Source: Sunxiuqinia dokdonensis (GTDB lineage: Bacteria > Bacteroidota > Bacteroidia > Bacteroidales > Prolixibacteraceae). Taken from it: 46,006 bases of DNA. The stretch lies in contig NZ_LGIA01000214.1 of assembly GCF_001270965.1 (NCBI RefSeq), positions 1 through 46,006 of the forward strand, written 5' to 3'. The position numbers and the translations under genes were made by a program. The notes beneath the pieces were generated by a model, which made no database searches, was not told the origin of the DNA, and worked only from the letters and a program-made list of their open reading frames with translations. Shown piece after piece: positions 1 through 46,006 of the stretch. The stretch's first letter is position 1, and each line of letters begins with the position of its first letter.

Positions 1-2
1 CG

Positions 3-260
3 GCATATAAAAAAAAAAAAAAAAAAAAAAAACCTCACCCGCGGGGACAACCTTTTTATGCCTATGATATGACCTGCCCCTATGAAACTGATTTTAATTG
101 CCGGATTAAAGACGATCATGATGTCATTGGAACTTGCCCTTGTTGCGATACGCAATATAACTTGCTGGATGGTGGCTATGTCATCAGCGGTCCATCGGCC
201 GAACCTTTAAAACAATACCGGGTCAATGTATCGGGAGGCCGATTGCATGTGAGCAATTAG
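3..260 (+). CDS. Rieske-like protein, C-terminal part (5' end outside window)
   Basis: The frame is open from the window edge to a TAG stop at 258-260, so the gene begins upstream. The visible part reads through a 24-A run (eight Lys codons) and then a Rieske-type pattern: TCPY, 17 residues, then CPCC, followed by a Gly-rich turn and the segment GPSAEPLKQYRV that is typical of the C-terminal strand region of Rieske-fold proteins. The spacing C-x-Y-x17-C-x-x-C matches the canonical C-x-H-x15-17-C-x-x-H, but both His ligands are replaced (Tyr and Cys), so a normal [2Fe-2S] Rieske cluster is unlikely. Related small Bacteroidota proteins are often lipoproteins with such degenerate ligands (from memory). 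An internal ATG at 69 exists, but starting there would cut the fold in half, so I treat the gene as 5'-partial. Confidence 0.6.
   Translation, partial: AYKKKKKKKKPHPRGQPFYAYDMTCPYETDFNCRIKDDHDVIGTCPCCDTQYNLLDGGYVISGPSAEPLKQYRVNVSGGRLHVSN
9..32. repeat. Homopolymer of 24 A residues
   Basis: An uninterrupted run of 24 A lies inside the Rieske-like reading frame and codes for eight lysines. It is by far the longest homopolymer in the window. It could be a slippage-prone tract or a sequencing/assembly artefact near a contig edge. Confidence 0.9.
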
Positions 261-263
261 TCA

Positions 264-695
264 TCAGCAAATTTCATGAAGTTCGCGTTTGGTTTCTTCC
301 AGAAGAAAAATCCGGTCGAATGATGAACGGAAAACCCAGTTGGTTAGTTTATTGCGATAATGAAAATTCAGCTGATTTTGAAACGAGCGAAGATGAATGA
401 GGAGCCACAGTTCCACCGGTTTGCTCTTTTGGTAGAGATAAATTTTTTCCTCCTTGGCCGAAATGGTATGTTCAATGTTTTGATAAAGCAGCTCGGGATT
501 GTGGTAGTAACCCAGGTTGTCGTAGAAAGTTTGTCCATGCAATTCAGTCAGTTCAATACCAATCACTTTTTTCCGGTTTAGACGAACCAAAAAGTCGGGC
601 GACTCGGTTTGCAACACTTTACCTTTTGGAAAGTCGGCAATCAAATTTCTGAAAATTTGCAGAACCTGTTGCTCATGTGCTTTTTTGTCGGGCAT
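264..695 (-). CDS. Small PD-(D/E)xK nuclease-like protein of unknown function
   Basis: A 143-residue soluble protein, with no signal peptide or membrane segment. Residues 31-50 read E-S-P-D-F-L then about ten residues then G-I-E-L-T, which resembles the PD...(D/E)xK core of restriction-endonuclease-fold proteins: D34 and E48 would be the metal ligands, but the usual catalytic Lys is a Thr (T50). The C-terminal half is rich in aromatic and basic residues. I cannot place it in a named family; nuclease fold is an inference from this one motif. It lies downstream of ahcY on the same strand, but a strong terminator separates them. Its ATG sits in the centre of a perfect 14-bp palindrome (688-701). 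Confidence 0.55.
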   Translation of the reverse strand: MPDKKAHEQQVLQIFRNLIADFPKGKVLQTESPDFLVRLNRKKVIGIELTELHGQTFYDNLGYYHNPELLYQNIEHTISAKEEKIYLYQKSKPVELWLLIHLRSFQNQLNFHYRNKLTNWVFRSSFDRIFLLEETKRELHEIC

Positions 696-701
696 GCCCG
701 A
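688..701. repeat. Perfect 14-bp palindrome over a start codon
   Basis: TCGGGCATGCCCGA is its own reverse complement, and the central CAT is the start codon of the nuclease-like gene on the minus strand. It could be an operator or could fold at the very 5' end of the mRNA; no regulator is identified. Confidence 0.5.
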
Positions 702-709
702 AGATACAA

Positions 710-737
710 AAAAAAGCAGCCCGTGAGCTGCTTTTTT
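710..737 (-). terminator. Rho-independent terminator of ahcY
   Basis: An 11-bp perfect stem (AAAAAAGCAGC / GCTGCTTTTTT) with loop CCGTGA and a T-run on either strand. It lies 8 bp after the ahcY stop codon. Confidence 0.85.
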
Positions 738-744
738 ATATCAA

Positions 745-2163
745 TTAATAACGATAGTGGTCTGGTTTGTAGGGCCCTTCCTGCGGAACGCCGAGGTAGC
801 TGGCCTGGTCCTTAGAAAGCTTGGTAAGCTTCACGCCCAACTGTTCGAGGTGCAGGCGTGCCACTTCTTCGTCCAAATGTTTGGGCAAACGGTACACGTC
901 GGTTTCATAGTCGTTTTTCCACAATTCAATTTGTGCCAGTGTTTGGTTGGTGAATGAATTGCTCATCACAAACGACGGGTGTCCGGTGGCGCATCCCAGG
1001 TTTACCAGGCGGCCTTCAGCCAGCAAATAAATGGCATGACCATCTTCGTAGATGTATTTATCAACCTGTGGCTTGATATTCAGTTTTGTGATGCCGGGCC
1101 ATTTTTCGAGGCGCGACACCTGTATTTCATTGTCGAAGTGACCAATGTTGCAAACAATAGCCTGGTCTTTCATGCCAGCCATGTGTTCGGCAGTAATAAT
1201 ATCCTTGTTTCCCGTGGTGGTTACAAAAATGTTTCCTTCGTCCAGTGCCTCTTCCATGGTCTTCACTTCAAAGCCTTCCATGGCCGCTTGCAAGGCGCAA
1301 ATCGGATCGATTTCGGTTATAATGACCCGGGCGCCGTAGCCACGCATTGATTTGGCACAGCCTTTACCCACATCGCCGTAACCGGCCACCACAACAACTT
1401 TGCCGCCAATCATCACGTCGGTGGCACGTTTTATGCCATCGGCCAGCGATTCGCGACAGCCATACAGGTTGTCAAATTTCGACTTGGTAACCGAGTCGTT
1501 CACATTAAAGGCTGGAAACAACAAGCTTCCTTTTTCCATCATTTGATACAGGCGATGCACACCGGTTGTCGTTTCTTCTGATACGCCCTTGATTTCGGGA
1601 GCCGTGCGATGCCAGCGTTGCGGATCTTCGCTCAGAATGCGTTTCAGAGTTTTATTGAGTTGAATTTCATCTTCTGCTTCCAATTCCTCGTCCAGCAAGG
1701 CCGGATTCTTTTCGGCCGCGTAACCGTGGTGAATCATAATGGTGGCATCGCCTCCGTCATCCACAATCAGTGTTGGTCCTTGTCCATTGCCAAAGTCGAG
1801 CGCGCGTTCGGTGCACCACCAATATTCGGCCAGGGTTTCACCTTTCCAGGCAAACACCGGAATTCCGGCTGCAGCAATGGCCGCCGCCGCATGGTCTTGC
1901 GTACTGAAAATATTGCAGCTGGCCCAGCGCACGTCGGCACCCAGCTCAACCAAGGTTTCAATTAACACCGCGGTTTGGATGGTCATGTGCAGCGAACCCA
2001 TAATTCGGGCACCTTTTAAAGGCTTTTCCTGTGCGTATTTTTTTCTGATGGATATCAGTCCGGGCATTTCTTTCTCGGCAATTTCAATTTCTTTTCGTCC
2101 GAACTCAGCGAGCGAAAGATCAGCCACTTTATAATCCATTTTCTTTTCTGTCATTGTTGTCAT
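745..2163 (-). CDS. ahcY: Adenosylhomocysteinase (SAH hydrolase)
   Basis: Cytosolic NAD-dependent enzyme that splits S-adenosylhomocysteine into adenosine and homocysteine, clearing the inhibitor made by methyltransferases. The 472-residue protein has the family's hallmarks: the N-terminal substrate region with [16 protein letters not shown] and [14 protein letters not shown], the central [10 protein letters not shown]-type segment, the Rossmann loop [14 protein letters not shown], the [16 protein letters not shown] strand and the C-terminal [20 protein letters not shown], ending in KPDHYRY. The length suits bacterial SAHH of the long type. I chose the ATG at 2163 instead of an in-frame upstream start at 2196, because a TAnnTTTG promoter element occupies 2185-2192 and would lie inside the longer frame. 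The gene appears to form its own transcription unit between this promoter and the terminator at 710-737. Confidence 0.97.
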
Positions 2164-2184
2164 AGTGTGTTCAATTTTGGTGTG

Positions 2185-2192
2185 CAAAGATA
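2185..2192 (-). promoter_or_regulatory. Bacteroidota -7 promoter element of ahcY
   Basis: The minus strand reads TATCTTTG, matching TAnnTTTG, about 22 bp before the chosen ATG. The same TATCTTTGCAC string precedes pabB at 37455. Confidence 0.65.
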
Positions 2193-2215
2193 GCAATTAC
2201 AGATGAAACGACCAT

Positions 2216-2261
2216 GAGTTAAAGTAGATTGGGAATGGGAGTTAAAGTAGATTGGGAATGG
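2216..2261. repeat. Two tandem copies of a 23-bp sequence
   Basis: Positions 2216-2238 and 2239-2261 are identical (unit starts gagttaaagtag, ends gggaatgg). They lie in the 137-bp gap between ribF and ahcY and are followed by a short GC-rich inverted repeat (TGGCGG at 2259-2264 / CCGCCA at 2274-2279). It looks like a recent tandem duplication. Confidence 0.9.
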
Positions 2262-2300
2262 CGGGCGCGCATGCCGCCAGCAAAAGATTCTGCCCCGTCA

Positions 2301-3236
2301 CTATTCTTGTTCAAAAAAATCGAGGACATCCAATTTGTCTTTCTCCAATTGCGAGCGCAAGCCATCAATCGACCCAAATTTTTGTTCCTCTCGAATTTTG
2401 GTGATGAAATTCAATTCGAGCTGTTTTTTATAAATGTCTTTGTCGAAATCAAAAATATGGACTTCGATGCTTCGGTGGTCGGCGTTGTTGTTAATGGTTG
2501 GTCGCGTCCCGATGTTTAGCATGCCGCGGTGAACAACCCCGTCGATATGAACAAGAACGGCATAGACACCGTAACCCGGAATGATTTTGTGCGGATCGGA
2601 CGCTTCGATGTTAGCCGTCGGAAATTGAATTTTTCGTCCCAGTTTTTGTCCTTCTACAACCGTGCCGTGCAGGCTAAACGAATAGCCCAAATACCGGTTG
2701 GCTTTTGTGATGTTACCGTTTTGAAGTGCCTGTCGAATTTTCGTTGAGCTGACATTGATGTTGTCGGAAAGTAGCGCATCCAGTTTCTCCAGTTTAAAGT
2801 TGAAGGCCATGGCCAGTCCCTGAAGCATGTCAAAATCGCCTTTGCGGTCTTTTCCAAACTTGTGGTCATAACCCACAACAAGGCTGTCAATATTTAGCTG
2901 GTTGACCAGAAGAATGCGGACAAAATCGGTGTAGCTAAGTTCAGAAAATTCTTTGGTGAACGGGAAAATAATCAGGTGATCGACACCAGCTTGATCAAGA
3001 AGCTCAATTTTTTCATCCAGCGTGGTAAGCAGGCGCAAACTTCCGTGGTCTTTGTTTAGCACCAATCGCGGATGTGGCGAAAAGGTAAAAATGACAGACT
3101 CTCCCTGTTTTTGTCTGGCAATTTCGTTGAGTCGATTAATGACTTTCCTGTGCCCTAAATGCACACCGTCAAATGAACCGACCGTGAGAACCGGTTTGCT
3201 TACTTTGAATTCGTTAACGTCGCGATAAACTTTCAT
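2301..3236 (-). CDS. ribF: Bifunctional riboflavin kinase / FAD synthetase
   Basis: Makes FMN and then FAD from riboflavin in the cytosol. The 311-residue protein has the normal two-domain order. The N-terminal nucleotidyltransferase domain carries the GSFDGVHLGH motif (about 22-31) and, near residue 160, NVSSTKIRQAL. The C-terminal flavokinase domain follows from about residue 180 with GRKIQFPTANIE (the PTAN metal/nucleotide motif), GVYAV and GTRPTI. The ATG at 3236 fits the usual start just before the first strand, with a TAnnTTTG element 22 bp upstream. It is upstream of ahcY on the same strand, but ahcY has its own promoter, so co-transcription is not needed. Confidence 0.96.
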   Translation of the reverse strand: MKVYRDVNEFKVSKPVLTVGSFDGVHLGHRKVINRLNEIARQKQGESVIFTFSPHPRLVLNKDHGSLRLLTTLDEKIELLDQAGVDHLIIFPFTKEFSELSYTDFVRILLVNQLNIDSLVVGYDHKFGKDRKGDFDMLQGLAMAFNFKLEKLDALLSDNINVSSTKIRQALQNGNITKANRYLGYSFSLHGTVVEGQKLGRKIQFPTANIEASDPHKIIPGYGVYAVLVHIDGVVHRGMLNIGTRPTINNNADHRSIEVHIFDFDKDIYKKQLELNFITKIREEQKFGSIDGLRSQLEKDKLDVLDFFEQE

Positions 3237-3257
3237 TCAAGTTTTGTTTTGCAGTGC

Positions 3258-3265
3258 CAAAAGTA
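3258..3265 (-). promoter_or_regulatory. -7 promoter element of ribF
   Basis: The minus strand reads TACTTTTG (TAnnTTTG), 22-29 bp upstream of the ribF ATG. No clear -33 element was seen. Confidence 0.5.
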
Positions 3266-3400
3266 GTATAATTTTGCATTTCTGAATAGTGGTCGATTGC
3301 GAAAACAAGCCCAGTGTCAAAAGATTTCACACGAGCCGGTGATTTGATTGGTAATTTATTATTTTTACCCACCATTTTAAGAATTGAAAAAAACTGAATC

Positions 3401-4549
3401 GTGAAAAGATTATTTGTATTGGTGATTTCGATTGCTGCCTTTGTTGTAGCCTGTGATGATTCGACGCATTACAAAATTTCGGGACGCATTAGTAATGCCG
3501 AGGGACAGTATGTTTACCTCGATAAGTTGAAGGTAACTTCGTCTGAAAATGTCGATTCAGCAAAAATAGGCAAGTCGGGAGAGTTCGAATTTGATGGTAT
3601 TGTTCAGCATCCTACTTTTTTTCTATTAAAGCTTAGCGAGCGAAATTTTATCACGCTGCTGGTTGATTCTGCCGAGCAGGTTGAGGTATCCGGCGATGCA
3701 GCTAATTTTTCGCGCGATTATTTGGTGACCGGCTCTGAAGGATCGAAGCAGGTGCAGGAGCTAAACCAGCGACTCAGCCGGACCAAGCACCAGTTGGATT
3801 CTATCAGCTCGCTGCATGTGCTGTTTCGCACAGATCCGAATTATCCGGCCCTTCAAAAGAAATGGGAACAGGAATACAATCAAGTGGTGGAGGAGCAGAT
3901 CAAATATTCGCAAAATTTTGTGACCTCCCATCCTTTTTCAATGGCCAATGTTTTGGCGCTTTATCAGAAATTCGACAACGATAATTTTGTTATTCAGGAT
4001 ATTCAATCATTGAAAACGGCCGCCTCGGCTCTAAATTCTTTCTACCCGGAGTCGGAACACGTGAAAGCACTGTATGCCAACACGATTAAACTGATGCAAG
4101 ATGAGCGCAATGCGCGAATTCAGAAACTCATTCAGGAGCAGGGCGAAAATAGTCCAGACATTGTACTGCCGAATCCCGATGGAAAGGAAGTTGCTTTATC
4201 GTCCCTGCGTGGGAAATATGTGCTGGTTCAGTTTTGGTCGGCGCAGGATCGCGGATCGCGGATTATGAACCCGGTTTTGGTGGAGCTGTACAATAAATAT
4301 CACCGCAAAGGTTTCGAAATTTTCCAGGTAAGTATCGATGAAAATCGCTACGAATGGATTGATGCCATTGATCAGGACAAGCTTTCCTGGATTAACGTAG
4401 GTGACATGGAAGGCAGCCGGACGGCGGTGATTAATTATAATGTGCAGCAAGTTCCCTTCAACTATTTGCTCGATCGGGAAGGCGTTATTATTGCCAAAGA
4501 TTTGAAAGGACCGGCTCTGGATCGTTTGCTGGGCGAAAAGTTGAAATAA
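3401..4549 (+). CDS. DUF4369/thioredoxin-fold lipoprotein lacking CxxC
   Basis: A 382-residue cell-envelope protein starting at GTG. A signal peptide ends in a lipobox (VVAC, Cys18). Residues about 25-120 have the beta-rich pattern of DUF4369 (ISGRISNAEGQYVYLDKL...), a coiled or helical middle part follows, and from about residue 250 there is an AhpC/TSA/TlpA-type thioredoxin fold (PDIVLPNPDGKEVALSSLRG, VLVQFWSA, the cis-Pro segment VQQVPFNYLLD). The active site, usually FWASWCxPC, reads FWSAQDRGSR here, with no cysteine, so disulfide chemistry is excluded for this domain. Related Bacteroidota proteins are common and are usually annotated as TlpA-family oxidoreductases; here a binding or structural role is more likely. 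It stands alone between ribF (divergent) and lpxH. Confidence 0.85.
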   Translation: MKRLFVLVISIAAFVVACDDSTHYKISGRISNAEGQYVYLDKLKVTSSENVDSAKIGKSGEFEFDGIVQHPTFFLLKLSERNFITLLVDSAEQVEVSGDAANFSRDYLVTGSEGSKQVQELNQRLSRTKHQLDSISSLHVLFRTDPNYPALQKKWEQEYNQVVEEQIKYSQNFVTSHPFSMANVLALYQKFDNDNFVIQDIQSLKTAASALNSFYPESEHVKALYANTIKLMQDERNARIQKLIQEQGENSPDIVLPNPDGKEVALSSLRGKYVLVQFWSAQDRGSRIMNPVLVELYNKYHRKGFEIFQVSIDENRYEWIDAIDQDKLSWINVGDMEGSRTAVINYNVQQVPFNYLLDREGVIIAKDLKGPALDRLLGEKLK

Positions 4550-4614
4550 CCGCTGCCGTTATTTTGTCCCGTATTCTTTGACGAAACCAATTCGTGTTAC
4601 TTATTTTTTACTGG

Positions 4615-4622
4615 TATATTTG
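4615..4622 (+). promoter_or_regulatory. -7 promoter element before lpxH
   Basis: TATATTTG matches TAnnTTTG, 29 bp upstream of the lpxH start codon. Confidence 0.55.
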
Positions 4623-4651
4623 TCCGGTTTTTTTTGATAAAAGAATAGAAA

Positions 4652-5419
4652 TTGACTGATTATCAAGATAAAATATATTTTATTTCTGACATTCATTTGG
4701 GAGCTCCGGCCCTGAAGAATAATCGGGAGCGCGAGAAATTGTTTGTATCCTGGCTCGACGAAATTAAAAAAGATGCTTCGGCACTTTTCTTAATGGGTGA
4801 TATTTTCGACTACTGGTTTGAATACAAAACCGTTGTCCCTCGTGGATTTACACGCACTTTGGGTAAATTGGCCGAAATTGCCGATTCGGGGATTCCGGTT
4901 CATTTTTTTACAGGCAACCACGATGTTTGGGTGTTTGATTATTTGCCATCCGAATTGGGCGTGCATGTTCATCGCGAAGAAATGCGGGTCGCCTTTTCAG
5001 GGAAGAAATTTTTCCTGGCTCATGGCGATGGCTTGGATCCTTTCGACAAAGGTTATCACCTGCTGAAGAAGCTTTTCACAAACCGTTTTTTGCAATGGCT
5101 GTTTTCCTGGTTGCATCCCAACTGGGGCGTGGCGCTGGCGCATGCCTGGTCGAAAAAAAGCCGCTTAACCAAGGGAATGTTTGTGCCTTTTCATGGCGAA
5201 GAAAAAGAAGGACTTTACCTTTTTGCAAAATCAACCCTTGAAGATGAAGAAGTTGACTATTTTATTTTTGGTCATCGGCATTTGTTATTAGATTTGCCCA
5301 TTGGAAAAAACACACGCTACATTAATTTGGGCGATTGGATTTCGCATTTCTCCTATGGCGTGTTTGATGGTGAAAAATTTGAATTGAAAACATATAAAGG
5401 TCCAGGCGAAAGCCTATGA
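4652..5419 (+). CDS. lpxH: UDP-2,3-diacylglucosamine hydrolase family phosphoesterase
   Basis: Calcineurin-like metallophosphoesterase that cleaves UDP-2,3-diacylglucosamine to lipid X in lipid A synthesis, at the inner membrane surface. The 255-residue protein shows all metal motifs in order: SDIHLG (12-17), GDIFDYW (49-55), GNHDVW (88-93), AHGDG (123-127) and FGHRH (206-210), with the Trp/Tyr-rich segment expected for LpxH. The start is a TTG at 4652; no ATG lies nearby in frame before the first strand. The 3' end is 10 bp before the ATG of the FabH-like gene, so the two are probably one operon under the promoter at 4615. It could also be an LpxH-like paralogue (LpxH2), which cannot be separated by eye. 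Confidence 0.85.
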   Translation: MTDYQDKIYFISDIHLGAPALKNNREREKLFVSWLDEIKKDASALFLMGDIFDYWFEYKTVVPRGFTRTLGKLAEIADSGIPVHFFTGNHDVWVFDYLPSELGVHVHREEMRVAFSGKKFFLAHGDGLDPFDKGYHLLKKLFTNRFLQWLFSWLHPNWGVALAHAWSKKSRLTKGMFVPFHGEEKEGLYLFAKSTLEDEEVDYFIFGHRHLLLDLPIGKNTRYINLGDWISHFSYGVFDGEKFELKTYKGPGESL

Positions 5420-5429
5420 ATTGATTGTT

Positions 5430-6512
5430 ATGGCTAAGAAGATCTACACAAAAATTATTGGCACAGGAAGTTACATTCCTGAGCAGGTGGTAAAAAATGA
5501 ATACTTTTCTGACTACAAATTTTATGATCCTTCCACTCGGGAACCTTTCGATAAAACCAATGAAGAGATCATTGAAAAATTTCATGAGATTACCAATATC
5601 GAAGAGCGCCGTTGGGTGAATGAGGACCAGGTAAATTCCGATATTGCAGCTGAAGCCATCAAAAGAGCCTGCCAGGCAGCCGGAATAAGTTTGGATGACC
5701 TGGACTTCATTATTGTGGGGCACAATTTTGGCGATGTGGCTTCCGGCAGAACCCATACCGATATTGTTCCGTCGTTGGCCAATAAGGTGAAAGGAAAGTT
5801 GAATCTGAAAAACCCATTTTGCATTTGTCACGATGTCATATCCGGTTGTCCCGGCTGGACCCAGGGAATGATTATCGCTGACGCATACATCCGCAGTGAA
5901 ACCTATAAGCGGGGTGTCGTGGTTGGTTCCGATGTGCTTTCCCGCATTTCCGATCCGCACGACCGCGACAGCATGATTTATGCCGATGGAGCTGGCGCAA
6001 CAATCGTTGAAGGCACCTGGTCGGATGAGCCAATCGGAATTTTGTCGCATGCCAGTCGTTCCGATGCCATTCCATATGCCAATTTACTGACCATGGGTGT
6101 TTCGTCAAATCCGGATTACGAAGGCGATGACCTGTTCATAAAAATGATAGGCCATAAATTGTATGTGTACGCTTTGAGCTTTGTGCCTGGGGTTGTAAAA
6201 GACAGCCTGGAGAAAGCCGGCCTGCAACTGGGCGATATCAAAAAAGTGCTGATTCATCAAGCGAACGAAAAGATGGATGAAGCCATCCTGAAAGGAGTTT
6301 TCAAATTATATAAGGAGAAGCATATTCCCGATGGAATTATGCCCATGAGCATTAACAAGCTTGGAAATTCATCAACGGCCACGGTGCCAACCCTGCTTGA
6401 TCTGATTGTTAAGGGGAAGATGGAAAACCAGGAAATTTGTCCTGGCGATTATGTTATTTTATGCTCGGTGGGAGCTGGAATGAATATCAATTCGATTGTG
6501 TACAAGTGGTAG
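5430..6512 (+). CDS. 3-oxoacyl-ACP synthase III family protein (FabH-like)
   Basis: Thiolase-fold condensing enzyme. The 360-residue protein begins with IIGTGSYIPEQVV, as FabH proteins do. The catalytic triad can be read: Cys140 in DVISGCPGW, His in IHQANEKM, and Asn in NKLGNSSTATVP; the YADGAGATIVEG strand is also typical. It is about 40 residues longer than E. coli FabH, with the extra length in the N-terminal half (the region around EERRWVNEDQ). The family makes acetoacetyl-ACP to start fatty acid synthesis, but this longer Bacteroidota subgroup may have another acyl substrate. I chose the ATG at 5430 over the TTG at 5421. It follows lpxH by 10 bp, so lipid A and acyl-chain supply may be co-expressed. 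A terminator follows the stop. Confidence 0.85.
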   Translation: MAKKIYTKIIGTGSYIPEQVVKNEYFSDYKFYDPSTREPFDKTNEEIIEKFHEITNIEERRWVNEDQVNSDIAAEAIKRACQAAGISLDDLDFIIVGHNFGDVASGRTHTDIVPSLANKVKGKLNLKNPFCICHDVISGCPGWTQGMIIADAYIRSETYKRGVVVGSDVLSRISDPHDRDSMIYADGAGATIVEGTWSDEPIGILSHASRSDAIPYANLLTMGVSSNPDYEGDDLFIKMIGHKLYVYALSFVPGVVKDSLEKAGLQLGDIKKVLIHQANEKMDEAILKGVFKLYKEKHIPDGIMPMSINKLGNSSTATVPTLLDLIVKGKMENQEICPGDYVILCSVGAGMNINSIVYKW

Positions 6513-6537
6513 CAACGATTGCTTGACTTAAATATTG

Positions 6538-6570
6538 AAGCTGTCTCATCAATTGGGGCAGCTTTTTTTT
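6538..6570 (+). terminator. Rho-independent terminator of the lpxH-fabH-like unit
   Basis: Stem AAGCTGTCTC / GGGGCAGCTT (10 pairs with two G-U), a 7-nt loop and then a run of eight T including the end of the stem. It starts 25 bp after the stop codon. Confidence 0.8.
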
Positions 6571-6576
6571 GTTTAC

Positions 6577-6605
6577 TGAGGGCCTCATTTTGAACGAGGC
6601 CCTCA
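6577..6605. repeat. Strong inverted repeat between convergent genes
   Basis: TGAGGGCCTC and GAGGCCCTCA form a perfect 10-bp stem with a 9-nt loop, 21 bp past the dipeptidase stop. There is no T-run on the minus strand, so it may be a 3'-end stabiliser or a weak terminator for the dipeptidase transcript. Confidence 0.6.
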
Positions 6606-6626
6606 ATAAATGTTTCCACTTTACGA

Positions 6627-8000
6627 CTACACTTCGCTCATTTCGGCAAAGTATTTATAAAACAGAGGAATGGTTTGAATGCCTTTGTAAAACTGTTCCA
6701 GCGGATAGTTTTCGTTGGGTGAATGAATGGCATCCGCTTCGAGGCCAAAGCCCATTAAAATGGTTTTGATTCCCAGCACTTGCTCAAAAGTAGAGATGAT
6801 TGGAATCGACCCTCCACTGCGGTTTGGCAGCGGTCGACGGCCATATACATCGAGGTAGGCTTTTTCAGCGGCTTGATAAGCCGGCAGCTCAATCGGGCAG
6901 GCATAGGCTTGTCCGCCATGCAAGGGAGTCACTTCAACCTTAACGGTTTTGGGAGCAATACTTTGAAAGTGCGATTGAAACATTTCCGCAATCGCCTCAT
7001 GGTTTTGGTTGGGCACCAAGCGGCTACTGATTTTGGCAAAGGCTTTTGATGGCAGCACGGTTTTGGCACCTTCGCCGGTATAGCCTCCCCAAATGCCGCA
7101 CACGTCAAACGAAGGGCGGATGCCGGTCCGTTCGATTGTTGAATAACCTGCTTCGCCGGCAACCTCCTCAATGTCCAGTGCTTTTTTGTAGCTGTCCAAA
7201 TCGAAAGGCGTTTTGGCCATCAAAGCCCGTTCTTCTGCCGAAACTTCCAATACATCATCGTAAAAGCCCGGGATGGTAATGTGTCCGTTGTCGTCGGTCA
7301 TTTGCGCAATCATTTTCGACAGCACATTGATGGGGTTGGCCACGGCACCGCCAAACATGCCCGAGTGCAAATCCCGGTTGGGGCCGGTAACTTCCACCTG
7401 CCAATAGGCCAAGCCACGCAAGCCAGTGGTAATGGTGGGCAGGTCGGGCCGAATCATGGTGGTATCGGAAACCAGAATGACATCGGCTTTCAGCATTTCC
7501 TTGTTTTCTTCGCACCACTTGCCCAGGTTGGGTGAGCCAATTTCTTCTTCGCCTTCAATCATGAATTTTACATTGCAAGGCAAGGTATTGGTTTTCACCA
7601 TCAGCTCGAAAGCTTTGGCGTGCATCATGCTTTGGCCCTTGTCGTCGTCGGCCCCGCGTGCCCAGATTTTCCCATCGCGTATTTCGGGTTCAAACGGCGG
7701 CGATTTCCATAGTTCAAGTGGTTCAACCGGCATCACATCCATGTGCCCGTACACCAGCACGGTGGGCTTTGCCGGGTCAATAATCTTTTCGCCATAAGTC
7801 ACCGGATTGCCATCGGTTTCAAATACTTCTGCATGATCAGCGCCGGAGCTCATCAGTAACTCTTTCCAATACTCAGCAGCCCGGTACATGTCGGGCTTAT
7901 GAGCCGATACGGAACTGATGGATGGAATGCGGATCAACCCAAACAATTCATTCAGAAATCGATCCTTGTTTTCTTCGATGTATTTTTCAATCAAATTCAT
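6627..8000 (-). CDS. M20 family dipeptidase
   Basis: Cytosolic zinc dipeptidase of the M20 (ArgE/DapE/CPG2/carnosinase) family. The 457-residue protein shows the metal-binding motifs VYGHMDVMPVEP (His86, Asp88), GADDDKGQ (about 117-123) and the catalytic-base/ligand motif EGEEEIGS (149-156); a dimerisation domain follows (TGPNRDLHSGMFGG), and the C-terminal catalytic part has the last ligand in DAIHSPNENY. There is no signal peptide. Length and motifs fit the 'dipeptidase' branch (carnosinase-like); the exact peptide substrate cannot be told. It lies downstream of the FUSC gene on the same strand, 85 bp away, possibly with its own promoter. Confidence 0.92.
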   Translation of the reverse strand: MNLIEKYIEENKDRFLNELFGLIRIPSISSVSAHKPDMYRAAEYWKELLMSSGADHAEVFETDGNPVTYGEKIIDPAKPTVLVYGHMDVMPVEPLELWKSPPFEPEIRDGKIWARGADDDKGQSMMHAKAFELMVKTNTLPCNVKFMIEGEEEIGSPNLGKWCEENKEMLKADVILVSDTTMIRPDLPTITTGLRGLAYWQVEVTGPNRDLHSGMFGGAVANPINVLSKMIAQMTDDNGHITIPGFYDDVLEVSAEERALMAKTPFDLDSYKKALDIEEVAGEAGYSTIERTGIRPSFDVCGIWGGYTGEGAKTVLPSKAFAKISSRLVPNQNHEAIAEMFQSHFQSIAPKTVKVEVTPLHGGQAYACPIELPAYQAAEKAYLDVYGRRPLPNRSGGSIPIISTFEQVLGIKTILMGFGLEADAIHSPNENYPLEQFYKGIQTIPLFYKYFAEMSEV

Positions 8001-8085
8001 GCTTTTTCTTTTTGTTTATTTCAGAATCAGTAAAATTAAAGTTTTCAAAGGAGAATGAAGAAGAGAAAACTCATGGAATTCGGAT

Positions 8086-10260
8086 TCAGATTTTGACGAT
8101 GCTCGGTTCTTCACTTTTGCCGAAGAGTTTAGATTGTTGCAGCATTTGAATGGAGACGTCGGCAATATTATACAGCAAGGTAAATTGCATTTTGCTGAAA
8201 CTGTGTTCGGCTGATTGCATGTGTTGACGAATCTGATTCTGGATGGCCTTCAGGTCGTTGTTCGTCATCGGATTGGCTGAGGAGCCGGAGTGATCGTCAC
8301 GCTGCAAGGCTTCCAGAATTTGTTTGGCAAAATGGATTGATTCTGCGTTGGGCGTTTGCTGTTGCTCGCGGTGGGCACCAAAGGCCGAGAGGTACGACAG
8401 CAGAGCATGGTTCAGGTAGGTTAACGTAAAAGCTTGTTGCTGAAACTGCTGACGTTTTTGTGGTTCCACTTGCATGTCTTGCCAGGCCAATACCAGGGCG
8501 TTGTCGGCCCGGTGTGCTTCGCGGCGAGCAATCCGGTAGTCCAAGTCATCGCCGGTGGTCGGTTGCTCATATTCGAGAATGATGGCCCGAAAGTAGGCCG
8601 TGTTTTTAATCAGTGCGTGTTCCAGTAACTTGGGCAACCGTTTATGTTGCCAGTCGGGCCACAACAGCCGGACGGTGGCAAAGGCCAGGGCGGCGCCAAT
8701 CAGGGTGTCCAGCAGTCGGGGCCACATCAGGGCCACACCTTTGTCGGCAATCAGGTTGAAGGCGCTGAGTACAAAAATGGTGATGAAGATCACTGAAATG
8801 GCATACCTTCGGCGCAGCCAAACAAAAAAAGCAAAGGCAGCAGACAGCAACAAGATCAGTTGGCCAGCCGTTGTTGGCAGCAGCTGAACGATTAGCACAC
8901 CTCCAATGACACCGCTGATGGTCCCCAGTATTCTTTGAAAAAGGCGACGACGGGTTTCACTATAACTGGGTTGGCACACAAACAGACTGGTCAAAATAAT
9001 CCATTCGCCTTTGGCCAAATCAAAGCCTTCGGAAATGGCAAAACCAATCAAGAAACATAAGCTGAGCCGGATGGCATGTCGTAGCCGCGGATGATTAAAG
9101 TTGAGTTGGCTGCGCAGTCGTTCTCCAATGGTTCGTTTGTCTTTTGCCAGCTGGGGCGTGATACTCCTTTGTTGGTTTTCGCTTAGATTGACCAACGACT
9201 GGTGCGAGCGGGTGAGGTTTCGAACCAGCAATGCGAGCGGGTGTGCCTGGCTGGCGCCGCGTTTCTCCAGTTGGTCGTTCAGCACGTTGACCACCCAGCC
9301 CAGCGATACCGGGTGACGGTAGGGAATGCCGGTCAGCAGGCTGTTGGCCAATTGTTTGGTTGCCTGCGACAGCTGAACCAGCGTTTGCCCAATGCCTTCC
9401 AGCAATTCATGGTTTTGCGGGTCGCTGCTCAGCAAATCGTACCGGTCGTGGCTCGATGCGGCCCGTTCATGCAAACCCTGCAACAACATGAAATAACGGA
9501 GATAGGGTTTCAGCGGGCCATCGTCCTGAAGGGCGTCGGAGTAACTGTTGAGCACTTCTTTACAGCCTTCCAGCGCATCAACGACTTGCACATTTTGCAG
9601 AGCGAGCTGGTTGCGCAGTTTCCCTTGCAGTGCTTCGTCGCTGGGGAACAGGCTGGCTTTGTAAACGAGGTATTTTGACAGGGCCAGAAAGCCGCGGGCT
9701 AGGCGTTCTTCGAGCAAACGCCAGGGGTGTAGGTATAAGAAAGCTAGCGAAATGAGGCCATAGAACAAAGCTCCTGCCGGCAGCAGAATGGGTTGCCAGT
9801 ACCAAGCAGGACTGATTTCGGTGCCCAGCATGGCATAGATGCCTACGAGGATTGCGCCGAAGGTTACCCCGCGATAGCGTTCGCTAAGTCCGCCAATCAG
9901 TAAAAAAACAATGGTGGAAACTGCAAGCCCAAGTCCCATTACGATGGGGTAGGGACGAAGCAACTCAACGGCCAGACTCGAGATCCCGAAACTGACGACC
10001 TTTAAAGCCAGCGATTTGATGCGGCCTTTGGGGTGATCATCTGTCTCGGACAAGGCGCCGGCTAAGGCTCCCAGCGCCAGGGTGATGGCCATAAACGACT
10101 GGCCGGCAACAACAAGCGGAACAGCTAGCAGGGCAATGGCAAAAGTGGCTTTGGCTGCCATCAACAGGTCGGGCCTGCTGAGAAAAGCCTGACGATAGGC
10201 GTTGTACCATGCTCGGCTTGTGAGTCGTTCGGCCAGCCGTTGGGTTTTATTTTTTGTCAT
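8086..10260 (-). CDS. FUSC/YccS-type inner-membrane protein
   Basis: A 724-residue integral membrane protein. It has two membrane halves: hydrophobic helices at about residues 20-190 (starting LLMAAKATFAIALLAVPLVVAG) and again at about 385-530 (IRLSLCFLIGFAIS..., LILLLSAAFAFFVWLRRRYA), each followed by a cytoplasmic helical domain. This duplicated layout is that of the YccS/YhfK/aromatic-acid exporter (FUSC) superfamily. Function is unproven; relatives are proposed efflux proteins. I chose the ATG at 10260 because a TAnnTTTG element at 10291-10298 overlaps the longer alternative beginning at 10302. Nearest neighbours are the M20 dipeptidase downstream and an acyl-CoA dehydrogenase gene ending 175 bp upstream with its own terminator. 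Confidence 0.85.
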   Translation of the reverse strand: MTKNKTQRLAERLTSRAWYNAYRQAFLSRPDLLMAAKATFAIALLAVPLVVAGQSFMAITLALGALAGALSETDDHPKGRIKSLALKVVSFGISSLAVELLRPYPIVMGLGLAVSTIVFLLIGGLSERYRGVTFGAILVGIYAMLGTEISPAWYWQPILLPAGALFYGLISLAFLYLHPWRLLEERLARGFLALSKYLVYKASLFPSDEALQGKLRNQLALQNVQVVDALEGCKEVLNSYSDALQDDGPLKPYLRYFMLLQGLHERAASSHDRYDLLSSDPQNHELLEGIGQTLVQLSQATKQLANSLLTGIPYRHPVSLGWVVNVLNDQLEKRGASQAHPLALLVRNLTRSHQSLVNLSENQQRSITPQLAKDKRTIGERLRSQLNFNHPRLRHAIRLSLCFLIGFAISEGFDLAKGEWIILTSLFVCQPSYSETRRRLFQRILGTISGVIGGVLIVQLLPTTAGQLILLLSAAFAFFVWLRRRYAISVIFITIFVLSAFNLIADKGVALMWPRLLDTLIGAALAFATVRLLWPDWQHKRLPKLLEHALIKNTAYFRAIILEYEQPTTGDDLDYRIARREAHRADNALVLAWQDMQVEPQKRQQFQQQAFTLTYLNHALLSYLSAFGAHREQQQTPNAESIHFAKQILEALQRDDHSGSSANPMTNNDLKAIQNQIRQHMQSAEHSFSKMQFTLLYNIADVSIQMLQQSKLFGKSEEPSIVKI

Positions 10261-10290
10261 TCGGTATGTTGTTTTTTTATGTGTGGCTTT

Positions 10291-10298
10291 CAAAATTA
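10291..10298 (-). promoter_or_regulatory. -7 promoter element of the FUSC gene
   Basis: The minus strand reads TAATTTTG (TAnnTTTG), about 31 bp upstream of the chosen ATG. It decides the start. Confidence 0.5.
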
Positions 10299-10371
10299 AC
10301 AAAAAAGAGTGGACGCCGTTTTCTGCCCGTTCGTAATGTTCAATGCGAATGATGTGTTTTATTTTATTCTG

Positions 10372-10410
10372 AAAAAAAACAAAAGCACCAATCTCCCGGA
10401 TTGATGCTTT
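10372..10410 (-). terminator. Rho-independent terminator of the acyl-CoA dehydrogenase gene
   Basis: On the minus strand AAAGCATCAATC pairs with GATTGGTGCTTT around a short loop, followed by TGTTTTTTTT. It lies 25 bp past the stop codon. Confidence 0.85.
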
Positions 10411-10434
10411 CGTGATATCTTGTTTGTGCCTATT

Positions 10435-11979
10435 TTAAAGCGAATACTTCAGCCACGAGCTGTTTTCCTGATAATCTACCACAGCAACATCGTTTGTTTG
10501 CAGGTGGAAACTGCTCATGGTTTGCTGAATTTCCTGCCGAAGCATGTTCAGGCCACCTTCAATCATGTCGCGTCTGAAACCCTCGTCAGCCAGTCGGTGA
10601 ACCATGTCCATGGAGATGACTCGGCCCAACACCTGGCCAAGTTCAACCAGTTTTCGCTGCGGAAGTTGTAGGTCCATTTCAAAATTGAACAGCTCCTTTA
10701 ATTGATCAGCTGAACGGTTGGTCAGTTCATATTCCTTGAGGAAATTGAATAAATTTCGTTGTTTTAGTTTGCGCATTTGTTTTACGATTCCCTCTGAAAT
10801 TTGTGCGTACAGAATATCATTTGATCCTTCAAAGATCTGGAACGGGCGGCTATCGACAATGCCTCGGCCTCCCAAGTGGCTCAGTTTGTATGCTTCGGCA
10901 CCCACCAACTGGGTGATGGATTGGGCAGCCTGCTGCATCAGGTCGGTTACCACCGATTTTACGGCGTTGGCTTCAATTCCAATGCCGGTCAGGTCGTTTT
11001 CTACGCCGGCTTTTTTGGCGCTGTTCGAGCACATGGCCGAGCAGATGGTGAACGAAGCTTGCAGCTTAGACAGGCGTTCCTGAACCTGGTCATAGGAAAA
11101 CAGGCTTTTGCCGCCAACGAAGCGCTGCTTGCAATGGCTAATGGCTTCGTCCATAATTCGGTGAATGAATCCGATGGCCATGCCCGGGAACTGCATGCGC
11201 GAGCGGTGCAACAGGTCGAGCATCATTTTCACTCCGGTTGAATGGGGTTGTAAGTGCTGAACTTCAGGGATTTTTACGTCGATGTGGTTTCGCCCGTATG
11301 GAATTTGATACAAGCCCAGGTTGTCGTAAAATTCTTCCACTTTAATGGATTGATTGGGCTGGGTCACATCGCAGATAAAAAAATCGATGTCGCGTTGCAA
11401 ATCGCCATCGCTGTTTTTTCTTCGGGCGGTCAACAGCCAAAAGTCAGCCCATCCGGTCAGTCCGGCCCAGTGTTTCTTTCCTTTGATATGGAACTGGCCT
11501 TCTGATTCCTGAAAATGCGTCTGCATGCTCAAGGCATCACTTCCAAAGTCGGGCTCGGTTATCATCAATCCGCCCATGTTCCGATGTTCAATAAAGCGTT
11601 TGAAAACAGAGGCTTTCGCTTCTTCCTGGGCGTATTTTCCTACCGGTTGTAAAAATAAAGCAGAATTAATTCCAAAGGTAAGTGATAGTGCCAGCGACTC
11701 GTACGATGCTGCTTCCAGAAGGGCCAGGTTTTCATTCATCAGGGCGCCTCGTCCGCCATAAGCTTTGGGAATACCGATTGAAAGCGGGTTGCATTCCATG
11801 ATTTCGCGCAGTACAAAGGGCGGAAGGCCCCGTTGCTGGCTGTATTTGTCAATATCACCCCGCTGGTGATAGACTTGTTTCATTTTTTCTTTTAGTTTCC
11901 CCAAAAATTGCTGGATGGGTTCCTGTGTGTTTTTTTTGTTCTCCGGAGAGTTCGTCTTCATCTCAATAATCTCATTCAT
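10435..11979 (-). CDS. Acyl-CoA dehydrogenase family protein
   Basis: FAD-dependent oxidation of an acyl-CoA (or related thioester), with electrons going to ETF. The 514-residue protein has the family order: N-terminal helical part, MITEPDFGSDALSM (middle beta domain; variant of the TEPxxGSD signature), KHWAGLTGWADFWLL, then the C-terminal helices with RSRMQFPGMAIGFIHR and FQIFEGSNDILY, where the Glu of FEGSND is at the usual catalytic-base position. It is about 120 residues longer than a typical short-chain enzyme, with a C-terminal extension. I took the ATG at 11979 (MNEIIEMK); the frame stays open 54 codons further upstream but that part is unlike the family. An AraC gene lies just upstream on the same strand. 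It could serve fatty-acid beta-oxidation together with the acyl-CoA synthetase at 29139 (inference). Confidence 0.87.
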   Translation of the reverse strand: MNEIIEMKTNSPENKKNTQEPIQQFLGKLKEKMKQVYHQRGDIDKYSQQRGLPPFVLREIMECNPLSIGIPKAYGGRGALMNENLALLEAASYESLALSLTFGINSALFLQPVGKYAQEEAKASVFKRFIEHRNMGGLMITEPDFGSDALSMQTHFQESEGQFHIKGKKHWAGLTGWADFWLLTARRKNSDGDLQRDIDFFICDVTQPNQSIKVEEFYDNLGLYQIPYGRNHIDVKIPEVQHLQPHSTGVKMMLDLLHRSRMQFPGMAIGFIHRIMDEAISHCKQRFVGGKSLFSYDQVQERLSKLQASFTICSAMCSNSAKKAGVENDLTGIGIEANAVKSVVTDLMQQAAQSITQLVGAEAYKLSHLGGRGIVDSRPFQIFEGSNDILYAQISEGIVKQMRKLKQRNLFNFLKEYELTNRSADQLKELFNFEMDLQLPQRKLVELGQVLGRVISMDMVHRLADEGFRRDMIEGGLNMLRQEIQQTMSSFHLQTNDVAVVDYQENSSWLKYSL

Positions 11980-12143
11980 TCGTTGTTCTTTTAAAGCATG
12001 GCAAATTAAACCTCGCAAAAGTTCAGAACACTTGATCTTCGATATTGTTCTTTTCCGGTTGAAATTAGATTGCCTCTTATTATGTGAGCTTGTTGACGGC
12101 CAGAGCTGGAGCTTGTCGGCTGGTTCCGATCGTAGTTTCAACT

Positions 12144-13037
12144 TCAGCTCGCAGAATTAACAGGTTGATTGGCCTGGTGAAATTGGTTTTGATACTGAAC
12201 CGGCGACAGGGATGTTGTGCGTTTAAAACAGCGGTTGAAGTTGGATAAGTTGTTAAAGCCACTCTCAAAACAAATTTGTGATACGCTTTGCTTGCCTTCG
12301 AGCAAGAGTTTGCAGGCGTAGCCAATGCGCATTTCATTGACGAATTCGATAAACGATTTGCCGGTTTTTTCTTTGAAGTAGCGGCAAAAGGCCGTGGTGT
12401 TCATTCCAATGTGGCTGGCAACCATATCGAGTTTAATGGCTTGCCGGTAGTTGGCATTAATAATGTGCATCACTTTGTCGAGTCGTGTGGTTGACCAATT
12501 GTCCAGGTTGAGGCGATAGCTTTTGCTGGCCAACAACTTGTATTGGTTGGTTTTAGACAGTTTTTCGAGAATGTTTAGGAATAGCAAGGTACGCTCCAAT
12601 CCTTTCTTTTTTAGTAGTTTTTTCAGCTGGGGGCCCAGGCGGTCGGCCACCGATTTCTGAAAACTCAAACCGCGGGCAGCGCGTGACAGCAAATCACGGA
12701 TGGCCAAAAACTCCGGATAGTTTTCCAACTGGTCTTTGAAAAAGTGAGCTGGAAAATGGATGACAATGGCGTTGACCCGGTAGTTGGGATCATTCAGAAA
12801 GAAGGCTTCGTCGTTTTTCCAAAAATGTGGAAGGTTGGGGCCCAGCAGAACCAAATCGCCATCCTGAAAATCCTCGGCGTGGTCGGCTACAAATCGTTTC
12901 CCAAAGCTCCTGATCACGTAAACCAGCTCATATTCAGAATGAAAATGCCAGGGAAAGGTGAAATGCGGAAAATCATCCCACTTAATATTGAAGGAGTTTG
13001 TTCCCCGAAAGCTGAGTTGTTCGTGCATAATTTTCAT
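12144..13037 (-). CDS. AraC family transcriptional regulator
   Basis: A 297-residue DNA-binding protein. The N-terminal half is a cupin-type sensor domain (FPWHFHSEYELVYVIRSFGKRFV, GDLVLLGPNLPHFW), as in AraC regulators that sense sugars or metabolites. The C-terminal about 100 residues hold two helix-turn-helix motifs (ASHIGMNTTAFCRYFKEKTG; QICFESGFNNLSNFNRCFKR followed by SLSPVQYQ). I chose the ATG at 13037; the preceding in-frame codon start is a TTG two codons earlier. It is divergent from the large ATP-grasp sensor gene, with facing TAnnTTTG promoters in the 199-bp gap, so it may regulate that gene, the acyl-CoA dehydrogenase downstream, or itself. Confidence 0.93.
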   Translation of the reverse strand: MKIMHEQLSFRGTNSFNIKWDDFPHFTFPWHFHSEYELVYVIRSFGKRFVADHAEDFQDGDLVLLGPNLPHFWKNDEAFFLNDPNYRVNAIVIHFPAHFFKDQLENYPEFLAIRDLLSRAARGLSFQKSVADRLGPQLKKLLKKKGLERTLLFLNILEKLSKTNQYKLLASKSYRLNLDNWSTTRLDKVMHIINANYRQAIKLDMVASHIGMNTTAFCRYFKEKTGKSFIEFVNEMRIGYACKLLLEGKQSVSQICFESGFNNLSNFNRCFKRTTSLSPVQYQNQFHQANQPVNSAS

Positions 13038-13061
13038 GGGCAATTATTCTGGGATTGAATG

Positions 13062-13069
13062 CAAATATA
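13062..13069 (-). promoter_or_regulatory. -7 promoter element of the AraC gene
   Basis: The minus strand reads TATATTTG, 25-32 bp upstream of the AraC ATG; it faces an identical TATATTTG on the plus strand at 13146. Confidence 0.6.
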
Positions 13070-13118
13070 GTATTTGTCTATGTAAATATACCATCTACAC
13101 TCTTGCTTATGATATTCC

Positions 13119-13153
13119 TTTTGAGCGCTTATTCGTTCACTTCGCTATATTTG
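13119..13153 (+). promoter_or_regulatory. Promoter of the ATP-grasp sensor gene
   Basis: TTTTG at 13119-13123 and TATATTTG at 13146-13153 form a -33/-7 pair with 22 bp between. The predicted leader before the ATG at 13237 is about 75 nt. Confidence 0.55.
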
Positions 13154-13236
13154 TATTCTCCCGGAAGTGCTTTTGCGTTTCGGAGTGGATTCGTTATTTT
13201 GATTTTTCGCTTTATTTGAAATAAACACCAGCAGTT

Positions 13237-16200
13237 ATGAGGGGCAGGTCAGGAAAAAATAAACAGGAACAAACCGCCGGCAATGAGCCGGCCATTTCCG
13301 TACACGCGAGTCAACTGGCGGCTATTGGGCCAGCTATTGTGAGCCAGGTTGAGCGAAAGCCGAAACTGCCGACTTTGCTGAAAGCGGCGGCCAACAAAAT
13401 TGTGGAAGGAGCCTCGCCGGCGGTCATTGCGGTTGCCATTACTTACAATAAGCAGGAGTTTTTGAGCAAGGGCTTTAAACATTCTGCCATGGTTTTGCGC
13501 AGTTTAATTGAAACGTCGGAAGATCCCGAAGGCGTCATCGAAGTTTATTTCAACACGGATTTGGTGGGCTCTGAAAATATGCAGGATTACCTGGCTGTTA
13601 AGGAACACTTGCCGTTTTGGCGTACGATTATCAGCGGAGCGATTGCCAATATCAGGCTAAAAGACTTGACTCACCGGCATGAAGAGCGCAAAAAGGAACT
13701 GACCGGAATTGACCGGGCCAACGAGATTTTAACGAACTCGACCACGCTGTCTGAAAGTTTAGCCGAATTGTGCGAGTTTCTGCCCCATGCTTTTCAGCAC
13801 GCCAAACATGCGCAGGCGAGAATCGTTTACAATGGGGAAAGCTACACCAGCAAACGATTTAAAGAAAGCCAGTGGAGCCTCAGGCGAACTTTTGAAACGC
13901 CCGATCAAAGGCAGGGCAGCGTTGAAATTTTTTACACCCGCCAATTTCCGGATGCTGATGATGGCCCTTTTCTGAATGAAGAGTGCAATTTTTTGAAAAA
14001 TCTGAGTTCGCTCATTTTGGGCACCATCAGCCAATATGCGCTCAAAGATCTCCTGTTTGAAAATACCGAACGATTGAAAGAACTAAAGGGCATTAACAGC
14101 ACCTATGAAATTCTGAAACGCTCAAGAAAGCTGGAAGACAGCCTGCCGCAAATTTGTGCCATTATTCCTGCTTCATTTCAATATCCTGAGGATACCGTTG
14201 TACGCATCAATTATGGGGGAAATAGCTATAAATCTGTTGGTTTTAAAGAGACTCCCTGGATGATTAAGCAGTTTTTTCAGACGGATACTACGAAAAAAGG
14301 CAGCATTGAAGTGTTTTATACCCGACAGTTTCCGGAGCTTGACGAAGGCCCTTTTTTGAAGGAAGAGCGCAACTTGCTGAATAATTTGGCTGAGCTGATT
14401 GCCGGGCGGGCCGTGAAAAACATGTTTACCCGCTTGCATCGTGTGAATACGGAACGGCAGAAAGAACTTCAGGCCATCAATCAAACTTCAAAAATTATTG
14501 AAGAAAGCAACAGTGTTGACGAAGCGCTGCAGCGCATTTGTAACATTTTACCGCAGTCGTGGCAGTACCCGAAATTTACCGCTTGCCGGATCCGTTTCGA
14601 ACGGCGCGAGTACATCACTTCCAATTTTGACGAAACACCGTGGGTGCAGCAGGAAGGCTTGATGACGATCGACAATAAAAAAGGGAGCATCGAGGTGTTT
14701 TATCTCAAACAATTTCCCGATGAACAGGAGGGCCCTTTTTTGCGCGAAGAACGTGACCTGATCCGAAACATCAGCAAGTTGGTCAGTGGCTACCTGAATA
14801 GTCACAAAGGTCTTGAAATTATCAACAACAAAGGTGTGGTGATCAGCAGCCAGCACCGGTCCGACGAATTTCGAAAATCGCTGGTGCGCACCAAAAAGCC
14901 GCTGCAACTTTATTTTAACCAGCAGTCGCTCGAGAAGTATGTCTATCTCGATATGATGAAGTACAAAGTGAAGCACATCTTGTTTGTTTCAACCCTGTAC
15001 GATGCGTTTATGCTCGAAAGTGAAGATTCATTTTTTGAGAAATTTCTGGGTGAAATCTACCAGTACAGCCTGTTTTCGCTTCCGCGAATTACCGGTGTCT
15101 CGTCGGCTGAAGAAGCGCTCGAATTGCTGGAGACCACCAACTTCGACCTGGTCATCCTGATGGCAGGCCTCGACCGGAAGGCGCCGATTGATTTGAGCGA
15201 ACAAATCCGCGATAAAAATAAATCCATTCCAATTTATTTGTTGCTCAATAAAAAGAGCGACCTGAAGTATTTCGAAGGCTTGCTTCCGACCATCCACTCC
15301 GTCGATCAGTTGTTTGTTTGGAATGGCGACTCACTCATTCTTTTCGCCATCGTCAAATCGATTGAGGATCGGGTGAATGTTGAAAATGATACCCGCGTTG
15401 GCTTGGTGCGCGTGATTTTGGTGATCGAAGATTCGCCCTTGTACTACTCCAAATACCTGCAATTTTTATATTCTATTGTGTTCGACCAGGTGCAGCAAAT
15501 TTTGCCTGAGGTGGAGAAAAATGAGCTCGACAAAATCGGACGCATGCGTTCGCGCCCCAAAATTTTGCTGGCAAAAAATTATGAGGAGGCCACCGCAATT
15601 TTCAATAAGTACAAAGATTTTATTTTGTGTGTGATTAGCGATATGGAATTTGAGCGTGCCGGGCGAATGGATAAAAAGGCAGGAGTCAGTTTTATTCAAT
15701 ATGCCAAGGCCAATATCCACAAATTGCCGGTTGTGCTTCAGTCGTCGGAGGTAAGTAACCGGAATTACGCCAAAAAGCTCGACGCTGTTTTTCTGGATAA
15801 GAATTCGGAAACGCTATTGCAGGATTTGAAGCATTTTTTGAAAAATTATTTGGGCTTCGGAAATTTTGTTTTTCTGAATGCCAAGGATGAAAAAATAGCC
15901 GTCGCCAAGTCGTTACGCGAGTTTGAGACCCTGTTGCAGAAAATACCGGATGAGTCGTTTTATCTTCATGCCCTCGAAAATAATTTCTCACTTTGGCTGA
16001 TGGCCCGGGGCGAAATCCAGCTGGCTCGAACCCTGAACCCGGTTCCGGTCAATTCGATCGAGAACGTGGGCGAGTCGCGCAAATTTTTCCTCGAAACGAT
16101 TAACCGATATCGGGAGGAGAAGAAGAAGGGACGAATTATGGGCTTTGATGAAACCGCCACGCTTGATGAGCGCAATATCGTGTCGTTCTGCGCGGGTTCG

Positions 16201-17856
16201 CTGGGAGGAAAAGGACGCGGATTGGCTTTCATCAATGTGTTGATTTATAACTACGATTTTTCGGCCCTGGCGTCGCAGATTAATATTTCCACACCAATTA
16301 CCGTTATTGTTGGCACCAATGAGTTTCAAAACTTTATCAACAGAAATAACCTGATCGAGGTGGTTACTGACCCGGATATCAGCTACAGTGAACTTCGAAA
16401 ACGCTTTTTTGAGGCCGAACTGTCGAGTTCGCTTATGCGTAAGCTGAAAATTCTGGCCAATCAAATCGACAAACCCATTGCTGTTCGCTCATCCAGCACC
16501 TCCGAAGATTCAATTACGCATCCTTTTTCGGGCGTGTTCGACACCTACATTATTCCCAACAGCAAGCAAAACAAGCGTAAGGTCGCTGAACATTTGTCCA
16601 ATGCCATCAAGATGGTGTACGCTTCAATCTATTCTGACGGGGCCCGCACGTATTTTGAAGCCATTCAGCATCGGGTGGAAGATGAAAAAATGGCCATCGT
16701 TTTGCAGGAATTGGTGGGCTCGTATCATGGCGACCACTATTATCCACATATTAGCGGGGTGGCCCAGTCGTACAATTATTATCCGGTGGCCGATATGAAG
16801 CCGGAAGAAGGTTTTGCCGTGATCGCCATCGGGCTCGGAACCTACGTGGTGGGAGGCTGGAAGTCGTACCGTTTTTCGCCAACCTATCCCAAGGTTTCGG
16901 TCTATGGAATCAAGGATTTGCTCAACAGTACCCAAGTGAAGTTTTACGGGCTGAATTGTACGAACCTTGACCTCGACTTACTGAACAAAGGCGAATTGGC
17001 CTCGCTCGATTTGCTGGATATCGAAGAAGCCGAAAAACATGGCACCCTGAAACATTGTGCTTCGGTTTACAACCCCGACAACGACCGCATAGAACCGGGG
17101 CTCGATACCTACGGACCGAGGGTTGTCAACTTTGCCAACATTCTGCAATACGAATACATTCCGCTGGCCAAAACCATTGATGCGATTTTAAATGCCGTTG
17201 AGGAAGCTTTTGGTTCGCCGGTTGAAATTGAATTTGCCGTTGATCTGACACCGGGCAAGCATGGTCTTCCTACGTTCTATCTGTTGCAAATAAAACCGCT
17301 GCTGGCCAGCCTCGAGTCGCATTATTTTGATTTTAATGCCATTGATCCGGAGAAAATGCTGCTTCGCTCGGGAATGAGCCTGGGGAATGGTGAAATCAAT
17401 AAAATCACGGACGTCATTTTTGTTGCTCCCGATAAGTTCAACAAGATGAAAACCATGGAGATGGCCGCCGAAATAGAATCCTTGAACAACAAAATGGTGA
17501 AGGAAAAGCGAAAGTATATTCTCATTGGGCCGGGACGCTGGGGCACACGCGACCAGTTTTTGGGCATTCCGGTCAATTGGGCACAAATATCGAATGCAAA
17601 GGTGATTGTGGAAACCAGCCTCGAAAACTTTCCGCTGGATTCGTCGCTGGGCTCGCACTTCTTCCACAACGTAACCTCCATGAATATTGGCTATTTTTCG
17701 GTGCTTCATCATTCTTCAACCGATGTGATTCGTTGGGATCTGTTGAACGAGCAAACCCTTGTTTCAGAAACAAACTACTTTAAACACGTACGTTTTAAAA
17801 ATCCGCTACGGGTGGTGATGAACGGAAAAACGAAAACGTCGGCCATCATCCTATAA
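13237..17856 (+). CDS. GAF-like repeats + two receivers + PEP/pyruvate-dikinase ATP-grasp protein
   Basis: A 1539-residue cytosolic multidomain protein. (1) Four tandem sensory modules at about 45-145, 147-267, 275-395 and 404-522. Modules 2-4 share a visible pattern: LP..(F/W)Q..., then (Y/F)...Y.S..F.E..W, then GS(V/I)E(I/V)FY...FP, then GPFL.EE. Module 1 is diverged. I read them as GAF-like. (2) A receiver-like domain at about 576-715 whose phosphoacceptor Asp is replaced (FDLVILMAG, Met642). (3) A second receiver at about 720-875 with the acidic pair in VIEDS (E731/D732), Asp802 in VISDMEF and Lys855, plus an insertion. (4) A pyruvate-phosphate-dikinase/PEP-synthase-type ATP-grasp domain, about 985-1350 (GSLGGKGRG; AVRSSSTSED with Arg1084; LLQIKPL). 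(5) A C-terminal domain with LIGPGRWGTRD. The phosphohistidine swivel and the PEP barrel are absent, so it cannot be a full dikinase. A LuxR gene follows by 18 bp. Confidence 0.85.
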   Translation: MRGRSGKNKQEQTAGNEPAISVHASQLAAIGPAIVSQVERKPKLPTLLKAAANKIVEGASPAVIAVAITYNKQEFLSKGFKHSAMVLRSLIETSEDPEGVIEVYFNTDLVGSENMQDYLAVKEHLPFWRTIISGAIANIRLKDLTHRHEERKKELTGIDRANEILTNSTTLSESLAELCEFLPHAFQHAKHAQARIVYNGESYTSKRFKESQWSLRRTFETPDQRQGSVEIFYTRQFPDADDGPFLNEECNFLKNLSSLILGTISQYALKDLLFENTERLKELKGINSTYEILKRSRKLEDSLPQICAIIPASFQYPEDTVVRINYGGNSYKSVGFKETPWMIKQFFQTDTTKKGSIEVFYTRQFPELDEGPFLKEERNLLNNLAELIAGRAVKNMFTRLHRVNTERQKELQAINQTSKIIEESNSVDEALQRICNILPQSWQYPKFTACRIRFERREYITSNFDETPWVQQEGLMTIDNKKGSIEVFYLKQFPDEQEGPFLREERDLIRNISKLVSGYLNSHKGLEIINNKGVVISSQHRSDEFRKSLVRTKKPLQLYFNQQSLEKYVYLDMMKYKVKHILFVSTLYDAFMLESEDSFFEKFLGEIYQYSLFSLPRITGVSSAEEALELLETTNFDLVILMAGLDRKAPIDLSEQIRDKNKSIPIYLLLNKKSDLKYFEGLLPTIHSVDQLFVWNGDSLILFAIVKSIEDRVNVENDTRVGLVRVILVIEDSPLYYSKYLQFLYSIVFDQVQQILPEVEKNELDKIGRMRSRPKILLAKNYEEATAIFNKYKDFILCVISDMEFERAGRMDKKAGVSFIQYAKANIHKLPVVLQSSEVSNRNYAKKLDAVFLDKNSETLLQDLKHFLKNYLGFGNFVFLNAKDEKIAVAKSLREFETLLQKIPDESFYLHALENNFSLWLMARGEIQLARTLNPVPVNSIENVGESRKFFLETINRYREEKKKGRIMGFDETATLDERNIVSFCAGSLGGKGRGLAFINVLIYNYDFSALASQINISTPITVIVGTNEFQNFINRNNLIEVVTDPDISYSELRKRFFEAELSSSLMRKLKILANQIDKPIAVRSSSTSEDSITHPFSGVFDTYIIPNSKQNKRKVAEHLSNAIKMVYASIYSDGARTYFEAIQHRVEDEKMAIVLQELVGSYHGDHYYPHISGVAQSYNYYPVADMKPEEGFAVIAIGLGTYVVGGWKSYRFSPTYPKVSVYGIKDLLNSTQVKFYGLNCTNLDLDLLNKGELASLDLLDIEEAEKHGTLKHCASVYNPDNDRIEPGLDTYGPRVVNFANILQYEYIPLAKTIDAILNAVEEAFGSPVEIEFAVDLTPGKHGLPTFYLLQIKPLLASLESHYFDFNAIDPEKMLLRSGMSLGNGEINKITDVIFVAPDKFNKMKTMEMAAEIESLNNKMVKEKRKYILIGPGRWGTRDQFLGIPVNWAQISNAKVIVETSLENFPLDSSLGSHFFHNVTSMNIGYFSVLHHSSTDVIRWDLLNEQTLVSETNYFKHVRFKNPLRVVMNGKTKTSAIIL

Positions 17857-17874
17857 TGTTTAAACCCCAGGAGC

Positions 17875-18525
17875 ATGATTCACATTGGAATATATAACGA
17901 GCATAAACTAATGGGCACGGGTCTGGCGGCCATTCTGGAGCAAGTCCCGGATTTTGATGTGCTGTTTTGCACCGAAAATAAGGACAAGCTGATGGTGTTT
18001 GCCCAAAACGGAAATCTGAATATTCTGGTGCTCGCCATTCATGATACTTCCGTGCGAACCATGAACCTGATTGTGCGCTTGTCGCTGATTAATCCCAAAG
18101 CCCGGCTGCTGGTCGTGTCGTTCGACAACAGTGAAGAAACCATTATCAAAATCGTGAAATCAAAAGCCAAAGGCGTTTTGGGGCGCGAAGCGTCGAAAAA
18201 GGAGCTGATTGAAGCCATTTACACCTTGCGAAATGGCTTCGATTATTTTACGAGTTCAATCAGCCAGATGGTACTCAACCAGTATATTAACAAGCTGGAA
18301 ACCCCGGAAAATAAAAACGAGGGCTTGGACAGTTTGAGCGAGCGGCAGATTGAAGTACTCCGGCTTTGGGGAAAAAGCTATTCGAACCAGGAAATTGCCG
18401 ATGAATTGTTTATCAGCGTCCGGACTGTTGATGCCCACAAAAACCACATCATGCAGAAGCTCCAGCTCAAAAGCATGGTCGAGTTGGTTAAATTTTCAAT
18501 TAAAAATAACATCATTGAAATTTGA
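17875..18525 (+). CDS. LuxR/NarL-type regulator with degenerate receiver
   Basis: A 216-residue regulator. The N-terminal 120 residues follow the receiver fold, but the key residues are changed: the acidic pair after strand 1 is Asn8-Glu9 (IYNEH), the phosphoacceptor position after strand 3 is Ala54 (LVLAIHD), and the conserved Lys is Arg104 (LGREAS). Phosphorylation in the normal way is therefore unlikely. The C-terminal part from about 150 is a clear LuxR helix-turn-helix (LSERQIEVLRLWGKSYSNQE, then IADELFISVRTVDAHKNHI). The gene starts 18 bp after the ATP-grasp sensor gene, almost certainly in the same transcript, so the two products probably work together. A stem-loop begins at its stop codon. 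Confidence 0.9.
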   Translation: MIHIGIYNEHKLMGTGLAAILEQVPDFDVLFCTENKDKLMVFAQNGNLNILVLAIHDTSVRTMNLIVRLSLINPKARLLVVSFDNSEETIIKIVKSKAKGVLGREASKKELIEAIYTLRNGFDYFTSSISQMVLNQYINKLETPENKNEGLDSLSERQIEVLRLWGKSYSNQEIADELFISVRTVDAHKNHIMQKLQLKSMVELVKFSIKNNIIEI

Positions 18526-18579
18526 AAACGACGGCAGCCCATTGGTAACTGCCAAACGCAACTGTTTTCAAGGGGCTGC
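18522..18579 (+). promoter_or_regulatory. Two alternative stem-loops after the LuxR gene
   Basis: TTGAAAAC (18522-18529) pairs with GTTTTCAA (18564-18571), with an inner stem GGCAG (18533-18537) / CTGCC (18549-18553). A competing stem is GCAGCCC (18534-18540) with GGGCTGC (18573-18579). There is no T-run, so it is not a standard terminator; an attenuator or 3'-end structure is possible. Confidence 0.45.
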
Positions 18580-18615
18580 AACCGCCTTCCATTATTTATA
18601 ACCGTCTTCCTTCTA

Positions 18616-18636
18616 TAGGTGAATCACCTAATTAGG
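18616..18636. promoter_or_regulatory. Inverted repeats upstream of gdhA (operator candidate)
   Basis: TAGGTGA-A-TCACCTA (18616-18630) is an inverted repeat with 7-bp arms, and it overlaps a perfect 10-bp palindrome CCTAATTAGG (18627-18636). Together they sit 33-53 bp upstream of the gdhA -7 element, where a regulator could bind. The regulator is not known; the LuxR-type protein just upstream is a candidate. Confidence 0.45.
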
Positions 18637-18668
18637 CCCCCAAATTTAAGGTTTGCCCGCTTCTGTAT

Positions 18669-18676
18669 TATTTTTG
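18669..18676 (+). promoter_or_regulatory. -7 promoter element of gdhA
   Basis: TATTTTTG matches TAnnTTTG. A TTTG at 18652-18655 lies 13 bp upstream, shorter than the usual -33 spacing. The leader would be about 80 nt. Confidence 0.5.
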
Positions 18677-18747
18677 GTGAAACGATTCGATTTGGCTGTT
18701 CACTTCGGTAAAACAGCTGATTTCATAGTATCAAAGGAATTAAATAA

Positions 18748-20118
<1,371 letters not shown>

Positions 20119-20149
20119 GAATCGCTGTTGTTTCGACTGTGATCCGGAC

Positions 20150-20210
20150 AACCGCACAATTCAACATACATTGGTTCTTTCCAAAATGTTGGGCTGTGCG
20201 GTTTTTTTTA
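20150..20210 (+). terminator. Rho-independent terminator of gdhA
   Basis: AACCGCACA (20150-20158) pairs with TGTGCGGTT (20195-20203), followed by a T-run; an inner stem CAACAT / ATGTTG is also present. It begins 31 bp after the gdhA stop. Confidence 0.85.
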
Positions 20211-20369
20211 TTGCTTCCGTACTGCCGTTGGTCGCGCCTTACCCCGCAGTTATTTCAAACGAATTCAAATTCACAAATAAATATCATGTTGATTATGGCC
20301 TGTAGTTGCTATTTTAGCGCTTTAATGAATTGATCCATACCAAGAGGTCAGAAATCTTTTTAGAAAATA

Positions 20370-22883
20370 ATGATGAAACGAACAGGATTTTTATTGCTAT
20401 TCCTAATTGCTGCACAAGTGATGTTGGGGCAGAACCAAATTGATTTGAGACAATGGAATTTAACAGTTCCACAGAAATTAAATTTGCCTGCTTTTGCAGA
20501 CAGTCCAAATGTTGAAGGAGAGAAATTTGAAACGGCTGATTTGCTGAAGCATGCTCAAATTTCATTAAAATTTGCCGACTACTCCTGGACATCGATTGAA
20601 TTGGGCCAGGACAGCCTGATAACGGCCAATGCCGGTGAGATGGTTGTGCTGACTGGTTTTCTTTCGACTGATCGCTGGACGAAAGGTTCATTGAAATTGG
20701 CAACCAACGCGGTTTGTGAAATTTATGTCGATGGCGAACTTCAGAAGACACAAAAGGAAGCTGGCCTATCGGAAAATAAAGTCGAACTCAAGCTTCAATC
20801 GGGCAAGCACCCGGTACTCGTCAAGTTGGTTGCGGGCGAAGATTCTTTGAAGTTCCGTGCCGAATTTACTGCCGAAGAAGAATTCGAAACTGCGGAAATA
20901 GACTGGAGTTTATCGCCCAATCGCTATCTAACGATTTACGACGTGTTGGCTGGGAAAGACCTGTCGTCGGCCAAGGTTTCGCCTTCCGGAAAGTACGTGT
21001 TGACCAGTTATTCAGAGAAGGTAGAGAAAACGGGAAAAAGCAAATCGTGGCAGGAGATTTATGATTTGGAGCAAAAGCGATCGGTTGCCATTCTTCGGAA
21101 TCCCGGAATCTCACAAATAAAATGGCTGCCCACATCGGATCGCCTGAGTTATGTGCTTTGGTTTGACGGGAAAGCCGATTTATATGTTTACGATCTGGCT
21201 TCGGGGGTTGAAACGCAAGTGGCTGAAAATCTGGAGGATTTTTCCGGATATACATGGGCTGACAGTGAGGCTTTTGTGATCTATTCGAGAAGCGTGAAAG
21301 CAGAGAAGGCGGGCGACTTAAAGCGCATTTTTGGGAACGACGATCGCCAGCCAAGTTTTCGCAACCGTTCATTTCTAAGTAAAATTGATGTGGCAACCGG
21401 GCAAGTTGTGCCACTGACTGCCGGCAGTTTTTCGTCGAGTTTACACGATATTCATCCTGATGGAAGCAAAATTCTGTTTTCGACCCGCAGAATGGATTAC
21501 GCCGAGGTGCCCTTCTCGAAACAGGATTTGTACGAAATGAACCTGAAAACGCTGGTGCTTGATACCATCTGGAAAGATAAACTGTACGGCGGATCCTGCC
21601 AGTATTCGCCCGATGGGACACAATTGTTGGTAAAAGGCGGGCCCGAGTGTTTTGGCCCGCTTGGGGTGAATGTGAGTGACGGCCGCATTCCGAACAGCTA
21701 CGATTCGCAGCTGTTTCTGTTTGACCTCAAAACCCGGGAAGCTGAACCCATCACCAAGAATTTTGACCCGTCGGTTGATGATGCAAGCTGGACTCAAGGC
21801 AATCGGATTTTCCTGTCGGCTGTTGAGCAGGATTTTAAGGTTTTGTATGAATTCGATCTGAAAAAGAAAGGCTTTCGGAAAATTGAATTGCCGGTTGAGG
21901 TGCTCAATTCCATTGATTTTGCCAATAGCAAGCCAGTAGCCGTTTTCACCGGAAACAGCCAGCAAATGCCCAAAAAACTGTTTGCGCTCGACTTGAAGAA
22001 GGAAAGCAGCAAGCTGATGGCTTTCCCGCAAAAGGAGCAGTTTGAAGACATTGAGTTCGGAACAACCAAAGACTGGAATTTCACCAACAAAAGCGGAACA
22101 AGCATTTCCGGGCGCGTGTATTATCCTCCGGGTTACGAAGCCGGGAAAAAGTACCCGGTCATCGTGAACTTTTATGGCGGAACATCGCCAACTGATCGTT
22201 CGTTTGGCGGACGCTATCCGAAAAATGTATGGGCAGCTGGCGGTTATTTGGTCTACGTGATGCAACCCAGCGGAGCAACCGGCTTTGGCCAGGACTTTTC
22301 GGCCCTGCATGTTAATGGCTGGGGCGCTGAGGCGATTGATGACATTATTGAAGGAACGGAAAAGTTTTTGGCTGCACATCCCGAAGCGGATGCCGCCAAT
22401 GTTGGCTGTATTGGTGCGTCGTATGGCGGATTTACCACCATGCTGTTGCAAACCCGGACCGACTTGTTTAAAACAGCCATTTCGCATGCGGGCATCAGTT
22501 CCATCACCAGCTACTGGGGCGAGGGCTACTGGGGCTATTCCTACAACGCCGGAGCTGCCAAGTTTAGCTACCCCTGGAACCGAAAAGATATTTTTGTGGA
22601 CAACAGTCCGTTGTACAATGCCGACAAATTTAACAACTCGATCTTGTTGCTGCACGGAACGGCAGATACCAATGTACCGGTTGGCGAAAGTTTACAGTAT
22701 TACGCTGCTCTAAAGCTGCTGGGCAAAGAGGTGGAAATGGTGTTGGTTGAAGGCGAAGACCACTGGGTGTTGGATTACGACAAACGGCTGAAATGGCACT
22801 ACACCATCATGTCGTGGTTCGATAAGAAACTGAAAAACCAGCCGCAGCAATGGGGCGATCTGTATCCTGAGAAAAATTTGTAG
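20370..22883 (+). CDS. S9 family (prolyl oligopeptidase-type) peptidase, exported
   Basis: An 837-residue exported serine peptidase. A signal peptide ends near residue 20 (MMKRTGFLLLFLIAAQ...GQNQ). An N-terminal beta-rich part (about 30-185) precedes a beta-propeller-like region (about 190-560) with repeats such as AKVSPSGKYVLTSYSE and DIHPDGSKILFSTRRMDY, and then the alpha/beta-hydrolase domain. The catalytic triad can be read: Ser684 in GASYGG, Asp766 in HGTADTNVP and His798 in GEDHW. It belongs to the DPP IV/acylaminoacyl-peptidase side of the S9 family; the extra N-terminal domain makes it longer than usual. The likely role is degradation of peptides in the periplasm. Start: tandem ATG codons at 20370/20373. 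Transcribed in the same direction as gdhA, but after its terminator. Confidence 0.92.
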   Translation: MMKRTGFLLLFLIAAQVMLGQNQIDLRQWNLTVPQKLNLPAFADSPNVEGEKFETADLLKHAQISLKFADYSWTSIELGQDSLITANAGEMVVLTGFLSTDRWTKGSLKLATNAVCEIYVDGELQKTQKEAGLSENKVELKLQSGKHPVLVKLVAGEDSLKFRAEFTAEEEFETAEIDWSLSPNRYLTIYDVLAGKDLSSAKVSPSGKYVLTSYSEKVEKTGKSKSWQEIYDLEQKRSVAILRNPGISQIKWLPTSDRLSYVLWFDGKADLYVYDLASGVETQVAENLEDFSGYTWADSEAFVIYSRSVKAEKAGDLKRIFGNDDRQPSFRNRSFLSKIDVATGQVVPLTAGSFSSSLHDIHPDGSKILFSTRRMDYAEVPFSKQDLYEMNLKTLVLDTIWKDKLYGGSCQYSPDGTQLLVKGGPECFGPLGVNVSDGRIPNSYDSQLFLFDLKTREAEPITKNFDPSVDDASWTQGNRIFLSAVEQDFKVLYEFDLKKKGFRKIELPVEVLNSIDFANSKPVAVFTGNSQQMPKKLFALDLKKESSKLMAFPQKEQFEDIEFGTTKDWNFTNKSGTSISGRVYYPPGYEAGKKYPVIVNFYGGTSPTDRSFGGRYPKNVWAAGGYLVYVMQPSGATGFGQDFSALHVNGWGAEAIDDIIEGTEKFLAAHPEADAANVGCIGASYGGFTTMLLQTRTDLFKTAISHAGISSITSYWGEGYWGYSYNAGAAKFSYPWNRKDIFVDNSPLYNADKFNNSILLLHGTADTNVPVGESLQYYAALKLLGKEVEMVLVEGEDHWVLDYDKRLKWHYTIMSWFDKKLKNQPQQWGDLYPEKNL

Positions 22884-22976
22884 GCGCAAAACGATCATAC
22901 AATCAGACGATGGAGAACACTAAGTCAATCAGGAGATCAAGGAATCATTAAATTTTGGGCGGACCTTGTTTTCTGG

Positions 22977-23008
22977 TTTTCAATCCACCTGAAAATTGAA
23001 TACTTTTG
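22977..23008 (+). promoter_or_regulatory. Promoter of gpmI
   Basis: TTTT(C) at 22977-22980 and TACTTTTG at 23001-23008 are separated by 20 bp. This fits the Bacteroidota -33/-7 arrangement; the ATG is at 23047. Confidence 0.6.
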
Positions 23009-23046
23009 TGCCGCAAATAGTTAATTATTTAAAACGATTATAAATT

Positions 23047-24579
23047 ATGGCTTCTGTACAAAAAACCTTTTTGATGATTCTGGATGGCTGGGGAATCGGT
23101 GACGGCTCGAAAAACGACATCGTGGCAACCGCTCCAACGCCGTTTATGGATTCATTACTGAAAGAATATCCCAACTCACAATTGCTTACTTCAGGCGAAA
23201 ACGTAGGCTTGCCCGACGGACAAATGGGTAACTCCGAAGTGGGACACCTGAATATTGGTGCCGGCCGTGTGCTGTATCAAGACATGGTGAAAATTACCAA
23301 AGCAATACGGGATCGTTCATTGTGGGAAAATCCACAATTGCTGAAAGCTTATCAATACGCCAAAGACAACAATAAGAAAGTGCACCTGATCGGGCTGGTT
23401 GGCCCTGGAGGTGTGCACGCACTGAGTTCGCATATGGTGGCCCTTTGCCAAATGGCTACCGATTTGGGACTCGAAGATGTATTTGTTCACGGACTGACGG
23501 ATGGCCGTGACACCGACCCGCGTTCAGGCTACGGTTTCCTCGAAACTGACCTGGAAGCATTGAAGGGAACGAACGGTAAATTCGCTTCTATCATTGGGCG
23601 CTACTACGGCATGGACCGGGATAAAAATTACGACCGCCTGAAACTGGCTTACGATTTATACACCAAAGGCAAAGGTGAAAAATCAACGGATTTGTTGGCT
23701 TCCATCCAGGCTTCGTACGACGCCGGAGTAACCGACGAGTTTATCAAGCCCATTTGTATGGTGAAAGAAGATGGCAGCCCGGTTGGGGTGATTGAAGAAG
23801 GAGATGTGGTGATTTGCTACAACTTCCGCACCGACCGTTTGCGTCAAACCACCATCGCATTTACGCAACAGGATTTACCTGAATTCGGCATGCACACCAT
23901 GAACCTGGAATGGTACACGATGACCAGTTACAAAGCGGATTTCAAGAATGTCAATGTCATTTTTGAAAAAGAAAATCCAACCAACACCATGGGCGAAATC
24001 GTGTCGAAAGCCGGCTTGAAACAAATCCGGATTGCCGAAACCGAGAAGTACGCACACGTCACCTTCTTTTTCAGTGGTGGCCGCGAAGAGGAATTTGAGG
24101 GAGAAAGCCGCCTTCTGGTCCAATCGCCGAAAGTTCCGACTTATGACCTTCAACCCGAAATGTCGGCACCCAAAATTAAGGATGCCATCATTCCTGAGTT
24201 GCACAAAGGCGAAGTGGATTTTGTTTGCCTGAACTTTGCAAACGGTGATATGGTTGGCCATACCGGCGACTATGAGGCAATCAGCAAAGCCATTACGGCG
24301 GTTGACGCCTGTGCCAAAGAAGTGGTGGAAGCTGCGCGTGCCAACAACTACAATGTGCTGATTATTGCCGACCACGGAAACGCGGACAATGCGGTTAACC
24401 CTGATGGATCGCCCAATACCGCACACTCGTTGAACCCGGTTCCTTGCATTTATGTGAGCGACGACAAAAATTTGAAGCTAAGCAATGGGGTTTTGGCTGA
24501 TGTTGCTCCCACGCTACTTTCGGAAATGGGATTGGAAATTCCGAAGGAAATGACCGGAAAAGTTTTGATTGAACGATAA
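23047..24579 (+). CDS. gpmI: 2,3-bisphosphoglycerate-independent phosphoglycerate mutase
   Basis: Interconverts 3- and 2-phosphoglycerate in glycolysis, with two Mn ions and a phosphoserine intermediate. The 510-residue length is standard. Visible are MILDGWGIG (Asp13, metal), the catalytic Ser63 in MGNSEVGHLNIGAGR, HGLTDGRDTDPRSG, the IGRYYGMDRD segment, NFRTDRLRQ, FFSGGREEEF, NFANGDMVGHTGDYEA and IIADHGNADN, which hold the remaining metal ligands. It has its own promoter at 22977-23008. After the stop comes a long palindrome and then the DUF3109 gene. Confidence 0.98.
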   Translation: MASVQKTFLMILDGWGIGDGSKNDIVATAPTPFMDSLLKEYPNSQLLTSGENVGLPDGQMGNSEVGHLNIGAGRVLYQDMVKITKAIRDRSLWENPQLLKAYQYAKDNNKKVHLIGLVGPGGVHALSSHMVALCQMATDLGLEDVFVHGLTDGRDTDPRSGYGFLETDLEALKGTNGKFASIIGRYYGMDRDKNYDRLKLAYDLYTKGKGEKSTDLLASIQASYDAGVTDEFIKPICMVKEDGSPVGVIEEGDVVICYNFRTDRLRQTTIAFTQQDLPEFGMHTMNLEWYTMTSYKADFKNVNVIFEKENPTNTMGEIVSKAGLKQIRIAETEKYAHVTFFFSGGREEEFEGESRLLVQSPKVPTYDLQPEMSAPKIKDAIIPELHKGEVDFVCLNFANGDMVGHTGDYEAISKAITAVDACAKEVVEAARANNYNVLIIADHGNADNAVNPDGSPNTAHSLNPVPCIYVSDDKNLKLSNGVLADVAPTLLSEMGLEIPKEMTGKVLIER

Positions 24580-24619
24580 ATAGTTGGGAAGGTTGCATTA
24601 AGATCGTTTCGTTGATCCC

Positions 24620-24686
24620 GTCACCCTGAACTTGTTTCAGATCTTTCCAGAGATTGAAACAGGTCCTGAAACAAGTTCAGGGTGAC
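24620..24686. repeat. REP-like long palindrome
   Basis: Two 21-bp arms, 24620-24640 and 24666-24686, are perfect reverse complements (left arm begins GTCACCCTGAACTTG), with a 25-nt spacer. The spacer adds an inner hairpin: TGTTTCAGATCT pairs in part with AGATTGAAACA. This two-hairpin form is like REP/BIME elements. A RAYT transposase, the class tied to REP elements, lies 7 kb away. It might also end the gpmI transcript. Confidence 0.75.
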
Positions 24687-24739
24687 TCTTTAACTGAAAT
24701 TTTAATACAACCTTCCTTTCTCATTATAGGATCGAGCAC

Positions 24740-25315
24740 ATGCTGGAAATTGGAAAAGCCCTTGTAAGTTTGGATTTGTTGGAGGAACACTTCCTTTGTG
24801 ATTTATTTAAATGCAAAGGAGCCTGCTGCGTGGAAGGTGATTCGGGAGCACCGCTAACTCAGGAAGAGGCCATTAAGCTTGAAGAGATTCTGCCGTTAGT
24901 GGAACCATACATGACATCTGAGGGAAAAGCCGTTGTTGGGCACCAGGGAACCAGCGTGGTGGATTCGGACGGCGATACGGTAACGCCGCTGGTGAACAAC
25001 CGCGAGTGTGCGTTCACTTTTAAAGACGAGCATGGCATTGTGAAATGTGCCGTCGAAAAAGCCTTCCTGGATGGCAAAACCGACTTTCGAAAGCCGGTGT
25101 CCTGTCACCTTTTTCCCATCCGCATCTCCGAGTACAAGCGTTTTGATGCCGTGAACTACCAGGAACTAAAAATCTGCAAGCCGGGCCGTGAATGTGGTCG
25201 CGGTCAGAAACTTCCCTTGTACAAATTTCTGAAAGAACCTTTGATCCGTAAATACGGCGAGAGCTGGTACAAACAGCTTGAGGTTGCTGCCGAGGCAGAG
25301 CCCTGGAAGAAATAG
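24740..25315 (+). CDS. DUF3109 family cysteine-rich protein
   Basis: A 191-residue cytosolic protein of unknown function, conserved in Bacteroidota as DUF3109 (recognised from memory). Cysteines cluster as FLCDLFKCKGACC near residues 19-31, then one in NNRECAF, one in GIVKCAVE, one in PVSCHLFPIR and two in ICKPGRECG. This is like the YkgJ-type CxxxCxxCC metal-binding proteins, so a zinc or Fe-S site is likely. No signal peptide. The ATG at 24740 follows the palindrome by 53 bp; gpmI is upstream on the same strand. Confidence 0.8.
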   Translation: MLEIGKALVSLDLLEEHFLCDLFKCKGACCVEGDSGAPLTQEEAIKLEEILPLVEPYMTSEGKAVVGHQGTSVVDSDGDTVTPLVNNRECAFTFKDEHGIVKCAVEKAFLDGKTDFRKPVSCHLFPIRISEYKRFDAVNYQELKICKPGRECGRGQKLPLYKFLKEPLIRKYGESWYKQLEVAAEAEPWKK

Positions 25316-25358
25316 CTTCTCTTTTTTTAATTCACCCAATTCGTATTTCTTTATTTCA

Positions 25359-25366
25359 TAAATTTG
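25359..25366 (+). promoter_or_regulatory. -7 promoter element of the small exported protein
   Basis: TAAATTTG matches TAnnTTTG, about 75 bp before the chosen ATG at 25441. Confidence 0.4.
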
Positions 25367-25440
25367 GTGGTGTTATGGGGGCTTGAGTCGAAATTTTTTT
25401 GAGATTCATTCCAATGTGTAATCCAATTAAACCAAATGAA

Positions 25441-25818
25441 ATGAGACAAATCTGTTTATTTTTTGTGCTGGCTACCGTCAGCTTGCTGATTGCCGTTCCG
25501 GCGAGTGCATCCGAAAACGAAAGTATAAAAGGTACCTGGGAATATCAAGTTCCGGCGGCGGCATACGAGTACAGTAAAGGGCAGTTGATTATTGCGGAAA
25601 AAGATGGTGAGCTGACCTTAGTTGTTAAATTTATGGATGGAACCAAAATTCCAGGTGAACAAGTGAAGTTCGAAGACAACCAACTAACATTTGGCGTAAC
25701 GCTCGACAATGAATTCATTAAGGTGGCCTGTTTGCTTGACGATGGAAAACTGGCTGGTGAAGTTCAGTCGCCCGAAGGACCTACCCAGCTTACCGCAACA
25801 AAGAAGAAGCAGGAATAG
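25441..25818 (+). CDS. Small exported protein of unknown function
   Basis: 125 residues. The N terminus is a clear Sec signal peptide (MRQICLFFVLATVSLLIAVP, cleavage likely after ASA). The mature part (about 100 residues) is mostly beta strands with a repeated charged/hydrophobic rhythm (IKGTWEYQV, GQLIIAEKDGELTLVVKFMD, VKFEDNQLTFGVTLD, VACLLDDGKLAGEVQSPEG), suggesting a small lipocalin- or calycin-like beta barrel in the periplasm. No catalytic motif. I chose the ATG at 25441, since the 14 codons upstream would put charged and polar residues before the signal peptide. It ends at a shared terminator. Confidence 0.75.
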   Translation: MRQICLFFVLATVSLLIAVPASASENESIKGTWEYQVPAAAYEYSKGQLIIAEKDGELTLVVKFMDGTKIPGEQVKFEDNQLTFGVTLDNEFIKVACLLDDGKLAGEVQSPEGPTQLTATKKKQE

Positions 25819-25830
25819 CCTCAAAAAAAG

Positions 25831-25882
25831 AAAAAAGCATCGCTGGTGTTTCAGCTTCTGCACGACTGGCGATGCTTTTTTT
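25831..25882. terminator. Bidirectional terminator between convergent genes
   Basis: AAAAAAGCATCGC (25831-25843) pairs perfectly with GCGATGCTTTTTT (25869-25881), with T-runs on both strands. It serves the small exported protein on the plus strand and overlaps the stop of the sulfatase on the minus strand. Confidence 0.85.
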
Positions 25883-27770
25883 ATAAGGCAGTACCCGTAT
25901 CGAGCGTGCTTTTGTCAATGTTGTTTTTATCCAGCAGCCATTCTACTACGCGCAGGTCGTACCGGTTAGGGCTTCTGTCGTCCTTGAATTTTTCTGTCAT
26001 GGTCATAATCGCATCCTGAACCTCAGGGGTGAATTCGTTGGTATAGTCGATGGCATTCAGCGCATGCGTGCGTGCAAACGGGTCGGGATGATCCAGCACA
26101 TTTAGCAAGGCCTCGAGCGCTGTTTCTTCTTCACCCAAATAATACAAAGCTTCGGCGGCCACAGTGACTACATTGGGCGATGAATCTTCCAAGGCGTTTT
26201 TCAATGGGTCTTTCGCGGATTGTGCATCCGGTCCCAAGCTCAAAAGTCCTGTTGCTCCCCAGTATCGAATGATTTCACTATTATTGCTAAGCAGCTGAAT
26301 GAGTTGCGGAAGGTTTTCCTTTTTGCCCAAAGTGGCCAGCTCGGCTGTTGCGATAATCTCTTCGAGTGGAAGCTGGCCTGTTCTGAGTAAATCATAAATC
26401 GGTTGATTTTCAGCCATCATGTTTCGTTTGGCTTCGGGAATAAACCCGGTGTCGAAAATACGAATCATCCAATCATTATTGGCTTTCCGCATCCGTTCCA
26501 TGACTTCGCTGTAGTTCGGGTCTTCAGCCAGGTTGTTAACCTCCCAAGGGTCATTTTCGGTGTCATACAATTCCTCTGCGGGTTTGGTATTCCAGAAAAT
26601 CGATTGTTGTTCGTTGCATTCACCATTCAAATAAGCCTGTTCCCACGAAGGCATGGACGGCGCTTTCCAAAGGTAGTTCAAGTGCTGCCCGTAAATGCGG
26701 TAGGGCATGTAGTTACGGATGTAGCGGAACCTCTGATCGCGCACGGCACGGCTCATGTCGTAACGCTCGTCCATACGGCCACGGAACATGCAGGCGTATT
26801 GCGGATCTGCTGTTTTCTGGTTTCCCAGGAATGCATCTCCTTGCATGTAGTCGGGTATTTCAACCCCTATAATGCTTAGCAGCGTTGGCGCCAAATCGAC
26901 AAAGCTGATGAGTCGGTTGATTTTTGAACCTGTTTTTTCTGCCGGAAACAGGTGTTTGTATTTCTCGGGGATGCGAACGATAAACGGGACGCGGGTGCCG
27001 GTTTCGTAAACAAATCGCTTGCTTCGACCCAATACCCCGCCATGATCGCCATAATAAAAAACGATGGTATTGTCGGCCAAGCCTGATTCTTCCAGTTCTT
27101 TTAGCTTTTCGCCAATCCAGGTATCCATGTCTTCCACTTTGTCATAGTACTGAGCCCAGTCGTGTCTCATTTCCGGCGTGTCAGGATGGTAGGGCGGCAA
27201 CTGTACTTCTACCGGGTTATGCCGGAGTTCTTCCGTTGGAACCCATTTGTGCAAGCTGCTCTCGTGGCTGATAGTGGAATTGAAAATAGCAAAAAATGGT
27301 TGGTCTGGGCGGCGGTTTTTATAATGTGCATTCCCGCTGCTTTCGTTCCAAATCGAATCTGACTGTTCCGCTGCGATGTTGTAATCTTCTTTCGAGTTGT
27401 TGGTGCAGTAATAACCCTTTTCCCTTAAAAATTCAGGAAAAAGCCGGATAATATCCGATTTCTGGTAGTAGCTTCGCATGTGCTGATGGCCCCCCGAATT
27501 GGCGTAAACACCAGTAATAATGGTATTTCTTGCAGGTGCGCAGACTGGCGCATTCGCGTAAGCGTGGGTGTATAAAAAGCCCTCCGATGCCAGTTGGTCC
27601 AGGTTTGGAGTTGTGGCAAATACATCACCGTAACAACCCAATAGCGGGCTATTATCTTCGCTGGTAAGCCATAAAATGTTGGGCAATTCTTTCGCTTGCT
27701 GGCTCTGGCAGGCGTTCAGTCCAATTGTTGTAAGCAGAGCCAGGCCCAGGAATTGGTTGTTTTTTTTCAT
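25881..27770 (-). CDS. Sulfatase lipoprotein with C-terminal HEAT-like repeats
   Basis: A 629-residue exported sulfatase. Signal peptide with lipobox (GLNAC, Cys21). The alkaline-phosphatase-type sulfatase domain starts ILWLTSEDNSPLLGCYG (metal Asp), and the active-site signature is PVCAPARNTIITG, where Cys77 would become formylglycine (C-x-P-x-R). Further motifs are YYGDHGGVLGRSKRF and the typical C-terminal LYDTENDPWEVNNLAEDP. Residues about 485-600 then form HEAT-like helical repeats (IRYWGATGLLSLGPDAQ, NVVTVAAEALYYLGEE, FARTHALNAID). It resembles heparan/sulfamidase-type S1 sulfatases in its core, but the substrate is unknown. The maturase for the formylglycine is not in this window. I chose the ATG at 27770. 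Downstream of VOC and HD genes, 34-bp gaps, probably one operon. Confidence 0.9.
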   Translation of the reverse strand: MKKNNQFLGLALLTTIGLNACQSQQAKELPNILWLTSEDNSPLLGCYGDVFATTPNLDQLASEGFLYTHAYANAPVCAPARNTIITGVYANSGGHQHMRSYYQKSDIIRLFPEFLREKGYYCTNNSKEDYNIAAEQSDSIWNESSGNAHYKNRRPDQPFFAIFNSTISHESSLHKWVPTEELRHNPVEVQLPPYHPDTPEMRHDWAQYYDKVEDMDTWIGEKLKELEESGLADNTIVFYYGDHGGVLGRSKRFVYETGTRVPFIVRIPEKYKHLFPAEKTGSKINRLISFVDLAPTLLSIIGVEIPDYMQGDAFLGNQKTADPQYACMFRGRMDERYDMSRAVRDQRFRYIRNYMPYRIYGQHLNYLWKAPSMPSWEQAYLNGECNEQQSIFWNTKPAEELYDTENDPWEVNNLAEDPNYSEVMERMRKANNDWMIRIFDTGFIPEAKRNMMAENQPIYDLLRTGQLPLEEIIATAELATLGKKENLPQLIQLLSNNSEIIRYWGATGLLSLGPDAQSAKDPLKNALEDSSPNVVTVAAEALYYLGEEETALEALLNVLDHPDPFARTHALNAIDYTNEFTPEVQDAIMTMTEKFKDDRSPNRYDLRVVEWLLDKNNIDKSTLDTGTAL

Positions 27771-27804
27771 TGTCAATATAGACAGTTTCGTCGTTTAGTC
27801 TAAT

Positions 27805-28194
27805 TCAGGCAACAATCTCTACCCGGTTGCCTTCCGGGTCAAGAATGACCGACTCATAAAAGCCATCGCCCGTGGTTCGGGGCTCGCTCACCACCTGAAA
27901 CCCATCTTTTCGAAGTTGCTCAGTTAGTGCATTTACTTTTTGTTTTGAGCCCACCTGTATGGCGAAGTGGGTCAAGCCTGAAAACTGTTTGCGCGGATCG
28001 TTCTTCGATTTGGGAATGCCCGGCATTTGCATCAGTTCAATAGCGCAATCGCCATCAAACCGGAGGAAGTAGGATTTAAAGTCTCTGCTGTGGTTGAAAT
28101 ACGCCTCGTCAGAGCTGGCATCGAAGTAATGGATATAAAAATTCCGCATTCCTTCCAGGTTAAACGTCCAAATTGCAAGGTGTGAAATTTTCAT
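27805..28194 (-). CDS. VOC superfamily (glyoxalase-like) protein
   Basis: A 129-residue cytosolic protein with the paired beta-alpha-beta-beta-beta pattern of vicinal-oxygen-chelate proteins: ISHLAIWTFNLEGMRNFYIH (His5 as metal ligand candidate), IELMQMPG, then LTHFAIQVGSKQKVNALTEQ and the C-terminal VILDPEGNRVEIV (Glu ligand). It is like lactoylglutathione lyase or dioxygenase relatives, but the family is too diverse to name the substrate. It is placed between the HD hydrolase and the sulfatase, with 34-bp gaps on each side. Confidence 0.87.
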   Translation of the reverse strand: MKISHLAIWTFNLEGMRNFYIHYFDASSDEAYFNHSRDFKSYFLRFDGDCAIELMQMPGIPKSKNDPRKQFSGLTHFAIQVGSKQKVNALTEQLRKDGFQVVSEPRTTGDGFYESVILDPEGNRVEIVA

Positions 28195-28206
28195 TGTCTG
28201 TTATTT

Positions 28207-28254
28207 ATGAGGTTAATGTTTGGTCTTCTTATGAGGTTAATGTTTGCTCTTCCA
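28207..28254. repeat. Tandem 24-bp duplication spanning a stop codon
   Basis: Units 28207-28230 and 28231-28254 are nearly identical (about two differences). On the minus strand each unit codes E-(E/D)-Q-T-L-T-S-stop in the same frame, so the last eight codons of the HD gene, stop included, are duplicated. Confidence 0.85.
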
Positions 28255-28885
28255 TATTCCATTCCCGAAAAAAATGCTCCAGGTAGGTTTCCATAAACCG
28301 ATGACGCTTTACTGCAATTTTCTTCGCTGTTTTCGTATTCATTCGATCTTTGAGTAATAACAATTTTTCGTAGAAGTGGTTAATGGTTGGCGCCGTTGAT
28401 TTTTGATATTCTGAAAAGCTGGCGTGCATTTCCGGCTGAACCTTGGGGTCGTAAATCAAGCGGCCTTTATGTCCACCATAGGCAAAGGTGCGGGCTATGC
28501 CAATGGCGCCCATGGCATCAAGCCGGTCGGCGTCCTGAACGATGCAGGCTTCGATTGATCCGGGGACGGTGTCCACTTCGGCCCCTTTAAAGGAAACTTG
28601 GTTGATGATGGTTTGAATTTGAGTTCTGTGCTGCTCATCGAGTCCGATCTGAGTCATCCACGCCATCGCCTTCGATTCCGATTGGGAGCCCAGCTTCCAG
28701 TCGTCCATATCGTGCAACAGGGCAGCCATTTCAATTATGAACAGACGACCACCTTCCTTGGCCGCAATTTGTTTTGCCAATTGCCATACCCGGTACAGGT
28801 GCCACCAATCGTGCCCGCTGCCTTCGCACGCGAAGCACGACCTGACGTGGTGGGCTGTTTTCTGTATTTGTTCTTCCTTTTTCAT
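28229..28885 (-). CDS. HD-domain metal-dependent hydrolase
   Basis: A 218-residue cytosolic HD phosphohydrolase. The HD residues can be read in order: GHDWWHLYRVW (first His), AALLHDMDDW (His-Asp pair), and IVQDADRLDAMGAIGIARTF (the last Asp with the signature of the YedJ/YpgQ group). Such proteins have reported phosphatase activity on nucleotides or are uncharacterised. The ATG at 28885 was chosen because a TAnnTTTG element at 28894-28901 overlaps the longer frame (start at 28918). It heads a tight minus-strand series with the VOC and sulfatase genes. The C terminus was recently duplicated (see the 24-bp repeat). Confidence 0.9.
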   Translation of the reverse strand: MKKEEQIQKTAHHVRSCFACEGSGHDWWHLYRVWQLAKQIAAKEGGRLFIIEMAALLHDMDDWKLGSQSESKAMAWMTQIGLDEQHRTQIQTIINQVSFKGAEVDTVPGSIEACIVQDADRLDAMGAIGIARTFAYGGHKGRLIYDPKVQPEMHASFSEYQKSTAPTINHFYEKLLLLKDRMNTKTAKKIAVKRHRFMETYLEHFFREWNMEEQTLTS

Positions 28886-28893
28886 CGCGTAAC

Positions 28894-28901
28894 CAAAGCT
28901 A
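28894..28901 (-). promoter_or_regulatory. -7 promoter element of the HD-VOC-sulfatase unit
   Basis: The minus strand reads TAGCTTTG (TAnnTTTG), only 8 bp before the ATG, which would give a very short leader. Confidence 0.4.
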
Positions 28902-29051
28902 CATAAATCTATCGACAAGTATAATCGGTAGCCGATCTTTTGTATGAAGATTTAATGGTGCTGATTGGTGCTGAACTTCATCATTCATCCCGACGGGTAG
29001 TTGCTTCATTTTGCCAGTAGGCCTACATCTCCTAAAACATGTTAAAAAGGG

Positions 29052-29080
29052 TTTGCATGTCACAGAATTGTGTATTTTTG
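29052..29080 (+). promoter_or_regulatory. Promoter of the acyl-CoA synthetase gene
   Basis: TTTG at 29052-29055 and TATTTTTG at 29073-29080 with 17 bp between, a good -33/-7 match. The ATG is at 29139. Confidence 0.6.
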
Positions 29081-29138
29081 CTGATCTTTAATGGTGTTCT
29101 CTTGTTGTAGAGGATGTTATGATTGAGGGGATTATAGA

Positions 29139-30797
29139 ATGGAAGAAATGAAAAAATTAACGATGCCCGCCATGTTGCAGGCTAGTTTTAAAAAATTTGC
29201 CAATCAGAATTCATTGAGTTTTGTGGGCGAGGAAATAAAAACATACAGCCAGTTACAGGCTGAAGTTGAAGCATTGGGAACTTATCTGCGAGGACTGGGA
29301 ATCGAGAAAGGAACCAAGGTGGCCATCTTAAGTACGAACATGCCCAATTGGGGAGTGGTCTTTTTTGCTATTGCATCGATTGGTGCCATCGCCGTTCCAA
29401 TATTGCCAGATTTTCATCCGGCTGAAATTCGAAACATCATCCAGCATGCGGAAGCAGAGGCTGTTTTTGTTTCCGAAAACTTGATGAGTAAGCTGGAGCC
29501 GGAAGAATACCCGATGGTGAAGATCATTCAGATTGAAACACTGAAAGAACGCCATGCTGAGGATTATCCCGGCCAAGCAGTTGAAACACCAGAGACCTTT
29601 CAGTATACAGATGTTGACGAGGAAGACTTACTGTCGATTATCTATACATCGGGCACAACAGGTAAGTCGAAAGGGGTGATGTTGACTCACAAAAACATCG
29701 TTTGGACAGCCAAACAAAGCCGGACCTTACAGTTTATCGATACGACAGACCGGTTTATATCTGTACTGCCACTTTCGCATACCTTTGAAAATACACTGGG
29801 GCTTATTTTTCCGGTGATGTTTGGCGCATCGGTTTATTACCTTCGGAAACCGCCCACAGGCCCGGTATTGTTGCCAGCCTTGCAAGTGGTTAAACCAACC
29901 ATTATGCTGGTGGTACCGCTGATTATTGAGAAAGTTTACAAGGGAAAAATTCTGCCTCAAATCAATAGTAAAGCCATTACGCGGGCACTTTATAAAGTCC
30001 GGCCATTTCAAATTTTGCTGAGCCGCATTGCCGGCAAAAAGCTATACAAAACCTTTGGTGGTGAGCTGAAGTTTTTCGGCGTGGGCGGCGCAAAATTGAA
30101 CGATCAGGTGGAACGTTTCCTGATGGATGCCAAGTTTCCCCTGGCGATTGGCTACGGATTAACTGAAACTTCCCCTTTACTGGCTGGTGCAGTTGGGCAA
30201 AATGTTTGCTTTTTATCAACTGGAATCCCCATGGAAGGCGTTAAGTTGAGGATTGCCAATGCCGACCCGGTAACCGGCGAGGGCGAAATTCAGGCAAAAG
30301 GCGAAAACGTGATGAAAGGCTATTACAAAGAGCCGGGGCTGACCAAAGAGGTTTTCACCGAAGATGGTTGGTTTAAAACCGGTGATTTGGGTCGATTCGA
30401 CAAGTCAGGACTTTTGTACATCCGCGGACGGATTAAAAATATGATCGTGGGATCGAGTGGCGAAAACATTTATCCCGAAGAGATTGAATCACTCATCAAC
30501 CGCATGGAATACGTATTGGAGTCGTTGGTGGTTGAGAAAAAAGGTCGCTTGGTGGCTATGGTTCACCTCAATATGGAAGAGATTGAGATGCGGGTAAAGA
30601 ACATGAAATCGATGCGAGACGAAGCCGTCAGCAAAATTAATTCACGTGTTGATGAAATTCTGGGTGAAATCCAGAAAAAAGTGAACGAAGAAGTGAATAA
30701 GTTCTCACGTATTCAGATGGTTGTTTTACAGCCTGTTCCGTTTGAGAAGACACCCACTCAAAAAATTAAGCGTTTTCTGTATTATCAAGGAGAATAA
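29139..30797 (+). CDS. Long-chain acyl-CoA synthetase (AMP-binding)
   Basis: ATP-dependent activation of fatty acids to acyl-CoA via acyl-AMP, likely at the cytoplasmic membrane face. The 552-residue protein shows the ANL motifs: P-loop YTSGTTGKSKGV (169-180), LPLSHTFE, the GYGLTETSP motif, GWFKTGDLGRFDKSG, IRGRIKNMIVGSSGENIYPE, and the C-terminal catalytic Lys region PTQKIKRF. This matches the FadD/long-chain group of Bacteroidota (AMP-dependent synthetase). It has its own promoter, with the OmpA lipoprotein gene 100 bp downstream. Confidence 0.92.
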   Translation: MEEMKKLTMPAMLQASFKKFANQNSLSFVGEEIKTYSQLQAEVEALGTYLRGLGIEKGTKVAILSTNMPNWGVVFFAIASIGAIAVPILPDFHPAEIRNIIQHAEAEAVFVSENLMSKLEPEEYPMVKIIQIETLKERHAEDYPGQAVETPETFQYTDVDEEDLLSIIYTSGTTGKSKGVMLTHKNIVWTAKQSRTLQFIDTTDRFISVLPLSHTFENTLGLIFPVMFGASVYYLRKPPTGPVLLPALQVVKPTIMLVVPLIIEKVYKGKILPQINSKAITRALYKVRPFQILLSRIAGKKLYKTFGGELKFFGVGGAKLNDQVERFLMDAKFPLAIGYGLTETSPLLAGAVGQNVCFLSTGIPMEGVKLRIANADPVTGEGEIQAKGENVMKGYYKEPGLTKEVFTEDGWFKTGDLGRFDKSGLLYIRGRIKNMIVGSSGENIYPEEIESLINRMEYVLESLVVEKKGRLVAMVHLNMEEIEMRVKNMKSMRDEAVSKINSRVDEILGEIQKKVNEEVNKFSRIQMVVLQPVPFEKTPTQKIKRFLYYQGE

Positions 30798-30897
30798 TTC
30801 TTAACATTGGCTTAGAATTTGATAGTGAAACAAGTTCAGTTTCGAACAAATTTTAAGAACAATTATCAGTTTAAAGATTAGAAAAGGAATTATTCAG

Positions 30898-31605
30898 ATG
30901 AAAAAAATGAATGTTTTTGTAGCCTTACTCATGAGTGGGGCTATTTTAATGGCTGGCTGTTCAAGTAGCCAGTGGGCAACACAAAACAATAAAACCAAGG
31001 GTGGTGTGTTAGGTGGAGCAGGTGGAGCGTTGCTGGGTGCCGGAATTGGCGCCATGGCCGGAAAAGGCAAAGGAGCGGCTATTGGAGCTGCTGTTGGTGG
31101 CGCGGTAGGCGCCGGAGCTGGCATTCTGATTGGCAAGAAGATGGATCAGCAACAGGCCGAGTTGGAACGAATTGAAGGAGCTCAGGTGGAAGCAGTGACG
31201 GATGCCAATGACTTGCAGGCGATTAAAGTAACGTTTGACAGTGGGATTCTGTTCGCCACCGGCAAGAGCGACCTCAGTGCCAGCTCGAAGGAGGCTTTGA
31301 ACAGGTTTGCCAACTCGTTGAAAACGACATCGGAAACAGATGTCACCATTTATGGACACACCGATAATACCGGATCAAGGGCAATCAACGAGAAACTTTC
31401 CAATGAGCGAGCCGAAGCGGTTGCCAAATTCCTGATCGGTAACGGCATTCATGGTGAGCGTTTGACGACAGCCGGAAAGGCTTACGACGAACCGGTGGCT
31501 GATAACACAACCGTTGAAGGTCGGGCTAAAAACCGTCGGGTTGAGATTTACATTGCAGCCAATGCAACCATGATACAGCAAGCAGAAGAAGGCAAATTGA
31601 ATTAG
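30898..31605 (+). CDS. OmpA-family lipoprotein with glycine zipper
   Basis: A 235-residue outer-membrane/periplasmic lipoprotein. Signal peptide with lipobox (LMAGC, Cys21). Residues about 35-80 form a glycine-zipper region (repeated GGAGGALLGAGIGAMAG-type motifs) that can insert in or pack on membrane. The C-terminal domain, about 105-220, is OmpA-like and binds peptidoglycan: IYGHTDNTGSRAINEKLSNE, RAEAVAKFL, GRAKNRRVEIYI. This is the YiaD-like layout and probably anchors the outer membrane to the cell wall. The ATG at 30898 is well placed before the signal peptide. A terminator follows. Confidence 0.93.
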   Translation: MKKMNVFVALLMSGAILMAGCSSSQWATQNNKTKGGVLGGAGGALLGAGIGAMAGKGKGAAIGAAVGGAVGAGAGILIGKKMDQQQAELERIEGAQVEAVTDANDLQAIKVTFDSGILFATGKSDLSASSKEALNRFANSLKTTSETDVTIYGHTDNTGSRAINEKLSNERAEAVAKFLIGNGIHGERLTTAGKAYDEPVADNTTVEGRAKNRRVEIYIAANATMIQQAEEGKLN

Positions 31606-31888
31606 AAATATCAAGAATCAGTTGAACAGGCTATTTCCATTGGGAGTAGCCTTTTTTCTGAAAAGAAATGTTCGGTTCGGGTTGAAGTTTTACAGCTGTT
31701 GCAAAAGTACTGTTTGTCTAACATCTTCATGGTAGTAATCATAAGTCCTTTGTTTTTTTTTGAGGCTTTAACCAAACATTTCACGCATTCGTCGGTATAA
31801 GGAAAGACATGGTTTTCTGTTTCAGCTGTCTTTCGGCAAGCTGGTAGCGATTAACCATTTTTTAGTGTCCACCAATAATCCTGATGCC
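31606..31888. other. Intergenic region before the RAYT gene
   Basis: About 280 bp. Besides the terminator it holds an inverted repeat GAAAGACA (31802-31809) / TGTCTTTC (31827-31834) with a 17-nt spacer. Its arms do not match the palindrome at 24620. No other gene or promoter element was seen. Confidence 0.4.
31628..31658 (+). terminator. Rho-independent terminator of the OmpA lipoprotein gene
   Basis: AGGCTA (31628-31633) pairs with TAGCCT (31647-31652), with extra CC/GG pairs inside, followed by a T-run. Confidence 0.75.
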
Positions 31889-32500
31889 ATGAATTTTCAA
31901 GAGCATGCCATATACCACATTTACAACCGGTCAAATGAAACGCTGTTTCGGTCGCGGGAAGATTATTTGTTTTTTGTGCAAAAGCTTGAGGCATTTCTGT
32001 TGCCCTGCTGCGATGTGCTTGCTTGGTGTTTATTGCCCAATCATTTCCACCTGATGATCAAAGTGAAAGCCGAAGGTGTTGCCTGGACCGATTCGAAGTT
32101 TCGGCGCAAGACTCAACGGCTTACGGAAAAGTTGAGTTTTCTGGCTGGCGCTTATACCCAGGGATTTAACCGACGTTATGGGCGACGCGGACATTTATTT
32201 GCGCATTCAACCAAAGCCAAACGGCTGAATGATGAGTCGGTGTCCATTTTTAACGATTTTGGCCAGGTCGATTATGTGACCACCTGTTTCCTGTACATCC
32301 ATCAAACTCCTGTGATGGCAGGCTTGGTTAACGATCCCGCCCAATGGGAAATGTCTTCGTTCAATGACTATACGGAAGGCAGGAGTGGCTCGTTTGTCAA
32401 CAAGGAAATGGCTTATCAGCATCTTGCCCTTGCTCCGCACGAGGTTGAAATTCAGTCGACAAGTTACCTGGATGATGTGCTTTTGAACGAGCTTTACTGA
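31889..32500 (+). CDS. RAYT-type (Y1/IS200-like) transposase
   Basis: A 203-residue single-strand DNA transposase of the HUH/Y1 class. The HUH motif is in LLPNHFHLMIKV (HFH, 52-54), and the Tyr-containing helix is FLAGAYTQGFNRRYGRRGHLF (Tyr89 the likely nucleophile). The opening HAIYHIYNRSNE is typical of REP-associated tyrosine transposases (RAYT), which act on REP palindromes and are often single-copy, domesticated genes without transposon ends. I chose the ATG at 31889 instead of a GTG at 31865, since the conserved part begins right there. No flanking terminal repeats were seen. It is convergent with the lipid kinase gene, 18 bp apart. Confidence 0.88.
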   Translation: MNFQEHAIYHIYNRSNETLFRSREDYLFFVQKLEAFLLPCCDVLAWCLLPNHFHLMIKVKAEGVAWTDSKFRRKTQRLTEKLSFLAGAYTQGFNRRYGRRGHLFAHSTKAKRLNDESVSIFNDFGQVDYVTTCFLYIHQTPVMAGLVNDPAQWEMSSFNDYTEGRSGSFVNKEMAYQHLALAPHEVEIQSTSYLDDVLLNELY

Positions 32501-32518
32501 TTTTGGTTCGTTAGCGTC

Positions 32519-33463
32519 TCAGCTTTCGTTGGTTATTGTTGAAAATAAACCTTTGCCTTTGCGTTCCGGGACTAAGATTTCCAAGGCCTGAGGATTTATT
32601 TCTACGTTTATTTCCTTCAATCGTCCAATAAGTTCCCCATCGATCTGAAGTTCTTTTTTTTCATAATTGTGAATAGTCGCTTTTTTGCCACTGAAGCTTT
32701 TGATGTAATCCAATTCATGAATTTTTCGGGTGAAGAATGGAACGATCATTTGGAACAGATGCCAAACGGAGTACGGTCGGACAAAGATAATTTCAAACTG
32801 GCCGTCGCTGATGTTTCCCCGGGGGTTAATCATGGCGCCGGTGCCGTATTTGGTCGCATTGGCAATCACAACCATATAAGCTTTCTTAATGATTTTTCGG
32901 CCATCGAGGGTCACCTTAAATTTGAGCGGTTTGGCAGCAAAAAGCTCTTGAATGAAGTGCTTGGCATAGCCCGGAAAGCCACGGATTTGATCCCGCTCGA
33001 AGCGCTTGACAACTTGCGCATTAATACCAACATCAGCGAGATGCATGGAGATGTATGCTCGGTTGATGACCAGCAAATCGATGGCTTTGGTTTTATCTGC
33101 AACAATGGTTTCCAACGCTTTGTCTGGATTTTGTGGAATTTCCAGCTCTTTGGCCATTCCGTTGGCCGATCCAAGCGGAATAATTCCCATGCGAATATTT
33201 TTATTCATCAGTATCTTAGCCAGTAAATTGCAGGTGCCGTCACCGCCCACGGCCACCACTTTATCCGGTTCATATTTTTCAATCGATTCGGAAATGAGCT
33301 TGGCATCATGTTGCCCTTTGGTATGATACACTTCAAAAGTAAAATGTCGTTGTTCCGAAAAGGTTTTTATTCTCTCCAGCAGATCGTTTTTGTCAATGTC
33401 GCCCGAAATGGGGTTGATGACGAACAGGATTTTTTGCGGTTTATTTAATTGATTATTTGGCAT
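32519..33463 (-). CDS. Diacylglycerol/lipid kinase family protein (YegS/DgkB-like)
   Basis: A 314-residue cytosolic kinase of the DAGK catalytic (YegS/BmrU) family. It has the nucleotide motif VVAVGGDGTCNLL (GGDGT at 73-77), the opening FVINPISG, the IPLGSANGMAKEL segment and a C-terminal beta-sandwich (ELQIDGELIGRLKEINVEI). The usual substrates are diacylglycerol (to phosphatidate), undecaprenol or sphingoid bases. It is divergent from an App1-type phosphatidate phosphatase with only 57 bp between, which hints that the two act on the same lipid in opposite directions. The ATG at 33463 fits the family. Confidence 0.92.
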   Translation of the reverse strand: MPNNQLNKPQKILFVINPISGDIDKNDLLERIKTFSEQRHFTFEVYHTKGQHDAKLISESIEKYEPDKVVAVGGDGTCNLLAKILMNKNIRMGIIPLGSANGMAKELEIPQNPDKALETIVADKTKAIDLLVINRAYISMHLADVGINAQVVKRFERDQIRGFPGYAKHFIQELFAAKPLKFKVTLDGRKIIKKAYMVVIANATKYGTGAMINPRGNISDGQFEIIFVRPYSVWHLFQMIVPFFTRKIHELDYIKSFSGKKATIHNYEKKELQIDGELIGRLKEINVEINPQALEILVPERKGKGLFSTITNES

Positions 33464-33520
33464 GTGTTATGCAATCTTTTTCCCTATAACTTATAAATCT
33501 CATGCCAAAAAAGCAGGCTT

Positions 33521-34666
33521 ATGGTGAAGGCGACCAAAACATTTCGATATTTTAAAAAGATAACCCAAAGTGTTTATAAGCGAATCAAACTGTTTGTCAA
33601 GTACCGTTTGGGATGGTTGGGTGTCCCCATCATTATTCCGTACCATGGCTATGGCAATGGGAAACAGCTGCTGGTTAGTGGCTACGTGACCGAAGATAAG
33701 GGCATGGCCAAGCCCGATGAGAAGCATACCCGATGGGAGAATCTGTTGGCGATGATCAAGCGATATTCGAGTGATGAAATTCCAGGTGCAAACGTTGAAG
33801 TTCAGGTTAATGGCGAACGGCAGGAGGCGATTACCGGTGAAACAGGCCTGTTTAAAGTTCGGTTCGATTCCGTTTCGCCGGTTACCAATCCGAATTCGGT
33901 GTGGCTTCCTTACGTGGCTACCCTTCATTCTGACATTACCGGCGAGGAACGAAAGGTGAGCACCCGCGGTGAAATCCTGATTCCGGGGACAGATGCCGAA
34001 TTTGGGGTGGTGTCGGATGTGGATGATACGATTTTGGTGAGTCACGCCACCCAGGCGTTGCGCAAACTATGGCTCATGCTTTGGCGAAATTCGCGCACCC
34101 GAAAACCGTTTCCGGGTGTGGCGGCTTTTTATCGGGCTCTCCATGTGGGGCAAGACGGCAAACAATCCAACCCATTTTTTTATGTGTCAAGCAGTGAGTG
34201 GAATTTATACGATTTGCTCGAAGATTTCTGCATTCACCATGGGTTTCCGAAAGGGGTATTTTTGTTGCGTGAGCTGAAGGTAAATATACTGAAGTTCTGG
34301 AAGTCGGGAGGCGGCGATCATCAGCATAAGTATCGTAAAATTAAGACCTTGTTCGAAACTTACCCTGCCATGTCATTTATCCTGATTGGCGACAACGGAC
34401 AGCACGATCCTGAAATCTACAGCCAAATTGCCGCGGAATATCCCAACCGTATTCGCGCTGTGTATATTCGGGTGGTACGCAAGAAAGCTCGGGAGCAGCG
34501 GTTAAGCAAGATTTTGTTCCAAATGGAGCAGTTGAATGTGCCCATGATTTTAGCTTACGATACGATTGAAGCTGCCCGCCATGCCATTGAAAACAACTTT
34601 ATCGCGCCTGATTCAGCGACTGAAATTGCACGCGATGCACAAGGCGACCTGGAAGAAGGATCGTAG
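33521..34666 (+). CDS. App1-type phosphatidate phosphatase (DUF2183)
   Basis: A 381-residue protein. The N-terminal part (about 1-155) is beta-rich and of unknown role. The catalytic domain has the haloacid-dehalogenase-like motif VVSDVDDTI (Asp166, Asp168), FFYVSSSEWNLYDLL, and FILIGDNGQHDPEIY; these match the App1 phosphatidate phosphatase family of yeast and its bacterial relatives (DUF2183). The expected reaction is phosphatidate to diacylglycerol, needing Mg. No clear signal peptide or membrane segment. The gene is divergent from the lipid kinase, and it is convergent with the small membrane protein gene 13 bp downstream. Confidence 0.87.
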   Translation: MVKATKTFRYFKKITQSVYKRIKLFVKYRLGWLGVPIIIPYHGYGNGKQLLVSGYVTEDKGMAKPDEKHTRWENLLAMIKRYSSDEIPGANVEVQVNGERQEAITGETGLFKVRFDSVSPVTNPNSVWLPYVATLHSDITGEERKVSTRGEILIPGTDAEFGVVSDVDDTILVSHATQALRKLWLMLWRNSRTRKPFPGVAAFYRALHVGQDGKQSNPFFYVSSSEWNLYDLLEDFCIHHGFPKGVFLLRELKVNILKFWKSGGGDHQHKYRKIKTLFETYPAMSFILIGDNGQHDPEIYSQIAAEYPNRIRAVYIRVVRKKAREQRLSKILFQMEQLNVPMILAYDTIEAARHAIENNFIAPDSATEIARDAQGDLEEGS

Positions 34667-34679
34667 CCGCAGGCCAGGC

Positions 34680-34955
34680 CTATTTTTGTTCTATTTTCTC
34701 TTTGATGAATTCGTCAGTTTTTTCTTCCATTTTTTTGACCTTGTTTGTTGGATCTTTCTTTTCGACAAACTTAATGAGCCGTTTCAGTGCCGGGATTGCC
34801 GGCGAAAGCAGAAAGGCTCCGATGCCCAAACAAACATATCCGAGCGGAATGAATGGAACAAACATAAACAGGATGCCAAGCAGGAAAACGAGGCCACCAA
34901 TCAGGTAACGAATATTGGCTTTGATTTTATTTTTCCAGTGACTTAATCGATTCAT
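34680..34955 (-). CDS. Small two-helix membrane protein (PGPGW-like)
   Basis: A 91-residue inner-membrane protein. Two hydrophobic segments (LIGGLVFLLGILFMFVPFIP and YVCLGIGAFLLSPAI, about 20-55) are separated by a short Pro-Leu-Gly turn. The C-terminal third is charged and probably a cytoplasmic coiled coil (VEKKDPTNKVKKMEEKTDEF). It resembles the PGPGW-type small membrane proteins of unknown function. I chose the ATG at 34955 over a TTG at 34964. It is downstream of the hairpin array on the minus strand. Confidence 0.7.
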   Translation of the reverse strand: MNRLSHWKNKIKANIRYLIGGLVFLLGILFMFVPFIPLGYVCLGIGAFLLSPAIPALKRLIKFVEKKDPTNKVKKMEEKTDEFIKEKIEQK

Positions 34956-35045
34956 GGGGTCCAAAATTTTATTCTGTCATTGACTATCAAGAGCAGTAAA
35001 AATGATGCCAAAAGAAAATAGCGGGCGATGGACTGCCTGTTCGTA

Positions 35046-35237
35046 CCCCTTCACCAAGGGGTGACTACCCCTTCCCTAAGGGGTAATTATCCCTTCCCTA
35101 AGGGGCGATCACCCGTTCACCAAGGGGTAATAGCCCCTTGTCTAAGGGGTAATCACCCGTTCACCAAGGGGTAGTAGCCCCTTGTCCAAGGGGTCATCAC
35201 CCCTTATCGAAGGGGCTGTCACTCGTTCGGAAGGGGT
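35046..35237. repeat. Array of nine 22-bp hairpin units (CCCCTTnnnnAAGGGG)
   Basis: Nine units of 22-bp period start at 35046, 35068, 35090, 35112, 35134, 35156, 35178, 35200 and 35222. Each has CCCCTT (or CCCGTT, TCCCTT, CTCGTT), a 4-nt loop (3 nt in the last) and AAGGGG, then a 6-bp linker ending mostly in TA, AG or CA. Units 4-5 and 6-7 form a 44-bp higher-order repeat (35112-35155 and 35156-35199) with two differences. No gene overlaps it. Confidence 0.95.
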
Positions 35238-35256
35238 AAACGCGCGACAGGAAGCA

Positions 35257-35286
35257 TAAAAAAAGGATCACCTACCCGGCAATCCT
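35257..35286 (-). terminator. Rho-independent terminator of the acidic protein gene
   Basis: On the minus strand AGGATTGCC pairs with GGTGATCCT (9 pairs, two wobbles) around GGGTA, followed by a run of T. It lies 25 bp past the stop codon. Confidence 0.65.
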
Positions 35287-35310
35287 CCAATATTTTATGG
35301 TTTTGAACGA

Positions 35311-35697
35311 TTAGATATCATCATCATCATCATCATCGTCATCCGCATCGTCGTCGTCATCATCATCGGCTGCATTATCTTCCAAATTTTCAGCAATGTA
35401 GTCCAGCTCGGCATACTTGTCTTCGTAAATTGAACGCGACTCATCTTTTAAGGTGCCGTCATCGTCGTAGTCATCGTCATCGCTAATAATGTCTTCGGCT
35501 TGTTGGGTCGTCATTCGCACCAAATAATACTTTTCGTCTGTTTCAAACGGCAGCGCACTTACCAGCAAACCGTCCTTGTTGGTAAATGTGATCAGGTGCT
35601 GGCTGAATCCTTCAGGATACACCAACTTAATCTGTTCCTGGATTTTATTTTCCAGCTTTTCGAAATCTTTAATTACTCTTGGTTTGCTGACAGTCAT
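35311..35697 (-). CDS. Acidic protein of unknown function with poly-Asp tail
   Basis: 128 residues. The first 70 are a compact alpha/beta region (RVIKDFEKLENKIQEQIKLV, HLITFTNKDGLLVSALPFE, YYLVRMTTQQAEDI) that I know only as a conserved hypothetical family of Bacteroidota. From residue 75 the chain is very acidic and the last 22 residues are almost all Asp (DDDDD runs), coded by GAT/GAC trinucleotide repeats. The gene has a good ribosome binding site for this phylum (ACGGAGGA, 8 bp before the ATG). It is followed by a terminator and the hairpin array. Confidence 0.75.
   Translation of the reverse strand: MTVSKPRVIKDFEKLENKIQEQIKLVYPEGFSQHLITFTNKDGLLVSALPFETDEKYYLVRMTTQQAEDIISDDDDYDDDGTLKDESRSIYEDKYAELDYIAENLEDNAADDDDDDDADDDDDDDDDI
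35313..35371. repeat. Trinucleotide (ATC/GTC) microsatellite coding poly-Asp
   Basis: On the plus strand, repeated ATC with some GTC and single CGC/GGC interruptions runs through the 3' end of the acidic protein gene. Expansion or contraction stays in frame. Confidence 0.75.
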
Positions 35698-35900
35698 GGT
35701 TTTATCCTCCGTATCTTTTGCGCCCAGAAAGGCAGTTATTAGCTATTTTTTTGTGTTATAAACTTGTCGAAAAATACAAAAATGAGTCAATAAAAAAATA
35801 GGTTTGATAGCATTCCCTGTGTTTTTTTTGATTTTCATTCAGATGATTCACGACCTGTGCTTCCAGGACGGGTTTAAGTTTCTGATTGTTAGTCGTTAGT

Positions 35901-36497
35901 TTACCATTTTATTTGGCCTGTTTCTAAACGCGGCATGTTGTCTAAATCAAAAAAAACATTGATCAGGCCGATTTCCTTGAAGCTATTCAAGTCATTTTTG
36001 GTGATAGGCGCTTCGTGAATTCGACCCTCGGCAAGCAATTTCTGACGTTGGGTTCCGTGCAACAAAGGCTGGTCTGGTGTCCACCATTTTTGACCATCAA
36101 ACAATACGAGGTTGCCAATAAAGCAGTCGGTCACCAGACCTTTCTTGATAATGATGATTTCATCGGCGGGTCCACGTTGGTCGTACAGTGCTTGCAAGTT
36201 GGAACGGTCGGCGTATTTGTAGGCGTATTCAATCGAATCGTCATAAACCACCTGCAAACTTTTTATGTCTCGGGCTTGATAGGCGATGAATTCAATTGTT
36301 TCGATTGTTTCGCCATAAAGGATCCGGCATCGAAAAAGTCCGTTCCGGCAATTTTCAGGAATCACAATCACATCCTGCAAATCGATTTCAGGCAGCGAAA
36401 ACAAGTCTTTTCTGGCTTTGTTGAAGCGCCGGTTGTGCCACGGCATGTTTGCCGGCTTTCCGTTTTCAATTTTTATGGTTTCAAGCAAGAGGGACAT
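35901..36497 (-). CDS. pabC: Aminodeoxychorismate lyase-like aminotransferase (class IV)
   Basis: A 198-residue PLP enzyme of fold type IV, shorter than E. coli PabC (269). It would convert aminodeoxychorismate to p-aminobenzoate, the folate precursor, releasing pyruvate. Visible segments are the start LLETIKIENGKPANMPWHNRRF, FRCRILYGETIE, the central Lys-rich part YAYKYADRSNLQALY (candidate PLP Lys), ADEIIIIKKGLVTDCFIGNLVLFDG and QPLLHGTQRQKLL. It overlaps the pabB gene by 17 bp, in the order pabB then pabC, which supports this call. An alternative is a branched-chain or D-amino-acid aminotransferase, which the context makes less likely. Confidence 0.82.
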   Translation of the reverse strand: MSLLLETIKIENGKPANMPWHNRRFNKARKDLFSLPEIDLQDVIVIPENCRNGLFRCRILYGETIETIEFIAYQARDIKSLQVVYDDSIEYAYKYADRSNLQALYDQRGPADEIIIIKKGLVTDCFIGNLVLFDGQKWWTPDQPLLHGTQRQKLLAEGRIHEAPITKNDLNSFKEIGLINVFFDLDNMPRLETGQIKW

Positions 36498-37455
36498 AGA
36501 CTTTGTTTACTAGTTCTTCGTATTCCTGCTGGCAATTACTCTGGAAAGTAATACCACCGCCACTCTTAAAGGTCAGCTGTTCATTGTGTTGCTCAAGGTA
36601 GCGAATTAAGACACAGCTATCCAGGTTTTCTCCATCAAAAACACCAAATATGCCGGTGTAGTAGCCGCGATCGTATTTTTCGGCTTCTTTAATAATGGCT
36701 ACTGTTTTCTTTTTGGGTGCCCCGCTGATTGAACCAGCAGGCAGAAGCGTGGCAACAATACTACCCAGGTTTTGATGGTAATCAGGTGTCAGCTTCCCGG
36801 TAATTTGCGAACTCATTTGCAGCAGTTCACTCCGGTTCGACTTGATGTGGTCGAGGTAGCGGTATTTTTTTACCTGCACCTGGTCCGCCACCATGCTCAG
36901 GTCGTTTCGGATCAGATCAACAATGGTATTGTGCTCGGCCAGTTCCTTTTTATCATTTTTCAGAATGAAGGCGGCATTTTCAAGCCTTGCGTCTATGGTC
37001 CCTTTCATGGGAAAGGACGAGATTTCCTGGTTTTCAATCCGGATAAAGATTTCGGGCGAAAAACAGACAAACTCATTTTTTAGCAAGAGCTTATAAGGCG
37101 AATGGCTGGCCTGAAAAATTTCAGCAAGCGATAAACTGGTTTCGATACGGCTGGGCATGGTCAGGTTTAGTAAATAACTGTCGCCGTTGTGCAGGTGGTG
37201 CTGTACAAGCGCAAAGGCTTTTTGATAGCGGGCGTAACTCACCGGACAAACCTTCCAGCTGATTGGCCCGGTTGTTTTTTGTACGGGCTCAAAGTTGCTG
37301 TGTTTTGGCGTTTGCCAAAGCAGGTGCTGTCGGCTTTCTTCCCACTCCCAAACCCGGGCTTTCTGAAAATCGAAGTCAATCAGGAAAACGAAAGGCTTTT
37401 TCGCTTTTCCCAACTCATTCATCTTGAGTATCGTCTGTTCTTTGTTCGTTTGCAT
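36481..37455 (-). CDS. pabB: Aminodeoxychorismate synthase component I
   Basis: Chorismate-binding enzyme that aminates chorismate to aminodeoxychorismate (p-aminobenzoate/folate pathway). The 324-residue protein lacks the N-terminal part of larger homologues and begins near the core (PFVFLIDFDFQKARVW). Signatures are YLLNLTMPS, SFPMKGTIDAR, IVDLIRNDLSMV, SGAPKKKTVAIIKEAE and YYTGIFGVFDGENLDSCVLIR, with the C-terminal GGGITFQSN. I chose the ATG at 37455, since a TAnnTTTG element at 37464-37471 overlaps the longer frame. It overlaps pabC by 17 bp and is divergent from the YggS-type gene. The amidotransferase subunit (pabA) is not nearby. Confidence 0.92.
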   Translation of the reverse strand: MQTNKEQTILKMNELGKAKKPFVFLIDFDFQKARVWEWEESRQHLLWQTPKHSNFEPVQKTTGPISWKVCPVSYARYQKAFALVQHHLHNGDSYLLNLTMPSRIETSLSLAEIFQASHSPYKLLLKNEFVCFSPEIFIRIENQEISSFPMKGTIDARLENAAFILKNDKKELAEHNTIVDLIRNDLSMVADQVQVKKYRYLDHIKSNRSELLQMSSQITGKLTPDYHQNLGSIVATLLPAGSISGAPKKKTVAIIKEAEKYDRGYYTGIFGVFDGENLDSCVLIRYLEQHNEQLTFKSGGGITFQSNCQQEYEELVNKVYVPLA

Positions 37456-37463
37456 GAAGGGTG

Positions 37464-37471
37464 CAAAGATA
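37464..37471 (-). promoter_or_regulatory. -7 promoter element of pabB-pabC
   Basis: The minus strand reads TATCTTTG, 9 bp before the chosen ATG, and is nearly identical to the ahcY element (TATCTTTGCAC). Confidence 0.55.
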
Positions 37472-37558
37472 GAAAAATGCATAGCAATCCGTGATCTAAA
37501 CATTGCCGGTCAACCTGAAATATTTGGGGTTTTAGCTGGGCAATTTCCACCGCTTTTG

Positions 37559-37566
37559 TAGATTTG
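37559..37566 (+). promoter_or_regulatory. -7 promoter element of the YggS-type gene
   Basis: TAGATTTG matches TAnnTTTG. It excludes the GTG at 37566 as a start and supports the ATG at 37584. Confidence 0.5.
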
Positions 37567-37583
37567 TGGTTCAATCTGTTACT

Positions 37584-38255
37584 ATGGGAATTGCTGAAAA
37601 CATAAAACAAGTAAAGAAGGAATTGAATGAAGGTGTTTGCCTGGTGGCGGTGTCGAAAACCTGGCCGGCACAAGCCATCATGGAAGCCTACCAAACGGGA
37701 CATCGGGTGTTTGGCGAAAACAAAGTGCAGGAGTTAATTCAAAAGCAGGAAGAACTGCCGAAAGATATTGAATGGCACTTTATTGGGCACCTGCAAACTA
37801 ACAAGGTTAAATATCTGGCACCATTTATCAGCCTGATTCATGGTGTTGATTCGCTCAAACTTCTGAAAGCCATCAACAAAGAAGGACGGAAAAATAAGCG
37901 GGTAATTCCGTGTTTGTTGCAGTTTCATATTGCTGAAGAAGAAAGCAAGTTCGGGCTCAGTTTGGACGAAGCCAAAGCCTTGCTGTCCAGTCCCGATTTT
38001 GCTGCGCTGGAGTTTATTGAGCTTCGCGGAGTCATGGGCATGGCGACTTATACCGACGACTTGGATCAGGTGAAAAAGGAGTTTCTGTCGCTTAGTCAAT
38101 ATTTTCAGAACTTAAAAGAACACTACTTTCAGGATCAGGCGTCGTTTTCGGAGATTTCCATGGGCATGTCCGGCGATTATCAGTTGGCTGTCGAAGCCGG
38201 GAGTACCATGGTTCGTGTCGGGAGTAAAATCTTCGGAGAACGGGAGTATCATTGA
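37584..38255 (+). CDS. YggS/PLPBP-family pyridoxal-phosphate homeostasis protein
   Basis: A 223-residue cytosolic PLP-binding protein of the YggS/YBL036C family, which keeps vitamin B6 and amino-acid balance rather than catalysing a defined reaction. Signature parts: VAVSKTWPAQAI (Lys25, PLP Lys), RVFGENKVQELIQKQEELP, IEWHFIGHLQTNKVKYL, IHGVDSLKLLKAI, LLQFHIAEEESKFGLS, LRGVMGMATY and ISMGMSGDYQLAVEAGSTMVRVGSKIFGER. The ATG at 37584 was chosen from the promoter position. It is divergent from pabB, whose partner pabC also binds PLP. Confidence 0.93.
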   Translation: MGIAENIKQVKKELNEGVCLVAVSKTWPAQAIMEAYQTGHRVFGENKVQELIQKQEELPKDIEWHFIGHLQTNKVKYLAPFISLIHGVDSLKLLKAINKEGRKNKRVIPCLLQFHIAEEESKFGLSLDEAKALLSSPDFAALEFIELRGVMGMATYTDDLDQVKKEFLSLSQYFQNLKEHYFQDQASFSEISMGMSGDYQLAVEAGSTMVRVGSKIFGEREYH

Positions 38256-38313
38256 ATAATATCAAAACAGAGTAAATTTTTTAATATCTTCGGATCATAA
38301 AAAAAAAAGCAAA

Positions 38314-39300
38314 ATGGTGAATTTAGAGACAACATATATGGGTTTGAAATTGAAAAACCCAATTGTAGTGGCCAGTTCAGGCCTGACCAATTCAGTAGAA
38401 AAAATTAAGTCGCTCGAAGAGGCGGGGGCAGCAGCTGTTGTTATTAAATCGCTTTTTGAAGAGCAAATCAACAGCGAAGTGAGCCACTTGATTAACAAAG
38501 ATCCGCAAAACCTCTATCCCGAGGCCGAAGATTATATTTGGAACTACACCCGCAACAACTCCATCACGGCCCACCTGGAGCTGGTGAAGGCTGTCAAGAA
38601 AGCGGTGTCTATTCCCATCATTGCCAGCATCAATTGCGTCACTTCCAAAGAATGGACAAGTTTTGCCCACGATTTTGAGAAAGCCGGCGCCGATGCGCTG
38701 GAGCTTAACCTGTTTGTTGTTCCAACCGACCGGAAGCAGTCGGGCGCCGATATTGAGCAGTTGTATGTTGACGTGTTGGCGAAAGTGAAAAAGGAAGTCA
38801 ACATTCCGGTGGGCGTAAAAATCGGTTCCTACTTTTCAAACCTCCTGAATATGGTTGAAAAATTGATGGCCAATGGCGCTGCATCGGTGACCATGTTCAA
38901 CCGGTTTTATGAGCCCGACATTAACCTCGACAAGCTGGAGCTTTCTTCCTCCGAAGTGTTTAGCTCGCCAGCCGAAATGAGTCGTACGCTGCGTTGGGTT
39001 GGATTGGTGAATTCGGCGCTTCCAAAACTCGAGATCGCTGCATCAACTGGAATTCACGATGGAGCAGCGGTTGCCAAACAATTGCTGGCCGGTGCGCAGG
39101 TTGCTCAACTTTGTTCGGTGGTTTATATTGAAGGGGCACAGGTGCTTAACGGTATTCTGTCCGATCTGGAAGCCTTTATGGAAAAATGGAATTTCGAAAC
39201 CATCGATGCCTTCCGCGGACGTCTGTCTTACGCCAAACTTGAAGATCCGATGCTCTATGAGCGTGCCCAGTTTATGAAGTACTTCTCCTCTAAAAATTGA
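38314..39300 (+). CDS. Dihydroorotate dehydrogenase-like FMN protein
   Basis: A 328-residue TIM-barrel protein. The start LETTYMGLKLKNPIVVASSG and the segments PIIASINCVTSKEW, KAGADALELNLF, VPVGVKIGSYF-like (IPVGVKIGSYFSNLLN), SVTMFNRFYEPDINL and SGVY-type end (ASTGIHDGAAVAKQLLAGA) match the PyrD-like family. It differs from true DHODH: the usual GxGAIEVGT-type orotate loop is not evident, and this branch is generally annotated only as 'dihydroorotate dehydrogenase-like protein'. Whether it makes orotate is not settled by the sequence. The gene lies downstream of the YggS-type gene on the same strand, 58 bp apart. Confidence 0.83.
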   Translation: MVNLETTYMGLKLKNPIVVASSGLTNSVEKIKSLEEAGAAAVVIKSLFEEQINSEVSHLINKDPQNLYPEAEDYIWNYTRNNSITAHLELVKAVKKAVSIPIIASINCVTSKEWTSFAHDFEKAGADALELNLFVVPTDRKQSGADIEQLYVDVLAKVKKEVNIPVGVKIGSYFSNLLNMVEKLMANGAASVTMFNRFYEPDINLDKLELSSSEVFSSPAEMSRTLRWVGLVNSALPKLEIAASTGIHDGAAVAKQLLAGAQVAQLCSVVYIEGAQVLNGILSDLEAFMEKWNFETIDAFRGRLSYAKLEDPMLYERAQFMKYFSSKN

Positions 39301-39357
39301 TGATTATTCGGTGACCAAACAACCCATGACCAGTAACGAATCGCTAAACTCTGTTTT

Positions 39358-42300
39358 ATGAAAGTTAATTTGCTGGTCATTGTTTTTTTGTTTGTTAGTC
39401 AACTGGCGGTTGCTCAAACTCAGATTAGGGCATTGGAAGATGCACAGCTTGATTATTGTGGTGATCCGGTGGAAATTGGTTCACTGGTGCTGATCATCAG
39501 AGAAGATATCCCCGGGCTAAAAATCTCCATTTCCAATTACATACATGGCGAAGATCAATTGAGTTTTGCGGAAACTGAAAAGATCAAAGCGGATTGGGAT
39601 ACCAATTTAGGTTCCCTTTTTCTTACCGGCAATGCTACGGCAGCCGAATACCGGGCAGCGGTCGGGCAGGTGGAATATACCAATCTGGCGGCTTCGCCCA
39701 CAAATGGTGTTCGGTCGGTTGCAGTCACCTTGCAGGATGCCGACTACTTGCCGGCGACGGGCCACTTCTACCGGTACATAAATAAACCTGGTATCACCTG
39801 GACGGATGCAAAAGCAGAGGCGGAGTCGGCGGAGATGAAATACAATGGCTTGCAAGGCTATTTGGCAACCATTACTTCTAAAGCGGAGAATGATTTTATT
39901 CGCGACAAGGTAACCGGCTTTGGCTGGATTGGTGCGAACGATGTTGAGGTGGAAGGCGACTGGCGATGGGTAACCGGCCCGGAAGCAGGAACTCTATTCT
40001 GGCGCGGTCAGTCGAATGGACAGCGTATAAACAATCAGTATTCTTTTTGGAGCGCCGGCGAACCAAACAACTCCTATCCGCAGAGCAATGGAGGACTGGG
40101 AGAAGATTATGCCCACGTGACTCAAAATCCAGGCAGTGCGCCGGGTTCATGGAATGACTTGCGAAACGAAGGAGATGGGCCAACATCACAGTATTATAAC
40201 CCACAAGGCTATTACATCGAATATGGTGGAATGACCGGCGATCCGGATATCAGCCTTTCAGCTTCTTTCAATATCAATGTGTGGAATATTGAATTTGATA
40301 CGGAGCTGGATAAAGCTATTTGCATGAACGACGAAGTTCAGCTTAACCACGAGTTCGTTGGTTCGTACGAGTGGTTCCCAAAAGCGGGGCTTGACGATCC
40401 GTATATTTCCAATCCAATCGCCAGCCCGACAGAGACGACGGTTTACAAAGTGGTTTCGACCAATGGCAGCTGTGTTGATTCTGCCTTCTTTACGGTTGAA
40501 GTCAGATCGCTTCCCGTGGTTGATTTTGGTGGTGACCGCAACATTTGCCTGGGCGACAGCACCGAGCTCGATGCCGGGGTTCACTCCATTTACCAATGGA
40601 ATGACGGTTACGACCAGCAAAAGTTTTACACTTCCGAAGCGGGAAACTACAGCGTCCGTGTTGAAGATGAATTTGGTTGCGAAACCGAAGCCGAAGTGAG
40701 CGTCACGGTGCACGCGTATCCGGTCATCGATTTAACAGCCACGGACACTTTGTTTTGTGATGAAATGAGCGGACAGATTGCTGTTGAGGTAGACAAGGGG
40801 CAATTGACGTGGCAGCCGTTGGCTTCGGCTTTAAGTTTTTCGTCCAATTCAAACCCAAGTGAAGCCACCGCCACCGATTGGGGCACCTATAAAACGTATC
40901 TGACAGCGACCGACCAATTCGGATGTGCGACGACGGATTCACTGAATCTGAGCTTCTACAAAACCCCGAAAAGTACCTTCAGTATTGATAGTGCAGCGTG
41001 CTACGGTTATAACCTTGATGTTCTTTATACCGGTGATGGAACCTTGGAGGCCGAGTACAATTGGTTTTTCTTTGATTCAATTTACGCATCCGGAACCGGA
41101 TTGACTGAGGTGAACGTTGCGCTGGGTTTTGATAGCCGCGATAACCGGACTTTGGGCCTGATGGTGAATGAAGGGGGCTGTTTAAGCGATACTGCTTGGG
41201 AACACATCAAAGTAATTCCCAAAATGGAGATCAGTGCCCTTGATTACGACCACTGTGAACCATTCGAGGTTGAATTCAAATCGGATTCCCCGGAAGAGGT
41301 GGTGAGCTACAGTTGGACATTTGGAGATGGGGGAACCAGTGCTGCCCAAAATCCGGCTTATACTTATATGGAAGATGGCATTTTTGATGTGGGTTTGCGT
41401 ATTGTTTCGGACGAAGGTTGTGAGAATTATGGTCTGATGGAAGATCTGATCAGGGTTAACCCGGTGCCCACCGTGGAGACCTCGCTTGATCCGGATTCCT
41501 GCTTCGATCATCAGTTTGAAGTGCGCTACACGGGTACGGCCAACCCGCAGGATACTTACCACTGGGACTTGTCGGCATTGGATGCGGAAGAGCTTGTCAA
41601 TGATCCGGGAACAGGGCAGGGGCCATTTGAAGTTCAGTTGTTGAACAAGCCGCAGGCCACTATTGGTCTGCAAATTACAACAGCGTATCAATGCGAAACT
41701 GAGCAGGTATTTTTTCCGGTTAAACGCAAGCCTTGGGTGCAACTCAATGCTGATGTGCTGGAAGGTTGTTCGCCTCTGGAGGTGAACTTTCAGGCTATCG
41801 CTGAAGATCCGGTCGATGAGCTGAACTACTTCTGGAACTTTGGTCAGCAATCCGCCTACGAAGCTGAATCGGATGCGCCGTTTCGCCGTTTTGGAACGCC
41901 CGATCAGGAATTGGTCATCTCGGCCGTTGCCGTTTCGAGCCTGACCGGTTGTGCCGATACCAGCTGGCTGGCGCAGTCGGTTCGCGTTTTTCCAAAGCCC
42001 AGCGCTGCTTTTCGTCCAAATCCGCCTGAAGTCAATATCCTGGCGCCCACAATTCAGTTTGAAAACGAAAGCCAAGCCGCGAGCTCCTACTCTTGGAGTT
42101 TTGGCGACTCCATTGGATTTTCCGAAGAACACAGCCCCAGCTACAATTACACCAAATTGGGTTGGTTTGAAGTGGAATTGATTGCCGAAAATGAATTTTT
42201 TTGTGTCGATACCGTGACGCAGCTTGTTTTGATCGCCCCCGACCGGGTTTTTCCTCCCAATGCGTTCAACCCAAACAGCTCGAACCCTGAAAATCGCGTG

Positions 42301-42525
42301 TTCTTGCTTCGGCACGATGGAATTTTGGAAGAAGGCTACCACCTGCAAATCTTTAACCGCTGGGGCGAAAGGATTTACGAAGCCAGGAACGAGTTTGCTG
42401 GCTGGGATGGCAAAATGAAGAACGGACAGAATGCGCCGACCGGAGTTTATACCTGGGTGCTGGTTTATCAGGATTTTCTTGGCAAGAAACAAAGTCAGAG
42501 CGGAACGGTTACGCTGGTTTATTAG
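39358..42525 (+). CDS. Secreted lectin/PKD adhesin-like protein with type IX sorting domain
   Basis: A 1055-residue secreted protein. Signal peptide MKVNLLVIVFLFVSQLAVAQ. A C-type-lectin-like domain spans about 140-290 (GFGWIGANDVEVEGDWRWV, FWSAGEPNNS with an EPN motif, GSWNDL). After it come several Ig-like and PKD-type repeats (for example SYSWTFGDGGTSAAQNPAYT and SYSWSFGDSIGFSEEHSPSY), and the last about 85 residues are the gliding-motility-associated C-terminal (type B) sorting domain: VFPPNAFNPN, FNRWGERIYEARN, WDGKMKNGQNAPTGVYTW. It is thus exported through the type IX system and held on or released at the cell surface, likely as a carbohydrate-binding adhesin. No enzyme motif was seen. 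Confidence 0.93.
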   Translation: MKVNLLVIVFLFVSQLAVAQTQIRALEDAQLDYCGDPVEIGSLVLIIREDIPGLKISISNYIHGEDQLSFAETEKIKADWDTNLGSLFLTGNATAAEYRAAVGQVEYTNLAASPTNGVRSVAVTLQDADYLPATGHFYRYINKPGITWTDAKAEAESAEMKYNGLQGYLATITSKAENDFIRDKVTGFGWIGANDVEVEGDWRWVTGPEAGTLFWRGQSNGQRINNQYSFWSAGEPNNSYPQSNGGLGEDYAHVTQNPGSAPGSWNDLRNEGDGPTSQYYNPQGYYIEYGGMTGDPDISLSASFNINVWNIEFDTELDKAICMNDEVQLNHEFVGSYEWFPKAGLDDPYISNPIASPTETTVYKVVSTNGSCVDSAFFTVEVRSLPVVDFGGDRNICLGDSTELDAGVHSIYQWNDGYDQQKFYTSEAGNYSVRVEDEFGCETEAEVSVTVHAYPVIDLTATDTLFCDEMSGQIAVEVDKGQLTWQPLASALSFSSNSNPSEATATDWGTYKTYLTATDQFGCATTDSLNLSFYKTPKSTFSIDSAACYGYNLDVLYTGDGTLEAEYNWFFFDSIYASGTGLTEVNVALGFDSRDNRTLGLMVNEGGCLSDTAWEHIKVIPKMEISALDYDHCEPFEVEFKSDSPEEVVSYSWTFGDGGTSAAQNPAYTYMEDGIFDVGLRIVSDEGCENYGLMEDLIRVNPVPTVETSLDPDSCFDHQFEVRYTGTANPQDTYHWDLSALDAEELVNDPGTGQGPFEVQLLNKPQATIGLQITTAYQCETEQVFFPVKRKPWVQLNADVLEGCSPLEVNFQAIAEDPVDELNYFWNFGQQSAYEAESDAPFRRFGTPDQELVISAVAVSSLTGCADTSWLAQSVRVFPKPSAAFRPNPPEVNILAPTIQFENESQAASSYSWSFGDSIGFSEEHSPSYNYTKLGWFEVELIAENEFFCVDTVTQLVLIAPDRVFPPNAFNPNSSNPENRVFLLRHDGILEEGYHLQIFNRWGERIYEARNEFAGWDGKMKNGQNAPTGVYTWVLVYQDFLGKKQSQSGTVTLVY

Positions 42526-42703
42526 ATTGAACTTGCAGCGTAAAGCTGGACGTCAAGCAAAACGATGGTGCCTTTTTTTACCGTAGGCAGTTTGCGCACA
42601 ACCTGCAATCCCGATTAATTTTCTTTTCAAAAAATACTGACGGTATGGGGTGATTCGAAAAATCGAAGTAAATCATCATGCAAACAATTTTAATTGCTGA
42701 TCG

Positions 42704-42718
42704 TTCTAATTTTTAGAA
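42704..42718. promoter_or_regulatory. Short inverted repeat before the small membrane protein gene
   Basis: TTCTAA-TTT-TTAGAA lies 24-38 bp before the ATG at 42742. It may be an operator or chance AT-rich symmetry. Confidence 0.3.
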
Positions 42719-42741
42719 TGAAACTTTAAAGCATTAATAAT

Positions 42742-42951
42742 ATGGAATTTAACGAGAAAATTAAAGAGGAATTGGAAAGTCGAATCAGAAAGTTGGAAAA
42801 TTTTATTGCAGACAAAGGAATCGGTTCGAAACAGCTTAACAAAGCAAGAAATGCGCAACGCAATGTGAATATAGCTGTCTTTGTGGGCAGTTTGATTGCT
42901 ATTGGCGGAATTGGTGTGTGGGCCATGCGTCGCAACAGGAACGAAAACTAG
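42742..42951 (+). CDS. Small membrane-anchored protein of unknown function
   Basis: 69 residues. An N-terminal coiled-coil helix (EKIKEELESRIRKLENFIAD) is followed by a basic stretch (KQLNKARNAQRN) and one membrane helix (VNIAVFVGSLIAIGGIGVWA) with a charged C-terminal tail (MRRNRNEN). This suggests a bitopic inner-membrane protein with a cytoplasmic coiled coil. I do not recognise a family. The gene is preceded by a 216-bp gap and has no neighbours that tell its role. Confidence 0.6.
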   Translation: MEFNEKIKEELESRIRKLENFIADKGIGSKQLNKARNAQRNVNIAVFVGSLIAIGGIGVWAMRRNRNEN

Positions 42952-43486
42952 CCATTTATCGCATTAAAGTACCTGTGCGCCTATTTTGCCAGCCAGCCCT
43001 TGTTTTTAGGAGATTAATATCCAAGTACAAGCTCCTGTAAATGTTGTATTTACAGGAGCTTGTGTTTGGTGTGGCGAAGCTGCCGGAGCCGACAAGCAGT
43101 GTCTTTCGGTTTGCCAATGAATGGTGGTCGGGCGAGTCATCGGATTGTGTCTCTGAACAATCGACTTTTTCTTATAAAGTATTTATCTTGAGTTTATGAC
43201 GAGTGTTCCCAGTTGGGTTTGACCATAAGCACCCCTTCAATTGAAAAGTCGGGATTGACGATCAAAAAATCGTGTATGGGCAAGTTTCTTTTACCAGATG
43301 GATTTTTTGAAGCGCTATGGGGTGATCACTTTGATCGGTTTTTTTTCAATGATTCTGACCGCCTATCGCCCCCTTCACATGTGAAAAATTGTTCGATTTT
43401 GATTCTTTTGGAAAAATATCCGTCCGTAAGATGCGCGATACTTCAATGATTGCTAAATTTATGAATCATTTAATCAAACCTATACT
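42952..43486. other. 535-bp gene-poor region with a strong hairpin
   Basis: No convincing gene. The main element is the hairpin at 43027-43063. A 78-codon open frame at 43213-43449 lacks a fitting start context, composition or recognisable motif. No clear TAnnTTTG promoter is seen for the next gene (TAAATTTA at 43454-43461 is close but lacks the final G). Confidence 0.5.
43027..43063. repeat. Perfect 15-bp inverted repeat
   Basis: ACAAGCTCCTGTAAA (43027-43041) and TTTACAGGAGCTTGT (43049-43063) with a 7-nt loop TGTTGTA. There is no T-run, so it is not a standard terminator. Confidence 0.85.
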
Positions 43487-46006
43487 ATGGATAAGCCAGA
43501 TCTTTCTCTCAGTTTAAAAAAATGCTCCCCATGCCACTTCATATTTTATGCAGCGCTCCTATTTTCTTTGGTTTCTTGTTCTTCGCGAAATATTGCTGTT
43601 GAAGATTTACGCTGCGAATATCAATCCAACCCTTTGGGAGTTGATGTACAAAGTCCCCGTTTTTCATGGAAAATAATGTCGGATGAGCGGGGTGTTTATC
43701 AGCGTTCATACCAGGTTTTGGTAAGTAAAAGTTTGAAGGAAATTGACCAGAAGAACGGGCAAATATGGGATTCGGGCATAGTGGAATCGGCAAAAACCGT
43801 AAATGTCGAATATGAAGGAATTCCGCTGGAGAGCAACCAGACCTACTTTTGGAGCGTTTGCGTAAGGGCCGATGATGGTGCGGAGTATTGGAGTAAGCCA
43901 GCATCGTTTCATACCGGGTTTTTTCATCCTGCTGACTGGCAAGCGAAATGGATTACAACCAATGAAGAAATTGTGGATGCCAGTCCCATCTTCAGAAAAG
44001 AATTTTCATTTGATAAGAAGGTCAAACAGGCTTTTGCCTTTGTTACAGCTGCAGGCTTTTACGAGCTTTATTTGAATGGACAAAAGCTTGGCGAACATGT
44101 GTTGGACCCTGCAATTACCGATTACAGAAAGCGAGTCCTGTATTCGACTTTTGATGCCACCGAACTTTTGCAGAAAGGCAAAAATGCTTTGGGTGTGATG
44201 CTTGGGAATGGTGCCTACAATTTGCGTAAAACTAACGAGCGGTATAGTTGGGGAAGTGACGGCAGCCAACTCGGAAACCCATGTTTTATTATGCAGCTCA
44301 ACATCACGTTTGACGACGGCAGCCATGACGTGGTTACCACCGATGAAACCTGGAAATATACGGAAGGGCCAATTAGTTTCAACAATATTTATGGAGGCGA
44401 GGATTATGATGCCCGCAAGGAAATTGACGGATGGGCTTCGGCCAACCTCACCGCTGATGACTGGGCGAATGCAAAACTGGCACCGGATCCGGGAGGAAAG
44501 CTCAGGGCGCAACTATTGCCGCCCATTCAAGTAGCGGAAACTGTTCTTCCGGTTACTTCAACTCAAATATCTGATGGTGTTTACTTGTTTGATTTGGGAC
44601 AAAATATTGCCGGATGGTGGCGTGTGGAAATGAAGGGAAAAGCAGGCCAGTCCATTCGTGTACGGGGCGCAGAAACCTTAAATGATTCGCTGTTTCCAAA
44701 ACCGTTGGAGGCCGGCGACTGGTTAAGTGAGAAGGACAGGTATCATGCGTTGACATGGACCGATTATACTTTGAAAGATGACGAAGATGCTATATATGAA
44801 CCCCGTTTCTTCTATACCGGTTTTCGCTACATCGAAGTGACTACAAGTGATCGCAAAAATTTGGACAAACTAAAGGTTGAAGGCAGAGTGGTGCGTTCAA
44901 TGATCGAGCGAAATGGAACCTTTGTATCCTCAGATTCGTTGTTGAACCAAATTCACAAAGCTGGTCTATGGTCGCAAAAGGCAAATAATATTTCGTACCC
45001 AACTGATTGTCCGCAGCGGGAAAAAGGGGCGTATAACGGTGATGGGCAGGTGATTGCAGAAACATCAATCCATGATTTTCAAATGGCTTCCTTTTATACC
45101 AAATGGCTAAACGATATGCGCGATGCGCAGGAAGAAAACGGCCGTATCCCAAATACATCACCCACGCTTGTTGGTGGAATGGGTGGGGGAGTTGCGTGGG
45201 GAAGCGCGTATATCCTGATTCCCTATTGGATGAACCATTATTATAATGATACACGGATTTTGAAGGAACATTATCCAGCCATGAAGAAATACCTGCAATA
45301 CCTGATCAATTTGGCCAAAACAGATGCCAATCCTGATGAACCGTACATTGTTAATGATTTTGATAGTTACTGGTATTCGTTGGGGGAATGGTGTGCGCCC
45401 GGGGAGTCTGATTGTCCCAATCATCTGGTTGTCAATACGTTCTATTATTACTACAATGCCAAACTCTTTTCAGAAATTGCTGCTCTTTTGGAAAATACGG
45501 ATGATGCCAGGCGTTTTACAGCCTTGAGCGACACCATCAAACAGGAATTCAATAAGAAGTTCTTCAATCCGGAGACCTTCCTTTACGGAACGGACTCTAC
45601 CTACCAAACTTATCAGCTTTTGGCGCTTCATGGCGATGTGGTCCCATCGGAATATCGGGACGATGTACTAAAAACCATTGTCGATGATATTCATGCCAGA
45701 AATGGGCATTTGCATACTGGCATAATCGGAACAAAATACCTGTGGCCTGTTTTGGTGCAGGGGAATCAAGCAGACTTGGCTTTTCAGGTAGCCACCCAAA
45801 AGACCTATCCAAGCTATGGATATTGGATTGCCAATAACTCAACCACTTTTGTTGAACATTGGGATGGCAGAGGTTCGCATAATCATCAGATGTTTGGCTC
45901 AGTAGTCGAATACTTTTATAAATACTTGGCGGGCATTCAATCTCCAATGGAAGGAAAAACTTCAAAAGGTTACCGGCAAGTCTATTTGCGCCCTTCAGTT
46001 CCCATG
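43487..46006 (+). CDS. GH78 alpha-L-rhamnosidase lipoprotein (3' end outside window)
   Basis: The frame is open from an ATG at 43487 to the window end (840 codons) with no stop. A signal peptide with lipobox (SLVSC, Cys31) places it in the cell envelope. An N-terminal fibronectin-like region (SPRFSWKIMSDERGVYQRSYQ) and beta-sandwich parts (GFYELYLNGQKLGEHVLDP, FDLGQNIAGWW) precede the (alpha/alpha)6 barrel, with YPTDCPQREKGAYNGDGQ (Glu512, general-acid candidate) and TTFVEHWDGRGSHNHQMFGS (Glu790, base candidate). These are the family GH78 signatures. It would release rhamnose from plant or algal glycans such as pectin or ulvan. Usually part of a polysaccharide utilisation locus, which here would lie beyond the right edge. 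Confidence 0.92.
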   Translation, partial: MDKPDLSLSLKKCSPCHFIFYAALLFSLVSCSSRNIAVEDLRCEYQSNPLGVDVQSPRFSWKIMSDERGVYQRSYQVLVSKSLKEIDQKNGQIWDSGIVESAKTVNVEYEGIPLESNQTYFWSVCVRADDGAEYWSKPASFHTGFFHPADWQAKWITTNEEIVDASPIFRKEFSFDKKVKQAFAFVTAAGFYELYLNGQKLGEHVLDPAITDYRKRVLYSTFDATELLQKGKNALGVMLGNGAYNLRKTNERYSWGSDGSQLGNPCFIMQLNITFDDGSHDVVTTDETWKYTEGPISFNNIYGGEDYDARKEIDGWASANLTADDWANAKLAPDPGGKLRAQLLPPIQVAETVLPVTSTQISDGVYLFDLGQNIAGWWRVEMKGKAGQSIRVRGAETLNDSLFPKPLEAGDWLSEKDRYHALTWTDYTLKDDEDAIYEPRFFYTGFRYIEVTTSDRKNLDKLKVEGRVVRSMIERNGTFVSSDSLLNQIHKAGLWSQKANNISYPTDCPQREKGAYNGDGQVIAETSIHDFQMASFYTKWLNDMRDAQEENGRIPNTSPTLVGGMGGGVAWGSAYILIPYWMNHYYNDTRILKEHYPAMKKYLQYLINLAKTDANPDEPYIVNDFDSYWYSLGEWCAPGESDCPNHLVVNTFYYYYNAKLFSEIAALLENTDDARRFTALSDTIKQEFNKKFFNPETFLYGTDSTYQTYQLLALHGDVVPSEYRDDVLKTIVDDIHARNGHLHTGIIGTKYLWPVLVQGNQADLAFQVATQKTYPSYGYWIANNSTTFVEHWDGRGSHNHQMFGSVVEYFYKYLAGIQSPMEGKTSKGYRQVYLRPSVPM

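Follow-up and report, generated by a model that had tools for sequence, protein, structure and literature searches.

Aspartate-less receiver (ALR) proteins carry receivers without the phosphosite Asp, and pyruvate phosphate dikinases (PPDKs) are listed among the effector domains associated with them, although the relevant passages give no mechanism or target for the ALR-PPDK cases (PMC4395418). The large protein described here differs from these cases in having a second, intact receiver, a link to glutamate dehydrogenase (GDH) and a partner LuxR regulator. VadK of mycobacteria, as described in the passages available, reuses a PPDK-type ATP-binding domain as a regulator of metabolism without a PEP/pyruvate barrel, and keeps a central domain with the catalytic His422 (PMC13400623). 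In contrast, no such domain was found in the large protein, and the present system adds receivers, repeats and a LuxR partner. The Desulfovibrio cluster Dde_0604/DVU0246, which appears in a nitrate fitness table, likewise places the gene of a PPDK-type, PEP/pyruvate-binding protein beside a response regulator gene; however, that protein is annotated with a PEP-utiliser mobile domain, and GDH goes unmentioned in the passage concerned (PMC4001038).

The LuxR partner resembles NarL/FixJ-LuxR response regulators in combining a receiver with a GerE helix-turn-helix and in having a candidate palindromic site upstream of a promoter, but in 49 of 50 aligned rows a residue other than Asp stands at its phosphosite, and no histidine kinase is encoded among the neighbours scanned. 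The top fold matches of our model of the large protein, obtained through its ATP-grasp half, were rifampin phosphotransferase and HpeI (PDB 5hv3 and 9goj), which we take to be enzymes acting on small molecules and which, unlike the large protein, have no receivers. None of the matches listed in our literature search, which left most subscription journals outside, linked the large-protein family to GDH. Glutamate dehydrogenase fixes ammonia into glutamate. Control of its gene, gdhA, in Bacteroidales looks open in the limited literature that we read: according to the part consulted of a 2017 Prevotella study, earlier work had left the regulation of these genes to be characterised, and gdhA transcripts were 2.2-fold higher under limiting ammonium (PMC5552732).

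A two-gene locus beside gdhA

The window, that is, the whole stretch of 46,006 nucleotides analysed, encodes a 1539-aa protein with the domain order repeats, pseudo-receiver, receiver, ATP-grasp (PPDK_N) and conserved C-terminal domain. The ORF of the LuxR regulator follows after 18 bp, and gdhA follows that (Table 1). Of 79 genomes sampled from the order, 71 have a member of the large-gene family.

Table 1. Features of the large gene, the LuxR gene and the gdhA upstream region, in window coordinates.
Feature	Position	Strand	Basis
Large signalling-type protein, 1539 aa	13237..17856	+	ORF, Pfam, alignment, structure model
Four tandem ~125-aa repeats ("GAF-like" in the preliminary description)	13312..14871	+	Repeat comparison
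Receiver 1, Asp-less, residues ~577-716	14965..15384	+	Pfam (weak), alignment, structure model
Receiver 2, E731/D732, D802, S836 and K855 conserved, residues ~724-872	15406..15852	+	Alignment, AlphaFold2
PPDK-type ATP-grasp domain	16198..17301	+	Pfam, alignment of 79, fold comparison
C-terminal domain, residues ~1371-1539	17347..17853	+	Alignment, structure prediction, Foldseek
LuxR/NarL-type regulator, 216 aa, Asp-less receiver	17875..18525	+	ORF, Pfam, alignment
Candidate operator, 17-bp palindrome ATAGGTGAATCACCTAA	18615..18631	.	Motif comparison, genome scan
-7-like element of Bacteroidota promoters, TATTTTTG, 37 bp past the candidate operator	18669..18676	+	Motif comparison, Bacteroidota -7 consensus
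gdhA, NADP-specific glutamate dehydrogenase, inferred target	18766..20118	+	Pfam

We propose that the pair serves as a control system dedicated to GDH: the LuxR protein would activate gdhA on a signal supplied by the large protein. We put the probability of this reading at roughly 0.7. A LuxR-type dimer would bind the palindrome TTACGTGnnnCACGTAA, whose end is separated by 37-39 bp from the -7-like element in the gdhA promoter. From there it would activate gdhA, the gene of an ammonium-assimilating enzyme. The Asp-less LuxR receiver would be switched by the large protein rather than by phosphorylation, with direct contact between the two proteins as the simplest means. The N-terminal repeats of the large protein, and ATP/ADP/AMP bound at its ATP-grasp domain, may serve to read a cell signal, which the protein may pass on via receiver 2, whose phosphosite is intact. 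Sequence comparison shows the conserved gene pairing, the linkage to GDH, the palindrome with its fixed spacing and its occurrence at gdhA genes elsewhere in the genome, and the conserved active-site residues; from these we infer the binding of LuxR to the palindrome, the activation of gdhA, its control by the large protein and the signal sensed. The sensor-like large protein, which lacks an ordinary kinase domain, and its DNA-binding partner appear to be a dedicated switch for the glutamate dehydrogenase gene in a group of Bacteroidales. This names a candidate regulator, site and target for gdhA, and it suggests a role for a family of which one annotated record names a member only "PEP/pyruvate-binding domain-containing protein".

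Gene pairing and linkage to GDH

Of 65 related loci with sufficient sequence downstream, 46 have a LuxR gene directly after the large gene, and in 41 of these 46 it lay within 25 bp of the large gene or overlapped it; 6 of 76 loci, in which the C-terminal end was missing, were left out of these counts, and some loci represent the same genome in two collections (e.g. L086/L228 and L044/L239). Of the two refuting conditions set in the preliminary description, a pairing not conserved in other genomes and a swivel domain revealed by structure prediction (see below), neither was borne out, and the signalling system with an Asp-less LuxR partner proposed there is therefore supported. In one clade (SH-aLRT 100), LuxR was adjacent in 39 of 47 rows; rows L219-L238 of this tree had been chosen for nearness to GDH and L239-L244 for its absence, and the GDH labels are not a sample. 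Judged from the tree, the LuxR pairing is essentially a property of one clade, whereas the large-gene family is wider; therefore LuxR would be a single output branch of a larger system.

Among 58 loci with at least 3 kb of downstream sequence, gdhA lay within 4 kb in 36, LuxR was present without gdhA within 4 kb in 10, and neither adjoined in 12. Seven of these 12 come from one tight rumen cluster, and two of the seven have LuxR about 4 kb further on. In the phylum sample, 17 of the 19 genomes that the family matched strongly had a GDH-family gene within 3 kb, a count that includes receiver-less related forms and GDH-family genes down to ~30% identity to gdhA and leaves out the weak matches G172 and G181 (E about 1e-4). 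For the receiver-bearing form alone, the figure was 12 of 15. The order sample gave a GDH-family gene within 5 kb in 26 of 68 genomes against ~1% expected by chance, according to our estimate; the other 42 had none within that distance, and draft assemblies break contigs. A short paralogue of the family was beside GDH in 0 of 12 loci. In Parabacteroides distasonis the family gene is divergent from gdhA, and Prevotella sp. F0039 showed no GDH match within the 8-kb flanks. In a plasmid collection the family was matched in three records of Bacteroidota and, distantly, in one of Fusobacteriota, in whose region no GDH was listed. The gdhA region, which the preliminary description had named merely as a footprinting target, turns out to be central through this linkage and the palindrome described below.

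These data also bear on a serious alternative, which we nevertheless consider doubtful: the large protein may mainly control the GDH enzyme, binding or modifying it according to ATP level, with LuxR as a later and separate transcriptional arm in one lineage. A family-wide GDH linkage beside an essentially clade-bound LuxR pairing would agree with this, as would gene order relative to GDH, which varies between lineages. None of 20 GDH-adjacent loci outside the LuxR clade or at its edge, which had been chosen for GDH adjacency, has a LuxR homologue adjoining the large gene. There is also a precedent in VadK, a histidine kinase derived from PPDK for which the passages available describe interactions with metabolic enzymes (PMC13400623). 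However, the shared promoter region of the divergent loci would serve transcriptional control equally well.

Domains of the large protein and its partner

The four tandem repeats of the preliminary description are real: R2, R3 and R4 share 36-49% identity, with R1 weaker, and Pfam made no GAF call in them. A similar unit was also seen at the N-terminus of a protein elsewhere in the genome, which by eye is of PAS type.

The two receivers likewise proved to be as first described, one without its Asp and one with the full acidic/Asp/Lys set. Receiver 1 gave only a weak Pfam match (residues 617-670, E 4.9e-05, below the family cut-off), and column 642, which we assigned as its presumed phosphosite, holds Met in 58, Thr in 19, Ala in one and Trp in one of 79 homologues, and never Asp. 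Receiver 2 has no Pfam match of its own; strands and helices alternate across it in the AlphaFold2 model, and the acidic pair, phospho-acceptor Asp, switch Ser/Thr and Lys of a receiver are all present (E731 79/79, D732 77/79, D802 79/79, S836 as Ser/Thr 79/79, K855 78/79). In the LuxR protein, the GerE helix-turn-helix (PF00196, E 7.3e-19) places it in the LuxR/NarL group, and the recognition helix is near invariant in the aligned set. Its receiver has Ala54 at the phosphosite, where Asn occurs in 41 and Asp in one of 50 aligned rows; in line with the preliminary description, it is unlikely to be phosphorylated normally. The absence of a histidine kinase also held for the four neighbouring genes scanned with Pfam (three at 8086-13043 and one at 18766-20118). 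Within this range the locus has neither mark of a canonical two-component system, a phosphorylatable Asp in the DNA-binding regulator or a cognate histidine kinase encoded with it; a kinase encoded elsewhere in the genome may exist.

The PPDK-type ATP-grasp domain with R1084 is confirmed by a PPDK_N match (PF01326, residues 988-1355, E 5.7e-37) and by the invariance of K992, R1084, E1330, E1332 and Q1351 in 79 of 79 homologues. The ATP-grasp ligands of PPDK and PEP synthase are Lys, Arg, Glu and Gln, and the domain with these ligands is present here; R1084 aligns with the AVRSS arginine of rifampin phosphotransferase. The other two parts of those enzymes, the phosphohistidine swivel (PEP-utiliser) and the PEP/pyruvate barrel, gave no Pfam match in the large protein, in which 184 residues remain after the ATP-grasp match. 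Their absence, noted at the outset, is further borne out for the swivel by hhalign and Foldseek.

The C-terminal domain carries the invariant motifs GxGRWG and SxG(S/T)H1474FF, and H1474 is invariant in 96 of 96 such domains, down to ~21% identity. Its model is confident (pLDDT 88.6, pTM 0.87). Foldseek gave it no match in the PDB with an E value of 0.001 or below, and the 50 matches listed included no dikinase. The order of its strands and helices and its SxGSH motif, which resembles the TSH motif of the phosphohistidine swivel, had raised the idea of a disguised swivel. This idea is not supported: structure prediction with Foldseek, the check foreseen in the preliminary description, found no swivel, and hhalign gave a probability of 0.3% against a narrow set of 28 PEP-utiliser swivel sequences.

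The ATP-grasp domain could itself be the kinase, through autophosphorylation (e.g. at H1474) or an acyl phosphate on D802, giving a phosphorelay without a histidine kinase and a further route to protein phosphorylation in signalling. The joint conservation of its residues and the receiver 2 pocket in the 79 homologues, together with H1474, would fit such a role, and VadK, in the passages available, is an example of an ATP-grasp protein of PPDK type that acts in signalling as a histidine kinase (PMC13400623). Against this stand the missing swivel and the position that we equate with PPDK Arg337, which is Lys in 58 and Arg in 21 of the 79 homologues. Family forms without receivers also exist, and because of them the ATP-grasp and C-terminal domains must have a use without receivers. 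We regard the kinase role raised in the preliminary description as plausible at most, and unlikely. Rather unlikely, too, is the specific version in which the ATP-grasp and C-terminal (His1474) domains charge the protein's own D802 in proportion to ATP, perhaps directly as an acyl phosphate, a chemistry common among ATP-grasp enzymes; once charged, the protein would switch the Asp-less LuxR so that gdhA is turned on. If true, the route from ATP-grasp through D802 to LuxR would act in Bacteroidales as a sensor of energy and nitrogen that governs glutamate synthesis.

A further reading, which we consider improbable, makes the large protein a phosphotransferase of metabolism whose gene lies near that of GDH and whose receivers are regulatory extras. 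Its PPDK_N relatives are enzymes, an annotated relative is named a PEP/pyruvate-binding protein, and the stand-alone PPDK_N-type chain of HpeI (9goj), presumably an enzyme, is among the best fold matches; however, the swivel and barrel were not found, and the receivers and repeats, the LuxR partner and the candidate operator at gdhA speak against it.

The palindrome upstream of gdhA

The palindrome has the consensus TTACGTGnnnCACGTAA and the window version TAGGTGAATCACCTA. Of the 35 intergenic regions between LuxR and gdhA, 24 contain it, compared with a mean of 1.4 (maximum 5) for shuffles and 2.0 (maximum 8) for random stretches of the same loci; the other 11 regions lack it under our rule. 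By plain count, a TAnnTT(T/A) element begins 37-39 bp past the palindrome in 19 of the 24, and the window's element is called -7-like by what we take to be the -7 consensus of Bacteroidota. In the window's 4.96-Mb genome the palindrome occurs at one place with at most one mismatch of the 15-bp core, and no further targets were found at this threshold; the reversed pattern occurs at 12 places.

Across 140 family genomes there were 20 exact sites, counted with a pattern derived from relatives of those genomes: 15 lay directly upstream of gdhA, one just after LuxR at a contig end, and four elsewhere. Stray exact sites are expected, because the reversed pattern gave 7 matches forward and 10 reverse. 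An upstream site accompanied 11 of 16 gdhA copies at least 70% identical to that of the window, compared with one weak site for 12 copies below 70%, which comprise ten second copies and, from G018 and G288, the single copy detected in each. Six genomes have sites at gdhA on contigs other than that of LuxR (G122, G123, G118, G260, G272 and G307), and the linked gdhA of G117, G042 and G057 has no upstream site.

That another regulator reads the palindrome, with the proximity of LuxR and gdhA being inherited gene order, is improbable: G317 has site-like sequences at gdhA with no LuxR match at E 1e-25, and G278 and G281 (2 of 20 such loci) have the site at gdhA without an adjacent LuxR, but a LuxR homologue (34-42% identical) is encoded elsewhere in each of G278, G281 and G307, and in LuxR-bearing genomes the sites also accompany gdhA on other contigs, while second gdhA copies hardly ever have one.

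Two further ideas were set aside. Autoregulation of the large gene is rejected, since the palindrome was upstream of it, weakly, in 2 of 47 loci only. Only in the window and L062 does Asp-Ala replace Glu-Ser/Thr in the recognition helix, and only these two have AGGT on both palindrome arms; a joint change of helix and half-site is weakened by G122, G123 and G118, which have AGGT on one arm without the helix change in the aligned set.

Of the four exact sites elsewhere, one lies upstream of an aspartokinase-type gene, one separates hisG from a GH127 gene, and one stands where a LysM gene starts. The fourth, a second exact site in G133, lies ~100 bp upstream of gltB (glutamate synthase), and it alone of the four would make obvious sense as a target.

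Association of the large gene with LuxR and glutamate dehydrogenase

Sequence comparison suggests that the large protein and the LuxR-type regulator encoded just 3' of it most likely constitute a dedicated control system for glutamate dehydrogenase (GDH), in which LuxR would activate gdhA, the NADP-specific GDH gene. A single scan of the genome collection gave 76 loci of the family (the large protein and its homologues), 70 with the C-terminal end and 65 of those with at least 700 bp downstream. LuxR was the next gene in 46 of the 65, with gaps of -41 to 187 bp (≤25 bp in 41 of the 46); the 19 loci without it include a tight cluster of rumen Salinivirgaceae. In a midpoint-rooted tree of 111 rows, LuxR was adjacent in 39 of the 47 rows of one clade (SH-aLRT 100), and two of the remaining eight stop at contig ends; outside this clade, L243 has an adjoining LuxR of 36-37% identity. 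The pairing put forward in the preliminary description is thus conserved, and its claim of an abnormal phosphosite in the LuxR receiver also held: this position is Asn in 41 rows of an alignment of 50 and Asp in a single row, so the loss of Asp is a kept trait.

gdhA lay within 4 kb of the large gene in 36 of the 58 loci that extend 3 kb or more downstream, accompanied by LuxR in 32 of them and not in the other four; a further 10 had LuxR but no near gdhA, and 12 had neither adjoining. Among 118 genomes drawn evenly from the phylum, 19 besides the window's own had a strong family match, and a GDH-family gene lay within 3 kb of the family member in 17 of these (the misses were G153 and G248); for the receiver-bearing form alone, one was nearby in 12 of 15. 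The family was present in 71 of 79 genomes drawn evenly from the order, and the two genes were at most 5 kb apart in 26 of the 68 non-own genomes having both (≤1 kb in 23), for which we estimate a chance expectation of under 1%. In Parabacteroides distasonis, a gene annotated as 'PEP/pyruvate-binding' and gdhA are divergently oriented, and another GDH gene lies a few kb off; Phocaeicola shows the same layout. The order of the large gene and GDH varies between lineages; therefore, the link argues for function rather than mere inheritance. Two results count against it: GDH was adjacent to the short paralogue in 0 of 12 loci, and the stretch examined around the family gene of Prevotella sp. F0039 (8 kb flanks) contained no GDH. 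Since the GDH link reaches further than the pairing with LuxR, it is a serious alternative that the large protein controls the GDH enzyme directly.

Positions of the features in the window
Feature	Position	Strand	Basis or remark
Large protein, 1539 residues	13237-17856	+	ORF; domains by Pfam and alignment
LuxR-type protein, 216 residues	17875-18525	+	ORF, 18 bp after the large gene
Candidate operator	18615-18631		upstream of gdhA; palindrome match
gdhA	18766-20118	+	follows the large gene and LuxR

A candidate operator upstream of gdhA

With regard to the proposed activation of gdhA by LuxR, a palindrome, TTACGTGnnnCACGTAA, is common to the LuxR-gdhA intergenic regions. A rule-based scan found it in 24 of 35, compared with a mean of 1.4 (maximum 5) in block shuffles and 2.0 (maximum 8) in random stretches of the same loci. 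Both halves are altered together in L065, L062 and L098, and a single half in L060, L087 and L093. In 19 of the 24, a TAnnTT(T/A) element, which we take to resemble the Bacteroidota -7 box consensus, begins 37-39 bp past the palindrome; such a distance would be suitable for an activator. With ≤1 mismatch allowed in the 15-bp core, the window's own genome has no further copy, against 12 hits of the backwards-read pattern. Of 140 family genomes, from whose relatives the exact-site pattern was derived, 19 contained a total of 20 exact sites; 15 of these lie immediately upstream of gdhA, one closely follows LuxR at a contig end and four are elsewhere. Some stray sites are expected, because the backwards-read pattern also hits seven times forward and 10 times in reverse. 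Of the four sites elsewhere, the one at L248:5669-5685, which is the second exact copy in G133, precedes gltB (glutamate synthase large subunit) by about 100 bp and hints at a small glutamate regulon.

In some genomes, the large gene and LuxR share one contig and gdhA lies on a different one. Among 16 gdhA copies with ≥70% identity to that of the window, taken from linked and unlinked genomes, 11 had the palindrome upstream, versus one of 12 less similar copies, where it was weak (Fisher p 0.002). The unlinked genomes with the palindrome were G122, G123, G118, G260, G272 and G307; in the last, a draft with the large gene, LuxR and gdhA on three contigs, it is perfect. It was absent at gdhA in G298 and G321, in which the best match to LuxR reaches only 29-32% identity. 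Among 20 GDH-adjacent loci without an adjoining LuxR, two (L225 and L227) had a site of at least 6/7 pairs at gdhA, and both genomes carry a LuxR homologue elsewhere. Counting against this association, G317 has site-like sequences but no LuxR match that passes the threshold applied, and the palindrome is missing at the linked gdhA of G117, G042 and G057. In the recognition helix, Asp-Ala replaces Glu-Ser/Thr only in the window and L062, which are also the only two with AGGT on both palindrome arms; we give this co-change little weight, because AGGT is present on one arm in three other genomes.

Domain organization and possible mechanism

The large protein carries four tandem repeats (each about 125 residues), a first receiver that lacks the phosphosite Asp, a second receiver whose pocket is intact, an ATP-grasp domain of the PPDK type (PF01326, E 5.7e-37) and a C-terminal region to which the Pfam scan gave no name, in keeping with the architecture first described. 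Among 79 homologues, the key residues of receiver 2 and of the ATP-grasp domain were invariant or nearly so, and none had Asp in the receiver 1 phosphosite column. A profile from the window's own repeats found zero to four copies in 72 relatives, some ending at contig ends, with four copies in 37; this variation suits a sensor role for the region. In the same genome, a protein that reads as PAS type has a repeat-like unit close to its N-terminus, and a shorter paralogue (1022 residues) without repeats lies beside a gene whose translation looks like a malonyl-CoA acyltransferase.

The phosphohistidine (swivel) domain usual in PPDK-type enzymes had been described as lacking, and neither structure prediction, the strongest test of this claim, nor profile comparison found one. 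The model of residues 545-1539 was fair to good (pLDDT 84.2, pTM 0.69), and its best fold matches were rifampin phosphotransferase, HpeI, PleD and PPDK, for which TM-scores over the whole length were low. Modelled alone, the C-terminal domain was confident (pLDDT 88.6, pTM 0.87); a PDB search up to E 0.001 found no match for it, and comparison with 28 true swivel sequences was negative. Its GxGRWG and SxG(S/T)HFF motifs are invariant in all 96 sequences compared, the most distant of which are about 21% identical. As far as can be tested, the swivel is missing and its place is taken by a well-conserved domain with an invariant histidine and no PDB match.

In the least demanding mechanism, the large protein would bind ATP or AMP and other signals, and hold or release the LuxR protein. 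More boldly, the ATP-grasp domain might charge receiver 2 (phosphosite D802), directly or via His1474. The mycobacterial VadK is a PPDK-derived signalling kinase that has the usual catalytic histidine domain (PMC13400623); in contrast, such a domain was not found in the large protein.

Other forms of the family were also observed. A distant branch of 1010-1065 residues adjoins GDH-family genes that share 29-34% identity with gdhA (L143:4509-13829, with comparable long forms in L123, L124, L127, L131, L133, L139, L144 and L145). In L143, the one long form scanned, PPDK_N is fused to a nucleotidyltransferase domain (PF01909) at the C-terminus, and the genes that follow are hisG and further histidine genes; GDH control by nucleotidyl transfer, in the manner of GlnD/GlnE, is conceivable for this type. 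A receiver-less form of 576-600 residues with ATP-grasp and C-terminal domains (L124:6913-8652; similar in L123, L131, L133, L139 and L154) usually adjoins a GDH-family gene and the longer nucleotidyltransferase-type form. L057 and L060, from records titled Spirochaetales MAG, carry a Bacteroidales-like large gene (56% identity) inside the Bacteroidales clade, and these bins are perhaps misnamed or contaminated. At L128:10784-15857, a GDH gene and a family member flank genes for a histidine kinase and for a LuxR-type regulator with a high-scoring Pfam receiver; this arrangement may be GDH control in an ordinary two-component form.
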